IMG/VR virus record: IMGVR_UViG_3300042988_000546 | Location: 1-35,053 of that record | DNA length: 35,053 nucleotides | Reading direction: 5' to 3' (one strand) | From: a virus | In this document: positions 1-35,053 of the stretch, piece by piece | Layout of the letters: each line of letters opens with the position of its first letter | Numbering within the stretch: the stretch's first letter is position 1 | The notes under the pieces: generated by a model | The model's input: only the letters and a program-made list of their open reading frames with translations | What the model was told of the DNA's origin: nothing | The model's database searches: none | Position numbers and translations under genes: made by a program

Positions 1-80
1 GGGTATTCGTTACGTGCACGGTCAATGATAACATGCCGTGAACTTTCGTACTGTAGTTGGTCTAAGATGCTTGGTTTCAT
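1..80 (-). CDS. Duplicated 5' end of the hypothetical gene at 34638-34988
   Basis: These 80 bases repeat 34909-34988 exactly and encode the first 27 residues (MKPSILDQL..) of the hypothetical protein whose complete copy is at the other end of the window. This is the redundancy of a circular or terminally overlapping assembly, not a second gene. The start codon is the complement of 78-80. The gene is the first phage backbone gene after the cassette array in the direction of transcription. Confidence 0.85.
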   Translation of the reverse strand, partial: MKPSILDQLQYESSRHVIIDRARNEY

Positions 81-110
81 TGCGTTTTATTTGAAGGGCG
101 GTTATTTATG

Positions 111-124
111 CGTTACCTGCCATT
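111..124 (+). other. attI-like simple core site at the head of the cassette array
   Basis: The sequence CGTTACCTGCC carries the same GTTR core found at the right end of every attC-like site below. No palindromic arm lies to its left in 1-110. A core without a stem at one end of an array is what an integron attI looks like. The next bases belong to cassette 1, and in the alternative end of the contig they belong to cassette 3. Calling it attI is inference, because no integrase gene is adjacent. Confidence 0.6.
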
Positions 125-637
125 TTGAAGTCCGACATAGTAACCTTTTAATTGACAATTTTTGAGTGCTTGACAATTCTGCTCACCATAAGCAAACAAA
201 ACAACACCTCTCATTATTGATACAGGCGACATATCCATTCTTGTAAACTTTGGTCTGCCTTTCAATAAATACATTCCGTTTGCTTTTTTCAATCCGTATT
301 CTTGAAACCAATCTGTATCGGTAGAATTTAGCACTAATGCAATACCGTTTCCGTGTTTAGCAAGTTTTTTAATAAACGGCTTCGGATTTGAGTATGGCGG
401 ATTAAGCCAAACTCTACCCTCCCATTTTTCAACCAATCCGTCATTAGGCAAAGAAATGATTCTGTTTGCTGTTTTGTGCCATTGTAAACCACAAGGGTCT
501 AAATCAAATACTCCAAAATTACCAATTAAATTAAGCGGAGTAAGTGTTATGTTTTTATCTTCAACCGTATGATAAACAGCAGGTAACAATGTATTGCCAC
601 AATCAGGGCTGACAGTTGTATTTTCAACATTATTCAT
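113..637 (-). CDS. dam: Cassette 1: phage-type DNA N6-adenine methyltransferase (Dam family)
   Basis: The 174-residue product is predicted to methylate adenine in DNA using S-adenosylmethionine. A DLDPCG segment (about residues 46-51) and the catalytic NPPY motif (WLNPPYS, about 79-85) match the small phage Dam-like family. In phages such enzymes usually protect DNA from host restriction. The only plausible start lies in the loop of the downstream attC site, so residues of the CGNTLLPAV type near the N-terminus are encoded by the attC left arm and are probably not part of the fold. The TAA stop is formed by the TTA of the GTTA core at 112-115. Function is confident from the motifs; the target sequence is unknown. 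Confidence 0.85.
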   Translation of the reverse strand: MNNVENTTVSPDCGNTLLPAVYHTVEDKNITLTPLNLIGNFGVFDLDPCGLQWHKTANRIISLPNDGLVEKWEGRVWLNPPYSNPKPFIKKLAKHGNGIALVLNSTDTDWFQEYGLKKANGMYLLKGRPKFTRMDMSPVSIMRGVVLFAYGEQNCQALKNCQLKGYYVGLQNGR

Positions 638-710
638 AAATCATCTTTTGTAAGTTATTAGAGTTTGTATCGCTATGCCCTGCCTTCGGCAATACAGCAC
701 GTTAGCAGCA
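578..710 (+). repeat. attC-like site A (end of cassette 1)
   Basis: The inverse core AAC is at 585-587 and the core GTT at 701-703. Outer arms TGTATTGCC (590-598) and GGCAATACA (688-696) are perfectly complementary. Inner arms are AGGGC (605-609) and GCCCT (677-681). The left arm carries GCTGACAG. The inverse core matches the cassette's own start at 112 in 9 of 10 bases. The loop holds the start codon of the cassette 1 gene. Confidence 0.85.
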
Positions 711-714
711 ATAA

Positions 715-1002
715 CTACTCTCCGTTCCACCAGTGAGTAATCCCTGCGTCTTTTGCCATATAATACCAAACATTATGGTCAGACACGGCACTTTCAAATT
801 CATTGCCGTCTTTGTCTTTTACCTTGTATAGTGTATATCCTTGCATAATGTCAATGGCACACATCATTGGCAAATATTCTTCAATACTTAACCAACCTTT
901 CGGACGAGTATCAGGTGGAAAATATTTATCAATTTCTTCCTGTGTCATATTTGCCAAAGCCTCGTCTAACTTTCGGCTCATTTCTTCTAAATCAAGTGCC
1001 AT
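715..1002 (-). CDS. Cassette 2: hypothetical acidic protein
   Basis: I do not recognise this protein. It begins MALDLEEMSRKLDEAL, with an acidic and probably helical N-terminal half, and ends with an aromatic-rich tail (HNVWYYMAKD..THWWNGE). I chose the ATG at 1000-1002. The frame is open up to a TTG at 1029, but that would add LLAAV-type residues encoded by the attC inverse core. It is the sole gene of its cassette, and the whole cassette is missing from the junction seen at the contig's 3' end. Confidence 0.7.
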   Translation of the reverse strand: MALDLEEMSRKLDEALANMTQEEIDKYFPPDTRPKGWLSIEEYLPMMCAIDIMQGYTLYKVKDKDGNEFESAVSDHNVWYYMAKDAGITHWWNGE

Positions 1003-1017
1003 ATAATTTACCGTTAC

Positions 1018-1116
1018 TGCTGCTAACAAGGTATTGGCAATACCCGCTTGACAGCTTGTTTATAATTTAAAGTTTCTACTATGCGGGCATCGCCAATACC
1101 CGAACCGTTACCTGCC
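1018..1116 (+). repeat. attC-like site B (end of cassette 2)
   Basis: The inverse core AAC is at 1025-1027 and the core GTT at 1107-1109. Arms GGTATTGGC (1030-1038) and GCCAATACC (1092-1100) are perfect, with inner CCCGC (1043-1047) and GCGGG (1083-1087). The inverse core 1018-1027 is complementary to the cassette's own start at 701-710 in 10 of 10 bases. The left arm carries CTTGACAG. Confidence 0.85.
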
Positions 1117-1404
1117 ATTAAAAGACAGACAACATTCAGGGATAATTGACCCTATATTTTTGTAACCAGAAACAACTTCATAAGCATCATACATTTTTTT
1201 ACCTGCTCTATCAATCACACAATCTGCACAACTGCATTTATCAATAGTCCCTGTAATGCAAGTTCTATATGGATATTTTTTGACAATTATCTGTTCTCCT
1301 TCCATGTTTTGAAACCAATGGTTAACCCATTCTTTAGTATTGACAATAACGGCAGGTAACAAGCAGTTTTGCAAAAGGCTGGCTGACAAATAAAGTTTCT
1401 TCAT
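1108..1404 (-). CDS. Cassette 3: hypothetical cysteine-rich protein
   Basis: The 98-residue protein has no family I recognise. It has a cysteine cluster (CITGTIDKCSCADC, about residues 49-62) plus a CC pair near the C-terminus, suggesting metal binding or disulfides. The frame opens in the attC loop (MKKLYLSASLLQN..) and reads through the inverse core as CLLPAV. An internal ATG at MEGEQII is the alternative start. The TAA stop comes from the GTTA core at 1107-1110, giving the C-terminus NGR, the same ending as cassette 1. In the alternative contig end this is the cassette placed first, next to the attI-like core. Confidence 0.65.
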   Translation of the reverse strand: MKKLYLSASLLQNCLLPAVIVNTKEWVNHWFQNMEGEQIIVKKYPYRTCITGTIDKCSCADCVIDRAGKKMYDAYEVVSGYKNIGSIIPECCLSFNGR

Positions 1405-1491
1405 TTATAAATCTATTTAACTTTAGTAATAGGGTGAGCTAAGGTTTTTCAAATACCAGCCCTTCGCAAAGCTGACAGAACGTTGGCGTTC
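1351..1491 (+). repeat. attC-like site C (end of cassette 3)
   Basis: The inverse core AAC is at 1358-1360 and the core GTT at 1482-1484. Arms CAGTTTTGC (1364-1372) and GCAAAGCTG (1466-1474) pair with one G-T. Inner GGCTGG (1377-1382) pairs with CCAGCC (1456-1461). The inverse core matches the cassette's own start at 1107-1116 in 10 of 10 bases. GCTGAC is present. Confidence 0.85.
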
Positions 1492-1696
1492 AGTTTAAAC
1501 CGACATCATCATGCCCTAAAATGTGCAATATTGGTTCACCTATTTTTTGAGCCGAACTATTTATTTTTTCAAGATTAGTATAATCAACAGGTATTCCATT
1601 ACATTCTTCATGTGCAAATACTTGTGACAAATCTCTCATATCAAATTCTCGCCCACAAGAGTTACAATTGATTTTGTGTTGTTTATCGTTTGACAT
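1490..1696 (-). CDS. Cassette 4: small putative zinc-finger protein
   Basis: From the ATG at 1694-1696 the product is 68 residues. It has CNSCGREFDMRDL (about residues 11-23) followed by FAHEEC, a Cys/His arrangement typical of a small zinc-binding finger, so metal or nucleic-acid binding is possible. The frame is open further upstream through the attC left arm to 1765 (MYKCPIAFRH..), but MSNDKQHK is the more natural start. It is the sole gene of its cassette. No specific function can be given. Confidence 0.65.
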   Translation of the reverse strand: MSNDKQHKINCNSCGREFDMRDLSQVFAHEECNGIPVDYTNLEKINSSAQKIGEPILHILGHDDVGLN

Positions 1697-1703
1697 AAAA
1701 CCG

Positions 1704-1842
1704 AACCGCCAACAAGTGTATTGCTGCAATAGCGGGTGACGGAACGCTATTGGGCATTTGTACAATATTGTACTTTAGTATTTCAATTTAGCTGCGTCAA
1801 GTAATGCCGCTACTGCAAAGCAATACCTAAACGTTAGCGGTT
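1704..1842 (+). repeat. attC-like site D (end of cassette 4)
   Basis: The inverse core AAC is at 1711-1713 and the core GTT at 1833-1835. Arms GTATTGC (1718-1724) and GCAATAC (1820-1826) are perfect, with inner TAGCGG (1730-1735) and CCGCTA (1807-1812). The left arm carries GGGTGAC. The match to the cassette's own start at 1482 is 7 of 10, the weakest in the array, but the 7-base core itself is perfect. Confidence 0.8.
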
Positions 1843-2197
1843 ATTTTTTATTGGCAATTTCCCATTGTTCAGCCTCTGCATATTTTGGATGCCAAAATGA
1901 ATACCAAAATTTTCTTTGCTCACCATTTACAAATGCAATAATGCTCTTATCGTGAAGACAATACCCGTTTAATGCTAGGTTAGCACCTCTTATCATAAAG
2001 TCTGTACCATACCACCCGCTTTGTGGGTCATATTTATCAATAAGGTCGATTACTTCATTATTTTCTAAAAGCCATTTGCAAAGTAAGTCAAAGGTTTCAG
2101 GGGCAATTTTTTGATAACGCTTTTTTAAATATTTACCATCGTTGCCGTCACATTGGACATGCTGCAAACCGTCTCTAAATTCTTGAATAATTTTCAT
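1841..2197 (-). CDS. Cassette 5: hypothetical protein
   Basis: The 118-residue soluble protein begins MKIIQEFRDGLQHV and is rich in aromatic residues (WYGTDFMIRG, KFWYSFWHPKY). I see no known motif, signal peptide or membrane segment. Unlike several neighbours, its ATG lies outside the attC stem, about 30 bases before the inverse core, behind an A/T-rich leader. The TAA stop follows the GTTAGCGG core by a few bases. Confidence 0.65.
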   Translation of the reverse strand: MKIIQEFRDGLQHVQCDGNDGKYLKKRYQKIAPETFDLLCKWLLENNEVIDLIDKYDPQSGWYGTDFMIRGANLALNGYCLHDKSIIAFVNGEQRKFWYSFWHPKYAEAEQWEIANKK

Positions 2198-2227
2198 TTT
2201 TTATTTTTTTATAGTTTTGACTAAAAC

Positions 2228-2299
2228 AACCGCTAACATTGCATTACCGCCACTACGGGGCGACACCCTTGCGGCGTTAATGCACCAACGTTATGTGCA
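2228..2299 (+). repeat. attC-like site E (end of cassette 5, compact form)
   Basis: The inverse core AAC is at 2235-2237 and the core GTT at 2290-2292, so the site spans only about 70 bp. Arms are GCATTA (2241-2246) and TAATGC (2278-2283), with inner CGCC (2248-2251) and GGCG (2273-2276). The inverse core matches the cassette's own start at 1833-1842 in 10 of 10 bases. It has no long loop, and the cassette 5 start codon lies outside it. Confidence 0.8.
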
Positions 2300-2302
2300 A
2301 GG

Positions 2303-2482
2303 CTACAATCCGAGTTCTTTAACGCGTACCCATTCATCAATAGACAGTTCTCTACTATACAATAAATGTATTTCTCTGCCAAGTTCAATTTCAATAGCCA
2401 TAAATGCTTCCAATGAGCTTACTTCTGCAAATTGAGTTACATATTTGCCGTCACGCAAAAATGTTAAATGATACCTTTTCAT
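2303..2482 (-). CDS. Cassette 6: small hypothetical protein (59 residues)
   Basis: This short gene fills the only cassette that would otherwise seem empty. It runs from an ATG at 2480-2482 (MKRYHLTFLRDGKYVTQF..) to a TAG at 2303-2305 and ends ..VRVKELGL. Its start, stop and A/T-rich leader sit exactly as in the neighbouring cassettes, which is the main reason to accept it. The pattern of alternating charged and hydrophobic residues looks like a small folded alpha/beta protein. No family is recognised. The overlapping plus-strand frame reads through an attC site and is rejected. Confidence 0.6.
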   Translation of the reverse strand: MKRYHLTFLRDGKYVTQFAEVSSLEAFMAIEIELGREIHLLYSRELSIDEWVRVKELGL

Positions 2483-2519
2483 TTCGTTTTAAATTAAATT
2501 TAGTGCTGATAAACCGCCC

Positions 2520-2656
2520 AGCACATAACAGCGGTTTGTAGCAAAAAGGGGTGACGTGCTACAATCGTCATTTATTGTTCTAATCAGCAGTAGTGCAAGG
2601 CTGAAACTGTGTACTTGCAATCCCTTTCAGCTACAAGCCGCAAAACGTTGTAAGTA
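2520..2656 (+). repeat. attC-like site F (end of cassette 6)
   Basis: The inverse core AAC is at 2527-2529 and the core GTT at 2647-2649. Arms GCGG plus TTGTAGC (2531-2542) pair with GCTACAA plus CCGC (2630-2641). Inner AAAGGG (2545-2550) pairs with CCCTTT (2622-2627). The left arm carries GGGTGAC. The match to the cassette's own start at 2290 is 9 of 10. Confidence 0.85.
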
Positions 2657-2663
2657 ATGGCTA

Positions 2664-2915
2664 TCAGAAAGGACATTCTTCAATTTCCTTAATTGATTCC
2701 ATTAGGTAAACAAGTTCATTATTCATTGCTTGTGGGAAATGTGCTGACCATTTCATAATTTCTTTTGTTGATTGATAAAGCCTTATTAATTTAATAGCTT
2801 CATTATAGCTTAACAAAATACCTTCTTGCATCACCCAAGAAACATCATCCATGCTTCCATTTACTTGTATTGCATAATCAATGCTTTTTTGCATTCTTTC
2901 AATAATATTTGACAT
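2664..2915 (-). CDS. Cassette 7: hypothetical helical protein
   Basis: The 83-residue protein (MSNIIERMQKSIDYAIQ..) looks mostly helical and soluble, with an acidic C-terminus (MESIKEIEECPF). No known motif is visible. The start codon lies about 50 bases before the attC inverse core, so none of the coding sequence comes from the recombination site. It is the sole gene of its cassette. Confidence 0.65.
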   Translation of the reverse strand: MSNIIERMQKSIDYAIQVNGSMDDVSWVMQEGILLSYNEAIKLIRLYQSTKEIMKWSAHFPQAMNNELVYLMESIKEIEECPF

Positions 2916-2965
2916 AAAATTTAAAGTTTATAATTGTTATCAAAAATCATTTAACTAACCGCCGC

Positions 2966-3081
2966 TACTTACAACAATGTATTTGTGCAATACAGGCTGA
3001 CAGTTATCTATTGAGCTAATACACTATTCAGCTTTTGTACTTAACATGCCTATCCTGCACAAATACGGCACGTTATGTGCC
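2966..3081 (+). repeat. attC-like site G (end of cassette 7)
   Basis: The inverse core AAC is at 2973-2975 and the core GTT at 3072-3074. Arms GTATTTGTGCA (2979-2989) and TGCACAAATAC (3056-3066) form a perfect 11-bp stem. The left arm carries GGCTGACAG. The inverse core TACTTACAAC matches the cassette's own divergent start GTTGTAAGTA (2647-2656) in 10 of 10 bases, a striking compensatory change. Confidence 0.85.
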
Positions 3082-3082
3082 A

Positions 3083-3286
3083 TTAATCCCACTCCTCCTT
3101 ATCGGCTTGACTTTGTGCCATAACGGCAATAATTTGACGTTCACGCTCTGTAAACTGTTCCCAGTTATTTTGCCAATCATAAGGAACATAGTTTCTCCAA
3201 TCGTGGACTTTTGATGTGTTTTTAAAATCAGGATTGTTAATATCAATCATTGACAACTCTGCTGTGTAATCTTGAAATAAGTTCAT
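3083..3286 (-). CDS. Cassette 8: small hypothetical protein
   Basis: From the ATG at 3284-3286 the product is 67 residues (MNLFQDYTAELSMIDI..). It is tryptophan-rich in the middle (DWRNYVPYDWQNNW) with a charged, helical C-terminal half. The frame stays open to 3313 through the inverse core (read as LLCAV), but no ATG is found there. No family is recognised. It is the sole gene of its cassette. Confidence 0.6.
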   Translation of the reverse strand: MNLFQDYTAELSMIDINNPDFKNTSKVHDWRNYVPYDWQNNWEQFTERERQIIAVMAQSQADKEEWD

Positions 3287-3301
3287 CGTTCTAAGTTTAA
3301 C

Positions 3302-3402
3302 GGCACATAACAAGGGTTTTGCGTAATAGCCCTATCAAGTGTCGTGGTTAATTTTAATTTTTTACTAAGGGCTACTACGCAAAGCCCCGAACGTTAGCGG
3401 AA
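3302..3402 (+). repeat. attC-like site H (end of cassette 8)
   Basis: The inverse core AAC is at 3309-3311 and the core GTT at 3393-3395. Arms GGGTTTTGCGTA (3314-3325) and TACGCAAAGCCC (3376-3387) pair over 12 positions with one wobble. The inverse core matches the cassette's own start at 3072-3081 in 10 of 10 bases. The TGAC motif common to other left arms is missing here. Confidence 0.85.
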
Positions 3403-3405
3403 ATA

Positions 3406-3660
3406 CTAAAGACAGTCCCTTGACAATCTTTCATAATCTCTTTTTACGCCCATACTTTTTTCAATAGCTTTTATAAAATCATCAATACATCTTCTATCAA
3501 TCGTAAAACCATACTCCCATTCGCAAAAGGTATCATCTACTTTGACAATAAAAGTACTTCCGCTAACATTGCATTGCTGCAATTTTGGCTTGACGTTGTT
3601 AGCTTCATCTATTGTACTATTTTCATCAGCAGTACCGGCTGGACGTTCAATGTTGTTCAT
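3406..3660 (-). CDS. Cassette 9: hypothetical protein starting inside the attC loop
   Basis: The 84-residue protein starts MNNIERPAGTADE in the loop of attC site I, reads through the left arm and inverse core (..LQQCNVSGS), then enters a hydrophobic-charged segment (TFIVKVDDTFCEWEYGF). No ATG exists between the inverse core and the conserved-looking body, so the loop start is the only obvious one. The opening MNN(V/I)E is shared with cassette 1, consistent with related attC loops supplying start regions. Function unknown. Confidence 0.6.
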   Translation of the reverse strand: MNNIERPAGTADENSTIDEANNVKPKLQQCNVSGSTFIVKVDDTFCEWEYGFTIDRRCIDDFIKAIEKSMGVKRDYERLSRDCL

Positions 3661-3764
3661 TTGAATTTATTTTAAACTTTTTGTAATTATATTTAACTTG
3701 ACAGTACCCAGCAGACAGAACTCGGAATGACACAACTGACAGCAATGCTGTTTCGTTAGCGGCT
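3558..3764 (+). repeat. attC-like site I (end of cassette 9, long loop)
   Basis: The inverse core AAC is at 3565-3567 and the core GTT at 3755-3757. Arms GCATTGCTG (3571-3579) and CAGCAATGC (3740-3748) are perfect. At about 200 bp it is the longest site in the array, and its right half contains extra TGACAG copies, so it may be a composite. The inverse core matches the cassette's own start at 3393-3402 in 10 of 10 bases. Confidence 0.8.
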
Positions 3765-4173
3765 ATTTAGACCCTGCGTAATCAAACCGCCAGACGGGAT
3801 AACCATTTGACACGTTACAGTATTCCATAACCAAGACAAGTTTTAACTTCTTATCATCAGTCCACTCTTGTAGAAACGACTGTATTTTTTCAGAGCTTCT
3901 ACTATTCCAATAGTCGCCACTTTCGCCAAAATATTTTTTCATTAACGACCTTGTTTTTTCATAATCCCATTGCAATAGTCTATCGCTGTAAATAGTGCCG
4001 TTAGCATCTTCATTCTTGCCATTTCGGTAAATCACAAAGCCATCGTAACTATACGGGTATTCGTATTTTGACTTCTTAACGGGTCGGTCAAATTCATCTA
4101 CTTGACCAAAAAAACAGCCGCTAACAAAAGTATTGCCGCTATTGGGGCTTGACGATAAAGTGCTGTGCTTCAT
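3763..4173 (-). CDS. Cassette 10: hypothetical protein starting inside the attC loop
   Basis: The 136-residue protein opens MKHSTLSSSPNSGNTFVSG, of which SGNTFVSG is encoded by the attC left arm and inverse core. The body is rich in Tyr, Trp, Lys and Asp (VKKSKYEYPYSYDGF, KYFGESGDYWNS) with a C-terminal LKLVLVMEYCNVSNGYPVWRFDY segment split by turns. No family is recognised. No ATG is available downstream of the inverse core in frame with the body. The stop lies a few bases beyond the core at 3755. Confidence 0.65.
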   Translation of the reverse strand: MKHSTLSSSPNSGNTFVSGCFFGQVDEFDRPVKKSKYEYPYSYDGFVIYRNGKNEDANGTIYSDRLLQWDYEKTRSLMKKYFGESGDYWNSRSSEKIQSFLQEWTDDKKLKLVLVMEYCNVSNGYPVWRFDYAGSK

Positions 4174-4257
4174 ATTTTTAATTTTAATTTAGTAATAAGG
4201 TTGAACTGTTGTTTTTTAATGCCCCAACAGCAGGGCAATACCTGTTCGTTAGCAGCC
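4116..4257 (+). repeat. attC-like site J (end of cassette 10)
   Basis: The inverse core AAC is at 4123-4125 and the core GTT at 4248-4250. Arms GTATTGCC (4130-4137) and GGCAATAC (4234-4241) are perfect, with inner TTGGGGC (4142-4148) and GCCCCAA (4221-4227). The left arm carries GCTTGACG. The match to the cassette's own start at 3755-3764 is 10 of 10. Confidence 0.85.
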
Positions 4258-4593
4258 ATGTGTACGAGCATACTCCTGTTCGACACAACTAAGCAAATGC
4301 CCTAACGAGTGTTCCATTTTATATTCAGTTCCTGCTATTGACGCTTTTTGTTTTAGATATACGTTAGTGTAATACTCCTTTAGTTGTTGTAAAGTCGAAT
4401 TGTCCCAACACTCTTGACAAGTTGCAAAAGTGCCACTTCTTTCATCTGTGTACACCGATTTGCTTTTGCAGTGATTCCAAGGCATCCCACATTTTTCACA
4501 ATAAGAGTAGGAAGGGTTTAAAAACCTCAAGACGGCAGCTAACATTTGCTTGCCAAAAATCGGGCTGACACCCATGTTTTCATCTTTAGTCAT
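4249..4593 (-). CDS. Cassette 11: putative zinc-binding protein (two CxxC pairs)
   Basis: The 114-residue protein has YCEKCGMPWNHC (about residues 31-42) and, some 20 residues later, ATCQECWDN. This is a two-CxxC arrangement of a zinc ribbon or treble-clef type. That suggests metal-stabilised binding of nucleic acid or protein, but no precise family is recognised. The longest frame starts in the attC loop (MTKDENMGVSPIFGKQ) and passes through the inverse core as MLAAV; the ATG of MLAAVLRF is the alternative start. The TAA stop is the GTTA core itself. Confidence 0.65.
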   Translation of the reverse strand: MTKDENMGVSPIFGKQMLAAVLRFLNPSYSYCEKCGMPWNHCKSKSVYTDERSGTFATCQECWDNSTLQQLKEYYTNVYLKQKASIAGTEYKMEHSLGHLLSCVEQEYARTHGC

Positions 4594-4671
4594 ATATTGT
4601 ACTTTAAATTGTTAATTAAGTTTACGGATTTCTATTGCCCGCCCTTCGGCAAGCAGTTAACGTTAGTGGCA
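4534..4671 (+). repeat. attC-like site K (end of cassette 11)
   Basis: The inverse core AAC is at 4541-4543 and the core GTT at 4662-4664. Arms TGCTTGCC (4547-4554) and GGCAAGCA (4648-4655) are perfect, with inner CGGGC (4561-4565) and GCCCG (4637-4641). The left arm carries GGCTGACA. The match to the cassette's own start at 4248-4257 is 9 of 10. Confidence 0.85.
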
Positions 4672-4672
4672 A

Positions 4673-4879
4673 TTAGTTTGCTTTCTTTACCCATGTAGTT
4701 CCGTTATAACATTCACAATGGTCTAACCCTTCAACTTTATCTTTGCCACAATAATCGCAAACTAACTGTTCGCTTAGCCCACTAACATCAAATAAACGCA
4801 AAAGCAAGTCTGTTGCGTATTCAGGCGTTAAGTGGTTGTGGTAAAGTTTTTTTGCTATGTCTAAAATTTCCTCTTTCAT
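4673..4879 (-). CDS. Cassette 12: small putative zinc-binding protein whose coding sequence forms the attC arm
   Basis: The 68-residue protein has a helical N-terminal half (MKEEILDIAKKLYHNHL..) and a C-terminal CDYCGKDKVEGLDHCEC motif typical of a small zinc knuckle or ribbon. The left arm of attC site L is not an add-on here. It is the coding sequence for residues LLLRLF, in the middle of a normal-looking protein, and the ATG is inside the loop. This differs from all other cassettes. Partner and function are unknown. Confidence 0.65.
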   Translation of the reverse strand: MKEEILDIAKKLYHNHLTPEYATDLLLRLFDVSGLSEQLVCDYCGKDKVEGLDHCECYNGTTWVKKAN

Positions 4880-4915
4880 TTTGCTTCTGCGTTTATTTGC
4901 ATTCCGTTAGCGGTA
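4777..4915 (+). repeat. attC-like site L (end of cassette 12, atypical, made from coding sequence)
   Basis: The inverse core AAC is at 4784-4786 and the core GTT at 4906-4908. Arm 4789-4807 pairs with 4881-4899 at 18 of 19 positions (CAAATAAACGCA against TGCGTTTATTTG), the longest stem in the array. It shares neither the GCAATA-type arm nor the TGAC motif of its neighbours. The core complementarity to its own start at 4662 is 8 of 10. Confidence 0.75.
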
Positions 4916-5128
4916 ATTGTGAGTAGACAGGTACAGCTTAATAGAATTATTATACAAATTGACAATTGTCTGCTGTGCTTCTATTGCTAATTTTCGCAAC
5001 TCAATAATTCTATCAGCCTCGTCAGCAGGCAATACGTCATCAGACCTTTCTTCCAATTTTTCTAACTTAATTTGTGCTTCAACTTTACCTCTGTAAAGTG
5101 CATCTAAAAATTCTAATTCAATTTCCAT
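4907..5128 (-). CDS. Cassette 13: hypothetical coiled-coil protein
   Basis: The 73-residue protein is highly charged and helical (EAQIKLEKLEERSDD.., ADRIIELRKLAIEAQQ), probably a short coiled coil or helical hairpin. The ATG lies 33 bases before the inverse core, outside the stem. The TAA stop is formed by the GTTA core at 4906-4909, so the C-terminus is ..HNYR. No family is recognised. A small regulator or inhibitor role would be speculation. Confidence 0.65.
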   Translation of the reverse strand: MEIELEFLDALYRGKVEAQIKLEKLEERSDDVLPADEADRIIELRKLAIEAQQTIVNLYNNSIKLYLSTHNYR

Positions 5129-5160
5129 TTTGGTTATTTTTTATGGTTTATAAAAACAAC

Positions 5161-5261
5161 TACCGCTAACAAAGCATTGTTGCAATATGGGCAGACAGTT
5201 CGCTGCTCAACATTAGTATTCCAAATACCCATCCTGCAACAATGCACGAACGTTAGCGGCT
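5161..5261 (+). repeat. attC-like site M (end of cassette 13)
   Basis: The inverse core AAC is at 5168-5170 and the core GTT at 5252-5254. Arms GCATTGTTGCA (5174-5184) and TGCAACAATGC (5235-5245) form a perfect 11-bp stem, followed by ATGGG against CCCAT. The left arm carries GGCAGACAG. The match to the cassette's own start at 4906-4915 is 10 of 10. Confidence 0.9.
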
Positions 5262-5639
5262 ATTAATCAGACTATCAAACGCCCTCTTTTCATAAGGGGT
5301 AAACTGGTTTGGTAGCAATTTTAAGTTATTCCAGTAATTGTCATCAATCTGTTTTTCCAGCCCAATAACGCTGACAGAAAAAACATTATCTGCTGTTCTT
5401 TCAGCTTGTTTAATAGTTTCATCAACGTCTTCGTAATCTCCCCCAGTCATGTGCTGACTTGCAGCCCTTACGGTTTCAGTTATAAATTTTCTGTGTTCAG
5501 CCTTCAAACTATCAGGAACATACTGAATAGTTATTAGTGAATACTTTGGATACTTTTCGTTGTTGCAGCTTGACATAACAGCCGCTAACAATAAAATTGC
5601 CGCAAGTACGGATGATGAATGTAATTTGAACTTTTGCAT
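5253..5639 (-). CDS. Cassette 14: predicted lipoprotein
   Basis: The 128-residue product has a clear lipoprotein signal: basic start MQKFKLH, a hydrophobic stretch (VLAAILLLAAV) and a lipobox ending at the cysteine of MSSC (about residue 25). It should be exported, lipidated and anchored in a membrane. The mature part is soluble and charged. A membrane lipoprotein made by a phage often acts in superinfection exclusion, but nothing here proves that. Much of the signal peptide (LLLAAV) is encoded by the attC arm and inverse core, so the start in the attC loop is needed for export. The TAA stop is the core. Confidence 0.75.
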   Translation of the reverse strand: MQKFKLHSSSVLAAILLLAAVMSSCNNEKYPKYSLITIQYVPDSLKAEHRKFITETVRAASQHMTGGDYEDVDETIKQAERTADNVFSVSVIGLEKQIDDNYWNNLKLLPNQFTPYEKRAFDSLINSR

Positions 5640-5719
5640 ATCTATTTTGCTTTTGATTGTTAATTAAACTTAGGTACTACTATGCCGTACCTGACGGCAA
5701 TTTCTGAACGTTACCTGCA
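5580..5719 (+). repeat. attC-like site N (end of cassette 14)
   Basis: The inverse core AAC is at 5587-5589 and the core GTT at 5710-5712. Arms AAATTGCCG (5594-5602) and CGGCAATTT (5695-5703) are perfect, with inner GTACGG (5606-5611) and CCGTAC (5685-5690). The match to the cassette's own start at 5252-5261 is 10 of 10. TGAC occurs in the right arm rather than the left. Confidence 0.85.
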
Positions 5720-6433
5720 AGCTGCGACAGCGTTCAACCATTGAGCAGCCATTGCATTTGCGACACCTTCAAATGTTTTAGAACTTTCTTTTTGACTAAT
5801 ACTTTTTGGTGTTGCTTTTTGCCCTCGTTTTTTACCACCAGTATTTGAAGGCAAATAAGGTACATAATTAGTTTCAAATTTTGTTGCCGTTAATAATGGT
5901 AAATTTTTTAACCAAAGCAAGGTGCGTTTGCTAAACTTATGCCCAAAAGCGTATGGCTCTATTCTTTGGCTATGTTTTGGCAAATTAAATATTTTCATTG
6001 GTGTTGGATTTTCAACGGCTATATGCTTTATTGGGGCATTCAACATTGCTTCAAAAAAGGCTTTACCTTGTAATCCTAATTCATACCTTTCAGCATTTAA
6101 TTTACCACCTTTGTAAAGCCATCTTGCACCTGCTTTACTTAAATAAGTACAAGGTGGGTGAGCAATCATTAAATCATATTTACCACTATACGCTTCTTTA
6201 ATTGCATCACCTTGTATATGCCATTGTGGATAGCCGCCACTACATTCTTGAATATCGCAACTAAAGGCTTCTACACCTAAAGCTCTAAATGCTTTACAAA
6301 CCGTTTGACTTTCTTCACAAGCGACTAAGACACGAAAGCCAGCAGGTAACAAATGGTTTGCCAAAATAGGGACTGACGAATCCGCTATTGGCATTTGTAA
6401 TTCTATTTGGCTGTATAACATTTTGCTGTTCAA
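5711..6433 (-). CDS. Cassette 15: DNA cytosine-methyltransferase-like protein
   Basis: The 240-residue protein opens its domain with RVLVACEESQTVCKAF (SAM-binding motif I region). It then has HPPCTYLS with the Pro-Cys of a C5-cytosine methyltransferase, and VENPTP at the position of the ENV motif. Phage proteins of this kind are commonly annotated as DNA cytosine methyltransferases. It probably modifies DNA against restriction, pairing with the adenine methyltransferase in cassette 1. It is small and lacks an obvious target-recognition domain, so specificity and activity are uncertain. Translation starts in the attC loop (MNSKMLYSQIEL..), and ANHLLPAG is attC-encoded. The TAA stop is the core at 5710-5713. 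Confidence 0.7.
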   Translation of the reverse strand: MNSKMLYSQIELQMPIADSSVPILANHLLPAGFRVLVACEESQTVCKAFRALGVEAFSCDIQECSGGYPQWHIQGDAIKEAYSGKYDLMIAHPPCTYLSKAGARWLYKGGKLNAERYELGLQGKAFFEAMLNAPIKHIAVENPTPMKIFNLPKHSQRIEPYAFGHKFSKRTLLWLKNLPLLTATKFETNYVPYLPSNTGGKKRGQKATPKSISQKESSKTFEGVANAMAAQWLNAVAACR

Positions 6434-6482
6434 ATTGACGTTAATAGATTTCCCTACTTCGGCAAGTCGAAACGTTGGCTGA
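6341..6482 (+). repeat. attC-like site O (end of cassette 15, last site of the array)
   Basis: The inverse core AAC is at 6348-6350 and the core GTT at 6474-6476. Arms are TTTGCC (6357-6362) and GGCAAG (6461-6466), with inner TAGGGA (6367-6372) and TCCCTA (6451-6456). The left arm carries GACTGACG. The match to the cassette's own start at 5710-5719 is 9 of 10. The bases after GTT belong to the phage backbone next to ssb. Confidence 0.85.
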
Positions 6483-6517
6483 AAATAAAATAGTAGTAGT
6501 GCTATCTTACTTTCAGC
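6478..6517. other. Short inverted repeat between the last core and ssb
   Basis: GCTGAAA (6478-6484) pairs with TTTCAGC (6511-6517). Two readings are possible: a weak terminator downstream of ssb (no U-tract is visible), or the worn remains of an inverse core belonging to a lost 16th cassette, because the repeat mirrors the core GTTGGCTGAAA. Confidence 0.35.
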
Positions 6518-6525
6518 ACATTAAA

Positions 6526-6894
6526 CTAAAAAGGCAAATCAGTATTATCATCAACAGGGCTGCTATTATTAGGCTGCTGCTGGTCTTGCGGCCTGCTGCC
6601 AGTTAGTGATATTTCATTTGCCCAAATTGTATAATCAAGTTTAGCTTCGCCATCTTGTGATTTATACACCTTTGGGTCTGGTCTGCCCCATATATTAAGC
6701 GATTGTCCTTTCTTTAAAAACCGCTCTAAATTTTCATTACTAGTGCAAATATTAACCCAAAGTGTTTTCTTATTGCCGTCTTTGTCTTTGCCTAAAGAAA
6801 CTGCAAAAGGAAATTTTAAAAATGGTTTACCACCGATAGTTACTTTTTCTGCATCCTTGCCTATATTACCATAGGCGAAAACTTTAATTGACAT
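6526..6894 (-). CDS. ssb: Single-stranded DNA-binding protein
   Basis: The 122-residue protein has the SSB OB-fold (MSIKVFAYGNIGKDAE.., LWVNICTSNEN.., SLNIWGRPDP) followed by a short Gln/Pro/Asn-rich linker and the acidic tip DDNTDLPF that recruits partner proteins. It binds phage single-stranded DNA during replication and recombination. It is the last backbone gene before the cassette array in the direction of transcription. Since folded single strands are the substrate in integron attC recombination and SSB counteracts such folding, its position beside the array may matter, but that is inference. Confidence 0.9.
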   Translation of the reverse strand: MSIKVFAYGNIGKDAEKVTIGGKPFLKFPFAVSLGKDKDGNKKTLWVNICTSNENLERFLKKGQSLNIWGRPDPKVYKSQDGEAKLDYTIWANEISLTGSRPQDQQQPNNSSPVDDNTDLPF

Positions 6895-7030
6895 TTGATT
6901 GATTTTTACGTGTGATTTGTAAATAGTTATTAATTAGCTCGATAATATCTTTAGGTGCTAAGAAAACGTTTTCTTTATCGAAAGGCTCGATTGCCTTTAA
7001 CAGAAAGTCGATTAGGTGCTGGTCTGACAT
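6884..7030 (-). CDS. Small hypothetical protein (48 residues)
   Basis: The ATG is at 7028-7030 (MSDQHLIDFLLKAIEPFDK..) and the TAA at 6884-6886. It overlaps the 3' end of the upstream gene by 19 bases and the ssb start by 11 bases, the tight packing usual in phage operons, and it fills the only gap between them. The product looks helical and soluble, and no family is recognised. Accepted on packing and codon-like composition rather than homology. Confidence 0.5.
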   Translation of the reverse strand: MSDQHLIDFLLKAIEPFDKENVFLAPKDIIELINNYLQITRKNQSNVN

Positions 7031-7284
7031 TGTTTGAATTTTTCAAGGTGATAAAATGCACGGTCTAAATTAGGCACTGAAAACGCCCAGATACCAAAGG
7101 CCTCATTGCTTGGAAAGCTTACGCAATCAAATCTAGTATTTTCAATATGCTTAAAAACTTCGTAACCAACTGTTCTACCATTGCTATCATCTACTTGCTT
7201 GTAAATATAGCCGATGCCTTTTTCTTCATGCACTTGCTCATATAAATAGCCATTCTTTTTCAAGTGCTTTGCTAATTGCCTCAT
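7012..7284 (-). CDS. Hypothetical protein
   Basis: The 90-residue protein (MRQLAKHLKKNGYLYEQVHE..) has a basic N-terminus and a mixed alpha/beta pattern with several aromatic residues (GIGYIYKQVDD, FGIWAFSVPNLDRAFYHL). I recognise no motif. It belongs to the run of small early-type genes between the metallophosphoesterase and ssb and is closely packed with its neighbours. Confidence 0.6.
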   Translation of the reverse strand: MRQLAKHLKKNGYLYEQVHEEKGIGYIYKQVDDSNGRTVGYEVFKHIENTRFDCVSFPSNEAFGIWAFSVPNLDRAFYHLEKFKQCQTST

Positions 7285-7311
7285 TGTTTTTGTTTTGTTT
7301 GAATGGTAAAT

Positions 7312-7542
7312 TTAACGCCTTTTCTTTTTAGTTGGTAGCGGTTGCTCAACTTTTTTTGGCTCAGGTTCAACGTAGGTAGCACTTACTTCGTGTGGGTGAG
7401 CGTAGAATTTCAATCCAACATCATTACGCATTAGCAGCATATCGTTATGCTTACCTAGGAACTCTAACACATCCCCTTTTACAGCGTACTCACTACGGTA
7501 CACCCAATTCTTAATGGTACAGGTAGCCCACATCGTTATCAT
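7312..7542 (-). CDS. Hypothetical small protein with basic tail
   Basis: The 76-residue protein has a beta-rich core (TIKNWVYRSEYAVKGDVLEFLG..) and a Pro/Lys-rich tail ending TKKKRR, which suggests nucleic-acid contact. An alternative ATG lies three codons in (MWATCT). It overlaps the upstream gene by 32 bases. No family is recognised. Confidence 0.6.
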   Translation of the reverse strand: MITMWATCTIKNWVYRSEYAVKGDVLEFLGKHNDMLLMRNDVGLKFYAHPHEVSATYVEPEPKKVEQPLPTKKKRR

Positions 7543-7780
7543 TGTCGCTTTCTTTTGAGGTTAAATATTCTTCGTTACTTGCCCAATATTGCCACTTAGC
7601 AGTATCAGTTAATGGTTCGCCCTCCCACACGGCTACTACGTTAATAAATTCGTTAGTCATGCCATTATCGGCCATCCATTTACCGTCACGGTATTTGATA
7701 GCGTAGCCCCAAATCTTGCCATTAGCGTCTTTTACTTCGTATGGCACGTTAGTTCGTGCCTCAGTTGCATCAATCCACAT
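7511..7780 (-). CDS. Hypothetical protein
   Basis: The 89-residue protein (MWIDATEARTNVPYEVKDAN..) contains beta-strand-like repeats (GKIWGYAIKYRDGKWM) and a very acidic C-terminus (KESDNDNDV). No motif is recognised. Its start overlaps the stop of the MazG-like gene and its end overlaps the next gene, which indicates translational coupling. Confidence 0.6.
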   Translation of the reverse strand: MWIDATEARTNVPYEVKDANGKIWGYAIKYRDGKWMADNGMTNEFINVVAVWEGEPLTDTAKWQYWASNEEYLTSKESDNDNDVGYLYH

Positions 7781-8087
7781 AAAGATTTAGTTTTTGTTGT
7801 AAGCGTTCTATTTTCTGTTTTTCGAGTTCCAAGACCTCATCGGTATTTGCAAAAATCATCTCTAGCTGTTGCATCATAATTTTTACATCGGCCATCTCTT
7901 CGCTAATATCGAAAAATGCTGTTTTCGATTGTGTGAATTTTTCGCTTACCGTTGCATGCCCATTGCTAATTCTACGCATTTTTAAGAGTGCCTTTGTTAG
8001 CTCTGACATTTCTTCAATGGCCATATCAATTTGGCTATCAACACCAAATGTTTTAATTGCATCTCGTAGTATTTTATCTTTACTCAT
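7770..8087 (-). CDS. MazG-like nucleotide pyrophosphohydrolase
   Basis: The 105-residue protein fits the all-alpha NTP pyrophosphohydrolase (MazG-like) superfamily. Helix QIDMAIEEMSELTKALLK (about 18-35) carries the EExxE-type metal-binding acids, and ISEEMADVKIMMQQLE (about 61-76) carries the matching ExxD pair. Such phage enzymes hydrolyse nucleoside triphosphates, possibly adjusting nucleotide pools or lowering an alarmone signal. It sits two bases from the next gene in the early-type operon. The family call is good; the substrate is unknown. Confidence 0.75.
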   Translation of the reverse strand: MSKDKILRDAIKTFGVDSQIDMAIEEMSELTKALLKMRRISNGHATVSEKFTQSKTAFFDISEEMADVKIMMQQLEMIFANTDEVLELEKQKIERLQQKLNLYVD

Positions 8088-8088
8088 G

Positions 8089-8346
8089 TTAAATATTTTT
8101 TAACGCTTCAACACTTTCATAATAAAGTGAAGCTTGTGTTTTGTAATTGCGTTCGCTTGGGTCAAGTTCCCAGTAATGCTTTTGCAGCTCCTTACGGGCT
8201 TCTTTTTTGGCAAATTGCCATAGTTCGTAGTTGTTGTAGCCTCGGTAGTTGATATCATTCTTAATGAGGCTTAAACAATGCTTAACGGTTTCTTTAGCTA
8301 GATGCTCCGCTTGCTGCTGTAAGTTGCTCAATTCTTGATTTTGCAT
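8089..8346 (-). CDS. Hypothetical helical protein
   Basis: The 85-residue protein is strongly helical (LSNLQQQAEHLAKETVKHCL.., WQFAKKEARKELQKHYWEL) with many charged and Gln residues. No known motif is visible. Its 5' end overlaps the end of the ERF gene by about 50 bases and its stop is one base from the MazG-like start, so it is cotranslated with them. Confidence 0.6.
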   Translation of the reverse strand: MQNQELSNLQQQAEHLAKETVKHCLSLIKNDINYRGYNNYELWQFAKKEARKELQKHYWELDPSERNYKTQASLYYESVEALKNI

Positions 8347-8887
8347 TGTCTTTTGCTTTTATAAATTTATCGTTTGTTTGAAAGGGTTTATTTGCACTCC
8401 AAATTTTCTTTACTTCATCAAGGCTGTTGGCCGTTCCCATAGCTTCACAGGCTAATATTAAAGGCGTTTTTATTGGCATTTGAGTCGCATTTTCGCCTTT
8501 CTCATGCTGATTGGTACTATCACTATCTTTTGTATCATCAATGGCAAAAAGGCCATTTAATGCGTATTTACGTGCGTAGCTACTTGCTGCCCCTGTCACT
8601 TGCGAACCATCCATACCTTTCTTACTTTCTTCTTCTCTGGCAAATGCTGTGGCCGTGTATGTCCCATCGGGCAAATGTAAGGTAGCTGTGGCCTTTATGT
8701 AAATTCTGCCGCCTACCTCTACTACTTCATCATTTATTAATAGTGCCGCTTCGTATTCTAACAAAACTTTTTTAGCAGCTTCTAGTATGTCTTCAGCGTT
8801 GCGGTAGTGATACTTGCCAAAGCTGTTATACTGGCTTTTCGGGGCTTTAATTGCCGATTGAATTTCGGCGAGTAGTTTTGTTGACAT
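8294..8887 (-). CDS. erf: ERF-family single-strand annealing recombinase
   Basis: From the ATG at 8885-8887 (MSTKLLAEIQSAIKAPKS..) the product is 197 residues. The pattern YNSFGKYHYRNAEDILEA.., GTYTATAFAREEE.. and especially ASSYARKYALNGLFAIDD is characteristic of the ERF family. These ring-forming proteins anneal complementary single strands during phage recombination and genome circularisation. The partner SSB is encoded in the same run. A longer frame reaching 8923 lacks support. The C-terminal third is variable and acidic, as is usual in this family. Confidence 0.85.
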   Translation of the reverse strand: MSTKLLAEIQSAIKAPKSQYNSFGKYHYRNAEDILEAAKKVLLEYEAALLINDEVVEVGGRIYIKATATLHLPDGTYTATAFAREEESKKGMDGSQVTGAASSYARKYALNGLFAIDDTKDSDSTNQHEKGENATQMPIKTPLILACEAMGTANSLDEVKKIWSANKPFQTNDKFIKAKDNAKSRIEQLTAASGASS

Positions 8888-9026
8888 GTTTTTGTTTTTC
8901 GTTTGAATGTAAAATTGTGCCAAAGATGAAGCATATAACCATTAGGCCAATGGCTTCAAAGTACATCTCATTATCTGCGTAGCTCATAGCCCCGATAATT
9001 AAGATAAAAATGATTAGTGCTCGCAT
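8847..9026 (-). CDS. Small membrane protein
   Basis: From the ATG at 9024-9026 the 59-residue product has two hydrophobic segments (RALIIFILIIGAMSY and IGLMVICFIFGTIL) separated by a short acidic turn, then a basic tail (KQKHVNKTTRRN). It is predicted to be a two-span inner-membrane protein. Overlaps on both sides (HTH gene before, ERF after) support translation. A role in exclusion or membrane perturbation is possible but not shown. Confidence 0.6.
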   Translation of the reverse strand: MRALIIFILIIGAMSYADNEMYFEAIGLMVICFIFGTILHSNEKQKHVNKTTRRNSIGN

Positions 9027-9196
9027 GTGATTTTTTTTAGTGCTTCGTAAACCCGTTGTGAACATCTGCGTTTTTTTATGGCATTGTAAAAAGTAGGCCG
9101 TGTTATGCCAATGTCATCGCAAGTGCTTTTAATGTTTGGGATTCTGCGAAGCTTGTTAATAAATCTTTGTTGCAATTGAATTGTGTAACCATTCAT
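9014..9196 (-). CDS. Small helix-turn-helix DNA-binding protein
   Basis: The 60-residue basic protein carries a helix-turn-helix-like stretch: KSTCDDIGITRPTFYNAIKK, followed by RRCSQRVYEALKKI. The ITRPTFYNAI segment resembles the recognition helix of small Cro/repressor-type regulators. It likely binds DNA and controls early transcription. It lies just after the promoter-bearing region near 9.45 kb, with one small gene between, so that promoter or the nearby inverted repeat could be its target (inference). Confidence 0.65.
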   Translation of the reverse strand: MNGYTIQLQQRFINKLRRIPNIKSTCDDIGITRPTFYNAIKKRRCSQRVYEALKKITCEH

Positions 9197-9232
9197 AAAT
9201 ACGTGCGTTACAGTCGCACCCCTGTTTAATTA

Positions 9233-9433
9233 TTAATTAGTTACCATTTTAGTTCTTGCTTCTTTGCTATTAGCAGCAGCTTTTTGCAAAGCGTTAAAAT
9301 TTTCAGGGAAGTAAGATTGAGCAACTTTTCTGCTAAGGTTAAACCAAAATGTTGCAAAATCCATGTAGTTGTTAAAGCTGTAAGTGTTACCAAATTTGTC
9401 GTTGAAGCTGTTGTAAACTTTAGTAGTAGTCAT
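9233..9433 (-). CDS. Hypothetical small protein, first gene after the 9.46 kb promoter
   Basis: The 66-residue protein (MTTTKVYNSFNDKFGNTYSF..) is rich in Asn, Phe and aromatic residues with a basic end. No family is recognised. It is the first gene downstream of a good Bacteroidota-type promoter and so probably among the first expressed of its transcription unit. Confidence 0.6.
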   Translation of the reverse strand: MTTTKVYNSFNDKFGNTYSFNNYMDFATFWFNLSRKVAQSYFPENFNALQKAAANSKEARTKMVTN

Positions 9434-9458
9434 GGCTATTTGTTTTTGTTTGATAAAT

Positions 9459-9466
9459 CAAAGATA
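9459..9466 (-). promoter_or_regulatory. Bacteroidota -7 promoter element TATCTTTG
   Basis: Read on the minus strand, TATCTTTG matches TAnnTTTG and lies about 28 bases before the ATG of the 9233-9433 gene, leaving a short leader. The -33 element is less clear. It would drive the early-type run from 9433 down to ssb and possibly on through the cassette array. Confidence 0.6.
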
Positions 9467-9516
9467 GGGTGCTTTTTTGAATGTAAAAAATATTTTTACA
9501 CTTTTCTGAAAAATAT

Positions 9517-9547
9517 TTTTAGCTAGCTATTGAGTAACTAGCTAAAA
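9517..9547. promoter_or_regulatory. Perfect 10-bp inverted repeat upstream of the early promoter
   Basis: TTTTAGCTAG (9517-9526) and CTAGCTAAAA (9538-9547) are perfectly complementary across an 11-base spacer. It lies after the stop of the 9585-9914 gene and about 50 bases upstream of the TATCTTTG element, so it could be a terminator for the former or an operator for the latter. The stem is A/T-rich, which favours an operator. Confidence 0.45.
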
Positions 9548-9584
9548 GCCTTGCCATTATTGGATTACAGAAAAATAAAAGAAA

Positions 9585-9914
9585 TTACTTGAGCTTTAAA
9601 AGTGCGTTACAAATAACTTCAATTGCTTTCTTTTTGGCTTTTTTTACGTCACTGCCATGCAACGCTTCATCGATGCTCTCAAGGCTTGCTAATGCAGTTG
9701 CAGCACTGTTAATGGCTTCATGTGGTGTCTGCTGTTCTAATAAATCAATAGCCTTTCGCATGTACACCAAATCATCTAGCTTTTCTTCGTAGCTATGCCT
9801 TAACCATTCCAATAGCGTTAAATCTGGCCTATCAACGGTTGTCCCGTATGTTTCTAGCCCTTTTAATTCTCTCGCCTTTAAATCGGCTATAATGGTATCT
9901 ATTATTAAGCTCAT
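9585..9914 (-). CDS. Hypothetical protein, possibly an all-alpha NTP-PPase-like fold
   Basis: The 109-residue helical protein contains KGLETYGTTVDRPDLTLLEW and SYEEKLDDLVYMRKAIDLLE (about 41-60). The first stretch and the EE..DD pairing resemble phage proteins related to MazG-like pyrophosphohydrolases. The C-terminal half is Ala-rich and helical and shows no motif. It overlaps the metallophosphoesterase start by 4 bases. The family assignment is tentative. Confidence 0.5.
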   Translation of the reverse strand: MSLIIDTIIADLKARELKGLETYGTTVDRPDLTLLEWLRHSYEEKLDDLVYMRKAIDLLEQQTPHEAINSAATALASLESIDEALHGSDVKKAKKKAIEVICNALLKLK

Positions 9915-10783
9915 AGCGTATATTGTGGTGTGGTTCTAAAATGTGGGTGAGCTTCAATCGTAAAATAACCATCGCTTCCTTTCAGGTGGCAATCGACAAA
10001 TACCCCGCCTAATGGTTTGGGTGGTCTGCCATTCTGCGTATGATAGCCGCTGCCAGTAAATTCTTGCTTATATGTGCTGCCCCTTAACAATAGTACTGGT
10101 TTAATTACAACCTTGTTTTCTTGTGCCGTGTCAGTCGTAAAGCATCGTGCAACCTCACCTATATTTTTCTCATGCACATGGCCGCTACTAAGGGCATCAG
10201 CATCTACGTACATCATTTGTCGGCTGTGTTCAATCTGGCCTCTAGTTACTGCACCACCGCCACCGCTACCATGATGGCAAAATACTTTATACATAGCCCT
10301 AATTCTATTAGCATGGTCGTACACTTTGAACACAACAAAGAACATATAACCAGCGTGTACACAGCCAACGCCTTCGCTAAAGGCTTCGATTATGTCATAT
10401 TCAAGCCTATTTAGTACGCCGCTTTCGTGGTTGCCTTGCCCGATAATCATTTGGTGGGCATACGGCTTGTACCATTCAATAGCCGTCTTTGTAACTGCTT
10501 GTAGGTAGTTATTTTTATTATGTTCTTCTCTTACATCAGCTTTTGAACCACGCCTATCGCCTTTACCCTGCATTAAGCAAAAAGTATCGCCTGGCATTAT
10601 AATAAGGTAATTATCTTCGATGGCCTTTTCTAAGTCCCTTTTAAGTAGGCTACGGTCGCATTTTGGGTTGTCCCAATGATGGTCTGGCGAATGAAAAAAC
10701 CCGAACCGATTTTCGCCTTTAGCAAGATGCACAGCAACCTCAACTAATGTGTTGTTGTGCTTTTTTATTTGGTATTTTGGCAT
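9911..10783 (-). CDS. Calcineurin-like metallophosphoesterase
   Basis: The 290-residue protein has the ordered metal-binding motifs of this superfamily: SPDHHWDN (about 32-39), PGDTF (64-68), GNHE (117-120), HH (170-171) and GHVH (201-204). It should hydrolyse phosphodiester or phosphomonoester bonds using two metal ions. Phage members are found among nucleic-acid metabolism genes, but substrate cannot be read from sequence. A Gly-rich loop (HHGSGGGG) follows the fourth motif. It lies between the endolysin and the small early-type genes. Confidence 0.85.
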   Translation of the reverse strand: MPKYQIKKHNNTLVEVAVHLAKGENRFGFFHSPDHHWDNPKCDRSLLKRDLEKAIEDNYLIIMPGDTFCLMQGKGDRRGSKADVREEHNKNNYLQAVTKTAIEWYKPYAHQMIIGQGNHESGVLNRLEYDIIEAFSEGVGCVHAGYMFFVVFKVYDHANRIRAMYKVFCHHGSGGGGAVTRGQIEHSRQMMYVDADALSSGHVHEKNIGEVARCFTTDTAQENKVVIKPVLLLRGSTYKQEFTGSGYHTQNGRPPKPLGGVFVDCHLKGSDGYFTIEAHPHFRTTPQYTL

Positions 10784-10787
10784 AAAG

Positions 10788-11444
10788 TTATTTAAGTATT
10801 TGTTGGCATAGGTTGTAAAGTCTTACCCTATCTTCCATACCTACCCATCCGCCATTCCAACGTCTTACCAGCTCTCTAAAATTATCTTGTATTGCTAATT
10901 GTTCTAAATTTTTGAATATGCAGAAAAACCAAAAAGCACTGTCCATAGCATATACTTCATCAGTCTGCACAAGATTAGCAACCTGCTGTATTGTAAGCCT
11001 TTCAGTACGGCCTATGTTAACGTGCTGGGTGTATAATGTGTAAGCATCACGGCCTGTTAATTGCGCATATCCACCTCCTCTAAAAGTCCAACCATCGTTA
11101 GGTAATGTATTGCCCATTCTGCCACCGTACACAAGATTAGCAAGCTTTTGCGGCTCATTAGTAAATGATGCTGCATTTCGCTTGCCTGCTTCGCTAGTTG
11201 TTGTAAAGCGTGAAGGCCACACGGCAACTAATCGCTGTGGCGTAGAATAATTAAGGTTTTCAACTAATATAGTAAAGCCGCCACTTTCATGTAAAAGGTT
11301 AGCCATAAACTCATGTACAACATCATAGCTAGTTATGTTGTAGCGTCTGCAACTATCATTGAATAAATCGGCTGTTTTTTCGGCCTTGTATTGGTTCATA
11401 CGTGGCCATAATTGCCTTAGCTGGTGTGCAGTTACCTTTATCAT
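10788..11444 (-). CDS. Endolysin, glycoside hydrolase family 19 type
   Basis: The 218-residue protein matches chitinase-like GH19 lysozymes of phages. ANLLHESGGF carries the likely catalytic glutamate (E53), and YGGRMGN and GWTFRGGGYAQLTGRDAY are typical substrate-cleft segments. It cuts peptidoglycan at lysis. It has no signal peptide, so it needs a holin; two small membrane proteins and a spanin-like protein are encoded just upstream. It ends with the ERV-like GGWVGMEDRVRLYNLC segment. Confidence 0.85.
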   Translation of the reverse strand: MIKVTAHQLRQLWPRMNQYKAEKTADLFNDSCRRYNITSYDVVHEFMANLLHESGGFTILVENLNYSTPQRLVAVWPSRFTTTSEAGKRNAASFTNEPQKLANLVYGGRMGNTLPNDGWTFRGGGYAQLTGRDAYTLYTQHVNIGRTERLTIQQVANLVQTDEVYAMDSAFWFFCIFKNLEQLAIQDNFRELVRRWNGGWVGMEDRVRLYNLCQQILK

Positions 11445-11451
11445 AGGTGGC

Positions 11452-11943
11452 CTATTTACGCTTGAATAATAGTAAGAACAACGCTAAATTAAGTAAAACG
11501 CTAATAACTAACGCAATTAAATAATTCTTTGCGTTCTTTTCGGCCTTCGCCTTGCCTTCGTTAGTTGCATATTGCTTGGTAGATAATTCGGCTAATTTGG
11601 CCGTTAAAAACGATACACGCTCTTTATCTTCTACCACAGCCTTAACGGTGTCTTTTACCACCTTCGTAACTGTTCTAGTAACAACCTTTGTAACTGTGTT
11701 GTTTAAGTATATACTATCAGTATCTACTTCACGAATGTATGTAGTATCGTGAACCTCAGTTGTAAAGGTATCGCCTTGAATAAAATCGAAAACAGTGTCG
11801 TTAACACATGGGTTCAATTCTTTATACTTACGGCCTACATCTTCAAAGGCTTGTGCATTCGTTAGAACTTTCTGCTTCGCTCTTTCAATAGACTTACACC
11901 CAAACAAAATAATAATAGCAATAATAAATAAAGCATGTTTCAT
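11452..11943 (-). CDS. Candidate unimolecular spanin (lipoprotein with C-terminal membrane anchor)
   Basis: The 163-residue protein starts with a lipoprotein signal (MKHALFIIAIIILFGC, lipobox LFGC), continues as a beta/coiled periplasmic stretch (VTKVVTRTVTKVVKDTV.., KERVSFLTAKLAEL) and ends with a strong transmembrane segment (YLIALVISVLLNLALFLLLF) plus KRK. An outer-membrane lipid anchor and an inner-membrane anchor on one chain is the unimolecular spanin layout, used to disrupt the outer membrane at the end of lysis. Position beside the endolysin and holin candidates fits. Assignment is by topology, not homology. Confidence 0.7.
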   Translation of the reverse strand: MKHALFIIAIIILFGCKSIERAKQKVLTNAQAFEDVGRKYKELNPCVNDTVFDFIQGDTFTTEVHDTTYIREVDTDSIYLNNTVTKVVTRTVTKVVKDTVKAVVEDKERVSFLTAKLAELSTKQYATNEGKAKAEKNAKNYLIALVISVLLNLALFLLLFKRK

Positions 11944-11987
11944 AATACATTATATTTGTAACGCTGACATGATTCGTAGATTCTCAT
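11940..11987 (-). CDS. Possible 15-codon leader peptide overlapping the spanin start
   Basis: An ATG at 11985-11987 opens MRIYESCQRYKYNVL, and its TGA overlaps the spanin ATG in an ATGA arrangement. This could couple translation or delay spanin synthesis. It is short, so chance cannot be excluded. Confidence 0.3.
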   Translation of the reverse strand: MRIYESCQRYKYNVL

Positions 11988-12012
11988 AGTTTTTTGTTTT
12001 TGTTTGAAGTGC

Positions 12013-12034
12013 GAAGCCCCTTTCTAGGGGCTTC
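12013..12034 (-). terminator. Hairpin after the holin-like gene
   Basis: GAAGCCCC (12013-12020) and GGGGCTTC (12027-12034) form a perfect 8-bp G/C-rich stem with a 6-base loop, four bases after the stop of the 12039-12275 gene. No U-tract follows on the minus strand, so it may be a partial terminator or an RNA-stability element separating tail/holin from spanin/endolysin messages. Confidence 0.55.
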
Positions 12035-12038
12035 TATA

Positions 12039-12275
12039 TTACTCATAATCAGGCTTTGCGTTAGGGTACTGCAGTACAACCATACCTACTAACTGAACTA
12101 CTTTAGCGACATTCGTTTGCAGTGCTGCAAGCCATTCAGGTAAGTCGATGCCTTCTACTAAGATACCTCCTACAAATAACACAGCTAACACTAACTGCAA
12201 TGTCTTTGCCCACTTTGGATTGTCTTTTAAAAAGTTGGCTAATACGCCTACGATCAAGTTATTTTTCATCTTCAA
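12039..12275 (-). CDS. Holin-like membrane protein
   Basis: The 78-residue protein has two hydrophobic segments (LQLVLAVLFVGGILVEGI and VAKVVQLVGMVVL) linked by a short amphipathic stretch, with a charged N-terminus. Size, topology and location just before spanin and endolysin genes fit a holin that opens the inner membrane. It overlaps the preceding gene by 17 bases. The family is not certain. Confidence 0.6.
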   Translation of the reverse strand: MKMKNNLIVGVLANFLKDNPKWAKTLQLVLAVLFVGGILVEGIDLPEWLAALQTNVAKVVQLVGMVVLQYPNAKPDYE

Positions 12276-12492
12276 TTATTGGTTTAAATGTGTAAAAATC
12301 TTCATGCTTAAATAATGCCGCCGTTGGCTTGTTACCGATATACTCCAGCTTAGTCTCAATCACACTAACCCTTGTTGTAAGTTCATCTATTTGGTTAATC
12401 TTATACACCAAATAACTTGTATTAACTGTTATTAATGCCCCAAATAAGGGTAGAATAATGTCTTTTATAACGCTGCTTTTCTCGGTTGCCAT
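12259..12492 (-). CDS. Small single-span membrane protein of the lysis module
   Basis: The 77-residue protein has one N-terminal membrane segment (IILPLFGALITVNTSYLVY) followed by a helical region (INQIDELTTRVSVIETKLEYI) likely to form a coiled coil. It resembles small phage holin or anti-holin partners that precede a two-span holin. It overlaps the holin-like gene. The role is inferred from position and topology only. Confidence 0.55.
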   Translation of the reverse strand: MATEKSSVIKDIILPLFGALITVNTSYLVYKINQIDELTTRVSVIETKLEYIGNKPTAALFKHEDFYTFKPIIEDEK

Positions 12493-12495
12493 CGG

Positions 12496-12711
12496 TTACG
12501 AAATATCTGTATTAATAAAATCTTCAATGCTCAAATCTACATAAATAACTTCATTAGTAAACGCCTCTGGAAATTCATTCAAGGTATTCACAGCACAAAC
12601 ATAATAACCGTGTATCGTCTGCCTTGCAAAGAACTGTTTTATGCCGTCCTTCACAACGCCTTGCCATTGGCTTACTTGCTCACTCGTTAGCTTGATATAA
12701 TTATCTGTCAT
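12496..12711 (-). CDS. Hypothetical protein at the tail-lysis boundary
   Basis: The 71-residue soluble protein (MTDNYIKLTSEQVSQWQGVV..) overlaps the end of the exported appendage gene by 4 bases. It could be a small tail-fibre-associated protein, similar in position to the short proteins that follow fibre genes in many phages. No motif is recognised. Confidence 0.55.
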   Translation of the reverse strand: MTDNYIKLTSEQVSQWQGVVKDGIKQFFARQTIHGYYVCAVNTLNEFPEAFTNEVIYVDLSIEDFINTDIS

Positions 12712-13583
12712 CGCCCTAGTCTTGTTTTTATTCGTTGCACAATATCGTTAAAAGTACTCATACTGCTTACCAGCTTACCAGCGTAAAGAAATTGTATAGT
12801 TGAACCCGCAAATTGCGAAGCAGTACCATTGTCATTTAACGCCGATACAAAAAAATTATCTGCCCCTATCGCCGCTGTTGTTGCTGTAGTACTAGCTTGC
12901 TGTGTTGCATCTCTAAACACTGTTCTCCTATGCGTAGTTGCGTTGTTAAATGTAACTCGCATAGTCCACATAGCAACCGTGTTGGTATCAGGCATGGCGT
13001 AGTTAGTAGTTGTTAAGTCAAAGCCGTTGTATAGTGTTCTTTGTGCTGAAGTAATTGTTATGCGTGGGATGATACGTATTAAATAGTTTGAGTTAGCAAA
13101 CCCAAACAAAGAACGGTTAGTGCCGCTTGCGGGCAGTTGATTACCCATAGCAACGCTTATCTGTGCGTTATACACACCGATATTATTCAAAGGGAAATTG
13201 CTATTCTCATATTGAGTCGTAATGTTATAAGATACCCCGCTATTATTATGCGTAGGGCTACCGACAAAAGTTGCTTTATATAAGGTCGGGTTCTTATAAT
13301 TAAAAGCGTGTGCTTGTGCTGTACCACCAATGTAAAGTCTAATCAACTGGCCACTATCCCATATACTTGCATCGCTACCTAGCGGATGAGCATGGCCTTT
13401 CATTCGCTTAATGGCTTCGTAGGCTACGAATAGCTTTTGCGTATCACTTGCAGCCATGCCGCCACTATCTACTAAGGCTATGTGTGCATCCCTATCAACC
13501 TTTTGCCGACTTGCAACCACACCAGCCATCTGCCCGTATGATTGCAAGCTTAAAAGTAATAATATGTATAAAAAATATTTCAT
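12708..13583 (-). CDS. Putative virion appendage protein with N-terminal signal peptide
   Basis: The 291-residue protein begins with a Sec-type signal (MKYFLYILLLLSLQSYGQ) followed by a Gly/Ser/Thr/Asn-rich beta-type sequence with little charge. Its position between tail genes and lysis genes and its composition suggest a receptor-binding or decorating protein, possibly with a lectin-like jelly-roll. The signal peptide is unexpected for a virion protein assembled in the cytoplasm. The C-terminus is basic and helical (FNDIVQRIKTRLGR). Confidence 0.55.
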   Translation of the reverse strand: MKYFLYILLLLSLQSYGQMAGVVASRQKVDRDAHIALVDSGGMAASDTQKLFVAYEAIKRMKGHAHPLGSDASIWDSGQLIRLYIGGTAQAHAFNYKNPTLYKATFVGSPTHNNSGVSYNITTQYENSNFPLNNIGVYNAQISVAMGNQLPASGTNRSLFGFANSNYLIRIIPRITITSAQRTLYNGFDLTTTNYAMPDTNTVAMWTMRVTFNNATTHRRTVFRDATQQASTTATTAAIGADNFFVSALNDNGTASQFAGSTIQFLYAGKLVSSMSTFNDIVQRIKTRLGR

Positions 13584-13587
13584 CTTA

Positions 13588-15201
13588 TTAGATTATATCA
13601 CCCATTAACGTCCATTCATCAGTGCCTACCTTTATCAACGTTGCAGCGGAATACCTTACACGACTTCTATTAGCTCCGTCAGGGCTATTCATCGTTACGC
13701 CACCGCTAGGAGTAAATGTAATTTGCCCCGTGCCCATCTGCGTAACAGTTACCTTTGTCCCAATGGGAAATGCTACACTTGCATTGGTCGGTATCGTTAG
13801 AGTGCCACTGCTTGATAAATTAAGCCTTATGAACCCACTTTCATCGCCTAATTGCAACGTATAGTTAGCAGTTGGCACACGAATAAACATAGCCTTACGG
13901 TCAAGGGGAACCGTATCACTTTTGCGTAAGTAAGGCGTTAGCATTGTGGCCGTATCTGCTGCCCTAATAACTAACGACCCATTTACCAATAAATTACCTG
14001 CCACACTTGCATTAGTTGTATTTGCAGCCCCAAAAGTAGCAACTGTTGTTCCACTGCTATTTTGCAAGGCTAAGCCATCGCTACCTGCTGCCCTTACTCT
14101 ATGCGTTGAATTTAAACTATCTCTTATACGTGGGGCTATTAATGCCGCTACACTGTCATCGCCTTTTTGTCGCCATGCTCTGGTTGAATACTCTAACGTG
14201 TCGATAGTTGCAATACCGCCACTACCATTTGCCGCTGCTGTAACTCTACCTTGTGCATCTACGGTAATATTGGCCGATGTATAACTACCTGCTGTTACGC
14301 CTGTGTTGGGCAAATTGACGTTAATATTCCCGCTGCTAGTGATAGGGCTGTTAACTATGGTTAAAGTACTAGAAGTGATACCAACGCTTGTAACACTACC
14401 AGTACCACCACCGCCGCCACCTGCAACGGGGCCAGTACTAAAGCCCCCTACTAATATCCTAAATTCATCTACTGCACTCACTCTGAAATTAGGAATCTTA
14501 ATAATCACGCCGCCAGTACTTAACGTGTCGTATTGCGAAGGGAATTTTAAAAAGCCTATACCATTGTAATAAACCTCTGGTTTAATGCCATCTAAAGCAA
14601 TGTTAGCATAAACTGTATCATTCACGAAATCACCGCCGTTAACTGCTAATATATAGCTACTATCTTGCTCTATGTCGCCTCTAATCTTGCTCCACTTTGC
14701 ACCGTTCCATAAATACAGTAAGCTATCTGTCTGGTTAACCATGATAGCCCCTGCACGTAGTAGGCCGTTCTTTAGCGAAGTATCACCTAATGGTACGTGG
14801 AAGGTGCTATCTGTTGCTATACGTAAGAAACGATACCCAGCGTTCAGCATGGGTGTATATGCAACTGTTGTGCTTTGCGTTCTAAAGCGTAGCCCTTGCC
14901 ATGCTGTTGTTGCATTACCACCGTTGCTGCAATTGGTTTCAATTTCTACACCGTACTCCGTATTTGCCGTAAGCCCGTTAAAAGTTACGGTAGTTGTTGT
15001 TACTACTTGCGTAAATAAGCAAGCCCCTGAAAGGTTGGTAATACAAACAGTGTAGCCTGCTGCACCTGTTACTGCGTTCCATTGTACCGTTACACTTCTA
15101 TTTGTGATATTTCGCACACTTTTAACAGTAGCCGTATCGCACGGTTGTGCTATTGCCCCCAACGTAAATAAAGTAAAGATAAATGCTAATATATGCTTCA
15201 T
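13588..15201 (-). CDS. Putative tail fibre/appendage protein with signal peptide and FnIII domain
   Basis: The 537-residue protein has a signal peptide (MKHILAFIFTLFTLGAIAQ) and a fibronectin type III domain (about 25-110; SVTVQWNAVTGAAGYTV, ANTEYGVEIETNC). A fibre-type region follows, with a Gly-rich hinge (about 257-265) and typical phage fibre phrases (VTSVGITSSTLTIVN, GVTAGSYTSANITVDAQG). The C-terminal domain is beta-rich. It probably contacts the host surface or glycans. As with its neighbour, the export signal is odd for a virion component. Confidence 0.65.
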   Translation of the reverse strand: MKHILAFIFTLFTLGAIAQPCDTATVKSVRNITNRSVTVQWNAVTGAAGYTVCITNLSGACLFTQVVTTTTVTFNGLTANTEYGVEIETNCSNGGNATTAWQGLRFRTQSTTVAYTPMLNAGYRFLRIATDSTFHVPLGDTSLKNGLLRAGAIMVNQTDSLLYLWNGAKWSKIRGDIEQDSSYILAVNGGDFVNDTVYANIALDGIKPEVYYNGIGFLKFPSQYDTLSTGGVIIKIPNFRVSAVDEFRILVGGFSTGPVAGGGGGGTGSVTSVGITSSTLTIVNSPITSSGNINVNLPNTGVTAGSYTSANITVDAQGRVTAAANGSGGIATIDTLEYSTRAWRQKGDDSVAALIAPRIRDSLNSTHRVRAAGSDGLALQNSSGTTVATFGAANTTNASVAGNLLVNGSLVIRAADTATMLTPYLRKSDTVPLDRKAMFIRVPTANYTLQLGDESGFIRLNLSSSGTLTIPTNASVAFPIGTKVTVTQMGTGQITFTPSGGVTMNSPDGANRSRVRYSAATLIKVGTDEWTLMGDII

Positions 15202-15205
15202 AATG

Positions 15206-15865
15206 CTATTGATATAATACGATTAATTGTTCACCAATATTGAAAGGTTGGTCGAAAAATATAGTACCTGTAGTTGAATCAAAACGAGCTTCCTTATCGA
15301 TGCTTGGAGTCCCACCAACCAGATAGTACTCTTGCCCATCCCTCGCAACGCTTACTACTGTACGGCCTATTAGTGTAGTAAAAGTAAATTGGGTTTCGCC
15401 ACCGCTTGCTTTATCTTGTAACCTCATAATATTGCCTCCGCTTGGTGTAAAATTGTATAATAAAGTAATGCCACCCGTCACTTGCATTGATGCGTTAAAA
15501 GTACCTGCGTCCGCTTGTGATATTGTTTCGCTAATGCTTTGGCCTATGGCTGTAAATTGATAGCTAACATTATTACCTAGCAAATCAACCACTTGCATAA
15601 TGATATTTACTGGCTGAATATCGAACTGCAAAGCACGCAAGGCACTTACTGTGAATGGTTCATCTATGGTAGTAAGGCCATCAAAATCTAACTTAGCACT
15701 TAATCTTTTACCTCTAAACTCGCTCCACTTTCCGCTTTGTGTATTGCTGATTTCTATTAACTGTAATTCTGTTGCTAAAGTAGCAGCACGTAAGCAGCTT
15801 ATCGGCAACCATTGGCCGCCAAAGTAGAACAATAATGCTCCGTCATATCCTAGTACTTTAGCCAT
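15206..15865 (-). CDS. Tail protein, tail-tube-like domain
   Basis: The 219-residue protein contains IEISNTQSGKWSEFRGKRLSAK plus LDFDGLTT (about 37-67). This resembles the segment of siphovirus major tail proteins in which the strand pattern E-I-S-x-x-x-G-x-W precedes the tube beta-hairpin. Lying after the tape-measure and tip genes, it more likely belongs to the distal tail or baseplate than to the tube itself. It overlaps the 725-residue tip gene by one base. Confidence 0.55.
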   Translation of the reverse strand: MAKVLGYDGALLFYFGGQWLPISCLRAATLATELQLIEISNTQSGKWSEFRGKRLSAKLDFDGLTTIDEPFTVSALRALQFDIQPVNIIMQVVDLLGNNVSYQFTAIGQSISETISQADAGTFNASMQVTGGITLLYNFTPSGGNIMRLQDKASGGETQFTFTTLIGRTVVSVARDGQEYYLVGGTPSIDKEARFDSTTGTIFFDQPFNIGEQLIVLYQ

Positions 15866-18042
15866 TACTTATATAAATAATTGAATGTGTATTCACTATT
15901 CGGTATGTCAATTGCACCCCTATCGCTTTCATCGTACAACTCCCACAAAGTTAACGTAATTTGGCCGTTGCGGTAGTCTATTTTTTCAATAGATGCTATC
16001 CAAAAATATCTCACTACGCCTGTTGTTTCGGTGTCATCGTACACTAATATTGTTCTTGTTAAATCGATATGCTTACCGTTGTATATAAGGCCATCCACAG
16101 TGCCATCAATAACAGTGCGTACTTTGTACTTTGCCCTAAATTCTTGTGCGTTCAAGCACTTGCCTAAAGGTGCTAACGTTGTGTCGTTAGGCAATCTCCA
16201 TAGGTTAGTAACTGTCCCATCTGCAACTGTTAAAGAACCACGCAAAATACTACTAGGGGCATCATCTATCTTCACCTCATAGCTATGTGTACTCTTAGCG
16301 TTTTTATTGCTAGTAGTTAAATGTTCGTGGCCGTCTAAATCATTGCGTCCATTTACGAAAGGCGTGTATTCGAATTTAACTTGACTTATGTAACAGTTTT
16401 GTTGCTGGTTCGTGCCTATGCCTGCACCTGTGCCATTAAAGCCGTAAATTTCAAAGAATAGCTGTCCATCTTCGGGTACTTTCAAGAAAGCCCCGCCAGC
16501 ACTATCGTTTATAGCTGCAAAATCAATCTGCGTATATTCTTCAGTAAATCCTTGCCCGTCGTTATTGAATACACAGTTAGGTATATTAGTAGGGTTATCT
16601 ATGTTTAAAATAGGCGAACCGCTAGCAGTTATCGGGTATGTCAAATTCGGTGGTGTAAGTAGCTGGTTAAATCTCCACCCAGCAGGCTGCCCGCTATTTT
16701 GAAACCTTACCAACCTATAAAACTTGCCACCGCTATTAGGTGCTAATATAACGTTCATTTGGAAGGATGGGAACGTTACACCAGCATCTGTTTTAGCAAG
16801 GCAAGAAAAATTAAATTCATCGTTTTTTCTTACCTTAATACCGTTCGTTCTTACGCCAAAATAACGCAATGTAAGGCCGCTCCCTGTTGGCTGTTGACGT
16901 TTGATTAGCAAAGATTCTTCCAGCGGCTTATTCGTTAATACGCTTCTATTCTTTATTACCTCTGCACCTATCACCCCGCTCCCGTAATTTATCTGTGCCC
17001 AAAATGGTGGTATCGAATACTTTTTAGTGCTTACGCCGTTGAATATAAAGTCTGAAATTAAGAACCCGTCCACTTCAAAATTGGTAGCATAAATACCTGC
17101 TTGCTGTGTGTACTTGTACGTTCTTTTAAGGCTCTTTATCGGCCTCTCTAGTCTACGCTGTGCATTTACATCAATGAACCTTTGCGTTAGTCTAGGCTCG
17201 TTAATAATCGCTTGTGCTCCCGTTGCTTGGTAGCTAAAGGTAGCTTGCAATTCGTTATTAGCAGTCCACGTATAATATACGCAAGGTGCTGCACTGCTAC
17301 TACTTCCGCTACGATACGATACATCAGCCAAAGGTTCTAATATATGCCAAACCCCACCAACTTGTTTAAGCTGCAATTTCAAGCCTATCAGAATATCATT
17401 TAGTATGTCATAGCAATTCCTAGAACCGTTGTTTTCTTGCGTAAAAAAGTAGTCTAGGTAAGTTTGTGCTAACGGGTCGGCAAAGATATTTGTACTTTTA
17501 TTTTCATGCCTTTGCTCAAAGGTATTTGCCCAGCTTATAACGGGTAGCTGTAACCCTGTTGCATTGATACACTTTTCAATAATTTGCAATAAAGTTAGCC
17601 GCTCCGTTGCTGTTTGTGGCGTAGGGAAAAGTATGTTTTTAATCAACCCCAAATTATCGCTAAACCCTAATTCATACACATAAGGTGCTGCATCTAAAGG
17701 CTCTTTACAATCATCTTGTACTAAGTAGCCTTCATAAAGCTTTTCGTTAGTTGTTTGGCATAATGCAACTACCTTATACCTTTCATCATCATCAGAATAA
17801 AAAAGTTTAAAAGGTATGCTTTTATCGTTAAATATTGATAGCGTGGCCGTACTTGCTATAATGCCGTAATCAGTCGGGTTTTCGCCTTCGTTTTGGTACT
17901 TTACAGTAAATGCAGCACTGCCAGCATCTAATTGCCTTGCTACGCCTGTAAAGTCTTTTTCTTGTATGCGAATATCGTACAAAGGCTCACCGTCAGTAGG
18001 TGAACCTTTGAAACGAATAATGTATTTATCAATGTAAGCCAT
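15865..18042 (-). CDS. Large tail tip/baseplate protein
   Basis: The 725-residue protein directly follows the tape-measure gene in transcription order, the place of distal tail and tail-associated proteins. The N-terminus (MAYIDKYIIRFKGSPTDGEP..) reads as a beta-rich tail-tube-like fold, the middle has several beta domains, and the C-terminus includes VYDDTETTGVVRYFWIASIEKI. I see no enzymatic motif. It probably forms the tail tip hub. The name rests on gene order and size. Confidence 0.6.
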   Translation of the reverse strand: MAYIDKYIIRFKGSPTDGEPLYDIRIQEKDFTGVARQLDAGSAAFTVKYQNEGENPTDYGIIASTATLSIFNDKSIPFKLFYSDDDERYKVVALCQTTNEKLYEGYLVQDDCKEPLDAAPYVYELGFSDNLGLIKNILFPTPQTATERLTLLQIIEKCINATGLQLPVISWANTFEQRHENKSTNIFADPLAQTYLDYFFTQENNGSRNCYDILNDILIGLKLQLKQVGGVWHILEPLADVSYRSGSSSSAAPCVYYTWTANNELQATFSYQATGAQAIINEPRLTQRFIDVNAQRRLERPIKSLKRTYKYTQQAGIYATNFEVDGFLISDFIFNGVSTKKYSIPPFWAQINYGSGVIGAEVIKNRSVLTNKPLEESLLIKRQQPTGSGLTLRYFGVRTNGIKVRKNDEFNFSCLAKTDAGVTFPSFQMNVILAPNSGGKFYRLVRFQNSGQPAGWRFNQLLTPPNLTYPITASGSPILNIDNPTNIPNCVFNNDGQGFTEEYTQIDFAAINDSAGGAFLKVPEDGQLFFEIYGFNGTGAGIGTNQQQNCYISQVKFEYTPFVNGRNDLDGHEHLTTSNKNAKSTHSYEVKIDDAPSSILRGSLTVADGTVTNLWRLPNDTTLAPLGKCLNAQEFRAKYKVRTVIDGTVDGLIYNGKHIDLTRTILVYDDTETTGVVRYFWIASIEKIDYRNGQITLTLWELYDESDRGAIDIPNSEYTFNYLYK

Positions 18043-18051
18043 TAATCAAAA

Positions 18052-19986
18052 TTAACCATTTCTGTCTACAAATCGCTTGCTTTGCATCACCTGTAAGTAA
18101 AGCTCACCATTACGGTAAATAGGTATGAACTGATTACCCCCACCACCTTGTGGCAAACCACCTGCAAGGCTGTTAAATCTGTTTAATGGGATAACGGCTT
18201 CGGGGCCTTGCTCACCCAATAAAGTGTTAGTTGGTCTAGTAAATACACCACCTGATGCAGATGGCCTAGCTTGCCCAAATAATGCCGCAAGGGAAGCACC
18301 TGCACCGCCGCCACTTGCTAAGTTGCTTTTAAATAAGCTCCCAATTTTCCCAGCTTTCCCGCCCGTTACTACGTTGATAATTACCGCTAACGCTGCTGCC
18401 CTTGCTACTGCAACTGCTAATTCCTTAATAACTCCAGCCAACGCCTTACCAAAAGCCGCAAAAGCATTTCCGCTACCTTCAATAATGGTATTGAAAAAAT
18501 CGTTAAAAGGTTGCGTTAAAAAGTCGGTAATAAATGCCCTTGCTAACGCTGCACGTTCTTGCACAAAATTGAAATAATCTTCAACCGCTCCCTTAATGTT
18601 TTCGATAAAAGAAAGCGTGTTTAAAAACTGTGTTGCGTTAGCTACATTAGCCGCTGCTGCATTTAACACATTGGCACTCGGTACTGCTAACCCTATTTTT
18701 ATAGGGTCGTTTTTTGCAATACGTTCTTTATCTAATTTGTCGAAAAAATCTTTAGAAGCTTTTGCCCTCCGTCTTTCTTCATCTTCTAATTCTTTCAACC
18801 TGCGTTTTCTATCCGCTTCGGCTTTTTTACGTGCATCTTCAGTCGTTTTAATGCCTTTTAAATCGACCTTTTCAATATTGGTAAGCTGATTCGCAACATT
18901 AGTTAATTCAACCTCTAATGTGTTGGCTTGGTTAGATAACTGGCCAATAAAGTTATTCTTTAACCTAGCGCCTGTCTTTACAACGGTTTCAGCAAACGTG
19001 TTGGCAGCCTTTTCACCGCTGCTAAATGGCTTGAATGGGTTAAAATCTTTAAATATTGCACCTAGTAATAACACGCTTTTTTGGGTGAAACTAACATTAT
19101 CGCTAATGCCGCTCTTTTCGGCTTCACGTTGCTTTTTACGCAAGTCTAACAATTCACCTTCAAGTACTTGCTGTTGTATGCGTAAGCCTAATGCCTTGTT
19201 AGCCTTTTCATAGGCGGCTGTAATGTCTGCAATACTGCTTTTTTCAGCGTTCAAGTTACCAAAGTAATTTGGGTACAACTGCTGCAAGCTATCTAACGCA
19301 TTTTTACGCTGGGTAGTTGTAGATGCTGCATTAGTAGCAATATCTACCAACGTTTTAAGGCTGAAACTTTCTTTGTCAATAGTGCCTGCTATATCAGTTT
19401 GTGCAAGCTTTAATTTTTTAACTACTTCGGTATATTCTTGTACACGGTCTTTAGTTTCGCCGAATGCTTTACTAAGCTGTGGCAGTAACGCAATACCAAT
19501 ACCTATCAAGTTAATTGGGCTAAGTAACGAAGCACCTAATTGTTTAAATATCTCTACATTAGTTGCACCTGCTGCCCTTGCTGCTTTAAAAGCATCTGTT
19601 AGCTGTGGTAAGTTGTTACTGATACCTAGCAACCCTGTTTGAAAGCTGAAAGCAAACGCTGGTGCTTCACGCAATACTTGGTTAAAAGATTGCTGCGTGA
19701 ATTGCACTTTGTTAGCTGCGTTGCTATAATTTAAACCTGCATTTGCAAGTCCTTTTTGTGCCTCTGTTAGCTCTGTTATAGCTCTATTGTACTTTACTAA
19801 CTCGGTTGTAGTAGTAGCGTTTTGTTGTGCCTTTTTAAGCAAATCAAATGAAGCCCTTGCACTTGCCAAAGACACCTTTGTCCCTTGTGCAAAGTCTTTT
19901 ACTTCCTGCGTTGCTTTTTCAAGGCCAGCAATAATATTTTTAGTATCCGCCGATAACTGTACTTCTAAGCTAGCTATTGTTGCCAT
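18052..19986 (-). CDS. Tail tape measure protein
   Basis: The 644-residue protein has a long helical, Ala/Gln/Lys-rich N-terminal part (EKATQEVKDFAQGTKVSLAS..), hydrophobic central segments (about 165-190 and 515-550) and a Gly-rich end (ASGGVFTRPTNTLLGEQG plus PEAVIPL), a phrase common near the C-terminus of tape measure proteins. It sets tail length and is ejected with DNA. At the usual 0.15 nm per residue it predicts a tail near 100 nm. Its 5' end overlaps the frameshifted chaperone gene by 17 bases. Confidence 0.85.
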   Translation of the reverse strand: MATIASLEVQLSADTKNIIAGLEKATQEVKDFAQGTKVSLASARASFDLLKKAQQNATTTTELVKYNRAITELTEAQKGLANAGLNYSNAANKVQFTQQSFNQVLREAPAFAFSFQTGLLGISNNLPQLTDAFKAARAAGATNVEIFKQLGASLLSPINLIGIGIALLPQLSKAFGETKDRVQEYTEVVKKLKLAQTDIAGTIDKESFSLKTLVDIATNAASTTTQRKNALDSLQQLYPNYFGNLNAEKSSIADITAAYEKANKALGLRIQQQVLEGELLDLRKKQREAEKSGISDNVSFTQKSVLLLGAIFKDFNPFKPFSSGEKAANTFAETVVKTGARLKNNFIGQLSNQANTLEVELTNVANQLTNIEKVDLKGIKTTEDARKKAEADRKRRLKELEDEERRRAKASKDFFDKLDKERIAKNDPIKIGLAVPSANVLNAAAANVANATQFLNTLSFIENIKGAVEDYFNFVQERAALARAFITDFLTQPFNDFFNTIIEGSGNAFAAFGKALAGVIKELAVAVARAAALAVIINVVTGGKAGKIGSLFKSNLASGGGAGASLAALFGQARPSASGGVFTRPTNTLLGEQGPEAVIPLNRFNSLAGGLPQGGGGNQFIPIYRNGELYLQVMQSKRFVDRNG

Positions 19987-20263
19987 TATGTTTAGGCTTT
20001 ATATTATGACGTTTAAATATTTCTTCTACTTGCTCTTTAGTGAACGTAAACCGCTCTTTTTTAGCATCTTGCTTATCGCTTTCTAGCGGCCAGAATTGCT
20101 GCATTGTCTTTGGTTTATCCTTGCTGTTAACAAAGCAGCTTGCATAGCTCCAATAGGCTTGCATACGTGCTAACTTGTAATCTTCTAACCTCTTAGCTGA
20201 AAACCCCTTACAAATACACGAATATTCATAAGGGGTTAGCATGTAGAACTCTTTAGGCTTCAA
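19970..20263 (-). CDS. Tail assembly chaperone, frameshift extension (GT-type T part)
   Basis: The frame (..TWQKVHEFAFGWLGLKPKEF, then YMLTPYEYS..) has no good start of its own but stays open, without stops, upstream to the A-run at 20312-20320 inside the preceding gene. A -1 shift at A AAA AAG there fuses it to the preceding protein, as in the G/GT proteins that chaperone the tape measure. The FGWLGLKPKEFYMLTP phrase resembles the T region of such proteins. Independent translation from the internal ATG of MLTPYEYS is a weaker alternative. Confidence 0.75.
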   Translation of the reverse strand: MKPKEFYMLTPYEYSCICKGFSAKRLEDYKLARMQAYWSYASCFVNSKDKPKTMQQFWPLESDKQDAKKERFTFTKEQVEEIFKRHNIKPKHNGNNS

Positions 20264-20265
20264 TC

Positions 20266-20640
20266 CTAACCAGCCGAAGGCGAACTCGTGGACTTTCTGC
20301 CATGTAGCTTCTTTTTTTTTGTATCGTCAGCATCGGCAATGGCTTTATCAATCACCTTTTTAGCCCCTTGACTTTCAGCAATAGCTTTGTTCACGGCTTC
20401 TAAAATAGGCTTGTAAGCATCTTCATCGGTCATTACTTCATCTACCCATTGAATCACATCAAAATAGGTAAATTCAAGTTCTGTGCCATTGCCAAAGGCA
20501 TAGTTATACAACCCTGCGTAAATAGGTGCGTAGATGCTGTGGCTTTCATCTTTGGCAATTAGCTCACTCATTTTCTGCATAGCTAACATGCCAAAGTAAT
20601 AGCCCCTTTCTTGCCCGCCTATGTTTATTTTAACTACCAT
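20266..20640 (-). CDS. Tail assembly chaperone (G-type)
   Basis: The 124-residue protein (MVVKINIGGQERGYYFGMLA..) lies between the tail tube and tape measure genes, where siphophages encode chaperone G. Its C-terminus (DADDTKKKKLHGRKSTSSPS) spans the slippery A-run and would be read only when no frameshift occurs. It binds the tape measure before tail polymerisation. Gene order and the frameshift signal support the call more than sequence motifs. Confidence 0.75.
   Translation of the reverse strand: MVVKINIGGQERGYYFGMLAMQKMSELIAKDESHSIYAPIYAGLYNYAFGNGTELEFTYFDVIQWVDEVMTDEDAYKPILEAVNKAIAESQGAKKVIDKAIADADDTKKKKLHGRKSTSSPSAG
20311..20321 (-). promoter_or_regulatory. Programmed -1 ribosomal frameshift site (A AAA AAG)
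   Basis: On the minus strand, nine A residues followed by G contain the heptamer A AAA AAG in the zero frame of the G-type gene, the same heptamer used by E. coli dnaX. A -1 slip continues as EATWQKVHEF into the T part with no stop. The zero frame ends 15 codons later at the TAG at 20266. Confidence 0.8.
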
Positions 20641-20643
20641 AAA

Positions 20644-21078
20644 TTATACGTGTACGGTCATTGTTGGGATAACCTTGTTGGTTAAAGTGATACTAAAGTT
20701 TTGAGTTTCATCTAAGCCTAAATTAATGTCTGTATTACTGATGTAAGCAGTACCACTGATTTTTAAATCACCAGCTACAGGCACATTAGGCGAAACTTCG
20801 TAGCCAACAATATCTTTCCCTACCCAAGCATCGTACAAACCCTTTAAACTTATCTTACCACTTGCAGGGTCTAGCAAAATAATACCTTCAATGCTCCATT
20901 CGCCAGCATCAACGATACCTGCTAATTTATCAGCCCCGCAAAAACTATTTGCATCGATAATATTAGTACTACCGCTAAAAGATACACTTGTTAAACATAC
21001 AACTGTATCGTAGCTTGTGCCGCCTGCTACATCTACTTTGAGTAGCATTGTATTGGGCGTAATGTAACGTTCTGCCAT
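20644..21078 (-). CDS. Major tail protein (tail tube)
   Basis: The 144-residue protein is beta-rich with the usual tail-tube composition: TSVSFSGSTNIIDANSFCG, then AGEWSIEGIILLDPASG, and a C-terminal strand ISNTDINLGLDETQNFSITL. It follows the tail terminator and precedes the chaperones, the standard siphovirus order. It polymerises around the tape measure to form the DNA channel. Confidence 0.8.
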   Translation of the reverse strand: MAERYITPNTMLLKVDVAGGTSYDTVVCLTSVSFSGSTNIIDANSFCGADKLAGIVDAGEWSIEGIILLDPASGKISLKGLYDAWVGKDIVGYEVSPNVPVAGDLKISGTAYISNTDINLGLDETQNFSITLTNKVIPTMTVHV

Positions 21079-21079
21079 T

Positions 21080-21514
21080 TTATTTAATTGATATTTTGTG
21101 AGTAAATGTTAAGTTTCTTTGTACTATTTGACTAACGCCATCATTCAACCCTTCCAGCGTTATATCTTGTTCTAAATTTGTCGACACTATTTGTAAGTCG
21201 CTATCGCTGCTTACTAATGTGTTAAAAGTTTGCGGGTGTATCGTTTGCAAAATCACACTTGCCACATCATCCACACTTAACCCGCTGTTATTATTCTGTT
21301 GCTTGCTAACTACTTGCAAAGTGATTGCATGTTCAACACCTTTGCATGTAATTGAATTGTCACCGAAATTCTGTTGCACCTGAATTAACACATATAAACT
21401 AGCTGTGCTATTATGTGGTAACTGCTTGTTGTAAATAGGGCATGATAATACAGCTAGCGGCGTTTCTAACGCTGCTACATACTGCTTTCTTATCTCCTTA
21501 TTTACGTCCTTCAC
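21080..21514 (-). CDS. Tail terminator / tail completion protein
   Basis: The 144-residue protein (MKDVNKEIRKQYVAALETPL..) has the alpha-beta layout of siphovirus tail completion proteins: an N-terminal helix with an ALETPL turn, central strands (SLYVLIQVQQNF) and a VDDVASVILQTIHP helix. Position between the gp10-like and tube genes matches. It likely caps the tail tube for joining to the head. It overlaps the gp10-like gene by 17 bases. Confidence 0.7.
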   Translation of the reverse strand: MKDVNKEIRKQYVAALETPLAVLSCPIYNKQLPHNSTASLYVLIQVQQNFGDNSITCKGVEHAITLQVVSKQQNNNSGLSVDDVASVILQTIHPQTFNTLVSSDSDLQIVSTNLEQDITLEGLNDGVSQIVQRNLTFTHKISIK

Positions 21515-21923
21515 TTTCGATAATTATTTTTAATCTTTTCTCTAAATCCTTTGTTTCTGTTTTCGTTGCTGGGAAAACATAAGGTCGTGCTGGTAAATTC
21601 ACTTGCTTTACTCCTTTGCCTTTAAATTGTATCGCATAATCTTCTAACCCTTGCGGTACATCTACTAACGCACCTGTACCAAATTCAACATAAGCAGCGT
21701 AGTTGGCATTGACTTTAATTTCTTTCTCAAAAGGCTTATCTGCTACGCTAATTGTTTGCCTTAAATTACCAACGTCAACGGGTGCATTTTGCTTTGCTTT
21801 CGTTGCTATCCTATTGGCCGTTGCACTCATTTCAGCATCTATTTCTTGCAAAGCATCTACAGACAAATCTTCTAGCTTATTCAGCAAGTCGCTAATGCCT
21901 TTTATCTCAAAACCTTTAGCCAT
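21498..21923 (-). CDS. HK97 gp10-like head-tail connector protein
   Basis: The 141-residue protein shows the gp10-family pattern: an N-terminal helix with GISDLLNKLEDL, then KAKQNAPVDVGNLRQTI, NANYAAYVEFGTG and LPARPYVFPATKTE. All of these are conserved phrases of the family. It acts in head-tail joining or tail assembly. It overlaps both neighbours by a few bases. Confidence 0.85.
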   Translation of the reverse strand: MAKGFEIKGISDLLNKLEDLSVDALQEIDAEMSATANRIATKAKQNAPVDVGNLRQTISVADKPFEKEIKVNANYAAYVEFGTGALVDVPQGLEDYAIQFKGKGVKQVNLPARPYVFPATKTETKDLEKRLKIIIESEGRK

Positions 21924-22236
21924 TTTCAGATGCTATCAATTTTATAAACCGCCTATTGCCTTCGCTTAATTCTTGTGGTTCGCCAATGATTGTCATTTTA
22001 CGCCCTTCGTAGCTTACCAAAGATCCATTAGGTATTTGCACGTACCTTAAATAAATCTCGTAAGTGTTCCTTTCGATATTCTGCCCTTGCAGAAACAAAG
22101 CCTTATTGCTAACAGGCTTCACATAAGCCCAATAGCTACCAATAGCAGCGTAATTACTAGTAACCCCGCCATATTGATCTTTGATATTGCTAGGTTGCTC
22201 AACTGTTATACGTCTATTTAACTGGCCTATTTTCAT
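21916..22236 (-). CDS. Head-tail adaptor (SPP1 gp16-like)
   Basis: The 106-residue protein starts MKIGQLNRRITVEQP and includes DQYGGVTSNYAAIGSYWAYV and a FIKLIASENG end, the common form of the head closure/adaptor family (phage head-tail joining protein). It sits between the gp6-like connector and the gp10-like gene, as expected, and closes the portal after packaging. Confidence 0.85.
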   Translation of the reverse strand: MKIGQLNRRITVEQPSNIKDQYGGVTSNYAAIGSYWAYVKPVSNKALFLQGQNIERNTYEIYLRYVQIPNGSLVSYEGRKMTIIGEPQELSEGNRRFIKLIASENG

Positions 22237-22757
22237 TACAAAAAGAACTCGTTAAAAACCCTTCTATATGATGCTAAATACGCTTTTGCTTGTGGGCATA
22301 ATTCACGCTCTAATACATCGCCTCTATGTTCATACATCCACGCTACTTGTGCCTTTAGTGCGTTCAAAAAAACCTCTGGTAAAGCTTCATAGCCTGCTTC
22401 GTATGTAACTACTAAGTAATCACTCATAGGGCTAATAAGCGTTATGTATTGATTGCCTTTTGTGGCAATTGTAACGCTATCACCTGCCTCGTTTACAACG
22501 CTCACAATATCGCCGTGTATGCCTAGTGGCAACTCGCTATTACCGTTACTATTGTCAATTACAGCCACTACTTCACGCCTTGCAAACCCAACGTTACTAT
22601 ACACTTCAAGCATGTGCCTTGCGGCCTTTATCATTGAAGTGATTACAGTATCATCAGCTGTAGTATCTATACGAGCATAAGCCTTTGCATCTGATAACGT
22701 CAAAGGTTCTACTGCAACAGTGCCATAATTGATTTCTAGTACTTTATTTTCGGCCAT
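22236..22757 (-). CDS. Head-tail connector (gp6-like)
   Basis: The 173-residue protein has LTLSDAKAYARIDTTADDTV (about 19-38), IKAARHMLEVYSNVGF and a C-terminal helix pair (LPEVFLNALKAQVAWMYEHR), typical of gp6-like connectors that form a ring below the portal. It directly follows the major capsid gene after a hairpin. Confidence 0.85.
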   Translation of the reverse strand: MAENKVLEINYGTVAVEPLTLSDAKAYARIDTTADDTVITSMIKAARHMLEVYSNVGFARREVVAVIDNSNGNSELPLGIHGDIVSVVNEAGDSVTIATKGNQYITLISPMSDYLVVTYEAGYEALPEVFLNALKAQVAWMYEHRGDVLERELCPQAKAYLASYRRVFNEFFL

Positions 22758-22764
22758 ATTATGT

Positions 22765-22792
22765 AAGGCTAGGGTTATTACGCCCTAGCCTT
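22765..22792 (-). terminator. Hairpin between the major capsid and connector genes
   Basis: AAGGCTAGGG (22765-22774) and CCCTAGCCTT (22783-22792) form a perfect 10-bp stem with an 8-base loop in the only sizeable gap of the head operon. It has no long U-tract on the minus strand. It could partly end transcription or protect the 3' end of the capsid message, favouring high capsid expression. Confidence 0.6.
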
Positions 22793-22805
22793 GTTTAGTT
22801 ATAAA

Positions 22806-23993
22806 TTAGGCGATATTACCAAAGTCACCCTTCACAAAAGCACCATCGTGGTAGATAGGCAAGGCAACACGGCCTTCAATACGAACAGTAATTTTGTTGC
22901 TTCTAACGTTGGTTGAATCTTGCTCGAAGAACTCAACACGTGGAGCTTCTCTAGTTAACAATTGTGCACCATTTACCCAGTCGCCAACCAAGAAAGTATC
23001 AGCCGCAATTGCGTTAGATTTGTACACAGGTACACCATACACAAATAACTGGCCGTTAATCATTTGTACAACAGATGGTAAATCATACTCACCGCTGCCA
23101 GACGCTTTATTTTTGGCAATATTGTTATAATCCACAGGATTTAACAAGATACCGTTGGCATAGTATTCAGTTGTTTCTAATTGCGTGATTGCATCCATCA
23201 ATTGCTCAATATCAGCAGTTGCAGTTGATGTAGCACTAGTAGCAGCTGTTAACAACCCTCTTAGGTTAGGGCTTGTGCCATTACCAGAAAGTATCTGAGC
23301 ATCTTCGGCATTTAGGTATTTTTCTACTAAACGGAAGTTTAAGAAAGAACGCATACCCTCAACATCATCAAGCATCTTTTTAGACATAACTAAAAAGCCT
23401 GCGATATATTGGGCTGGTACTGATGCCTCAGTAAAATCAATGTCGAATTGCGATTTTGCTGCACCTTCAGCTACTGTTGCTAAATCGCCTTCGCCGCCAC
23501 TTTCTTTCATAAAATCAAAAGTAGACTTGCTCATACTACCGCCCGTCAACAAACTGCGAACGTGCAAGCGGCGGCTAGGTAGCTGGATAATGCCGGGGCG
23601 AACATCGGCTACAGTAGTATCGGCTGTAGGGAAATTGTTTGAAAAGGTCATGTCAGCAACGGCTTTCAATTCCATTGAAAACTTATTGCCTTTACTAACT
23701 TTCTGAATATCGCTGAAATTTTCAGTGATACCGTCTAAAATTAAATCATTAACAGACTTTTTCTGTAAGTCTTGCTTTTTAAGCAATTGACTTGTACTTT
23801 TCAAAGTTTCACGCATTTCGTTCACATTGCGTTCTACTTGGTCAACCTTTACAAAGGCGTTTTTTAGCTCTGTAACTTGATTTTCAACGGCTTCAATTGC
23901 CTTGATTCGCTCATTAGCGGCTTTAATTTCGGTGGTAGCAGCTTCTAGTTTTTGTGCTGCTGACTTCACCTCTAATACTAATTCATTTTCCAT
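22806..23993 (-). CDS. Major capsid protein (HK97 fold)
   Basis: The 395-residue protein has an N-terminal coiled-coil (about 1-95; rich in Lys, Glu, Ala, a scaffold-like delta domain removed by the protease). The HK97 capsid fold follows: PGIIQLPSRRLHVRSLLTGG, AKSQFDIDFTEASVPAQYIA, AEDAQILSGNGTSPNLRGL, and a C-terminal FFEQDSTNVRSNKITVRIEG strand. It forms the icosahedral shell. The start overlaps the stop of the protease gene by one base. Confidence 0.95.
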   Translation of the reverse strand: MENELVLEVKSAAQKLEAATTEIKAANERIKAIEAVENQVTELKNAFVKVDQVERNVNEMRETLKSTSQLLKKQDLQKKSVNDLILDGITENFSDIQKVSKGNKFSMELKAVADMTFSNNFPTADTTVADVRPGIIQLPSRRLHVRSLLTGGSMSKSTFDFMKESGGEGDLATVAEGAAKSQFDIDFTEASVPAQYIAGFLVMSKKMLDDVEGMRSFLNFRLVEKYLNAEDAQILSGNGTSPNLRGLLTAATSATSTATADIEQLMDAITQLETTEYYANGILLNPVDYNNIAKNKASGSGEYDLPSVVQMINGQLFVYGVPVYKSNAIAADTFLVGDWVNGAQLLTREAPRVEFFEQDSTNVRSNKITVRIEGRVALPIYHDGAFVKGDFGNIA

Positions 23994-24712
23994 TAGTATG
24001 TATTAGTTTTTAAGTTAAATAATGATAGTGCCAGCTTCAAGTCTTTATAGTCTGGCTCAGTGCTTACCTCTTTAAGCGGCTGAGTAGTGCTAGTATCTTG
24101 TGTAGCTAGTGCTGTGTGTAATTGCTTAATGTGATAATCAATTGCCTCGAAAACGTCTTCATTTTCAAAGCGGCCATCTTTTAAAAGCTTCTCAAACTTT
24201 AAAATTCTGTTGTTGATATGTTCAGCATCAAATAGGCTTTTTTTATCGCCTAAAGAATATTTATTAGAACCCCATGTAACAGTGCTACCTTCAAATATCA
24301 TGCTTTCCTTAATGTATCTTACACCGCCTTTCTTTTCGTCTTTTATTGTTATTGTGCCCGTGCTTTGTTCATCAATTGCCCCACTTTCGTAAAGTAGTAG
24401 CATATCTTTTCCATAGCTAGTAGGCGTTATTTCACTCTCGAACCTTAGACCATAATCATCTTCATACACCTTTAAAGCACCTTTTTTAGTGCCGCTAAGT
24501 ATAAGTACAGGGTTGTGTTGATATAGGTGCTTAATTCGGCTGTAATTTTCCTGTAATGACTTTTTAAACGCACCTTTTAAAACCACATCGCCATCGGAAT
24601 CTAAAACATTAAAAACACTAAAATAGCCAACAACTTTACCGCCTTTCACATCTACGTCGGTAATGATATTATGCTCTGTTGTGGAGTAAGACTTGTATTC
24701 AAGTTGGCGCAT
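23993..24712 (-). CDS. Prohead protease (HK97 U35 type)
   Basis: The 239-residue protein contains GYFSVFNVLDSDGDVVLKGA (about 31-50), the catalytic His region KHLYQHNP (about 61-68) and the Ser/Thr region EQSTGTITIK, the order seen in HK97-type prohead proteases. It removes the scaffold-like region of the capsid protein during maturation. The C-terminal third is helical and linker-like. The ATG is only 66 bases from the divergent plus-strand gene. Confidence 0.85.
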   Translation of the reverse strand: MRQLEYKSYSTTEHNIITDVDVKGGKVVGYFSVFNVLDSDGDVVLKGAFKKSLQENYSRIKHLYQHNPVLILSGTKKGALKVYEDDYGLRFESEITPTSYGKDMLLLYESGAIDEQSTGTITIKDEKKGGVRYIKESMIFEGSTVTWGSNKYSLGDKKSLFDAEHINNRILKFEKLLKDGRFENEDVFEAIDYHIKQLHTALATQDTSTTQPLKEVSTEPDYKDLKLALSLFNLKTNTY

Positions 24713-24716
24713 ATCC

Positions 24717-24724
24717 CAAAGTTC
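24717..24724 (-). promoter_or_regulatory. Possible weak promoter for the protease-capsid genes
   Basis: On the minus strand GAACTTTG lies 4 bases before the protease ATG, with a TTTTTG about 21 bases upstream. It departs from TAnnTTTG at the TA. It is back to back with the stronger plus-strand promoter, which would allow joint control by the ribbon-helix-helix-like protein. Confidence 0.3.
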
Positions 24725-24742
24725 GCACGTAATAAAAAGCTA

Positions 24743-24773
24743 TTGCAAAAACAATTACTTTGTACTACATTTG
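24743..24773 (+). promoter_or_regulatory. Bacteroidota promoter (TTG...TACATTTG) for the plus-strand operon
   Basis: TTG (24743-24745), 20 bases, then TACATTTG (24766-24773) fits the TTTG/TAnnTTTG pattern. Only five bases separate the -7 element from the ATG at 24779, so transcription should begin at or next to the start codon, giving a leaderless message. Confidence 0.65.
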
Positions 24774-24778
24774 TAATC

Positions 24779-24967
24779 ATGGATAAAAACAATAAACCAG
24801 ATAGCATAAGGCTGCTAGATACGAAGGAAGATGCACTACGTATCTGCCACCTAGAAGATAGAAGTCTAGGTTATATTGTAAGGCAAGCGTTACGGGAGTA
24901 CACACAACGCTACTTTGCCGCTATGAACGCTCCTTATCAACAACGAATGAAAATCGAAAAGAAATGA
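24779..24967 (+). CDS. Ribbon-helix-helix-like regulator on the plus strand
   Basis: The 62-residue protein (MDKNNKPDSIRLLDTKEDAL..) has a short strand region followed by LEDRSLGYIVRQALREYTQRYF, very like the two helices of Arc/CopG-type ribbon-helix-helix repressors (..SLGYIVRQAL..). It is the first of the only two genes on the plus strand, with its own promoter, and sits inside the head operon. It may repress its own promoter and the divergent protease/capsid side. The frame is open upstream but the ATG fits the promoter. Confidence 0.7.
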   Translation: MDKNNKPDSIRLLDTKEDALRICHLEDRSLGYIVRQALREYTQRYFAAMNAPYQQRMKIEKK

Positions 24968-25119
24968 TACACCTACACCTAACTTACATTTTAATTATTA
25001 TAATAGTAGCACTAGTATGCTATATTATCGGTGTTTACAATGGCTTTAAGATTGGTTTCAAAATAGGCATTAATGATGCTAAAAAAGAAACTAATGAATA
25101 TGAATTTATAGCCAACTAA
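24964..25119 (+). CDS. Small single-span membrane protein, second gene of the plus-strand operon
   Basis: The ATG at 24964-24966 overlaps the TGA of the regulator gene (ATGA). The 51-residue product has an N-terminal membrane segment (YILIIIIVALVCYIIGVY) followed by a charged tail (GINDAKKETNEYEF). The TAA at 25117-25119 overlaps the convergent MuF-like gene by 4 bases. With the regulator it looks like an independently expressed accessory unit, perhaps for superinfection exclusion (inference). Confidence 0.65.
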   Translation: MIHLHLTYILIIIIVALVCYIIGVYNGFKIGFKIGINDAKKETNEYEFIAN

Positions 25120-25931
25120 GGTAACTGCACATACGGCAATTGCTCGGTTCTAATCAATCTACCGTTAGCATCTCTACGTGGCTCAAAGCCTACGGTACAC
25201 CTACAATTAATAACATTAGCGGCACTAGCTTTAGGCTGTGCTGGCTGCATCATAGGCTCACCACTTACAATAAAAGGTTCATCCATAGCAACCGTTACAC
25301 CATTCATGTGTAAGTGGTCTGTTTTGTCACGGGGTATTCTACGTGTCCTATTATCTTGTGCTGAAATCCAAACTTTGTCCATTACTAACCCGCTCTTTTT
25401 AGCACCCTGTACAGCCCCTACATTAGCAGCTTTAGCAGTTTCGGTACGTACTATCCGCTCCGCTCTTATGCGTGGTATTTGAGCATCTCTTAGCCTTTCA
25501 GCAATCTTTATATAACCATCGCCATTCTGTATGCCCCTAGTAATAATCTGCTGTATAATTTGCCTTGTATAGTTATCAATAGGCAACACTGCTTCGGTTA
25601 ATAAGTTGCTTTGGAAATATTGCTCTATAAACGTCACCAAATCATTGTAGAACTCAATATCTATACTTTTGGCCGTCTTAAATCTTTTAAACCAATACCA
25701 GCCCCATTGTGTTCCAGCTTCGATATACACCTGCTTCAATGCTTGTGCCATCTCAGCGGTTGATAACGGCATAATACCAACCTCGCTAACTCTACCCGCT
25801 GCAACTAAGTTAGCGGCCTTATTCATGTCGCCTTGCAGAATATCCCTAATCGCTGCCCTGTGCTTTCTCGCTACCTTGCGAATCAGTACGTTGTATTTCT
25901 GTTGGTGTCTGGCAGCTTCTTGCGTAGTCAT
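25116..25931 (-). CDS. MuF-like minor head protein
   Basis: The 271-residue protein has a helical N-terminal half and the head morphogenesis pattern at the C-terminus: RIVRTETAKAANVGAVQGAK, KVWISAQDNRTRR, HLHMNGVTVAMDEPF and NVINCRCTVGFEPR. This matches the Mu gpF/SPP1 gp7 family. These proteins bind the portal inside the prohead and help assembly or DNA exit. It follows the portal and a small overlapping gene. Confidence 0.85.
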   Translation of the reverse strand: MTTQEAARHQQKYNVLIRKVARKHRAAIRDILQGDMNKAANLVAAGRVSEVGIMPLSTAEMAQALKQVYIEAGTQWGWYWFKRFKTAKSIDIEFYNDLVTFIEQYFQSNLLTEAVLPIDNYTRQIIQQIITRGIQNGDGYIKIAERLRDAQIPRIRAERIVRTETAKAANVGAVQGAKKSGLVMDKVWISAQDNRTRRIPRDKTDHLHMNGVTVAMDEPFIVSGEPMMQPAQPKASAANVINCRCTVGFEPRRDANGRLIRTEQLPYVQLP

Positions 25932-26040
25932 AAATCCATTTTATTAGTTGTTGGCGGGTATATTCTTTTTGAGCTTTTATAAGGCTGCAATCGCTTGCCT
26001 TATGTGGTATAGCCCTTATTGCTATTTCTTCGGGTGTCAT
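25846..26040 (-). CDS. Small hypothetical protein between portal and MuF-like genes
   Basis: The 64-residue protein (MTPEEIAIRAIPHKASDCSL..) starts with an ATGA overlap to the portal stop and runs 86 bases into the MuF-like gene. Its N-terminal two thirds lie outside any other gene and look like genuine coding sequence. The C-terminal tail is polar and low-complexity. No family is recognised. Confidence 0.6.
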   Translation of the reverse strand: MTPEEIAIRAIPHKASDCSLIKAQKEYTRQQLIKWIYDYARSCQTPTEIQRTDSQGSEKAQGSD

Positions 26041-27464
26041 AGTTGCATGTTGTTACCTAGCACATCATTAGGCATATCAATAAGGCCAGCATCTTCAATC
26101 GGCAAGTAGCCTTGTTTGATGTACACTTTATTTACTAGTTCATCAGGTAAATCGTTTATTGTTATATTAAGCCTTTCTGATACGTCTTTTAGCGAAACCA
26201 TAGGACTTGCGGCCAACGCTTGTGCCGTCTTTAGCATATCGGCCTGTAACTCTGGGATAGCAGTAATATCAACGTCTAGGACTGTTTTATACTTGCTCTT
26301 AAATTGCGGTGCTGCGTGCTTATTCAATTGGTTGCGTAAACTGTAAGCCTCTGGTAATGCTGCATTAGTGTAAAGGCGTTTGATCTGCTCTTTAACGTTG
26401 CTTTCGGTGCTTGCTTCGTTGTTATTAAGCAGTATGTCGGAAATCCCAAACACGTTGCAATATTGGCTCAAAGTAAATCTTCTACCTTCTAAAATATCAA
26501 GGTCAACGGGCGAAAGTCCAACCCTTGCCACAACTGGCTCGCCTGGCACTAACTTAAACTTACCCCTATTCTTGCTGCCAGCTGCTTCGGCATCCCATTT
26601 CTCTTTAATCTTACCCATCAACTCAACGCCTGCTTGGTCTGCTGTGATACCTTTGTTACCAACAAAAGCAGCGGGTCCACCATTCTGGAATTGTGCCACT
26701 TGACTGTTAGCAGCTTCATTATCTTGTGTGATTTCCTTCATCAGCACTTGCACGGGCGACAAACCCCACAGCTCATCCCCGTTGCTAGTGAATTTAGGGT
26801 TGAAATATCGCAAGTGTATAATTTCATCTAGCGTAAACTCACGCAAGCCGTTCAAATTGTATTCATAGCCCAAAATAACTTTAGGGTAAACATTCGTAGT
26901 AGCTACTATACTTGTATACTCTGGCGGCAAGTGGTACAATGCCCACAGCTTATCATTCAAGTCTTTAGCCTTATACATTAGGCTATTACCTGTTGATAGC
27001 TTGTACACATATACACCCGTAAAAAATTCTTGCGTGTCTAAATTAGGGTTGATATTATCAACGAAAGTCTGCAACTCACTTTCGGGCACTAACTCATATG
27101 CCTTTTTGCTCAACTTATGCCAATCTTCAGCGTAGTTATCTGAATAGTTATTCAACGCAAGGCTTTTCAACTGTCTTGCTGCTTTTTCATCCTTAATCTC
27201 GTAGGCACACATCGGTATCATAGCTGCTGTCTTAGCAATTAACCTTTGTACGCTGTATATGCCTGCGTTGCTTGCGTAGCCTATGTTAATTTGGTTAGCC
27301 TTATCAAATGCACCGTAAATCGGTTGAGCATTAGCCACCATTCGTAAAGGGTTGCTAGCATTTAGCTGTGCTTGTAACGTTTCTTCGAGTAGCCTCAACT
27401 GTTGCTCGGTGGTTAACCCCTTGCGTTCAAACTTTATATCCCAATTTAAAAAAGGTATCTTCAT
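26037..27464 (-). CDS. Portal protein (HK97 family)
   Basis: The 475-residue protein shows the portal pattern: YASNAGIYSVQRLIAKTAAM near the N-terminus, TGNSLMYKAKDLNDKLWALY, then DEIIHLRYFNPKF followed by LWGLSPVQVLMKEI (about 210-236), and a C-terminal PLMRSL-like helix region. It forms the dodecameric ring through which DNA is packaged. It overlaps the terminase by one base. Confidence 0.9.
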   Translation of the reverse strand: MKIPFLNWDIKFERKGLTTEQQLRLLEETLQAQLNASNPLRMVANAQPIYGAFDKANQINIGYASNAGIYSVQRLIAKTAAMIPMCAYEIKDEKAARQLKSLALNNYSDNYAEDWHKLSKKAYELVPESELQTFVDNINPNLDTQEFFTGVYVYKLSTGNSLMYKAKDLNDKLWALYHLPPEYTSIVATTNVYPKVILGYEYNLNGLREFTLDEIIHLRYFNPKFTSNGDELWGLSPVQVLMKEITQDNEAANSQVAQFQNGGPAAFVGNKGITADQAGVELMGKIKEKWDAEAAGSKNRGKFKLVPGEPVVARVGLSPVDLDILEGRRFTLSQYCNVFGISDILLNNNEASTESNVKEQIKRLYTNAALPEAYSLRNQLNKHAAPQFKSKYKTVLDVDITAIPELQADMLKTAQALAASPMVSLKDVSERLNITINDLPDELVNKVYIKQGYLPIEDAGLIDMPNDVLGNNMQL

Positions 27465-28642
27465 TATAAGTCAATTGTAAAGTAATCAAATGCAAATTTT
27501 GGCTTGCTCAGATGGCTGTGTATGGCGTACCTCATGCTATCTGTTAAGTGGTCGTTTATCTTAACAGGTTCTTCTAGTATATTATCATCTTTATCTTTAC
27601 GCCACTTATAACCTGCTAATTCTCTTTGCAAGTTACTACTATTTTTAGTTACAAATAAATTGTAGCTTTTCACCGATAAAATACCAGCCCATACATCTTT
27701 ATCGGACTTTTGCACATTGAACCCATATCGGTATAGTTCTTCAATACTTTTCGGCTCTGCACTATCGCAATAAATAGGTGACGAACCTAAGTTAAGGCTT
27801 TTTAAATACTCGCCTAAATCCGATAGTGTCATACCGCTGCGATACAGCACTTCATCCACATACACGCTATTATCGTACAATTCTACTCTAGTCATGGCCA
27901 TAGGTGCAGTATAGCCAAAGTCAAGGCCATAAATAACCTCGCCTTTATTGGGCAATTCATCTACTATCTTCCAGTGTGTATAAATAAGTTCTTTAGCTGC
28001 ACCTCTTTGGCCTAGCCCGTACACCTTCCACATAAAATCATCTGGCAGTAACTTGTACCCTTCTATGTAGTTTATCTGGTTTTGGCTAAGGTTTTGTATA
28101 TTATCTAGGTAAGTGCTATGTATCTTTAAGTTATTAGGGTTATCGGCCACCTCGTAGCACCAGCAATTGAAATCTGCAGGGTTCAAGTCAATGATACTAG
28201 TCTTAACAGTACGCATCGCTAACTGGTCGAATAACTGCTTACTAATTAGGTTAGCCTCATTTACAAATAAGTAATCTCTACGTGGCCCCCTTGCCTTACC
28301 TTCATCTTCAAGCCCTACAAATTCAATATAGCTACCGTTAATAAAATTGTAAGTAAAATTCGTAGCGGAGTAGTGTTCATCGTTGTATATCTCCCATTGC
28401 CTCATTATGTTGGTAAAGTCACGAATACAACCTCTTTTAAGGTGTGGGAGGCTATGCGATACAATGCTTATGCGTGTCTTTGGTTCATTTACTGCAATGT
28501 AGATAAGTAGCTGCAATGTGCTGTATGTCTTGCTGCTACTACTACCGCCTTCACTAACGATAATAGGGTATCCTTGTTGGATACCCTTGTAAAGCCTTGT
28601 AAAGACTACAGTTGGTTTTATTTGGATGGTTTTTCTACTCAC
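27464..28642 (-). CDS. terL: Terminase large subunit
   Basis: The 392-residue protein has the ATPase Walker A EGGSSSSKTYST (about 31-42), Walker B YLFVNEAN (about 124-131) and the RNase H-like nuclease acids in YGLDFGYTAP, IYCDSAEPKS and DHLTDSMRYAI. It is of the PBSX-like terminase type. It powers DNA packaging and cuts the genome. It overlaps the small subunit gene by 8 bases. Confidence 0.95.
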   Translation of the reverse strand: MSRKTIQIKPTVVFTRLYKGIQQGYPIIVSEGGSSSSKTYSTLQLLIYIAVNEPKTRISIVSHSLPHLKRGCIRDFTNIMRQWEIYNDEHYSATNFTYNFINGSYIEFVGLEDEGKARGPRRDYLFVNEANLISKQLFDQLAMRTVKTSIIDLNPADFNCWCYEVADNPNNLKIHSTYLDNIQNLSQNQINYIEGYKLLPDDFMWKVYGLGQRGAAKELIYTHWKIVDELPNKGEVIYGLDFGYTAPMAMTRVELYDNSVYVDEVLYRSGMTLSDLGEYLKSLNLGSSPIYCDSAEPKSIEELYRYGFNVQKSDKDVWAGILSVKSYNLFVTKNSSNLQRELAGYKWRKDKDDNILEEPVKINDHLTDSMRYAIHSHLSKPKFAFDYFTIDL

Positions 28643-28994
28643 TTGGTAACACCAGCTCTATTTTTGGCATGTTTATTTCACCGCTGTGTTCGGTCTGTAC
28701 TTTTTCAATATAGCCCCTATCCTTTGCTTGCGTTTTGAGGTAAAAGATGATTGAAGTAGTATCACCGTCTTCAATCTTTTTCATCAACGCATCTTCTACA
28801 ATGTCTGTTTTTTCTTCCTTTAAAGAATATACAGCCGACTTAAATTCTTCATCATTCTCAAGCCATTGATAAAAAGTAGCACGGCCTACATTGCAGTCTC
28901 TTAACGTTTTACTAATATTAAATCTATTTTTTGGCAATGTTTCGAGCATCGCTTTTTTTGCGTTTATCGTTCGCAACTGTTCAACTTGACTCAT
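28635..28994 (-). CDS. terS: Terminase small subunit
   Basis: The 119-residue protein has an N-terminal helix-turn-helix (KTLRDCNVGRATFYQWLEND, about 29-48) and helical oligomerisation region (KTDIVEDALMKKIEDGDTTS), then FYLKTQAKDRGYIEK, a phrase typical of small terminase subunits. It recognises phage DNA for packaging. It sits just before terL in the order of transcription. Confidence 0.85.
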   Translation of the reverse strand: MSQVEQLRTINAKKAMLETLPKNRFNISKTLRDCNVGRATFYQWLENDEEFKSAVYSLKEEKTDIVEDALMKKIEDGDTTSIIFYLKTQAKDRGYIEKVQTEHSGEINMPKIELVLPSE

Positions 28995-28997
28995 AAC

Positions 28998-30287
28998 CTA
29001 CCTTTTAAAAACTCTCACATTAAAATTATAAACACCTGTTGTAATTGTGATATTACTAGTAGTAACGTTAGCTACCCTTACGGTAACTTCGTTACTATTG
29101 CTCACAAAAACATTGTACATTAAACCAGCTACTTGAACCGCTGTTGGTACGGAGTACGCTATTTCATCGCCTACTGCTACGCCACTAACGGTAAAAGGTA
29201 TGTCTATCGTACTGTTAGCATTTACTACACTACCCTCCCATACTGCTGTACCTGCGATAATTCTTTGACGTACCAATTGGTTGGTTGTAGTGTCTGCTTG
29301 TACAAACCATTGTTCAGTAGTGCGAATGGGCAAGCTATCTTTATTGATACCTACTGTCCCGTTAACATACAGCCTACGGTTATTTACGGTACTATCCGCA
29401 ATAATTACAGCATTGTTGAAATTTACTTGTGTTGGCGTGCTTTCCTTGATAAAGAAAGCGTTGTTATCTGTGTTAGCAACCCTGTAGCCAAAAATCAAGC
29501 GGTTTTGTGAACCGTTGTTAATGATGTAGCCGCCGAAATTATTACCACCGTCGCCAAAGCGAATAGAAGCAACTCTATCGCCATTAGCAATTAAGTTAAG
29601 TCGGATAGTGTCGCTATTTATCAAATCTATTCGTTCGTTAGCAATGATGTAAGGTAATAGACTTTGGCTTTCGATGTAAAATGCTACAGCATCATTGCCA
29701 CCAAATCTTCGGCCAAAATTCATTCGGTTGTTAGCCCCGTTATATTCAAGATAAGTGCCAAAAGTGCTTGCTATCTCGCTAAAATCAATACGGCCTAAAC
29801 TATCATTTGGAGATTGCAATAAAATTCGAGGTGAATTAGCTAAAATAGTGCTAGTGCCTTGTATTCGGTGGTTGCCGTAGAAATTAAATGCAATACTATC
29901 TGATGGCGTACCAGCCCCGAACCATTGACGGCCAGAATTATAAACACGTAGCCAACGGCTGTTATTGTTGATAAAATCGATAACCCCAGCATCTAGCTTG
30001 CCTAAAGTATCAATTGAACGGCCTGTAGTGTTACCTCTTAGCGTCCAAGCACTATCTACCACGCTTGTCCATTGGCGGCCAATAGTGCCAACTTTCACCC
30101 ATAGCCTTTGATTACGATAAGCAAGGCTGCCACTATCAGCACTTAGCAAGGTATCTAAAGGTAATCTAACGCTACTATCAATGCGTAATTTAGCATCAAT
30201 CGCTGTTACGTTAGTATTACGTTGAACTGGTTGGCTAAATGCTAAAACGGTTAGTATTGAGAGTAAAAAAACTAAGATATAACGCAT
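28998..30287 (-). CDS. Putative virion appendage protein with signal peptide
   Basis: From the ATG at 30285-30287 the product is about 429 residues, with a signal peptide (MRYILVFLLSILTVLAFSQ) and then a Thr/Asn/Ser-rich beta-type sequence typical of phage appendages in Bacteroidota (QRLWVKVGTIGRQW, NNSRWLRVYNSGRQW, ITTGVYNFNVRVFKR). It lies before terS, away from the other two exported appendage proteins at 12.7-15.2 kb but of the same style. A longer frame to 30320 would break the signal peptide and ignores the promoter. Confidence 0.6.
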   Translation of the reverse strand: MRYILVFLLSILTVLAFSQPVQRNTNVTAIDAKLRIDSSVRLPLDTLLSADSGSLAYRNQRLWVKVGTIGRQWTSVVDSAWTLRGNTTGRSIDTLGKLDAGVIDFINNNSRWLRVYNSGRQWFGAGTPSDSIAFNFYGNHRIQGTSTILANSPRILLQSPNDSLGRIDFSEIASTFGTYLEYNGANNRMNFGRRFGGNDAVAFYIESQSLLPYIIANERIDLINSDTIRLNLIANGDRVASIRFGDGGNNFGGYIINNGSQNRLIFGYRVANTDNNAFFIKESTPTQVNFNNAVIIADSTVNNRRLYVNGTVGINKDSLPIRTTEQWFVQADTTTNQLVRQRIIAGTAVWEGSVVNANSTIDIPFTVSGVAVGDEIAYSVPTAVQVAGLMYNVFVSNSNEVTVRVANVTTSNITITTGVYNFNVRVFKR

Positions 30288-30292
30288 GTTTG

Positions 30293-30320
30293 CAAATTTA
30301 GTGAATATTTGAATAAACAA
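30293..30320 (-). promoter_or_regulatory. Bacteroidota promoter (TTG...TAAATTTG), probably leaderless
   Basis: On the minus strand TTG (30318-30320), 17 bases, then TAAATTTG (30293-30300), with five bases between the -7 element and the ATG at 30287. The same TAnnTTTG-N5-ATG spacing occurs at the plus-strand regulator. It would start the late packaging/head transcript. Confidence 0.6.
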
Positions 30321-30386
30321 GTAAAATCTATTTTTCGAAATATAAAGCTCAAATTTCGCTTCAAATTTATTTTGCTATACAATACC

Positions 30387-30782
30387 TTATTTTTCATTTA
30401 TCTTCAAATTTTGGCCTGTTTGCTGCTCAAATTCGATAAGTACAGCCTTTAACTTAGCTGCCCAAATCTGATTTGAGTCAAAAGCTTCCAAAAGTAAGTT
30501 GATTAACTGCCACTTTTCAGGCTGTAGGGTGAATATTCGTTCAGCGATAAAAAGGCATTGTTCGGTGAATGCTGCAGTATTGGCAGTGTCTTTGTCGAAT
30601 AGGTTTTGCAAATCACGCTCAATAATCGGTTCGAGTTGCTTTTGTAGCTGCTTTGCATGGTGCCTTACACCGTGGCGGTAAAAGTTCGTGTCTTTAAAGG
30701 TTTCGCAAAGGTAATCGGCTACGGTCATTAGCCCGATGAAGTTAAGCACGTTGATTGCTTGCTGCTCTGTGATTCGGTTCAT
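30387..30782 (-). CDS. Hypothetical helical protein
   Basis: The 131-residue protein (MNRITEQQAINVLNFIGLMT..) is helical with several Gln/Leu heptad-like stretches (HHAKQLQKQLEPIIERDLQN). No motif, signal or membrane segment is seen. It is the last gene of the replication block, 4 bases after the VRR-NUC gene. A role in replication is only suggested by position. Confidence 0.6.
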   Translation of the reverse strand: MNRITEQQAINVLNFIGLMTVADYLCETFKDTNFYRHGVRHHAKQLQKQLEPIIERDLQNLFDKDTANTAAFTEQCLFIAERIFTLQPEKWQLINLLLEAFDSNQIWAAKLKAVLIEFEQQTGQNLKINEK

Positions 30783-30786
30783 TTTG

Positions 30787-31119
30787 TTATTGTTTGTATT
30801 TGAGAAAATCGATTATTTCTTTTCGGTTACCATCTTGGTAACATATTTGGGCAATCCCACCGCAAGTATGGCAGTCTAACAATCGGTGCTTTTGTTCTTC
30901 GCTTAATCGGTCGCCGTTCTTTTTTACCTCGCAAAGCACAATCTTGCCGCTGTTGGTGTAGCCTTGAACATCTGGCCATCCTTTCTGTACGTTGTTTTTT
31001 CTGCCCCTTACGGGAATGTTGTTAACACGCCTTACCCGATAGCCTAACGCTGTGTAGTATTCAATAGCGTAAGCTGTTAACTCACTTGCGGTAAATTCTT
31101 TAGAACTTTGGAATGTCAT
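30787..31119 (-). CDS. VRR-NUC domain nuclease
   Basis: The 110-residue protein is a compact PD-(D/E)XK nuclease of the VRR-NUC type: GWPDVQGY (about 47-54, catalytic D50) and VLCEVKKNGDRLSEEQKHRL (about 61-80, catalytic E64 and K66), then HTCGGIAQICY. Such phage enzymes act on branched or flapped DNA. It overlaps the DnaB gene end, placing it in the replication operon. Confidence 0.85.
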   Translation of the reverse strand: MTFQSSKEFTASELTAYAIEYYTALGYRVRRVNNIPVRGRKNNVQKGWPDVQGYTNSGKIVLCEVKKNGDRLSEEQKHRLLDCHTCGGIAQICYQDGNRKEIIDFLKYKQ

Positions 31120-32491
31120 TATGGATAAAACCTTTTGTTGTTGGTAGTTGCTTTACTTCGTTATGATAGCCAATACAGTGCCATTTTTGTTTTTGGCCAT
31201 CGGCTTCGAACTCAAAACTATTCAATTCACCGTTCCGATACTTCGCAATCTTCAAATACTTTTTGTTAGCTAGGTCGGCATTTTGCAACTTTTCTTCATC
31301 GCTGTGGCCGTAGATAAAACAAACCATGTCGGCATCTTGTTCTATTGCTCCACTCTCTCGCAAGTCTGATAGCTGTGGTATTTTGCTGCCACCTCTTTTT
31401 TCTACGTCACGACTCAACTGTGAAAGGGCAATGATAGGAACGTTCAATTCTTTTGCCAGCTGCTTTAACCCACGGCTAATTTCGCTAATTTCTTGCTCAC
31501 GGTTACCATTGCTACGTCTGTCACCTGTTACTAGTTGGAGGTAATCAATGATAATCATGCCTACCCCTTCACGCTGTACCATCCGCTTTGCTTTATTTTT
31601 CAAGCTCCAAAAGTTCAACCCTGCTGTATCATCAACCCAAAGTGATAAGGTACTAAGCCTTTCAGCATCTTCCAATAATACCTCGCTAGTAGTGCCACGT
31701 CCTTTGCTTAGCTCGGTCATCGTGTACTTACCGCTAATTGCCATCAACCTCTTAGCTAACTGCCATGTGGGCATCTCTAGGCTAAAGTAACCAACTGCTA
31801 TTGGCTTGTAGTAGCTTATCATCGCATTGTAGGCAATGTTAAGGGCAAAAGCTGTTTTGCCGACTGATGGTCTTGCTGCCAAAATTACTAAGTCGGGTGC
31901 TTGCCATCCGCTAGTCGCATCGTTAAGTGCTAAGTACCCAGTATCAACCCCTGTTATCGGTGCTGTGTTGGTTCGTGCTTCATCCGCCTTTTGTATCACT
32001 GTTACTGCACCATCGGCAATATGTTGGTAGTGGTTAGTCTTAATCTGGTTAGCAATAGCAAATACTACGCTTTCATGGCCTTGCAAAATATCATCGCTTG
32101 TAGCTTCGTTTTCGTAGCAGCTTACCATCGTTTCGTGACATGCTTTGATTAAATCCCTTTTCACCTGCATATCCTTCACTGCTGCTATGTAGCTCTCAAG
32201 TTCTCTAGGTGCTACGTAGCCAGATGTTAGGCTACTCAGCCAGAAAAAGTTTTCTTTTTGGTTTTCTAAGTCCTTGCTAATCTTTTCAGCTATGGTGTAG
32301 TAGTTGATAGCTTCACGCTTTCTTAGCAGTTCAAAGCAAGCTTTTATCACGTCTTGATGTAATGGCTTGTAAAAGCTTTCGGGAGTAAGATACTCGCCTA
32401 TGTCATCGAACACCTGAGCATTCTGTACGATGGCGGCGATTATCCTTTCTTCGTAGATGCTGCTATGTGGTTGTAGTTTGGCTTCAATCAT
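31100..32491 (-). CDS. dnaB: Replicative DNA helicase
   Basis: The 463-residue protein has the DnaB N-terminal domain (SIYEERIIAAIVQNAQVF..) and RecA-like helicase domain with Walker A LAARPSVGKTAFALN, a YFSLEMP motif, Walker B MIIIDYLQLVTG and a final SQLSRDVEKRGG/SDLRESGAIEQDAD region. It unwinds the phage replication fork. It follows the primosomal gene and overlaps it by 8 bases. Confidence 0.95.
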   Translation of the reverse strand: MIEAKLQPHSSIYEERIIAAIVQNAQVFDDIGEYLTPESFYKPLHQDVIKACFELLRKREAINYYTIAEKISKDLENQKENFFWLSSLTSGYVAPRELESYIAAVKDMQVKRDLIKACHETMVSCYENEATSDDILQGHESVVFAIANQIKTNHYQHIADGAVTVIQKADEARTNTAPITGVDTGYLALNDATSGWQAPDLVILAARPSVGKTAFALNIAYNAMISYYKPIAVGYFSLEMPTWQLAKRLMAISGKYTMTELSKGRGTTSEVLLEDAERLSTLSLWVDDTAGLNFWSLKNKAKRMVQREGVGMIIIDYLQLVTGDRRSNGNREQEISEISRGLKQLAKELNVPIIALSQLSRDVEKRGGSKIPQLSDLRESGAIEQDADMVCFIYGHSDEEKLQNADLANKKYLKIAKYRNGELNSFEFEADGQKQKWHCIGYHNEVKQLPTTKGFIHNDIPKF

Positions 32492-33320
32492 TTTTCATCC
32501 ATTTTTTAATTGTTAAATGAACACTAATATAATTTTTGGATAAGTTTGGCCTATTAGCTAGTGACTCAAGCTTTTCTACAAATTTTGCGTAATAAGAAGG
32601 GATGGTATCAATTTTTATTTTGTATTCTAAAAATTGGTCAATAGTCAATTGCTTTTCAATTTCCCGCAATTCTGGTATTTCAGCATCTATCCATTGATTG
32701 AATTTTTCAAAGCTTTCAATCTGTTGTTGTGTGTAGTTCGATTTATCGAACTCTAAATACAATTTATTCTTTTCATTTAATTTCTTTTCTTTTCTTTTCT
32801 TTTCTTTTGCATCTTTTAGCATCGGTTGAGCATTGCTTGGTTCATGCGCTTGCATATCTTGAGCATTGCTTGGTTCATGCGCTTGCATATCTTCAATTGC
32901 TTTATTAACATCAACAACTGGACTTTCTTCTTTTTCTAGCTCATTATGAGTATCATTCTTTAACTCTAGCGTAGGATGTTTTTTGCTTTCCCACCTTTTT
33001 TGCGCTGCTAATGATGCCTTATTTTTCATCATTTCCATGCTTTGCTTTAGCCTAAGACTGAAAAACATATTATTTTCAACTACAAATAAATTGTAATTAT
33101 TAATAACTGTTTTTATTTTTTCAGCGCTTGTATTCCAATATCTAGCGTAAATAGTAACTACTGATATTGGAAGAGTATATGTATCTTCCTGCCTTAACTT
33201 TTCAATTAAAGCCCAAAATATGCCATATCCTTCCATCCCTAGTTGGTCAATAAGTAGTAGGCATTTTGGGTCATCTTGAGCATTACTATCATGGCTAAAG
33301 TAGTATGCGCTATTTTTCAT
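32484..33320 (-). CDS. Phage replication initiation protein (primosomal, DnaD-like)
   Basis: The 278-residue protein starts with a winged-helix-like region found in many phage replication proteins (AYYFSHDSNAQDDPKCLLLI, then GMEGYGIFWALIEKL), has a charged low-complexity linker, and a C-terminal helical domain. It probably loads the helicase encoded next. The linker contains an exact 11-residue tandem repeat and a Lys/Glu-rich stretch from TTTTC-type repeats, regions likely to vary in length. Confidence 0.75.
   Translation of the reverse strand: MKNSAYYFSHDSNAQDDPKCLLLIDQLGMEGYGIFWALIEKLRQEDTYTLPISVVTIYARYWNTSAEKIKTVINNYNLFVVENNMFFSLRLKQSMEMMKNKASLAAQKRWESKKHPTLELKNDTHNELEKEESPVVDVNKAIEDMQAHEPSNAQDMQAHEPSNAQPMLKDAKEKKRKEKKLNEKNKLYLEFDKSNYTQQQIESFEKFNQWIDAEIPELREIEKQLTIDQFLEYKIKIDTIPSYYAKFVEKLESLANRPNLSKNYISVHLTIKKWMKND
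32781..32893 (+). repeat. Tandem repeats inside the replication protein gene
   Basis: A 33-bp unit occurs twice exactly (32828-32860 and 32861-32893), encoding the 11-residue block DMQAHEPSNAQ twice. Just before it lies a run of five TTTTC-type units (about 32781-32808) encoding Lys/Glu/Arg. Both fall in the interdomain linker. Confidence 0.9.
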
Positions 33321-33873
33321 TGAAACCTCCTAATTCTTTAAAGTTTTCAGTTTCGTAATTGAAAAAAATATTGCCGTCTTTGTAATTATAAGTAACAAGT
33401 TCGATACATATTTTGTGTTCGCTTATTTCTGTATGCTTATTGTATATGTCATCTTTTAAAATATCTTGAGTTGCATTGTCATGATAATTGAATAGACTAG
33501 CTAAGTATTTTACGTTGCTAATATCTGGGCACTTATTACCTATTAATACAATTCTATAATTGTATAGGTTTGATTTACCACGTAGTCTTAAATATGAATA
33601 AATGCCATGTAAATATTTACTTGCTTGTAAAATAGATTGAGCTGTTATGTTATCTTTTTTTAGCTCATAAACAGTAATTAAACCTCTACATACTTTATTG
33701 AAGTAAGTATGCATATATGGCCTTTGAAGTGTAACAATGTCTGCGACTCCATAATTACCAATTGTTAATTGTGACTTTATTAAGTCATAATTAAACAAAA
33801 GCCCATTCTCTATAAGCTTTTCTTTACTGTTTTTTAGAATGTACAATTCAACATTCTTTTCTAATAAATTCAT
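33310..33873 (-). CDS. PD-(D/E)XK nuclease-like protein
   Basis: The 187-residue protein contains GNYGVADIVTL (about 39-49, D45), TVYELKKDNIT (about 67-77, E70 and K72) and QSILQASKYLHG (about 79-90). This is the acid, E-x-K and Gln/Tyr helix pattern of restriction-endonuclease-fold nucleases. It may process replication or recombination intermediates or attack host DNA. It is the first gene of the replication operon, behind a structured leader that may control it. It overlaps the primosomal gene by 11 bases. Confidence 0.65.
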   Translation of the reverse strand: MNLLEKNVELYILKNSKEKLIENGLLFNYDLIKSQLTIGNYGVADIVTLQRPYMHTYFNKVCRGLITVYELKKDNITAQSILQASKYLHGIYSYLRLRGKSNLYNYRIVLIGNKCPDISNVKYLASLFNYHDNATQDILKDDIYNKHTEISEHKICIELVTYNYKDGNIFFNYETENFKELGGFNEK

Positions 33874-33885
33874 AAAATAAAGATA

Positions 33886-33986
33886 GCCCTTACGGCCTGC
33901 GGTCGAAGCGGTAGCTATTAAACTACCTCGCAGGCGGTAAAGGCCATAATAAGTTGACGGTTTCGCTTAGGCTTCGACCTCTAAGC
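33886..33986 (-). ncRNA. Candidate structured 5' leader RNA with a pseudoknot
   Basis: Read on the minus strand, a first hairpin (GCTTAG/CTAAGC, 33965-33986) has a 10-base loop containing GGTCGAAGC. A second long hairpin stacks GCCTTTAC/GTAAGGGC, GCCTGCG/CGCAGGC and GGTAG/CTACC (33886-33944). Its internal loop carries GCTTCGACC, perfectly complementary (9 bp) to the first loop. One outer pair is G-U on this strand but would be C-A on the other, favouring minus-strand RNA. The RNA would begin at the 5' base of the first hairpin and end about 12 bases before the nuclease ATG. No known riboswitch is recognised. Confidence 0.65.
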
Positions 33987-33990
33987 ACCA

Positions 33991-33998
33991 CAAATATA
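33991..33998 (-). promoter_or_regulatory. Bacteroidota -7 promoter element TATATTTG for the replication operon
   Basis: On the minus strand TATATTTG matches TAnnTTTG exactly. Transcription expected 5-7 bases downstream would start at the first base of the leader hairpin (33986). A TTG lies about 22 bases upstream. Confidence 0.65.
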
Positions 33999-34005
33999 AA
34001 TAAAA

Positions 34006-34434
34006 CTACTTTAAAAGGTACAATTCCTGCTTTGCGTGCTCCACGAATTTACCCACAATTTCGGTGTAAATTACATCCTTGTATGACAGCTTTTGTGCCA
34101 CGTCATGGCAAGCGTGGATAATAGCCGAATGGTCATATGTACGGCCTTTAACCTTAGCTATCTGGGTGAGTGTAGTGGTCGTATAATTTCGCATTAGGAA
34201 AAAATACACGAACCTTTCACTAACGTACTCTTGCTTACGACAGTTGATGTTAGCAAAGCCTTCACTATTTCGGAAATAGTCCTTAATAATGCTATACATG
34301 TAATCATGCGAAAGCCGCCTGCACCCTTGCCAAAATCCTAAATCGTACATAGCCCTGTACTTTTCTTCGCTTTCGAATGGTAAGCCTAATAATACTATTC
34401 TATCGGTGCTGTAGTGCTTGTAACTTGAGGCCAT
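34006..34434 (-). CDS. DnaA domain IV-like DNA-binding protein
   Basis: From the ATG at 34432-34434 (MASSYKHYSTDRIV..) the product is 142 residues. The C-terminal TLTQIAKVKGRTYDHSAIIH plus ACHDV closely follows the DnaA signature (..GRDHSTVIHAC..), the helix-turn-helix that reads DnaA boxes. There is no AAA+ ATPase domain. It may act as a phage origin-binding protein or compete with host DnaA. It lies immediately before the structured leader and the replication operon. Confidence 0.75.
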   Translation of the reverse strand: MASSYKHYSTDRIVLLGLPFESEEKYRAMYDLGFWQGCRRLSHDYMYSIIKDYFRNSEGFANINCRKQEYVSERFVYFFLMRNYTTTTLTQIAKVKGRTYDHSAIIHACHDVAQKLSYKDVIYTEIVGKFVEHAKQELYLLK

Positions 34435-34435
34435 G

Positions 34436-34669
34436 TTATTTATTTTCGTTTTGAACAACTTTTTTAATAATATACCTAGTGTGATTAGGATTTACAGTTG
34501 CTTGAATGTACCAAAGTTTTTCATGAATAGGCAAAAACTTAAACTTATCAACTATTTTTTTATGTTTTCTCTTAAACTTCCTAGGCATTCTAACACCTTT
34601 GTAATAAGGGCTAAAATTAGCGGGCAATGTAAAGTGCTTATCTAGTTGCTCGTAAGGTATTTGCTGCAT
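34436..34669 (-). CDS. Hypothetical basic protein
   Basis: The 77-residue protein is strongly basic (MPRKFKRKHKKIVDKFKF) with a C-terminal beta/basic segment (TRYIIKKVVQNENK), suggesting nucleic-acid binding. No family is recognised. It is tightly packed: it overlaps the upstream gene by 32 bases, and its stop lies one base before the ATG of the DnaA-like gene. Confidence 0.6.
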   Translation of the reverse strand: MQQIPYEQLDKHFTLPANFSPYYKGVRMPRKFKRKHKKIVDKFKFLPIHEKLWYIQATVNPNHTRYIIKKVVQNENK

Positions 34670-34988
34670 TTTGTTTGTATTTTAAAGCTCTTTGTAAATA
34701 GTTTCTTTTGTAATATTCGATGCTTAGTTTCTTGCCGTACTCTTTGCACATAAACCAGTAATCGAAAGCGGGGCAAGGGTAATCGAATATCCACCCGTCA
34801 AGCCAGTATCTATGCCAGCACGTCCACGGGGCTATTAGCTTGGTAACTGTTACCTTGCTATTCCCAACGTTTATGTACCAGCATTCTTTGTCTTTTTTCT
34901 TTTTTACTGGGTATTCGTTACGTGCACGGTCAATGATAACATGCCGTGAACTTTCGTACTGTAGTTGGTCTAAGATGCTTGGTTTCAT
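34638..34988 (-). CDS. Hypothetical protein next to the cassette array
   Basis: The 116-residue protein (MKPSILDQLQYESSRHVIID..) is rich in Trp, Tyr and Lys (LIAPWTCWHRYWLDGWIFDY), with a basic C-terminal end (LQRALKYKQNAAN). No known motif is visible. In the circular map it lies directly downstream of the attI-like core and array, so it is the first backbone gene reached by transcription through the cassettes. No promoter is evident in front of it. Confidence 0.65.
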   Translation of the reverse strand: MKPSILDQLQYESSRHVIIDRARNEYPVKKKKDKECWYINVGNSKVTVTKLIAPWTCWHRYWLDGWIFDYPCPAFDYWFMCKEYGKKLSIEYYKRNYLQRALKYKQNAANTLRATR

Positions 34989-35053
34989 TGCGTTTTATTT
35001 GAAGGGCGGTTATTTATGCGTTACCTGCCATTAAAAGACAGACAACATTCAGG
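34909..35053 (+). repeat. Terminal direct repeat (copy 2) with alternative cassette junction
   Basis: 34909-35032 equals 1-124. 35019-35053 equals 1106-1140. The two matches share the 14-bp core region CGTTACCTGCCATT, so this end records the attI-like core joined directly to cassette 3 with cassettes 1 and 2 absent (995 bp skipped). Confidence 0.9.

Follow-up and report, generated by a model that had tools for sequence, protein, structure and literature searches.

An integrase-less, integron-type array of 15 gene cassettes in a phage genome and a tyrosine recombinase linked to related viral arrays

The DNA analysed here (the window) comprises all 35,053 bases of an IMG/VR record. It represents the circular genome (~34.9 kb) of a siphophage-like virus, with annotated genes that include a terminase, a portal protein, the major capsid protein, a DnaB helicase, an SSB and an ERF annealing protein. 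No tyrosine recombinase is encoded in the 35,053 bases, and a plasmid search gave no DNA similar to the window. Positions 112-6483 hold an array of 15 cassettes, Table 1. On the + strand, a lone GTT core at 112 is followed by 15 palindromes with AAC...GTT ends (16 core sites), and each interval contains one small gene, in every case on the - strand. The initial annotation had described 15 such palindromes with one small gene between neighbours, occupying ~18% of the phage genome, and both statements hold.

Table 1. Coordinates of the cassettes and flanking features of the array.
Feature	Position (strand)	Gene (strand)	AAC/GTT starts	Remarks
Left flank of array	1-124 (+)			copy at 34909-35032 (terminal overlap of contig); closes with lone core GTTACCTGCC (112-121), where attI would sit
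Cassette 1	112-700 (+)	113-637 (-)	585/701	Dam-type DNA methyltransferase; ATG within stem; attC stem 588-700
Cassette 2	701-1106 (+)	715-1002 (-)	1025/1107	attC stem 1028-1106
Cassette 3	1107-1481 (+)	1108-1404 (-)	1358/1482	ATG within stem
Cassette 4	1482-1832 (+)	within 1490-1765 (-)	1711/1833	CxxC motif
Cassette 5	1833-2289 (+)	1841-2197 (-)	2235/2290	weak phrog_14725
Cassette 6	2290-2646 (+)	2303-2482 (-)	2527/2647	
Cassette 7	2647-3071 (+)	2664-2915 (-)	2973/3072	divergent core GTTGTAAGTA/TACTTACAAC
Cassette 8	3072-3392 (+)	within 3083-3313 (-)	3309/3393	
Cassette 9	3393-3754 (+)	3406-3660 (-)	3565/3755	longest stem, 187 nt
Cassette 10	3755-4247 (+)	3763-4173 (-)	4123/4248	ATG within stem
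Cassette 11	4248-4661 (+)	4249-4593 (-)	4541/4662	ATG within stem
Cassette 12	4662-4905 (+)	4673-4879 (-)	4784/4906	
Cassette 13	4906-5251 (+)	4907-5128 (-)	5168/5252	
Cassette 14	5252-5709 (+)	5253-5639 (-)	5587/5710	lipoprotein-like N-terminus starting within stem
Cassette 15	5710-6473 (+)	5711-6433 (-)	6348/6474	DNA methyltransferase (phrog_757); start codon within stem
Terminal core GTTGGCTGAA	6474-6483 (+)			distal array end; adjoins SSB gene (6526-6894, -)
Circular overlap	34909-35053 (+)			final bases fuse left flank to cassette 3 start

Past its terminal overlap, the contig enters cassette 3, not cassette 1 (35019-35053 = 1106-1140). All that the two junction paths have in common is a stretch of 14 nt at the core (CGTTACCTGCCATT). 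The simplest reading is that the sample contained a genome variant without cassettes 1 and 2, although this is a single assembled junction and a chimera is possible.

The ends of the cassettes had been noted to be complementary to their own starts rather than to those of their neighbours. Re-scoring bears this out: nine cassettes score 10/10, four 9/10 and two 8/10 (the values of 10/10 and 9/10 are as first reported; of the two lowest, given before as one 8/10 and one 7/10, the second differs trivially). The within-cassette matches sum to 142/150, compared with only 99/150 when the cores on either side of one palindrome are paired, and 100,000 random re-pairings of the window cores gave a mean of 102.4 (sd 5.0) and a maximum of 127. 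The match also extends past the 10 bases first scored. Position 11 is mismatched on the + strand throughout (0/15 paired), and positions 12, 13 and 14 are paired in 13, 12 and 14 of the 15 cassettes. For 290 distinct viral cassettes from 80 loci, of which positions 1-10 had served in selection and 12-15 partly so, pairing was 89-100% at positions 1-9, 75% at position 10, 3% at position 11, 87-94% at positions 12-14, 70% at position 15 and ~36% beyond. An earlier set of 96 cassettes, in which positions 11-15 lay outside the selection, gave the same pairing pattern at these positions.

Stem lengths in the viral cassettes peak near 40, 80 and 118 nt. Those of the window range from 52 to 187 nt and none belongs to the conserved 40-nt class, which combines spacers of 2 and 5 nt with a perfect inner stem of 11 bp and the loop CATTAAAACGA and shows no extrahelical base. 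Core and inner stems were found at the sites; the detailed structure given here is that of the 40-nt class. Within inner stems, top-strand A-C mismatches, equivalent to G-T pairs on the complementary strand, are more frequent than the opposite case (231:77), a wobble skew that suggests folding of the bottom strand. A strict R-box pattern (RYYYAAC...GTTRRRY) picked out no true site in the window; because known Vibrio control cores deviate from it too, we do not count this as a difference. Rfam models at gathering scores gave no match in the window.

The initial annotation regarded such an array in a phage as exceptional, which we can no longer maintain, since dozens of viral contigs carry arrays of the same type and a Bacteroidota phage whose attC sites look, by eye, to be of this type, P12002L, had already been published (PMC9892861). 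It also named an absence of related arrays with swapped cassettes as grounds for rejection, and such arrays were found. Eleven cassettes match between different contigs at 83-100% identity (some of the pairs derive from related arrays), and the similarity runs from the GTT core to just past the stem. From these borders, the mobile unit is GTT...AAC together with its stem. Window cassette 6 shares 257 bp, at 92% identity, with a second viral array (L190); the start border lies at the core, and the L190 record also encodes the ~265-aa recombinase described below. Through a DNA search the same cassette was also tied to a pair of uncultured phages (634 and 642 kb); both carry such arrays and neither encodes the recombinase. 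With the 634-kb phage the window has 59 bp of the cassette leader in common. The conserved leader pattern located 60 viral stretches, 32 of them with cassette links (none on reversed sequence). Its 36 matches in GTDB contigs are about the number expected by chance for 17 bases and included one isolated core pair. The 40-nt site motif occurs in many viral contigs, and among the matches listed 46/79 loci show cassettes. Searches with other genes of the window phage led to few arrays: none beside the ERF homologues (L001-L080), 3/74 for DnaB homologues and 1/6 for relatives of its phosphoesterase, which are distant and include no close sister phage. The SSB homologue search found none.

In 6 of the 32 array-bearing viral records, many of which are fragments, the array adjoins a gene for a tyrosine recombinase of 265-269 aa. 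A search with this recombinase alone returned 80 loci, 58 of them with arrays (null 1/80) that invariably lie 5' of the enzyme; where the array is lacking, the enzyme is often near a contig end. The proximal cassette end could be resolved in 41/54 loci, and in ~37 of these 41 the array closes with a lone core, located 52-79 bp ahead of the start of the recombinase, with a TATTATATATA-like motif after it. Where it was resolved, the boundary between array and recombinase is mostly marked by a conserved lone core, AAC|TATTATATATA, that we regard as a putative attI. At the lone core of the window (112) the TATTATATATA motif is absent, unlike in the recombinase-encoding phages. With no tyrosine recombinase of its own, the window array is CALIN-like, an integrase-less member of a phage-wide integron-type system.

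The best NCBIfam model for the recombinase is the XerA-like NF040815 (168-192 bits, under the cut-off of 220). The integron integrase model TIGR02249 gives a match split in two, with ~150 of 265 bits, also under the cut-off. The KDR and HxLRH motifs are 58-60 aa apart, compared with 108 aa in Vibrio IntIA, and the IntI insertion is therefore absent. The top PDB match of the predicted structure (mean pLDDT 87.9) is nevertheless 2a3v, the V. cholerae IntI4-attC complex, followed by XerA. In a tree the phage enzymes form one clade (support 100/99) outside the XerC/D-like rows; a single bacterial row, whose attI is of the phage type, also falls in it. Chromosomal enzymes of Bacteroidota, often with an extra N-terminal domain, adjoin this clade, although long branches make the deeper placements uncertain. 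The nearest GenBank phage proteins have <36% identity to the recombinase.

Among the 290 phage cassettes, 265 genes run antisense to attC and 2 sense, and in the window all 15 are antisense. The stem consequently sits 5' of the gene. Among cassettes with stems of at least 60 nt, an ATG in the frame of the gene lies inside the stem in 81/229 (shuffled stems: mean 22.6, maximum 37). Thirteen family matches among 100 cassette proteins are to DNA methylases (C5, N6/N4, Dam, D12); other families have one or two matches each and the majority of the proteins none. Two of the window cassettes, 1 and 15, encode methyltransferases.

Taken together, the sequence data make it very likely, in our judgement, that the array was made by integron-type site-specific recombination, with the ~265-aa phage recombinase or a relative, which here would act in trans, as the likeliest enzyme. 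That the cassettes are of integron type, as first proposed, is borne out by core complementarity within each cassette, by a stem that travels with it and by swapped cassettes elsewhere. In our model, a cassette extends from its GTT core through the end of the palindrome after the matching AAC core. In the excised circle the start and end cores would meet, and the bottom strand could then fold into an attC hairpin. A tyrosine recombinase would cut this hairpin, probably at the edge of the GTT core, and insert the cassette either at a lone core (attI) or at the core of another cassette. The enzyme that adjoins arrays elsewhere, or a relative of it, is the candidate for this step. Since the window phage has none, we propose that a co-infecting phage or a host provides it in trans. 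Against this model weigh the missing enzyme and attI motif in the window, the small share of array-bearing records that encode the recombinase (6/32), its absence from the two largest phages and the fact that no window stem is of the 40-nt class. The cassette genes lie in the direction of phage transcription and so could be expressed by read-through.

A different origin would be the transfer of part of a chromosomal integron of Bacteroidota, mobilized by the host enzyme only, that is, a classical CALIN in a phage. The initial annotation had pointed to such an integron as a possible source, and part of this stands. Related enzymes at E 1e-60 or better occur in 98/395 Bacteroidota genomes, and the four chromosomal loci that we examined have, beside related recombinases, arrays with the same extended core as the phage arrays; the lack of an enzyme in the window phage would fit as well. 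By gene orientation, however, the window is closest to the phage arrays, as 17/20 cassette genes at the four chromosomal loci (by longest ORF) are sense to attC. Cassette 6 has a counterpart in another virus, and the 40-nt motif of so many viral contigs was found in 0/395 Bacteroidota genomes. We therefore regard an origin from the host alone as improbable.

It is still harder to account for the array without a site-specific enzyme. The palindromes could be terminators or mRNA hairpins, as the stems do form strong hairpins on the transcribed strand, and the core match could stem from homologous recombination or module shuffling, for which the ERF-type annealing protein of the phage might be invoked. 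Such a combination leaves unexplained why cores match within and not between cassettes, why positions 12-14 pair around a fixed mismatch at 11, and why shared cassettes have exact borders and arrays a conserved lone core and a constant link to a tyrosine recombinase; the frequent in-frame starts in stems also speak against terminators. We give this account almost no credence. More serious, though in our view still unlikely, is the possibility that the contig-end junction arose as an assembly chimera and that the array is an old, immobile remnant in the window phage. The two paths share just 14 nt and the junction was seen once. The join nevertheless falls exactly at a core, and 14 nt is less than usual assembly k-mers, so that reads spanning the junction probably existed. 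The window cores, moreover, are still intact, which argues against a remnant.

Integrons are a known bacterial gene-capture system, and our data suggest that phages run one of their own. We lean towards a broader proposal, drawn from comparative sequence data: Bacteroidota phages of up to several hundred kb may possess a separate integron lineage. Such a lineage would combine a short integrase free of the IntI insertion and an attI motif of its own with cassette sites that have no extrahelical bases, and its cassettes would be inverted, often with the start codon of the gene inside the attC stem. Its shared cassette pool, of methyltransferases and small proteins, would pass from one phage to another, unrelated one, and those that do not encode the enzyme, the window phage among them, would borrow it in trans. 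The phage examples that we found described earlier are integron pieces and attC clusters that lack such an enzyme. If the proposal is correct, a phage-linked integrase, its own attI and a shared cassette pool would permit phages to exchange accessory genes fast, among them DNA methyltransferases, which could weaken host restriction. An enzyme without the IntI insertion that is paired with short sites lacking extrahelical bases would also be a test case for the recognition of folded single-stranded sites. Search tools that demand the insertion would miss the phage recombinase.

The only direct precedent that we found is the description of phage CALINs, integrase-less attC clusters with methyltransferase cargo in virulent phages (Qi et al., 2023, PMC9892861), a survey of GenBank phage genomes with standard attC tools. 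According to the same text, one of two tested attC sites of the Polaribacter (Bacteroidota) phage P12002L was recombined by IntI1. By eye, the P12002L region has cores and a loop of the window-family type, although the site recombined by IntI1 need not be among them. The window array differs in having 15 cassettes, and the available part of that paper reports no linked recombinase of this kind, extended core or attI motif. We found no report of the recombinase-bearing array family in the open-access literature; as that search placed preprints outside its scope, novelty is provisional. Xer-type recombinases (archaeal XerA, XerC/D, NF040815) resemble the phage enzyme in length and include its best NCBIfam score, XerA-like, but the phage enzyme lies outside the XerC/D-like rows, is tied to cassette arrays and has a predicted fold that ranks IntI4 first. 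According to the IntegronFinder authors, who reported one complete integron in Bacteroidetes proper, the extra domain is what distinguishes IntI (PMC9024848).

The classical integron frame of the initial annotation fits less well than its identification of the cassettes. Integrons, for example the Vibrio chromosomal integron in phage MK672802, are among the closest known systems. In a Vibrio integron used as control, core pairing fades past ~position 9, whereas in the phage arrays it extends over 14-15 nt and is interrupted by the constant mismatch at position 11. The phage system further departs from integrons in an enzyme without the IntI insertion, in 40-nt sites without an extrahelical base and in genes antisense to attC. 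It is integron-type, but two defining features of a complete integron, an adjacent IntI-type integrase with the IntI-specific insertion and cassette genes in the attC direction, away from attI, are not found in it. What it has in common with integrons is a tyrosine recombinase, with a predicted fold nearest to IntI4, beside a lone core, one-gene cassettes, a cassette end core complementary to its own start, and a palindromic site carried along by each cassette.

The extended core of the phage arrays recurs in Bacteroidota chromosomal arrays (L382, L386, L387 and L388), where attC direction matches the usual gene orientation. The adjoining recombinases (345-368 aa) carry an extra N-terminal domain. 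Elsewhere, one bacterial chromosome (L376) encodes a recombinase of the phage clade accompanied by the phage-type attI motif; no array was found within 13 kb of it. Arrays of the window's type are also present in two uncultured huge phages, and the entire records of both lack a PF00589 recombinase.

Features in the window and related records
Record	Position or size	Feature
LR745206 (L081), huge phage	634 kb	array
LR756502 (L082), huge phage	642 kb	array
L376, bacterial	6124-6930	268-aa recombinase
L393, phage P12002L	28900-32600	CALIN region
Window	32819-32884	33-bp unit, two tandem copies, 91% alike
Window	32484-33320	gene containing both copies

Attachment-site stems of the viral cassettes cluster near 40, 80 and 118 nt. 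Cassette proteins of four loci (L286, L287, L315 and L273) share a leader resembling MKDxKHIxxFNExxENLNISDVSxS, whose coding sequence reaches up to the core; unrelated sequences follow.

In the published CALIN region of Polaribacter phage P12002L (Qi et al., 2023; PMC9892861), the methyltransferase genes lie antisense to the sites, and inspection by eye identified both the phage-array core type and the CATTAAAACGA loop.

Follow-up and report, generated by a model that had tools for sequence, protein, structure and literature searches.

The replication operon of the phage described here is preceded by a member of a leader RNA family in which the loop of the first hairpin pairs with the hairpin beside the start codon, so that the RNA is probably a switch deciding when the phage copies its DNA. 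The element occupies positions 33998-33874 on the minus strand of the window, i.e. of the whole analysed stretch of 35,053 nucleotides from the IMG/VR virus record IMGVR_UViG_3300042988_000546, and about 80 distinct sequences of the family were found in IMG/VR phage contigs. Covariation across these relatives shows an RNA with the helices P1, P2 and P3 and a kissing pseudoknot. We hold with moderate confidence that this 5' leader attenuates transcription of the phage replication operon, whereby termination would occur at a U-rich tract before the first gene and would be modulated by the pseudoknot. The timing of gene expression in Bacteroidota phages is little known, and the element is a concrete and mutable object that comes with a clear prediction on the pseudoknot and with a covariance model ready for annotation.

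The element in the window and the operon behind it

All parts of the element are read from the minus strand. The -7 promoter box TATATTTG (33991..33998), recognized from the sequence, is of the Bacteroidota sigma-ABfr type, and the TTG at 34021-34023 may be a -33 element. The hairpin P1 (33965..33986) is located at the expected first transcribed bases and is formed by GCTTAG (33986-33981) and CTAAGC (33970-33965); its loop consists of A33980 and GGTCGAAGC (33979-33971), which reads A-GGUCGAAGC as RNA. A linker (33946..33964), which is A-rich in most relatives (alignments A1, A3 and A6), connects P1 to the long P2/P3 hairpin (33885..33945), as derived from the MFE fold and from covariation in P2 and P3. 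In the outer part of P2, GGCCUUUAC (33945-33937) pairs with GUAAGGGCU (33893-33885), in its inner part GCCUGC (33935-33930) with GCAGGC (33900-33895), and in P3 GGUAG (33927-33923) with CUACC (33914-33910). The 5' strand of the pseudoknot, GGUCGAAGC in the P1 loop (33971..33979), is complementary over 9 bp to the 3' strand GCTTCGACC (RNA GCUUCGACC; 33901..33909), which forms the 3' side of the P2/P3 internal loop. As the last of these pairs, G33979-C33901, competes with a P2 pair, the universal pseudoknot core comprises 8 bp. The promoter, P1, the linker, the three-tier hairpin and the 9-bp loop pairing had all been located correctly in the first-pass annotation of this DNA, which did not remark on the terminator-like U-rich tract AUCUUUAUUUU (33874..33884) directly 3' of P2. 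This tract is interrupted in the window and weaker than in most relatives, and it points to an attenuator. The RNA 33986-33874 folds with -43.3 kcal/mol (z = -4.42), which none of 200 shuffles equals, and the P2/P3 hairpin alone is very stable with -33.5 kcal/mol.

The long hairpin ends 11 nt 5' of the ATG at 33873, the start of a gene for a protein of 187 aa (33310..33873, minus strand). The element had been said to end beside the start codon of a nuclease; the start codon is indeed there, but the nuclease is a motif impression, namely a weak PD-(D/E)XK-like motif seen by eye (D...ExK), and the function is putative. The protein has no match in Pfam, PHROGs or NCBIfam, and its AlphaFold model is of very low confidence (pLDDT 34). 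A homologue of 37% identity is encoded by the Cellulophaga phage Nekkels. Apart from one weak homologue in Cellulophaga phages, which do not possess the element, searches of viral and genome collections with this protein and with the DnaA_C-like gene upstream of the element gave no relatives. The first gene is followed by a replication initiation protein (32484..33320, minus strand; profile match to Lin1244_N, PHROG 2562) and by the replicative helicase DnaB (31100..32491, minus strand; E = 2.4e-82), in agreement with the earlier assignment of the leader to a replication operon. The gene directly upstream of the element (34006-34458, minus strand) encodes a small protein carrying the C-terminal DNA-binding domain of DnaA (E = 2e-8).

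Further features of the window lie outside this operon. At 3285-3405 on the minus strand, an imperfect inverted repeat with the sequence TAACGTTCGGGGCTTTGCGTA...TACGCAAAACCCTTGTTATGTGCCGTT lies between genes (fold z = -4.6); it occurs as a single strong copy in the window and bears a loose similarity to an attC-like end of an integron or to the end of a mobile element. An exact direct repeat of 124 bp is found near both ends (1-124 and 34909-35032), and the 35 bp at 1106-1140 are repeated at the very end (35019-35053). The genome may thus be circular or terminally redundant, with a small artefact introduced by the assembly.

The RNA family and the covariation of its helices

As the first protein and the upstream protein have almost no detectable relatives, related elements were sought in IMG/VR by means of the two pseudoknot strands at the right spacing. 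The first pattern scan gave 85 matches besides the window, and 44 showed the full layout in AT-rich phage contigs; 42 pattern matches without P1, nearly all in GC-rich DNA, were rejected. For the covariance model R1, 23 type A sequences were used together with the pairs of P1, P2 and P3, leaving out the pseudoknot pairs; along with two further pattern scans it yielded more members, with E-values that are rough. Antisense matches of the covariance model are mirror images of the same near-palindromic element and were discarded. The layout is constant: a TAnnTTTG-type promoter, P1, linker, P2/P3, a pseudoknot of 8-9 bp, a U run and an ATG. Type A elements possess P3 and resemble that of the window, and in type B the partner strand is placed in the apical loop of the terminator-like hairpin. 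The relatives are mostly metagenomic, and many of the contigs are partial. A strict descriptor of the whole arrangement found 37 matches in 2.5 Mb of fetched loci, many of which had been fetched for this pattern, and none in reversed or Markov-shuffled copies of the same 2.5 Mb.

For a sample that does not depend on the pseudoknot, the DnaB proteins of 12 element-bearing loci and the window were aligned, and 80 loci were fetched by DnaB homology alone. R1 found the element in 51 of 79 new loci, always on the dnaB strand, with some contigs being the same records as in the first set. If at least 2.2 kb upstream of dnaB are available, the element is present in 42 of 45 DnaB-chosen loci, at a median distance of 1143 nt before dnaB. 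The family is thus found in most phages of one DnaB clade, with divergent forms in others, and always before early or replication genes.

The first-pass annotation had recognized no known riboswitch and had proposed a search of Rfam and with covariance models. No Rfam 15 family matches the window, a canonical relative or a type B relative at or above the gathering cut-off; the type B member gave sub-threshold matches to attenuators such as Phe_leader and PyrR. The motifs of a 2017 study on 224 candidate RNAs are expected to be covered for the most part by Rfam. Searches with blastn in INPHARED and PLSDB detected no family member, no cultured phage with the element was found, and the closest cultured DnaB has less than 60% identity. 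A scan of genome contigs gave 13 matches, all in non-Bacteroidota genomes and likely due to chance. The family, which has no entry in Rfam 15, is previously uncatalogued as far as the open-access literature is concerned, and an earlier description elsewhere is possible.

All four helices, namely P1, P2, P3 and the pseudoknot, covary strongly. In alignment A3 (38 members), 97.5% of the cells are paired, both sides have changed in 23 of 34 pairs, and none of 500 shuffles reaches the observed value on any measure. The first set could not test the pseudoknot helix because it was collected by the pseudoknot sequence; alignment A6 was chosen by DnaB homology. Here, 97.3% of the cells are paired, 26 of 34 pairs have changed on both sides, and none of 500 shuffles is as high on covariation. 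P1 likewise covaries in the family, with changes on both sides in 5 of 6 pairs. Within the pseudoknot, both sides have changed in 29, 9, 24 and 25 of 47 cells at the A6 columns 17, 18, 19 and 21, whereas columns 15 and 22 have changed once each, and columns 16 and 20 never change; compensated changes in this sample are found at columns 15, 17, 18, 19, 21 and 22. The partner of column 14 also serves P2, so that this column is not paired in every element. The pseudoknotted leader RNA had been thought to fall if its pairs were neither conserved nor covarying in related phages, and the opposite, a very strong covariation, was observed. The strand of the RNA could be fixed as well: the stems of 78 distinct elements hold 196 G-U and only 7 A-C cells, and such tolerance of G-U but not of A-C corresponds to the sense strand, i.e. 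the minus strand in the window, for which a G-U pair had been adduced before. The pseudoknot of the same elements has no G-U in about 700 cells, in contrast to about 10% in the stems.

The 51 DnaB-chosen elements carry about 20 pseudoknot words, and the 8-bp core is by inspection complementary in all of them, in one case only after shifting an alignment gap; the sequence consensus of R1 may favour similar loops, but not complementarity. R1 also found the element in a locus that had been fetched for its terminase (L217), with the pseudoknot GGUAGAAGC/GCUUCUACC. Most records contain one element, while two records contain two each with differing pseudoknots: the tandem elements of L278 have GGUUGAAGC/GCUUCAACC and the unrelated CUUAACCC/GGGUUAAG, and a second element in the L131 record has GGUGGAAUC/GAUUCCACC. 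The tandem leaders of L278 (11545-11425 and 11188-11065, minus strand) are 360 nt apart and precede a small ORF and a primase-like gene. These variable kissing loops represent a natural set of apparently orthogonal RNA pairs.

The layout extends to elements of unrelated sequence. Over 350 loci (3.1 Mb), a relaxed descriptor gave 118 matches compared to 13 in the reversed sequence; single matches can be chance. The additional matches include elements that show the same layout, in the apical-loop form, before replication-type genes or initiators of other phages. L206 and its relatives carry GTCGGAT/ATCCGAC, and L235 a compensated variant, GTAGGAT/ATCCTAC; in L214 a kissing interaction of 9 bp is located directly before a Lin1244-like initiator homologous to the second gene of the window, and L192 and L360 have further such elements before replication-type genes. 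These elements are supported by the L206/L235 covariation and by gene context. A minimal element with 7-bp kissing and a 4-bp P1 was seen in L009 (2560-2654, plus strand), downstream of dnaB and before an 89-aa ORF, which is followed by thymidylate-synthase-like and cytosine-methyltransferase-like ORFs (assigned by eye).

Proposed control of the replication operon

A TAnnTT[T/C/A] box is located 10-18 nt before P1 in all 77 members with enough upstream sequence. It matches the Bacteroides -7 promoter consensus TAnnTTTG (PMC7366714), from which it follows that the hosts of these phages are probably Bacteroidota and that P1 is probably at the start of the RNA. At the other end of the element, the first 8 bases after P2 contain on average 6.45 T in the family, a T run of at least 5 follows P2 in 88% of the elements in contrast to 7% of 933 control ORF starts, and the ATG comes 6-19 nt after P2. 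A simple terminator scan, which accepts loops of 3-8 only, found none for this reason. As read from these features, the sequence of promoter, stem, U tract and ATG is the layout of a conditional terminator before an operon, and two features of an attenuator leader are present, namely a promoter with a leader before the operon and a terminator-like stem with a U tract before the gene.

In the attenuation mechanism that we favour, the host RNA polymerase would start at P1, and P2 together with the U tract would act as an intrinsic terminator, so that a short RNA of some 115 nt would be released ahead of the first gene. Being transcribed first, the P1 loop would capture the complementary strand as that emerges and thereby delay or reshape P2, which shares one base with the pseudoknot, and the kissing interaction would in this way set the read-through of the polymerase into the replication genes. 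A competitor for the P1 loop or its partner strand, be it an RNA, a protein or transcription speed, could then determine the timing or level of DNA replication. That the pseudoknot favours read-through rather than termination is a guess. The pseudoknot, with its one shared base, is the only competitor of P2 noticed in the alignments, and no second helix was noticed there. As P2 is very stable and no alternative antiterminator helix was noticed, it is not obvious how the pseudoknot could prevent termination. The interrupted U tract of the window also speaks against attenuation, and a terminator-like stem so near to the ATG might rather influence how the first gene is translated or how stable the mRNA is.

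The first gene differs across the family and encodes DUF6291 proteins, O-like initiators, small ORFs, DNA methyltransferases, endonuclease-like proteins or ResIII helicases, with an initiator or helicase loader and then dnaB downstream in most cases. In the locus pairs L093/L099 and L317/L320, the elements are identical outside the pseudoknot and the first genes are unrelated. Since a variable first gene is succeeded by initiator and dnaB, the operon is more likely the regulated unit than one protein, and autoregulation by the first gene product, one of the functions considered previously, is unlikely since this gene is exchanged between otherwise near-identical elements. The slot between leader and initiator holds exchangeable genes for DNA methyltransferases, nuclease-like proteins and small ORFs in these pairs, in L206/L235 and in others, and this slot could represent an early accessory locus, perhaps one for anti-defence.

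The variability of the pseudoknot permits a more far-reaching interpretation, which we offer tentatively: the hypervariable, self-complementary kissing loop of this widespread leader family could provide a phage-specific RNA control of the replication operon, with RNAs of co-infecting phages or of the host, or other molecules, as cognate regulators. If true, phage-specific kissing loops would correspond, at the RNA level and in lytic phages, to the incompatibility of plasmids. A specificity switch acting in trans would resemble plasmid RNAI/RNAII or the IncI-type systems of pseudoknot and antisense RNA: the P1 loop or its partner would be kissed by the short leader RNA or by an RNA from the host or from a competing phage, and the loops would diversify for escape or compatibility. 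Such a switch is unlikely in our view, but several observations agree with it. The pseudoknot words form about 20 discrete, compensated types that avoid G-U, and where one phage has two elements (L278, G023), these carry words that do not cross-pair. Moreover, 5 of the 18 pseudoknot bases differ between L343 and L344, compared to 1 other base of the element, with flanks about 93.5% identical, and L126 and L317 show 4 differences in the pseudoknot and 1 elsewhere, with flanks about 94% identical. Such differences in near-identical elements are suggestive of switching between specificity types, and the specificity of plasmid RNAI can indeed be altered by few bases (PMC10724649). However, all pseudoknot change among 15 close mutual-nearest pairs falls into 3 of them, and the average rate per site in the pseudoknot (0.041), higher than in the stems (0.012), is similar to that of unpaired bases (0.034). 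The antisense TAnnTTTG box is not enriched, with 5 of 89 element regions against 14 of 89 controls for that promoter type, and the pseudoknot word occurs elsewhere in the fetched, incomplete loci 16 times against 21.6 expected, i.e. without excess. As no tyrosine integrase was found in 20 records, a role in lysogenic immunity is also unlikely.

The element could alternatively be a protein-binding site, where a phage regulator, the initiator or a host ribosomal or Nus protein reads the kissing complex, or where the RNA acts like a put site and renders the polymerase resistant to later terminators. The location where transcription of an early-type operon begins, as for HK022 put (PMC9378689), and the near fixation of the pseudoknot columns 15, 16, 20 and 22 while others vary would fit, but the four freely varying pairs argue against a direct reading of the sequence, no conserved regulator gene was noticed beside the element, and put has about 70 nt with two stem-loops (PMC9378689) instead of a long terminator-like stem with a U tract. 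We consider such a site rather improbable. A passive role, in which the pseudoknot guards the 5' end of the mRNA and the U tract serves as an unstructured landing site for ribosomes, would account for P1 at the expected 5' end and for a U tract adjoining the ATG. It appears quite improbable, as the T run sits at the very foot of P2, as in terminators, and is rare at control starts, and as P2 would leave the ribosome little room in elements with an ATG at a distance of 6-7 nt.

The ligand sensor and the ribozyme, both proposed earlier on account of a compact pseudoknotted fold in a 5' leader, are very unlikely, since outside the U tract near invariance of unpaired positions is confined to A13, A40 and the GA that precedes P3, the core helix can be exchanged, the downstream genes vary and no Rfam riboswitch or ribozyme matches. 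An operator pair or replication origin hairpins at the DNA level, for which perfect inverted repeats without G-U near replication genes might speak, are highly improbable given the preference of the stems for G-U over A-C, the same-strand promoter that always precedes and the repeats themselves, which always coincide exactly with the loop of P1 and with the internal or apical loop of P2/P3.

Relation to known systems

In pistol ribozymes, the loop of a 5' hairpin pairs with the internal loop of a second hairpin, which resembles the element. Pistol pairs the 5' side of the internal loop, however, whereas the P1 loop pairs with the 3' side in the window and in all A3 and A6 members, which upholds the initial view that the strand order is not that of pistol; the element also has no conserved cleavage core, and the pistol model of Rfam gave no match even at permissive thresholds. 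In phage P4, too, the CI RNA with its c4 antisense RNA combines complementary segments with termination control in an operon leader, there of a replication or early operon. The complementary segments of the element are instead part of one compact fold, and the 20 records without tyrosine integrase set these phages apart from P4.

The pseudoknots and antisense RNAs of the IncIalpha, IncB and IncL-M rep leaders and the pT181 attenuator are also found in leaders of replication genes, a 5'-near hairpin loop likewise pairs there with a strand near the downstream gene, and the loops are specificity determinants (PMC10724649 and references therein). The plasmid pseudoknots activate translation, whereas the phage element has a terminator-like stem with a U tract, no antisense promoter was found for it, and it shows no sequence match in Rfam. 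HK022 putL and putR are, like the element, cis-acting phage RNAs downstream of an early promoter and probably act on transcription. They comprise about 70 nt with two stem-loops (PMC9378689), a structure that the element does not have; in it, a pseudoknot and a terminator-like stem are combined with a promoter of the Bacteroidota. Although neither is matched in detail, the plasmid kissing-loop rep leaders (PMC10724649) and HK022 put (PMC9378689) are, on the features compared here, the nearest functional models for this leader RNA.
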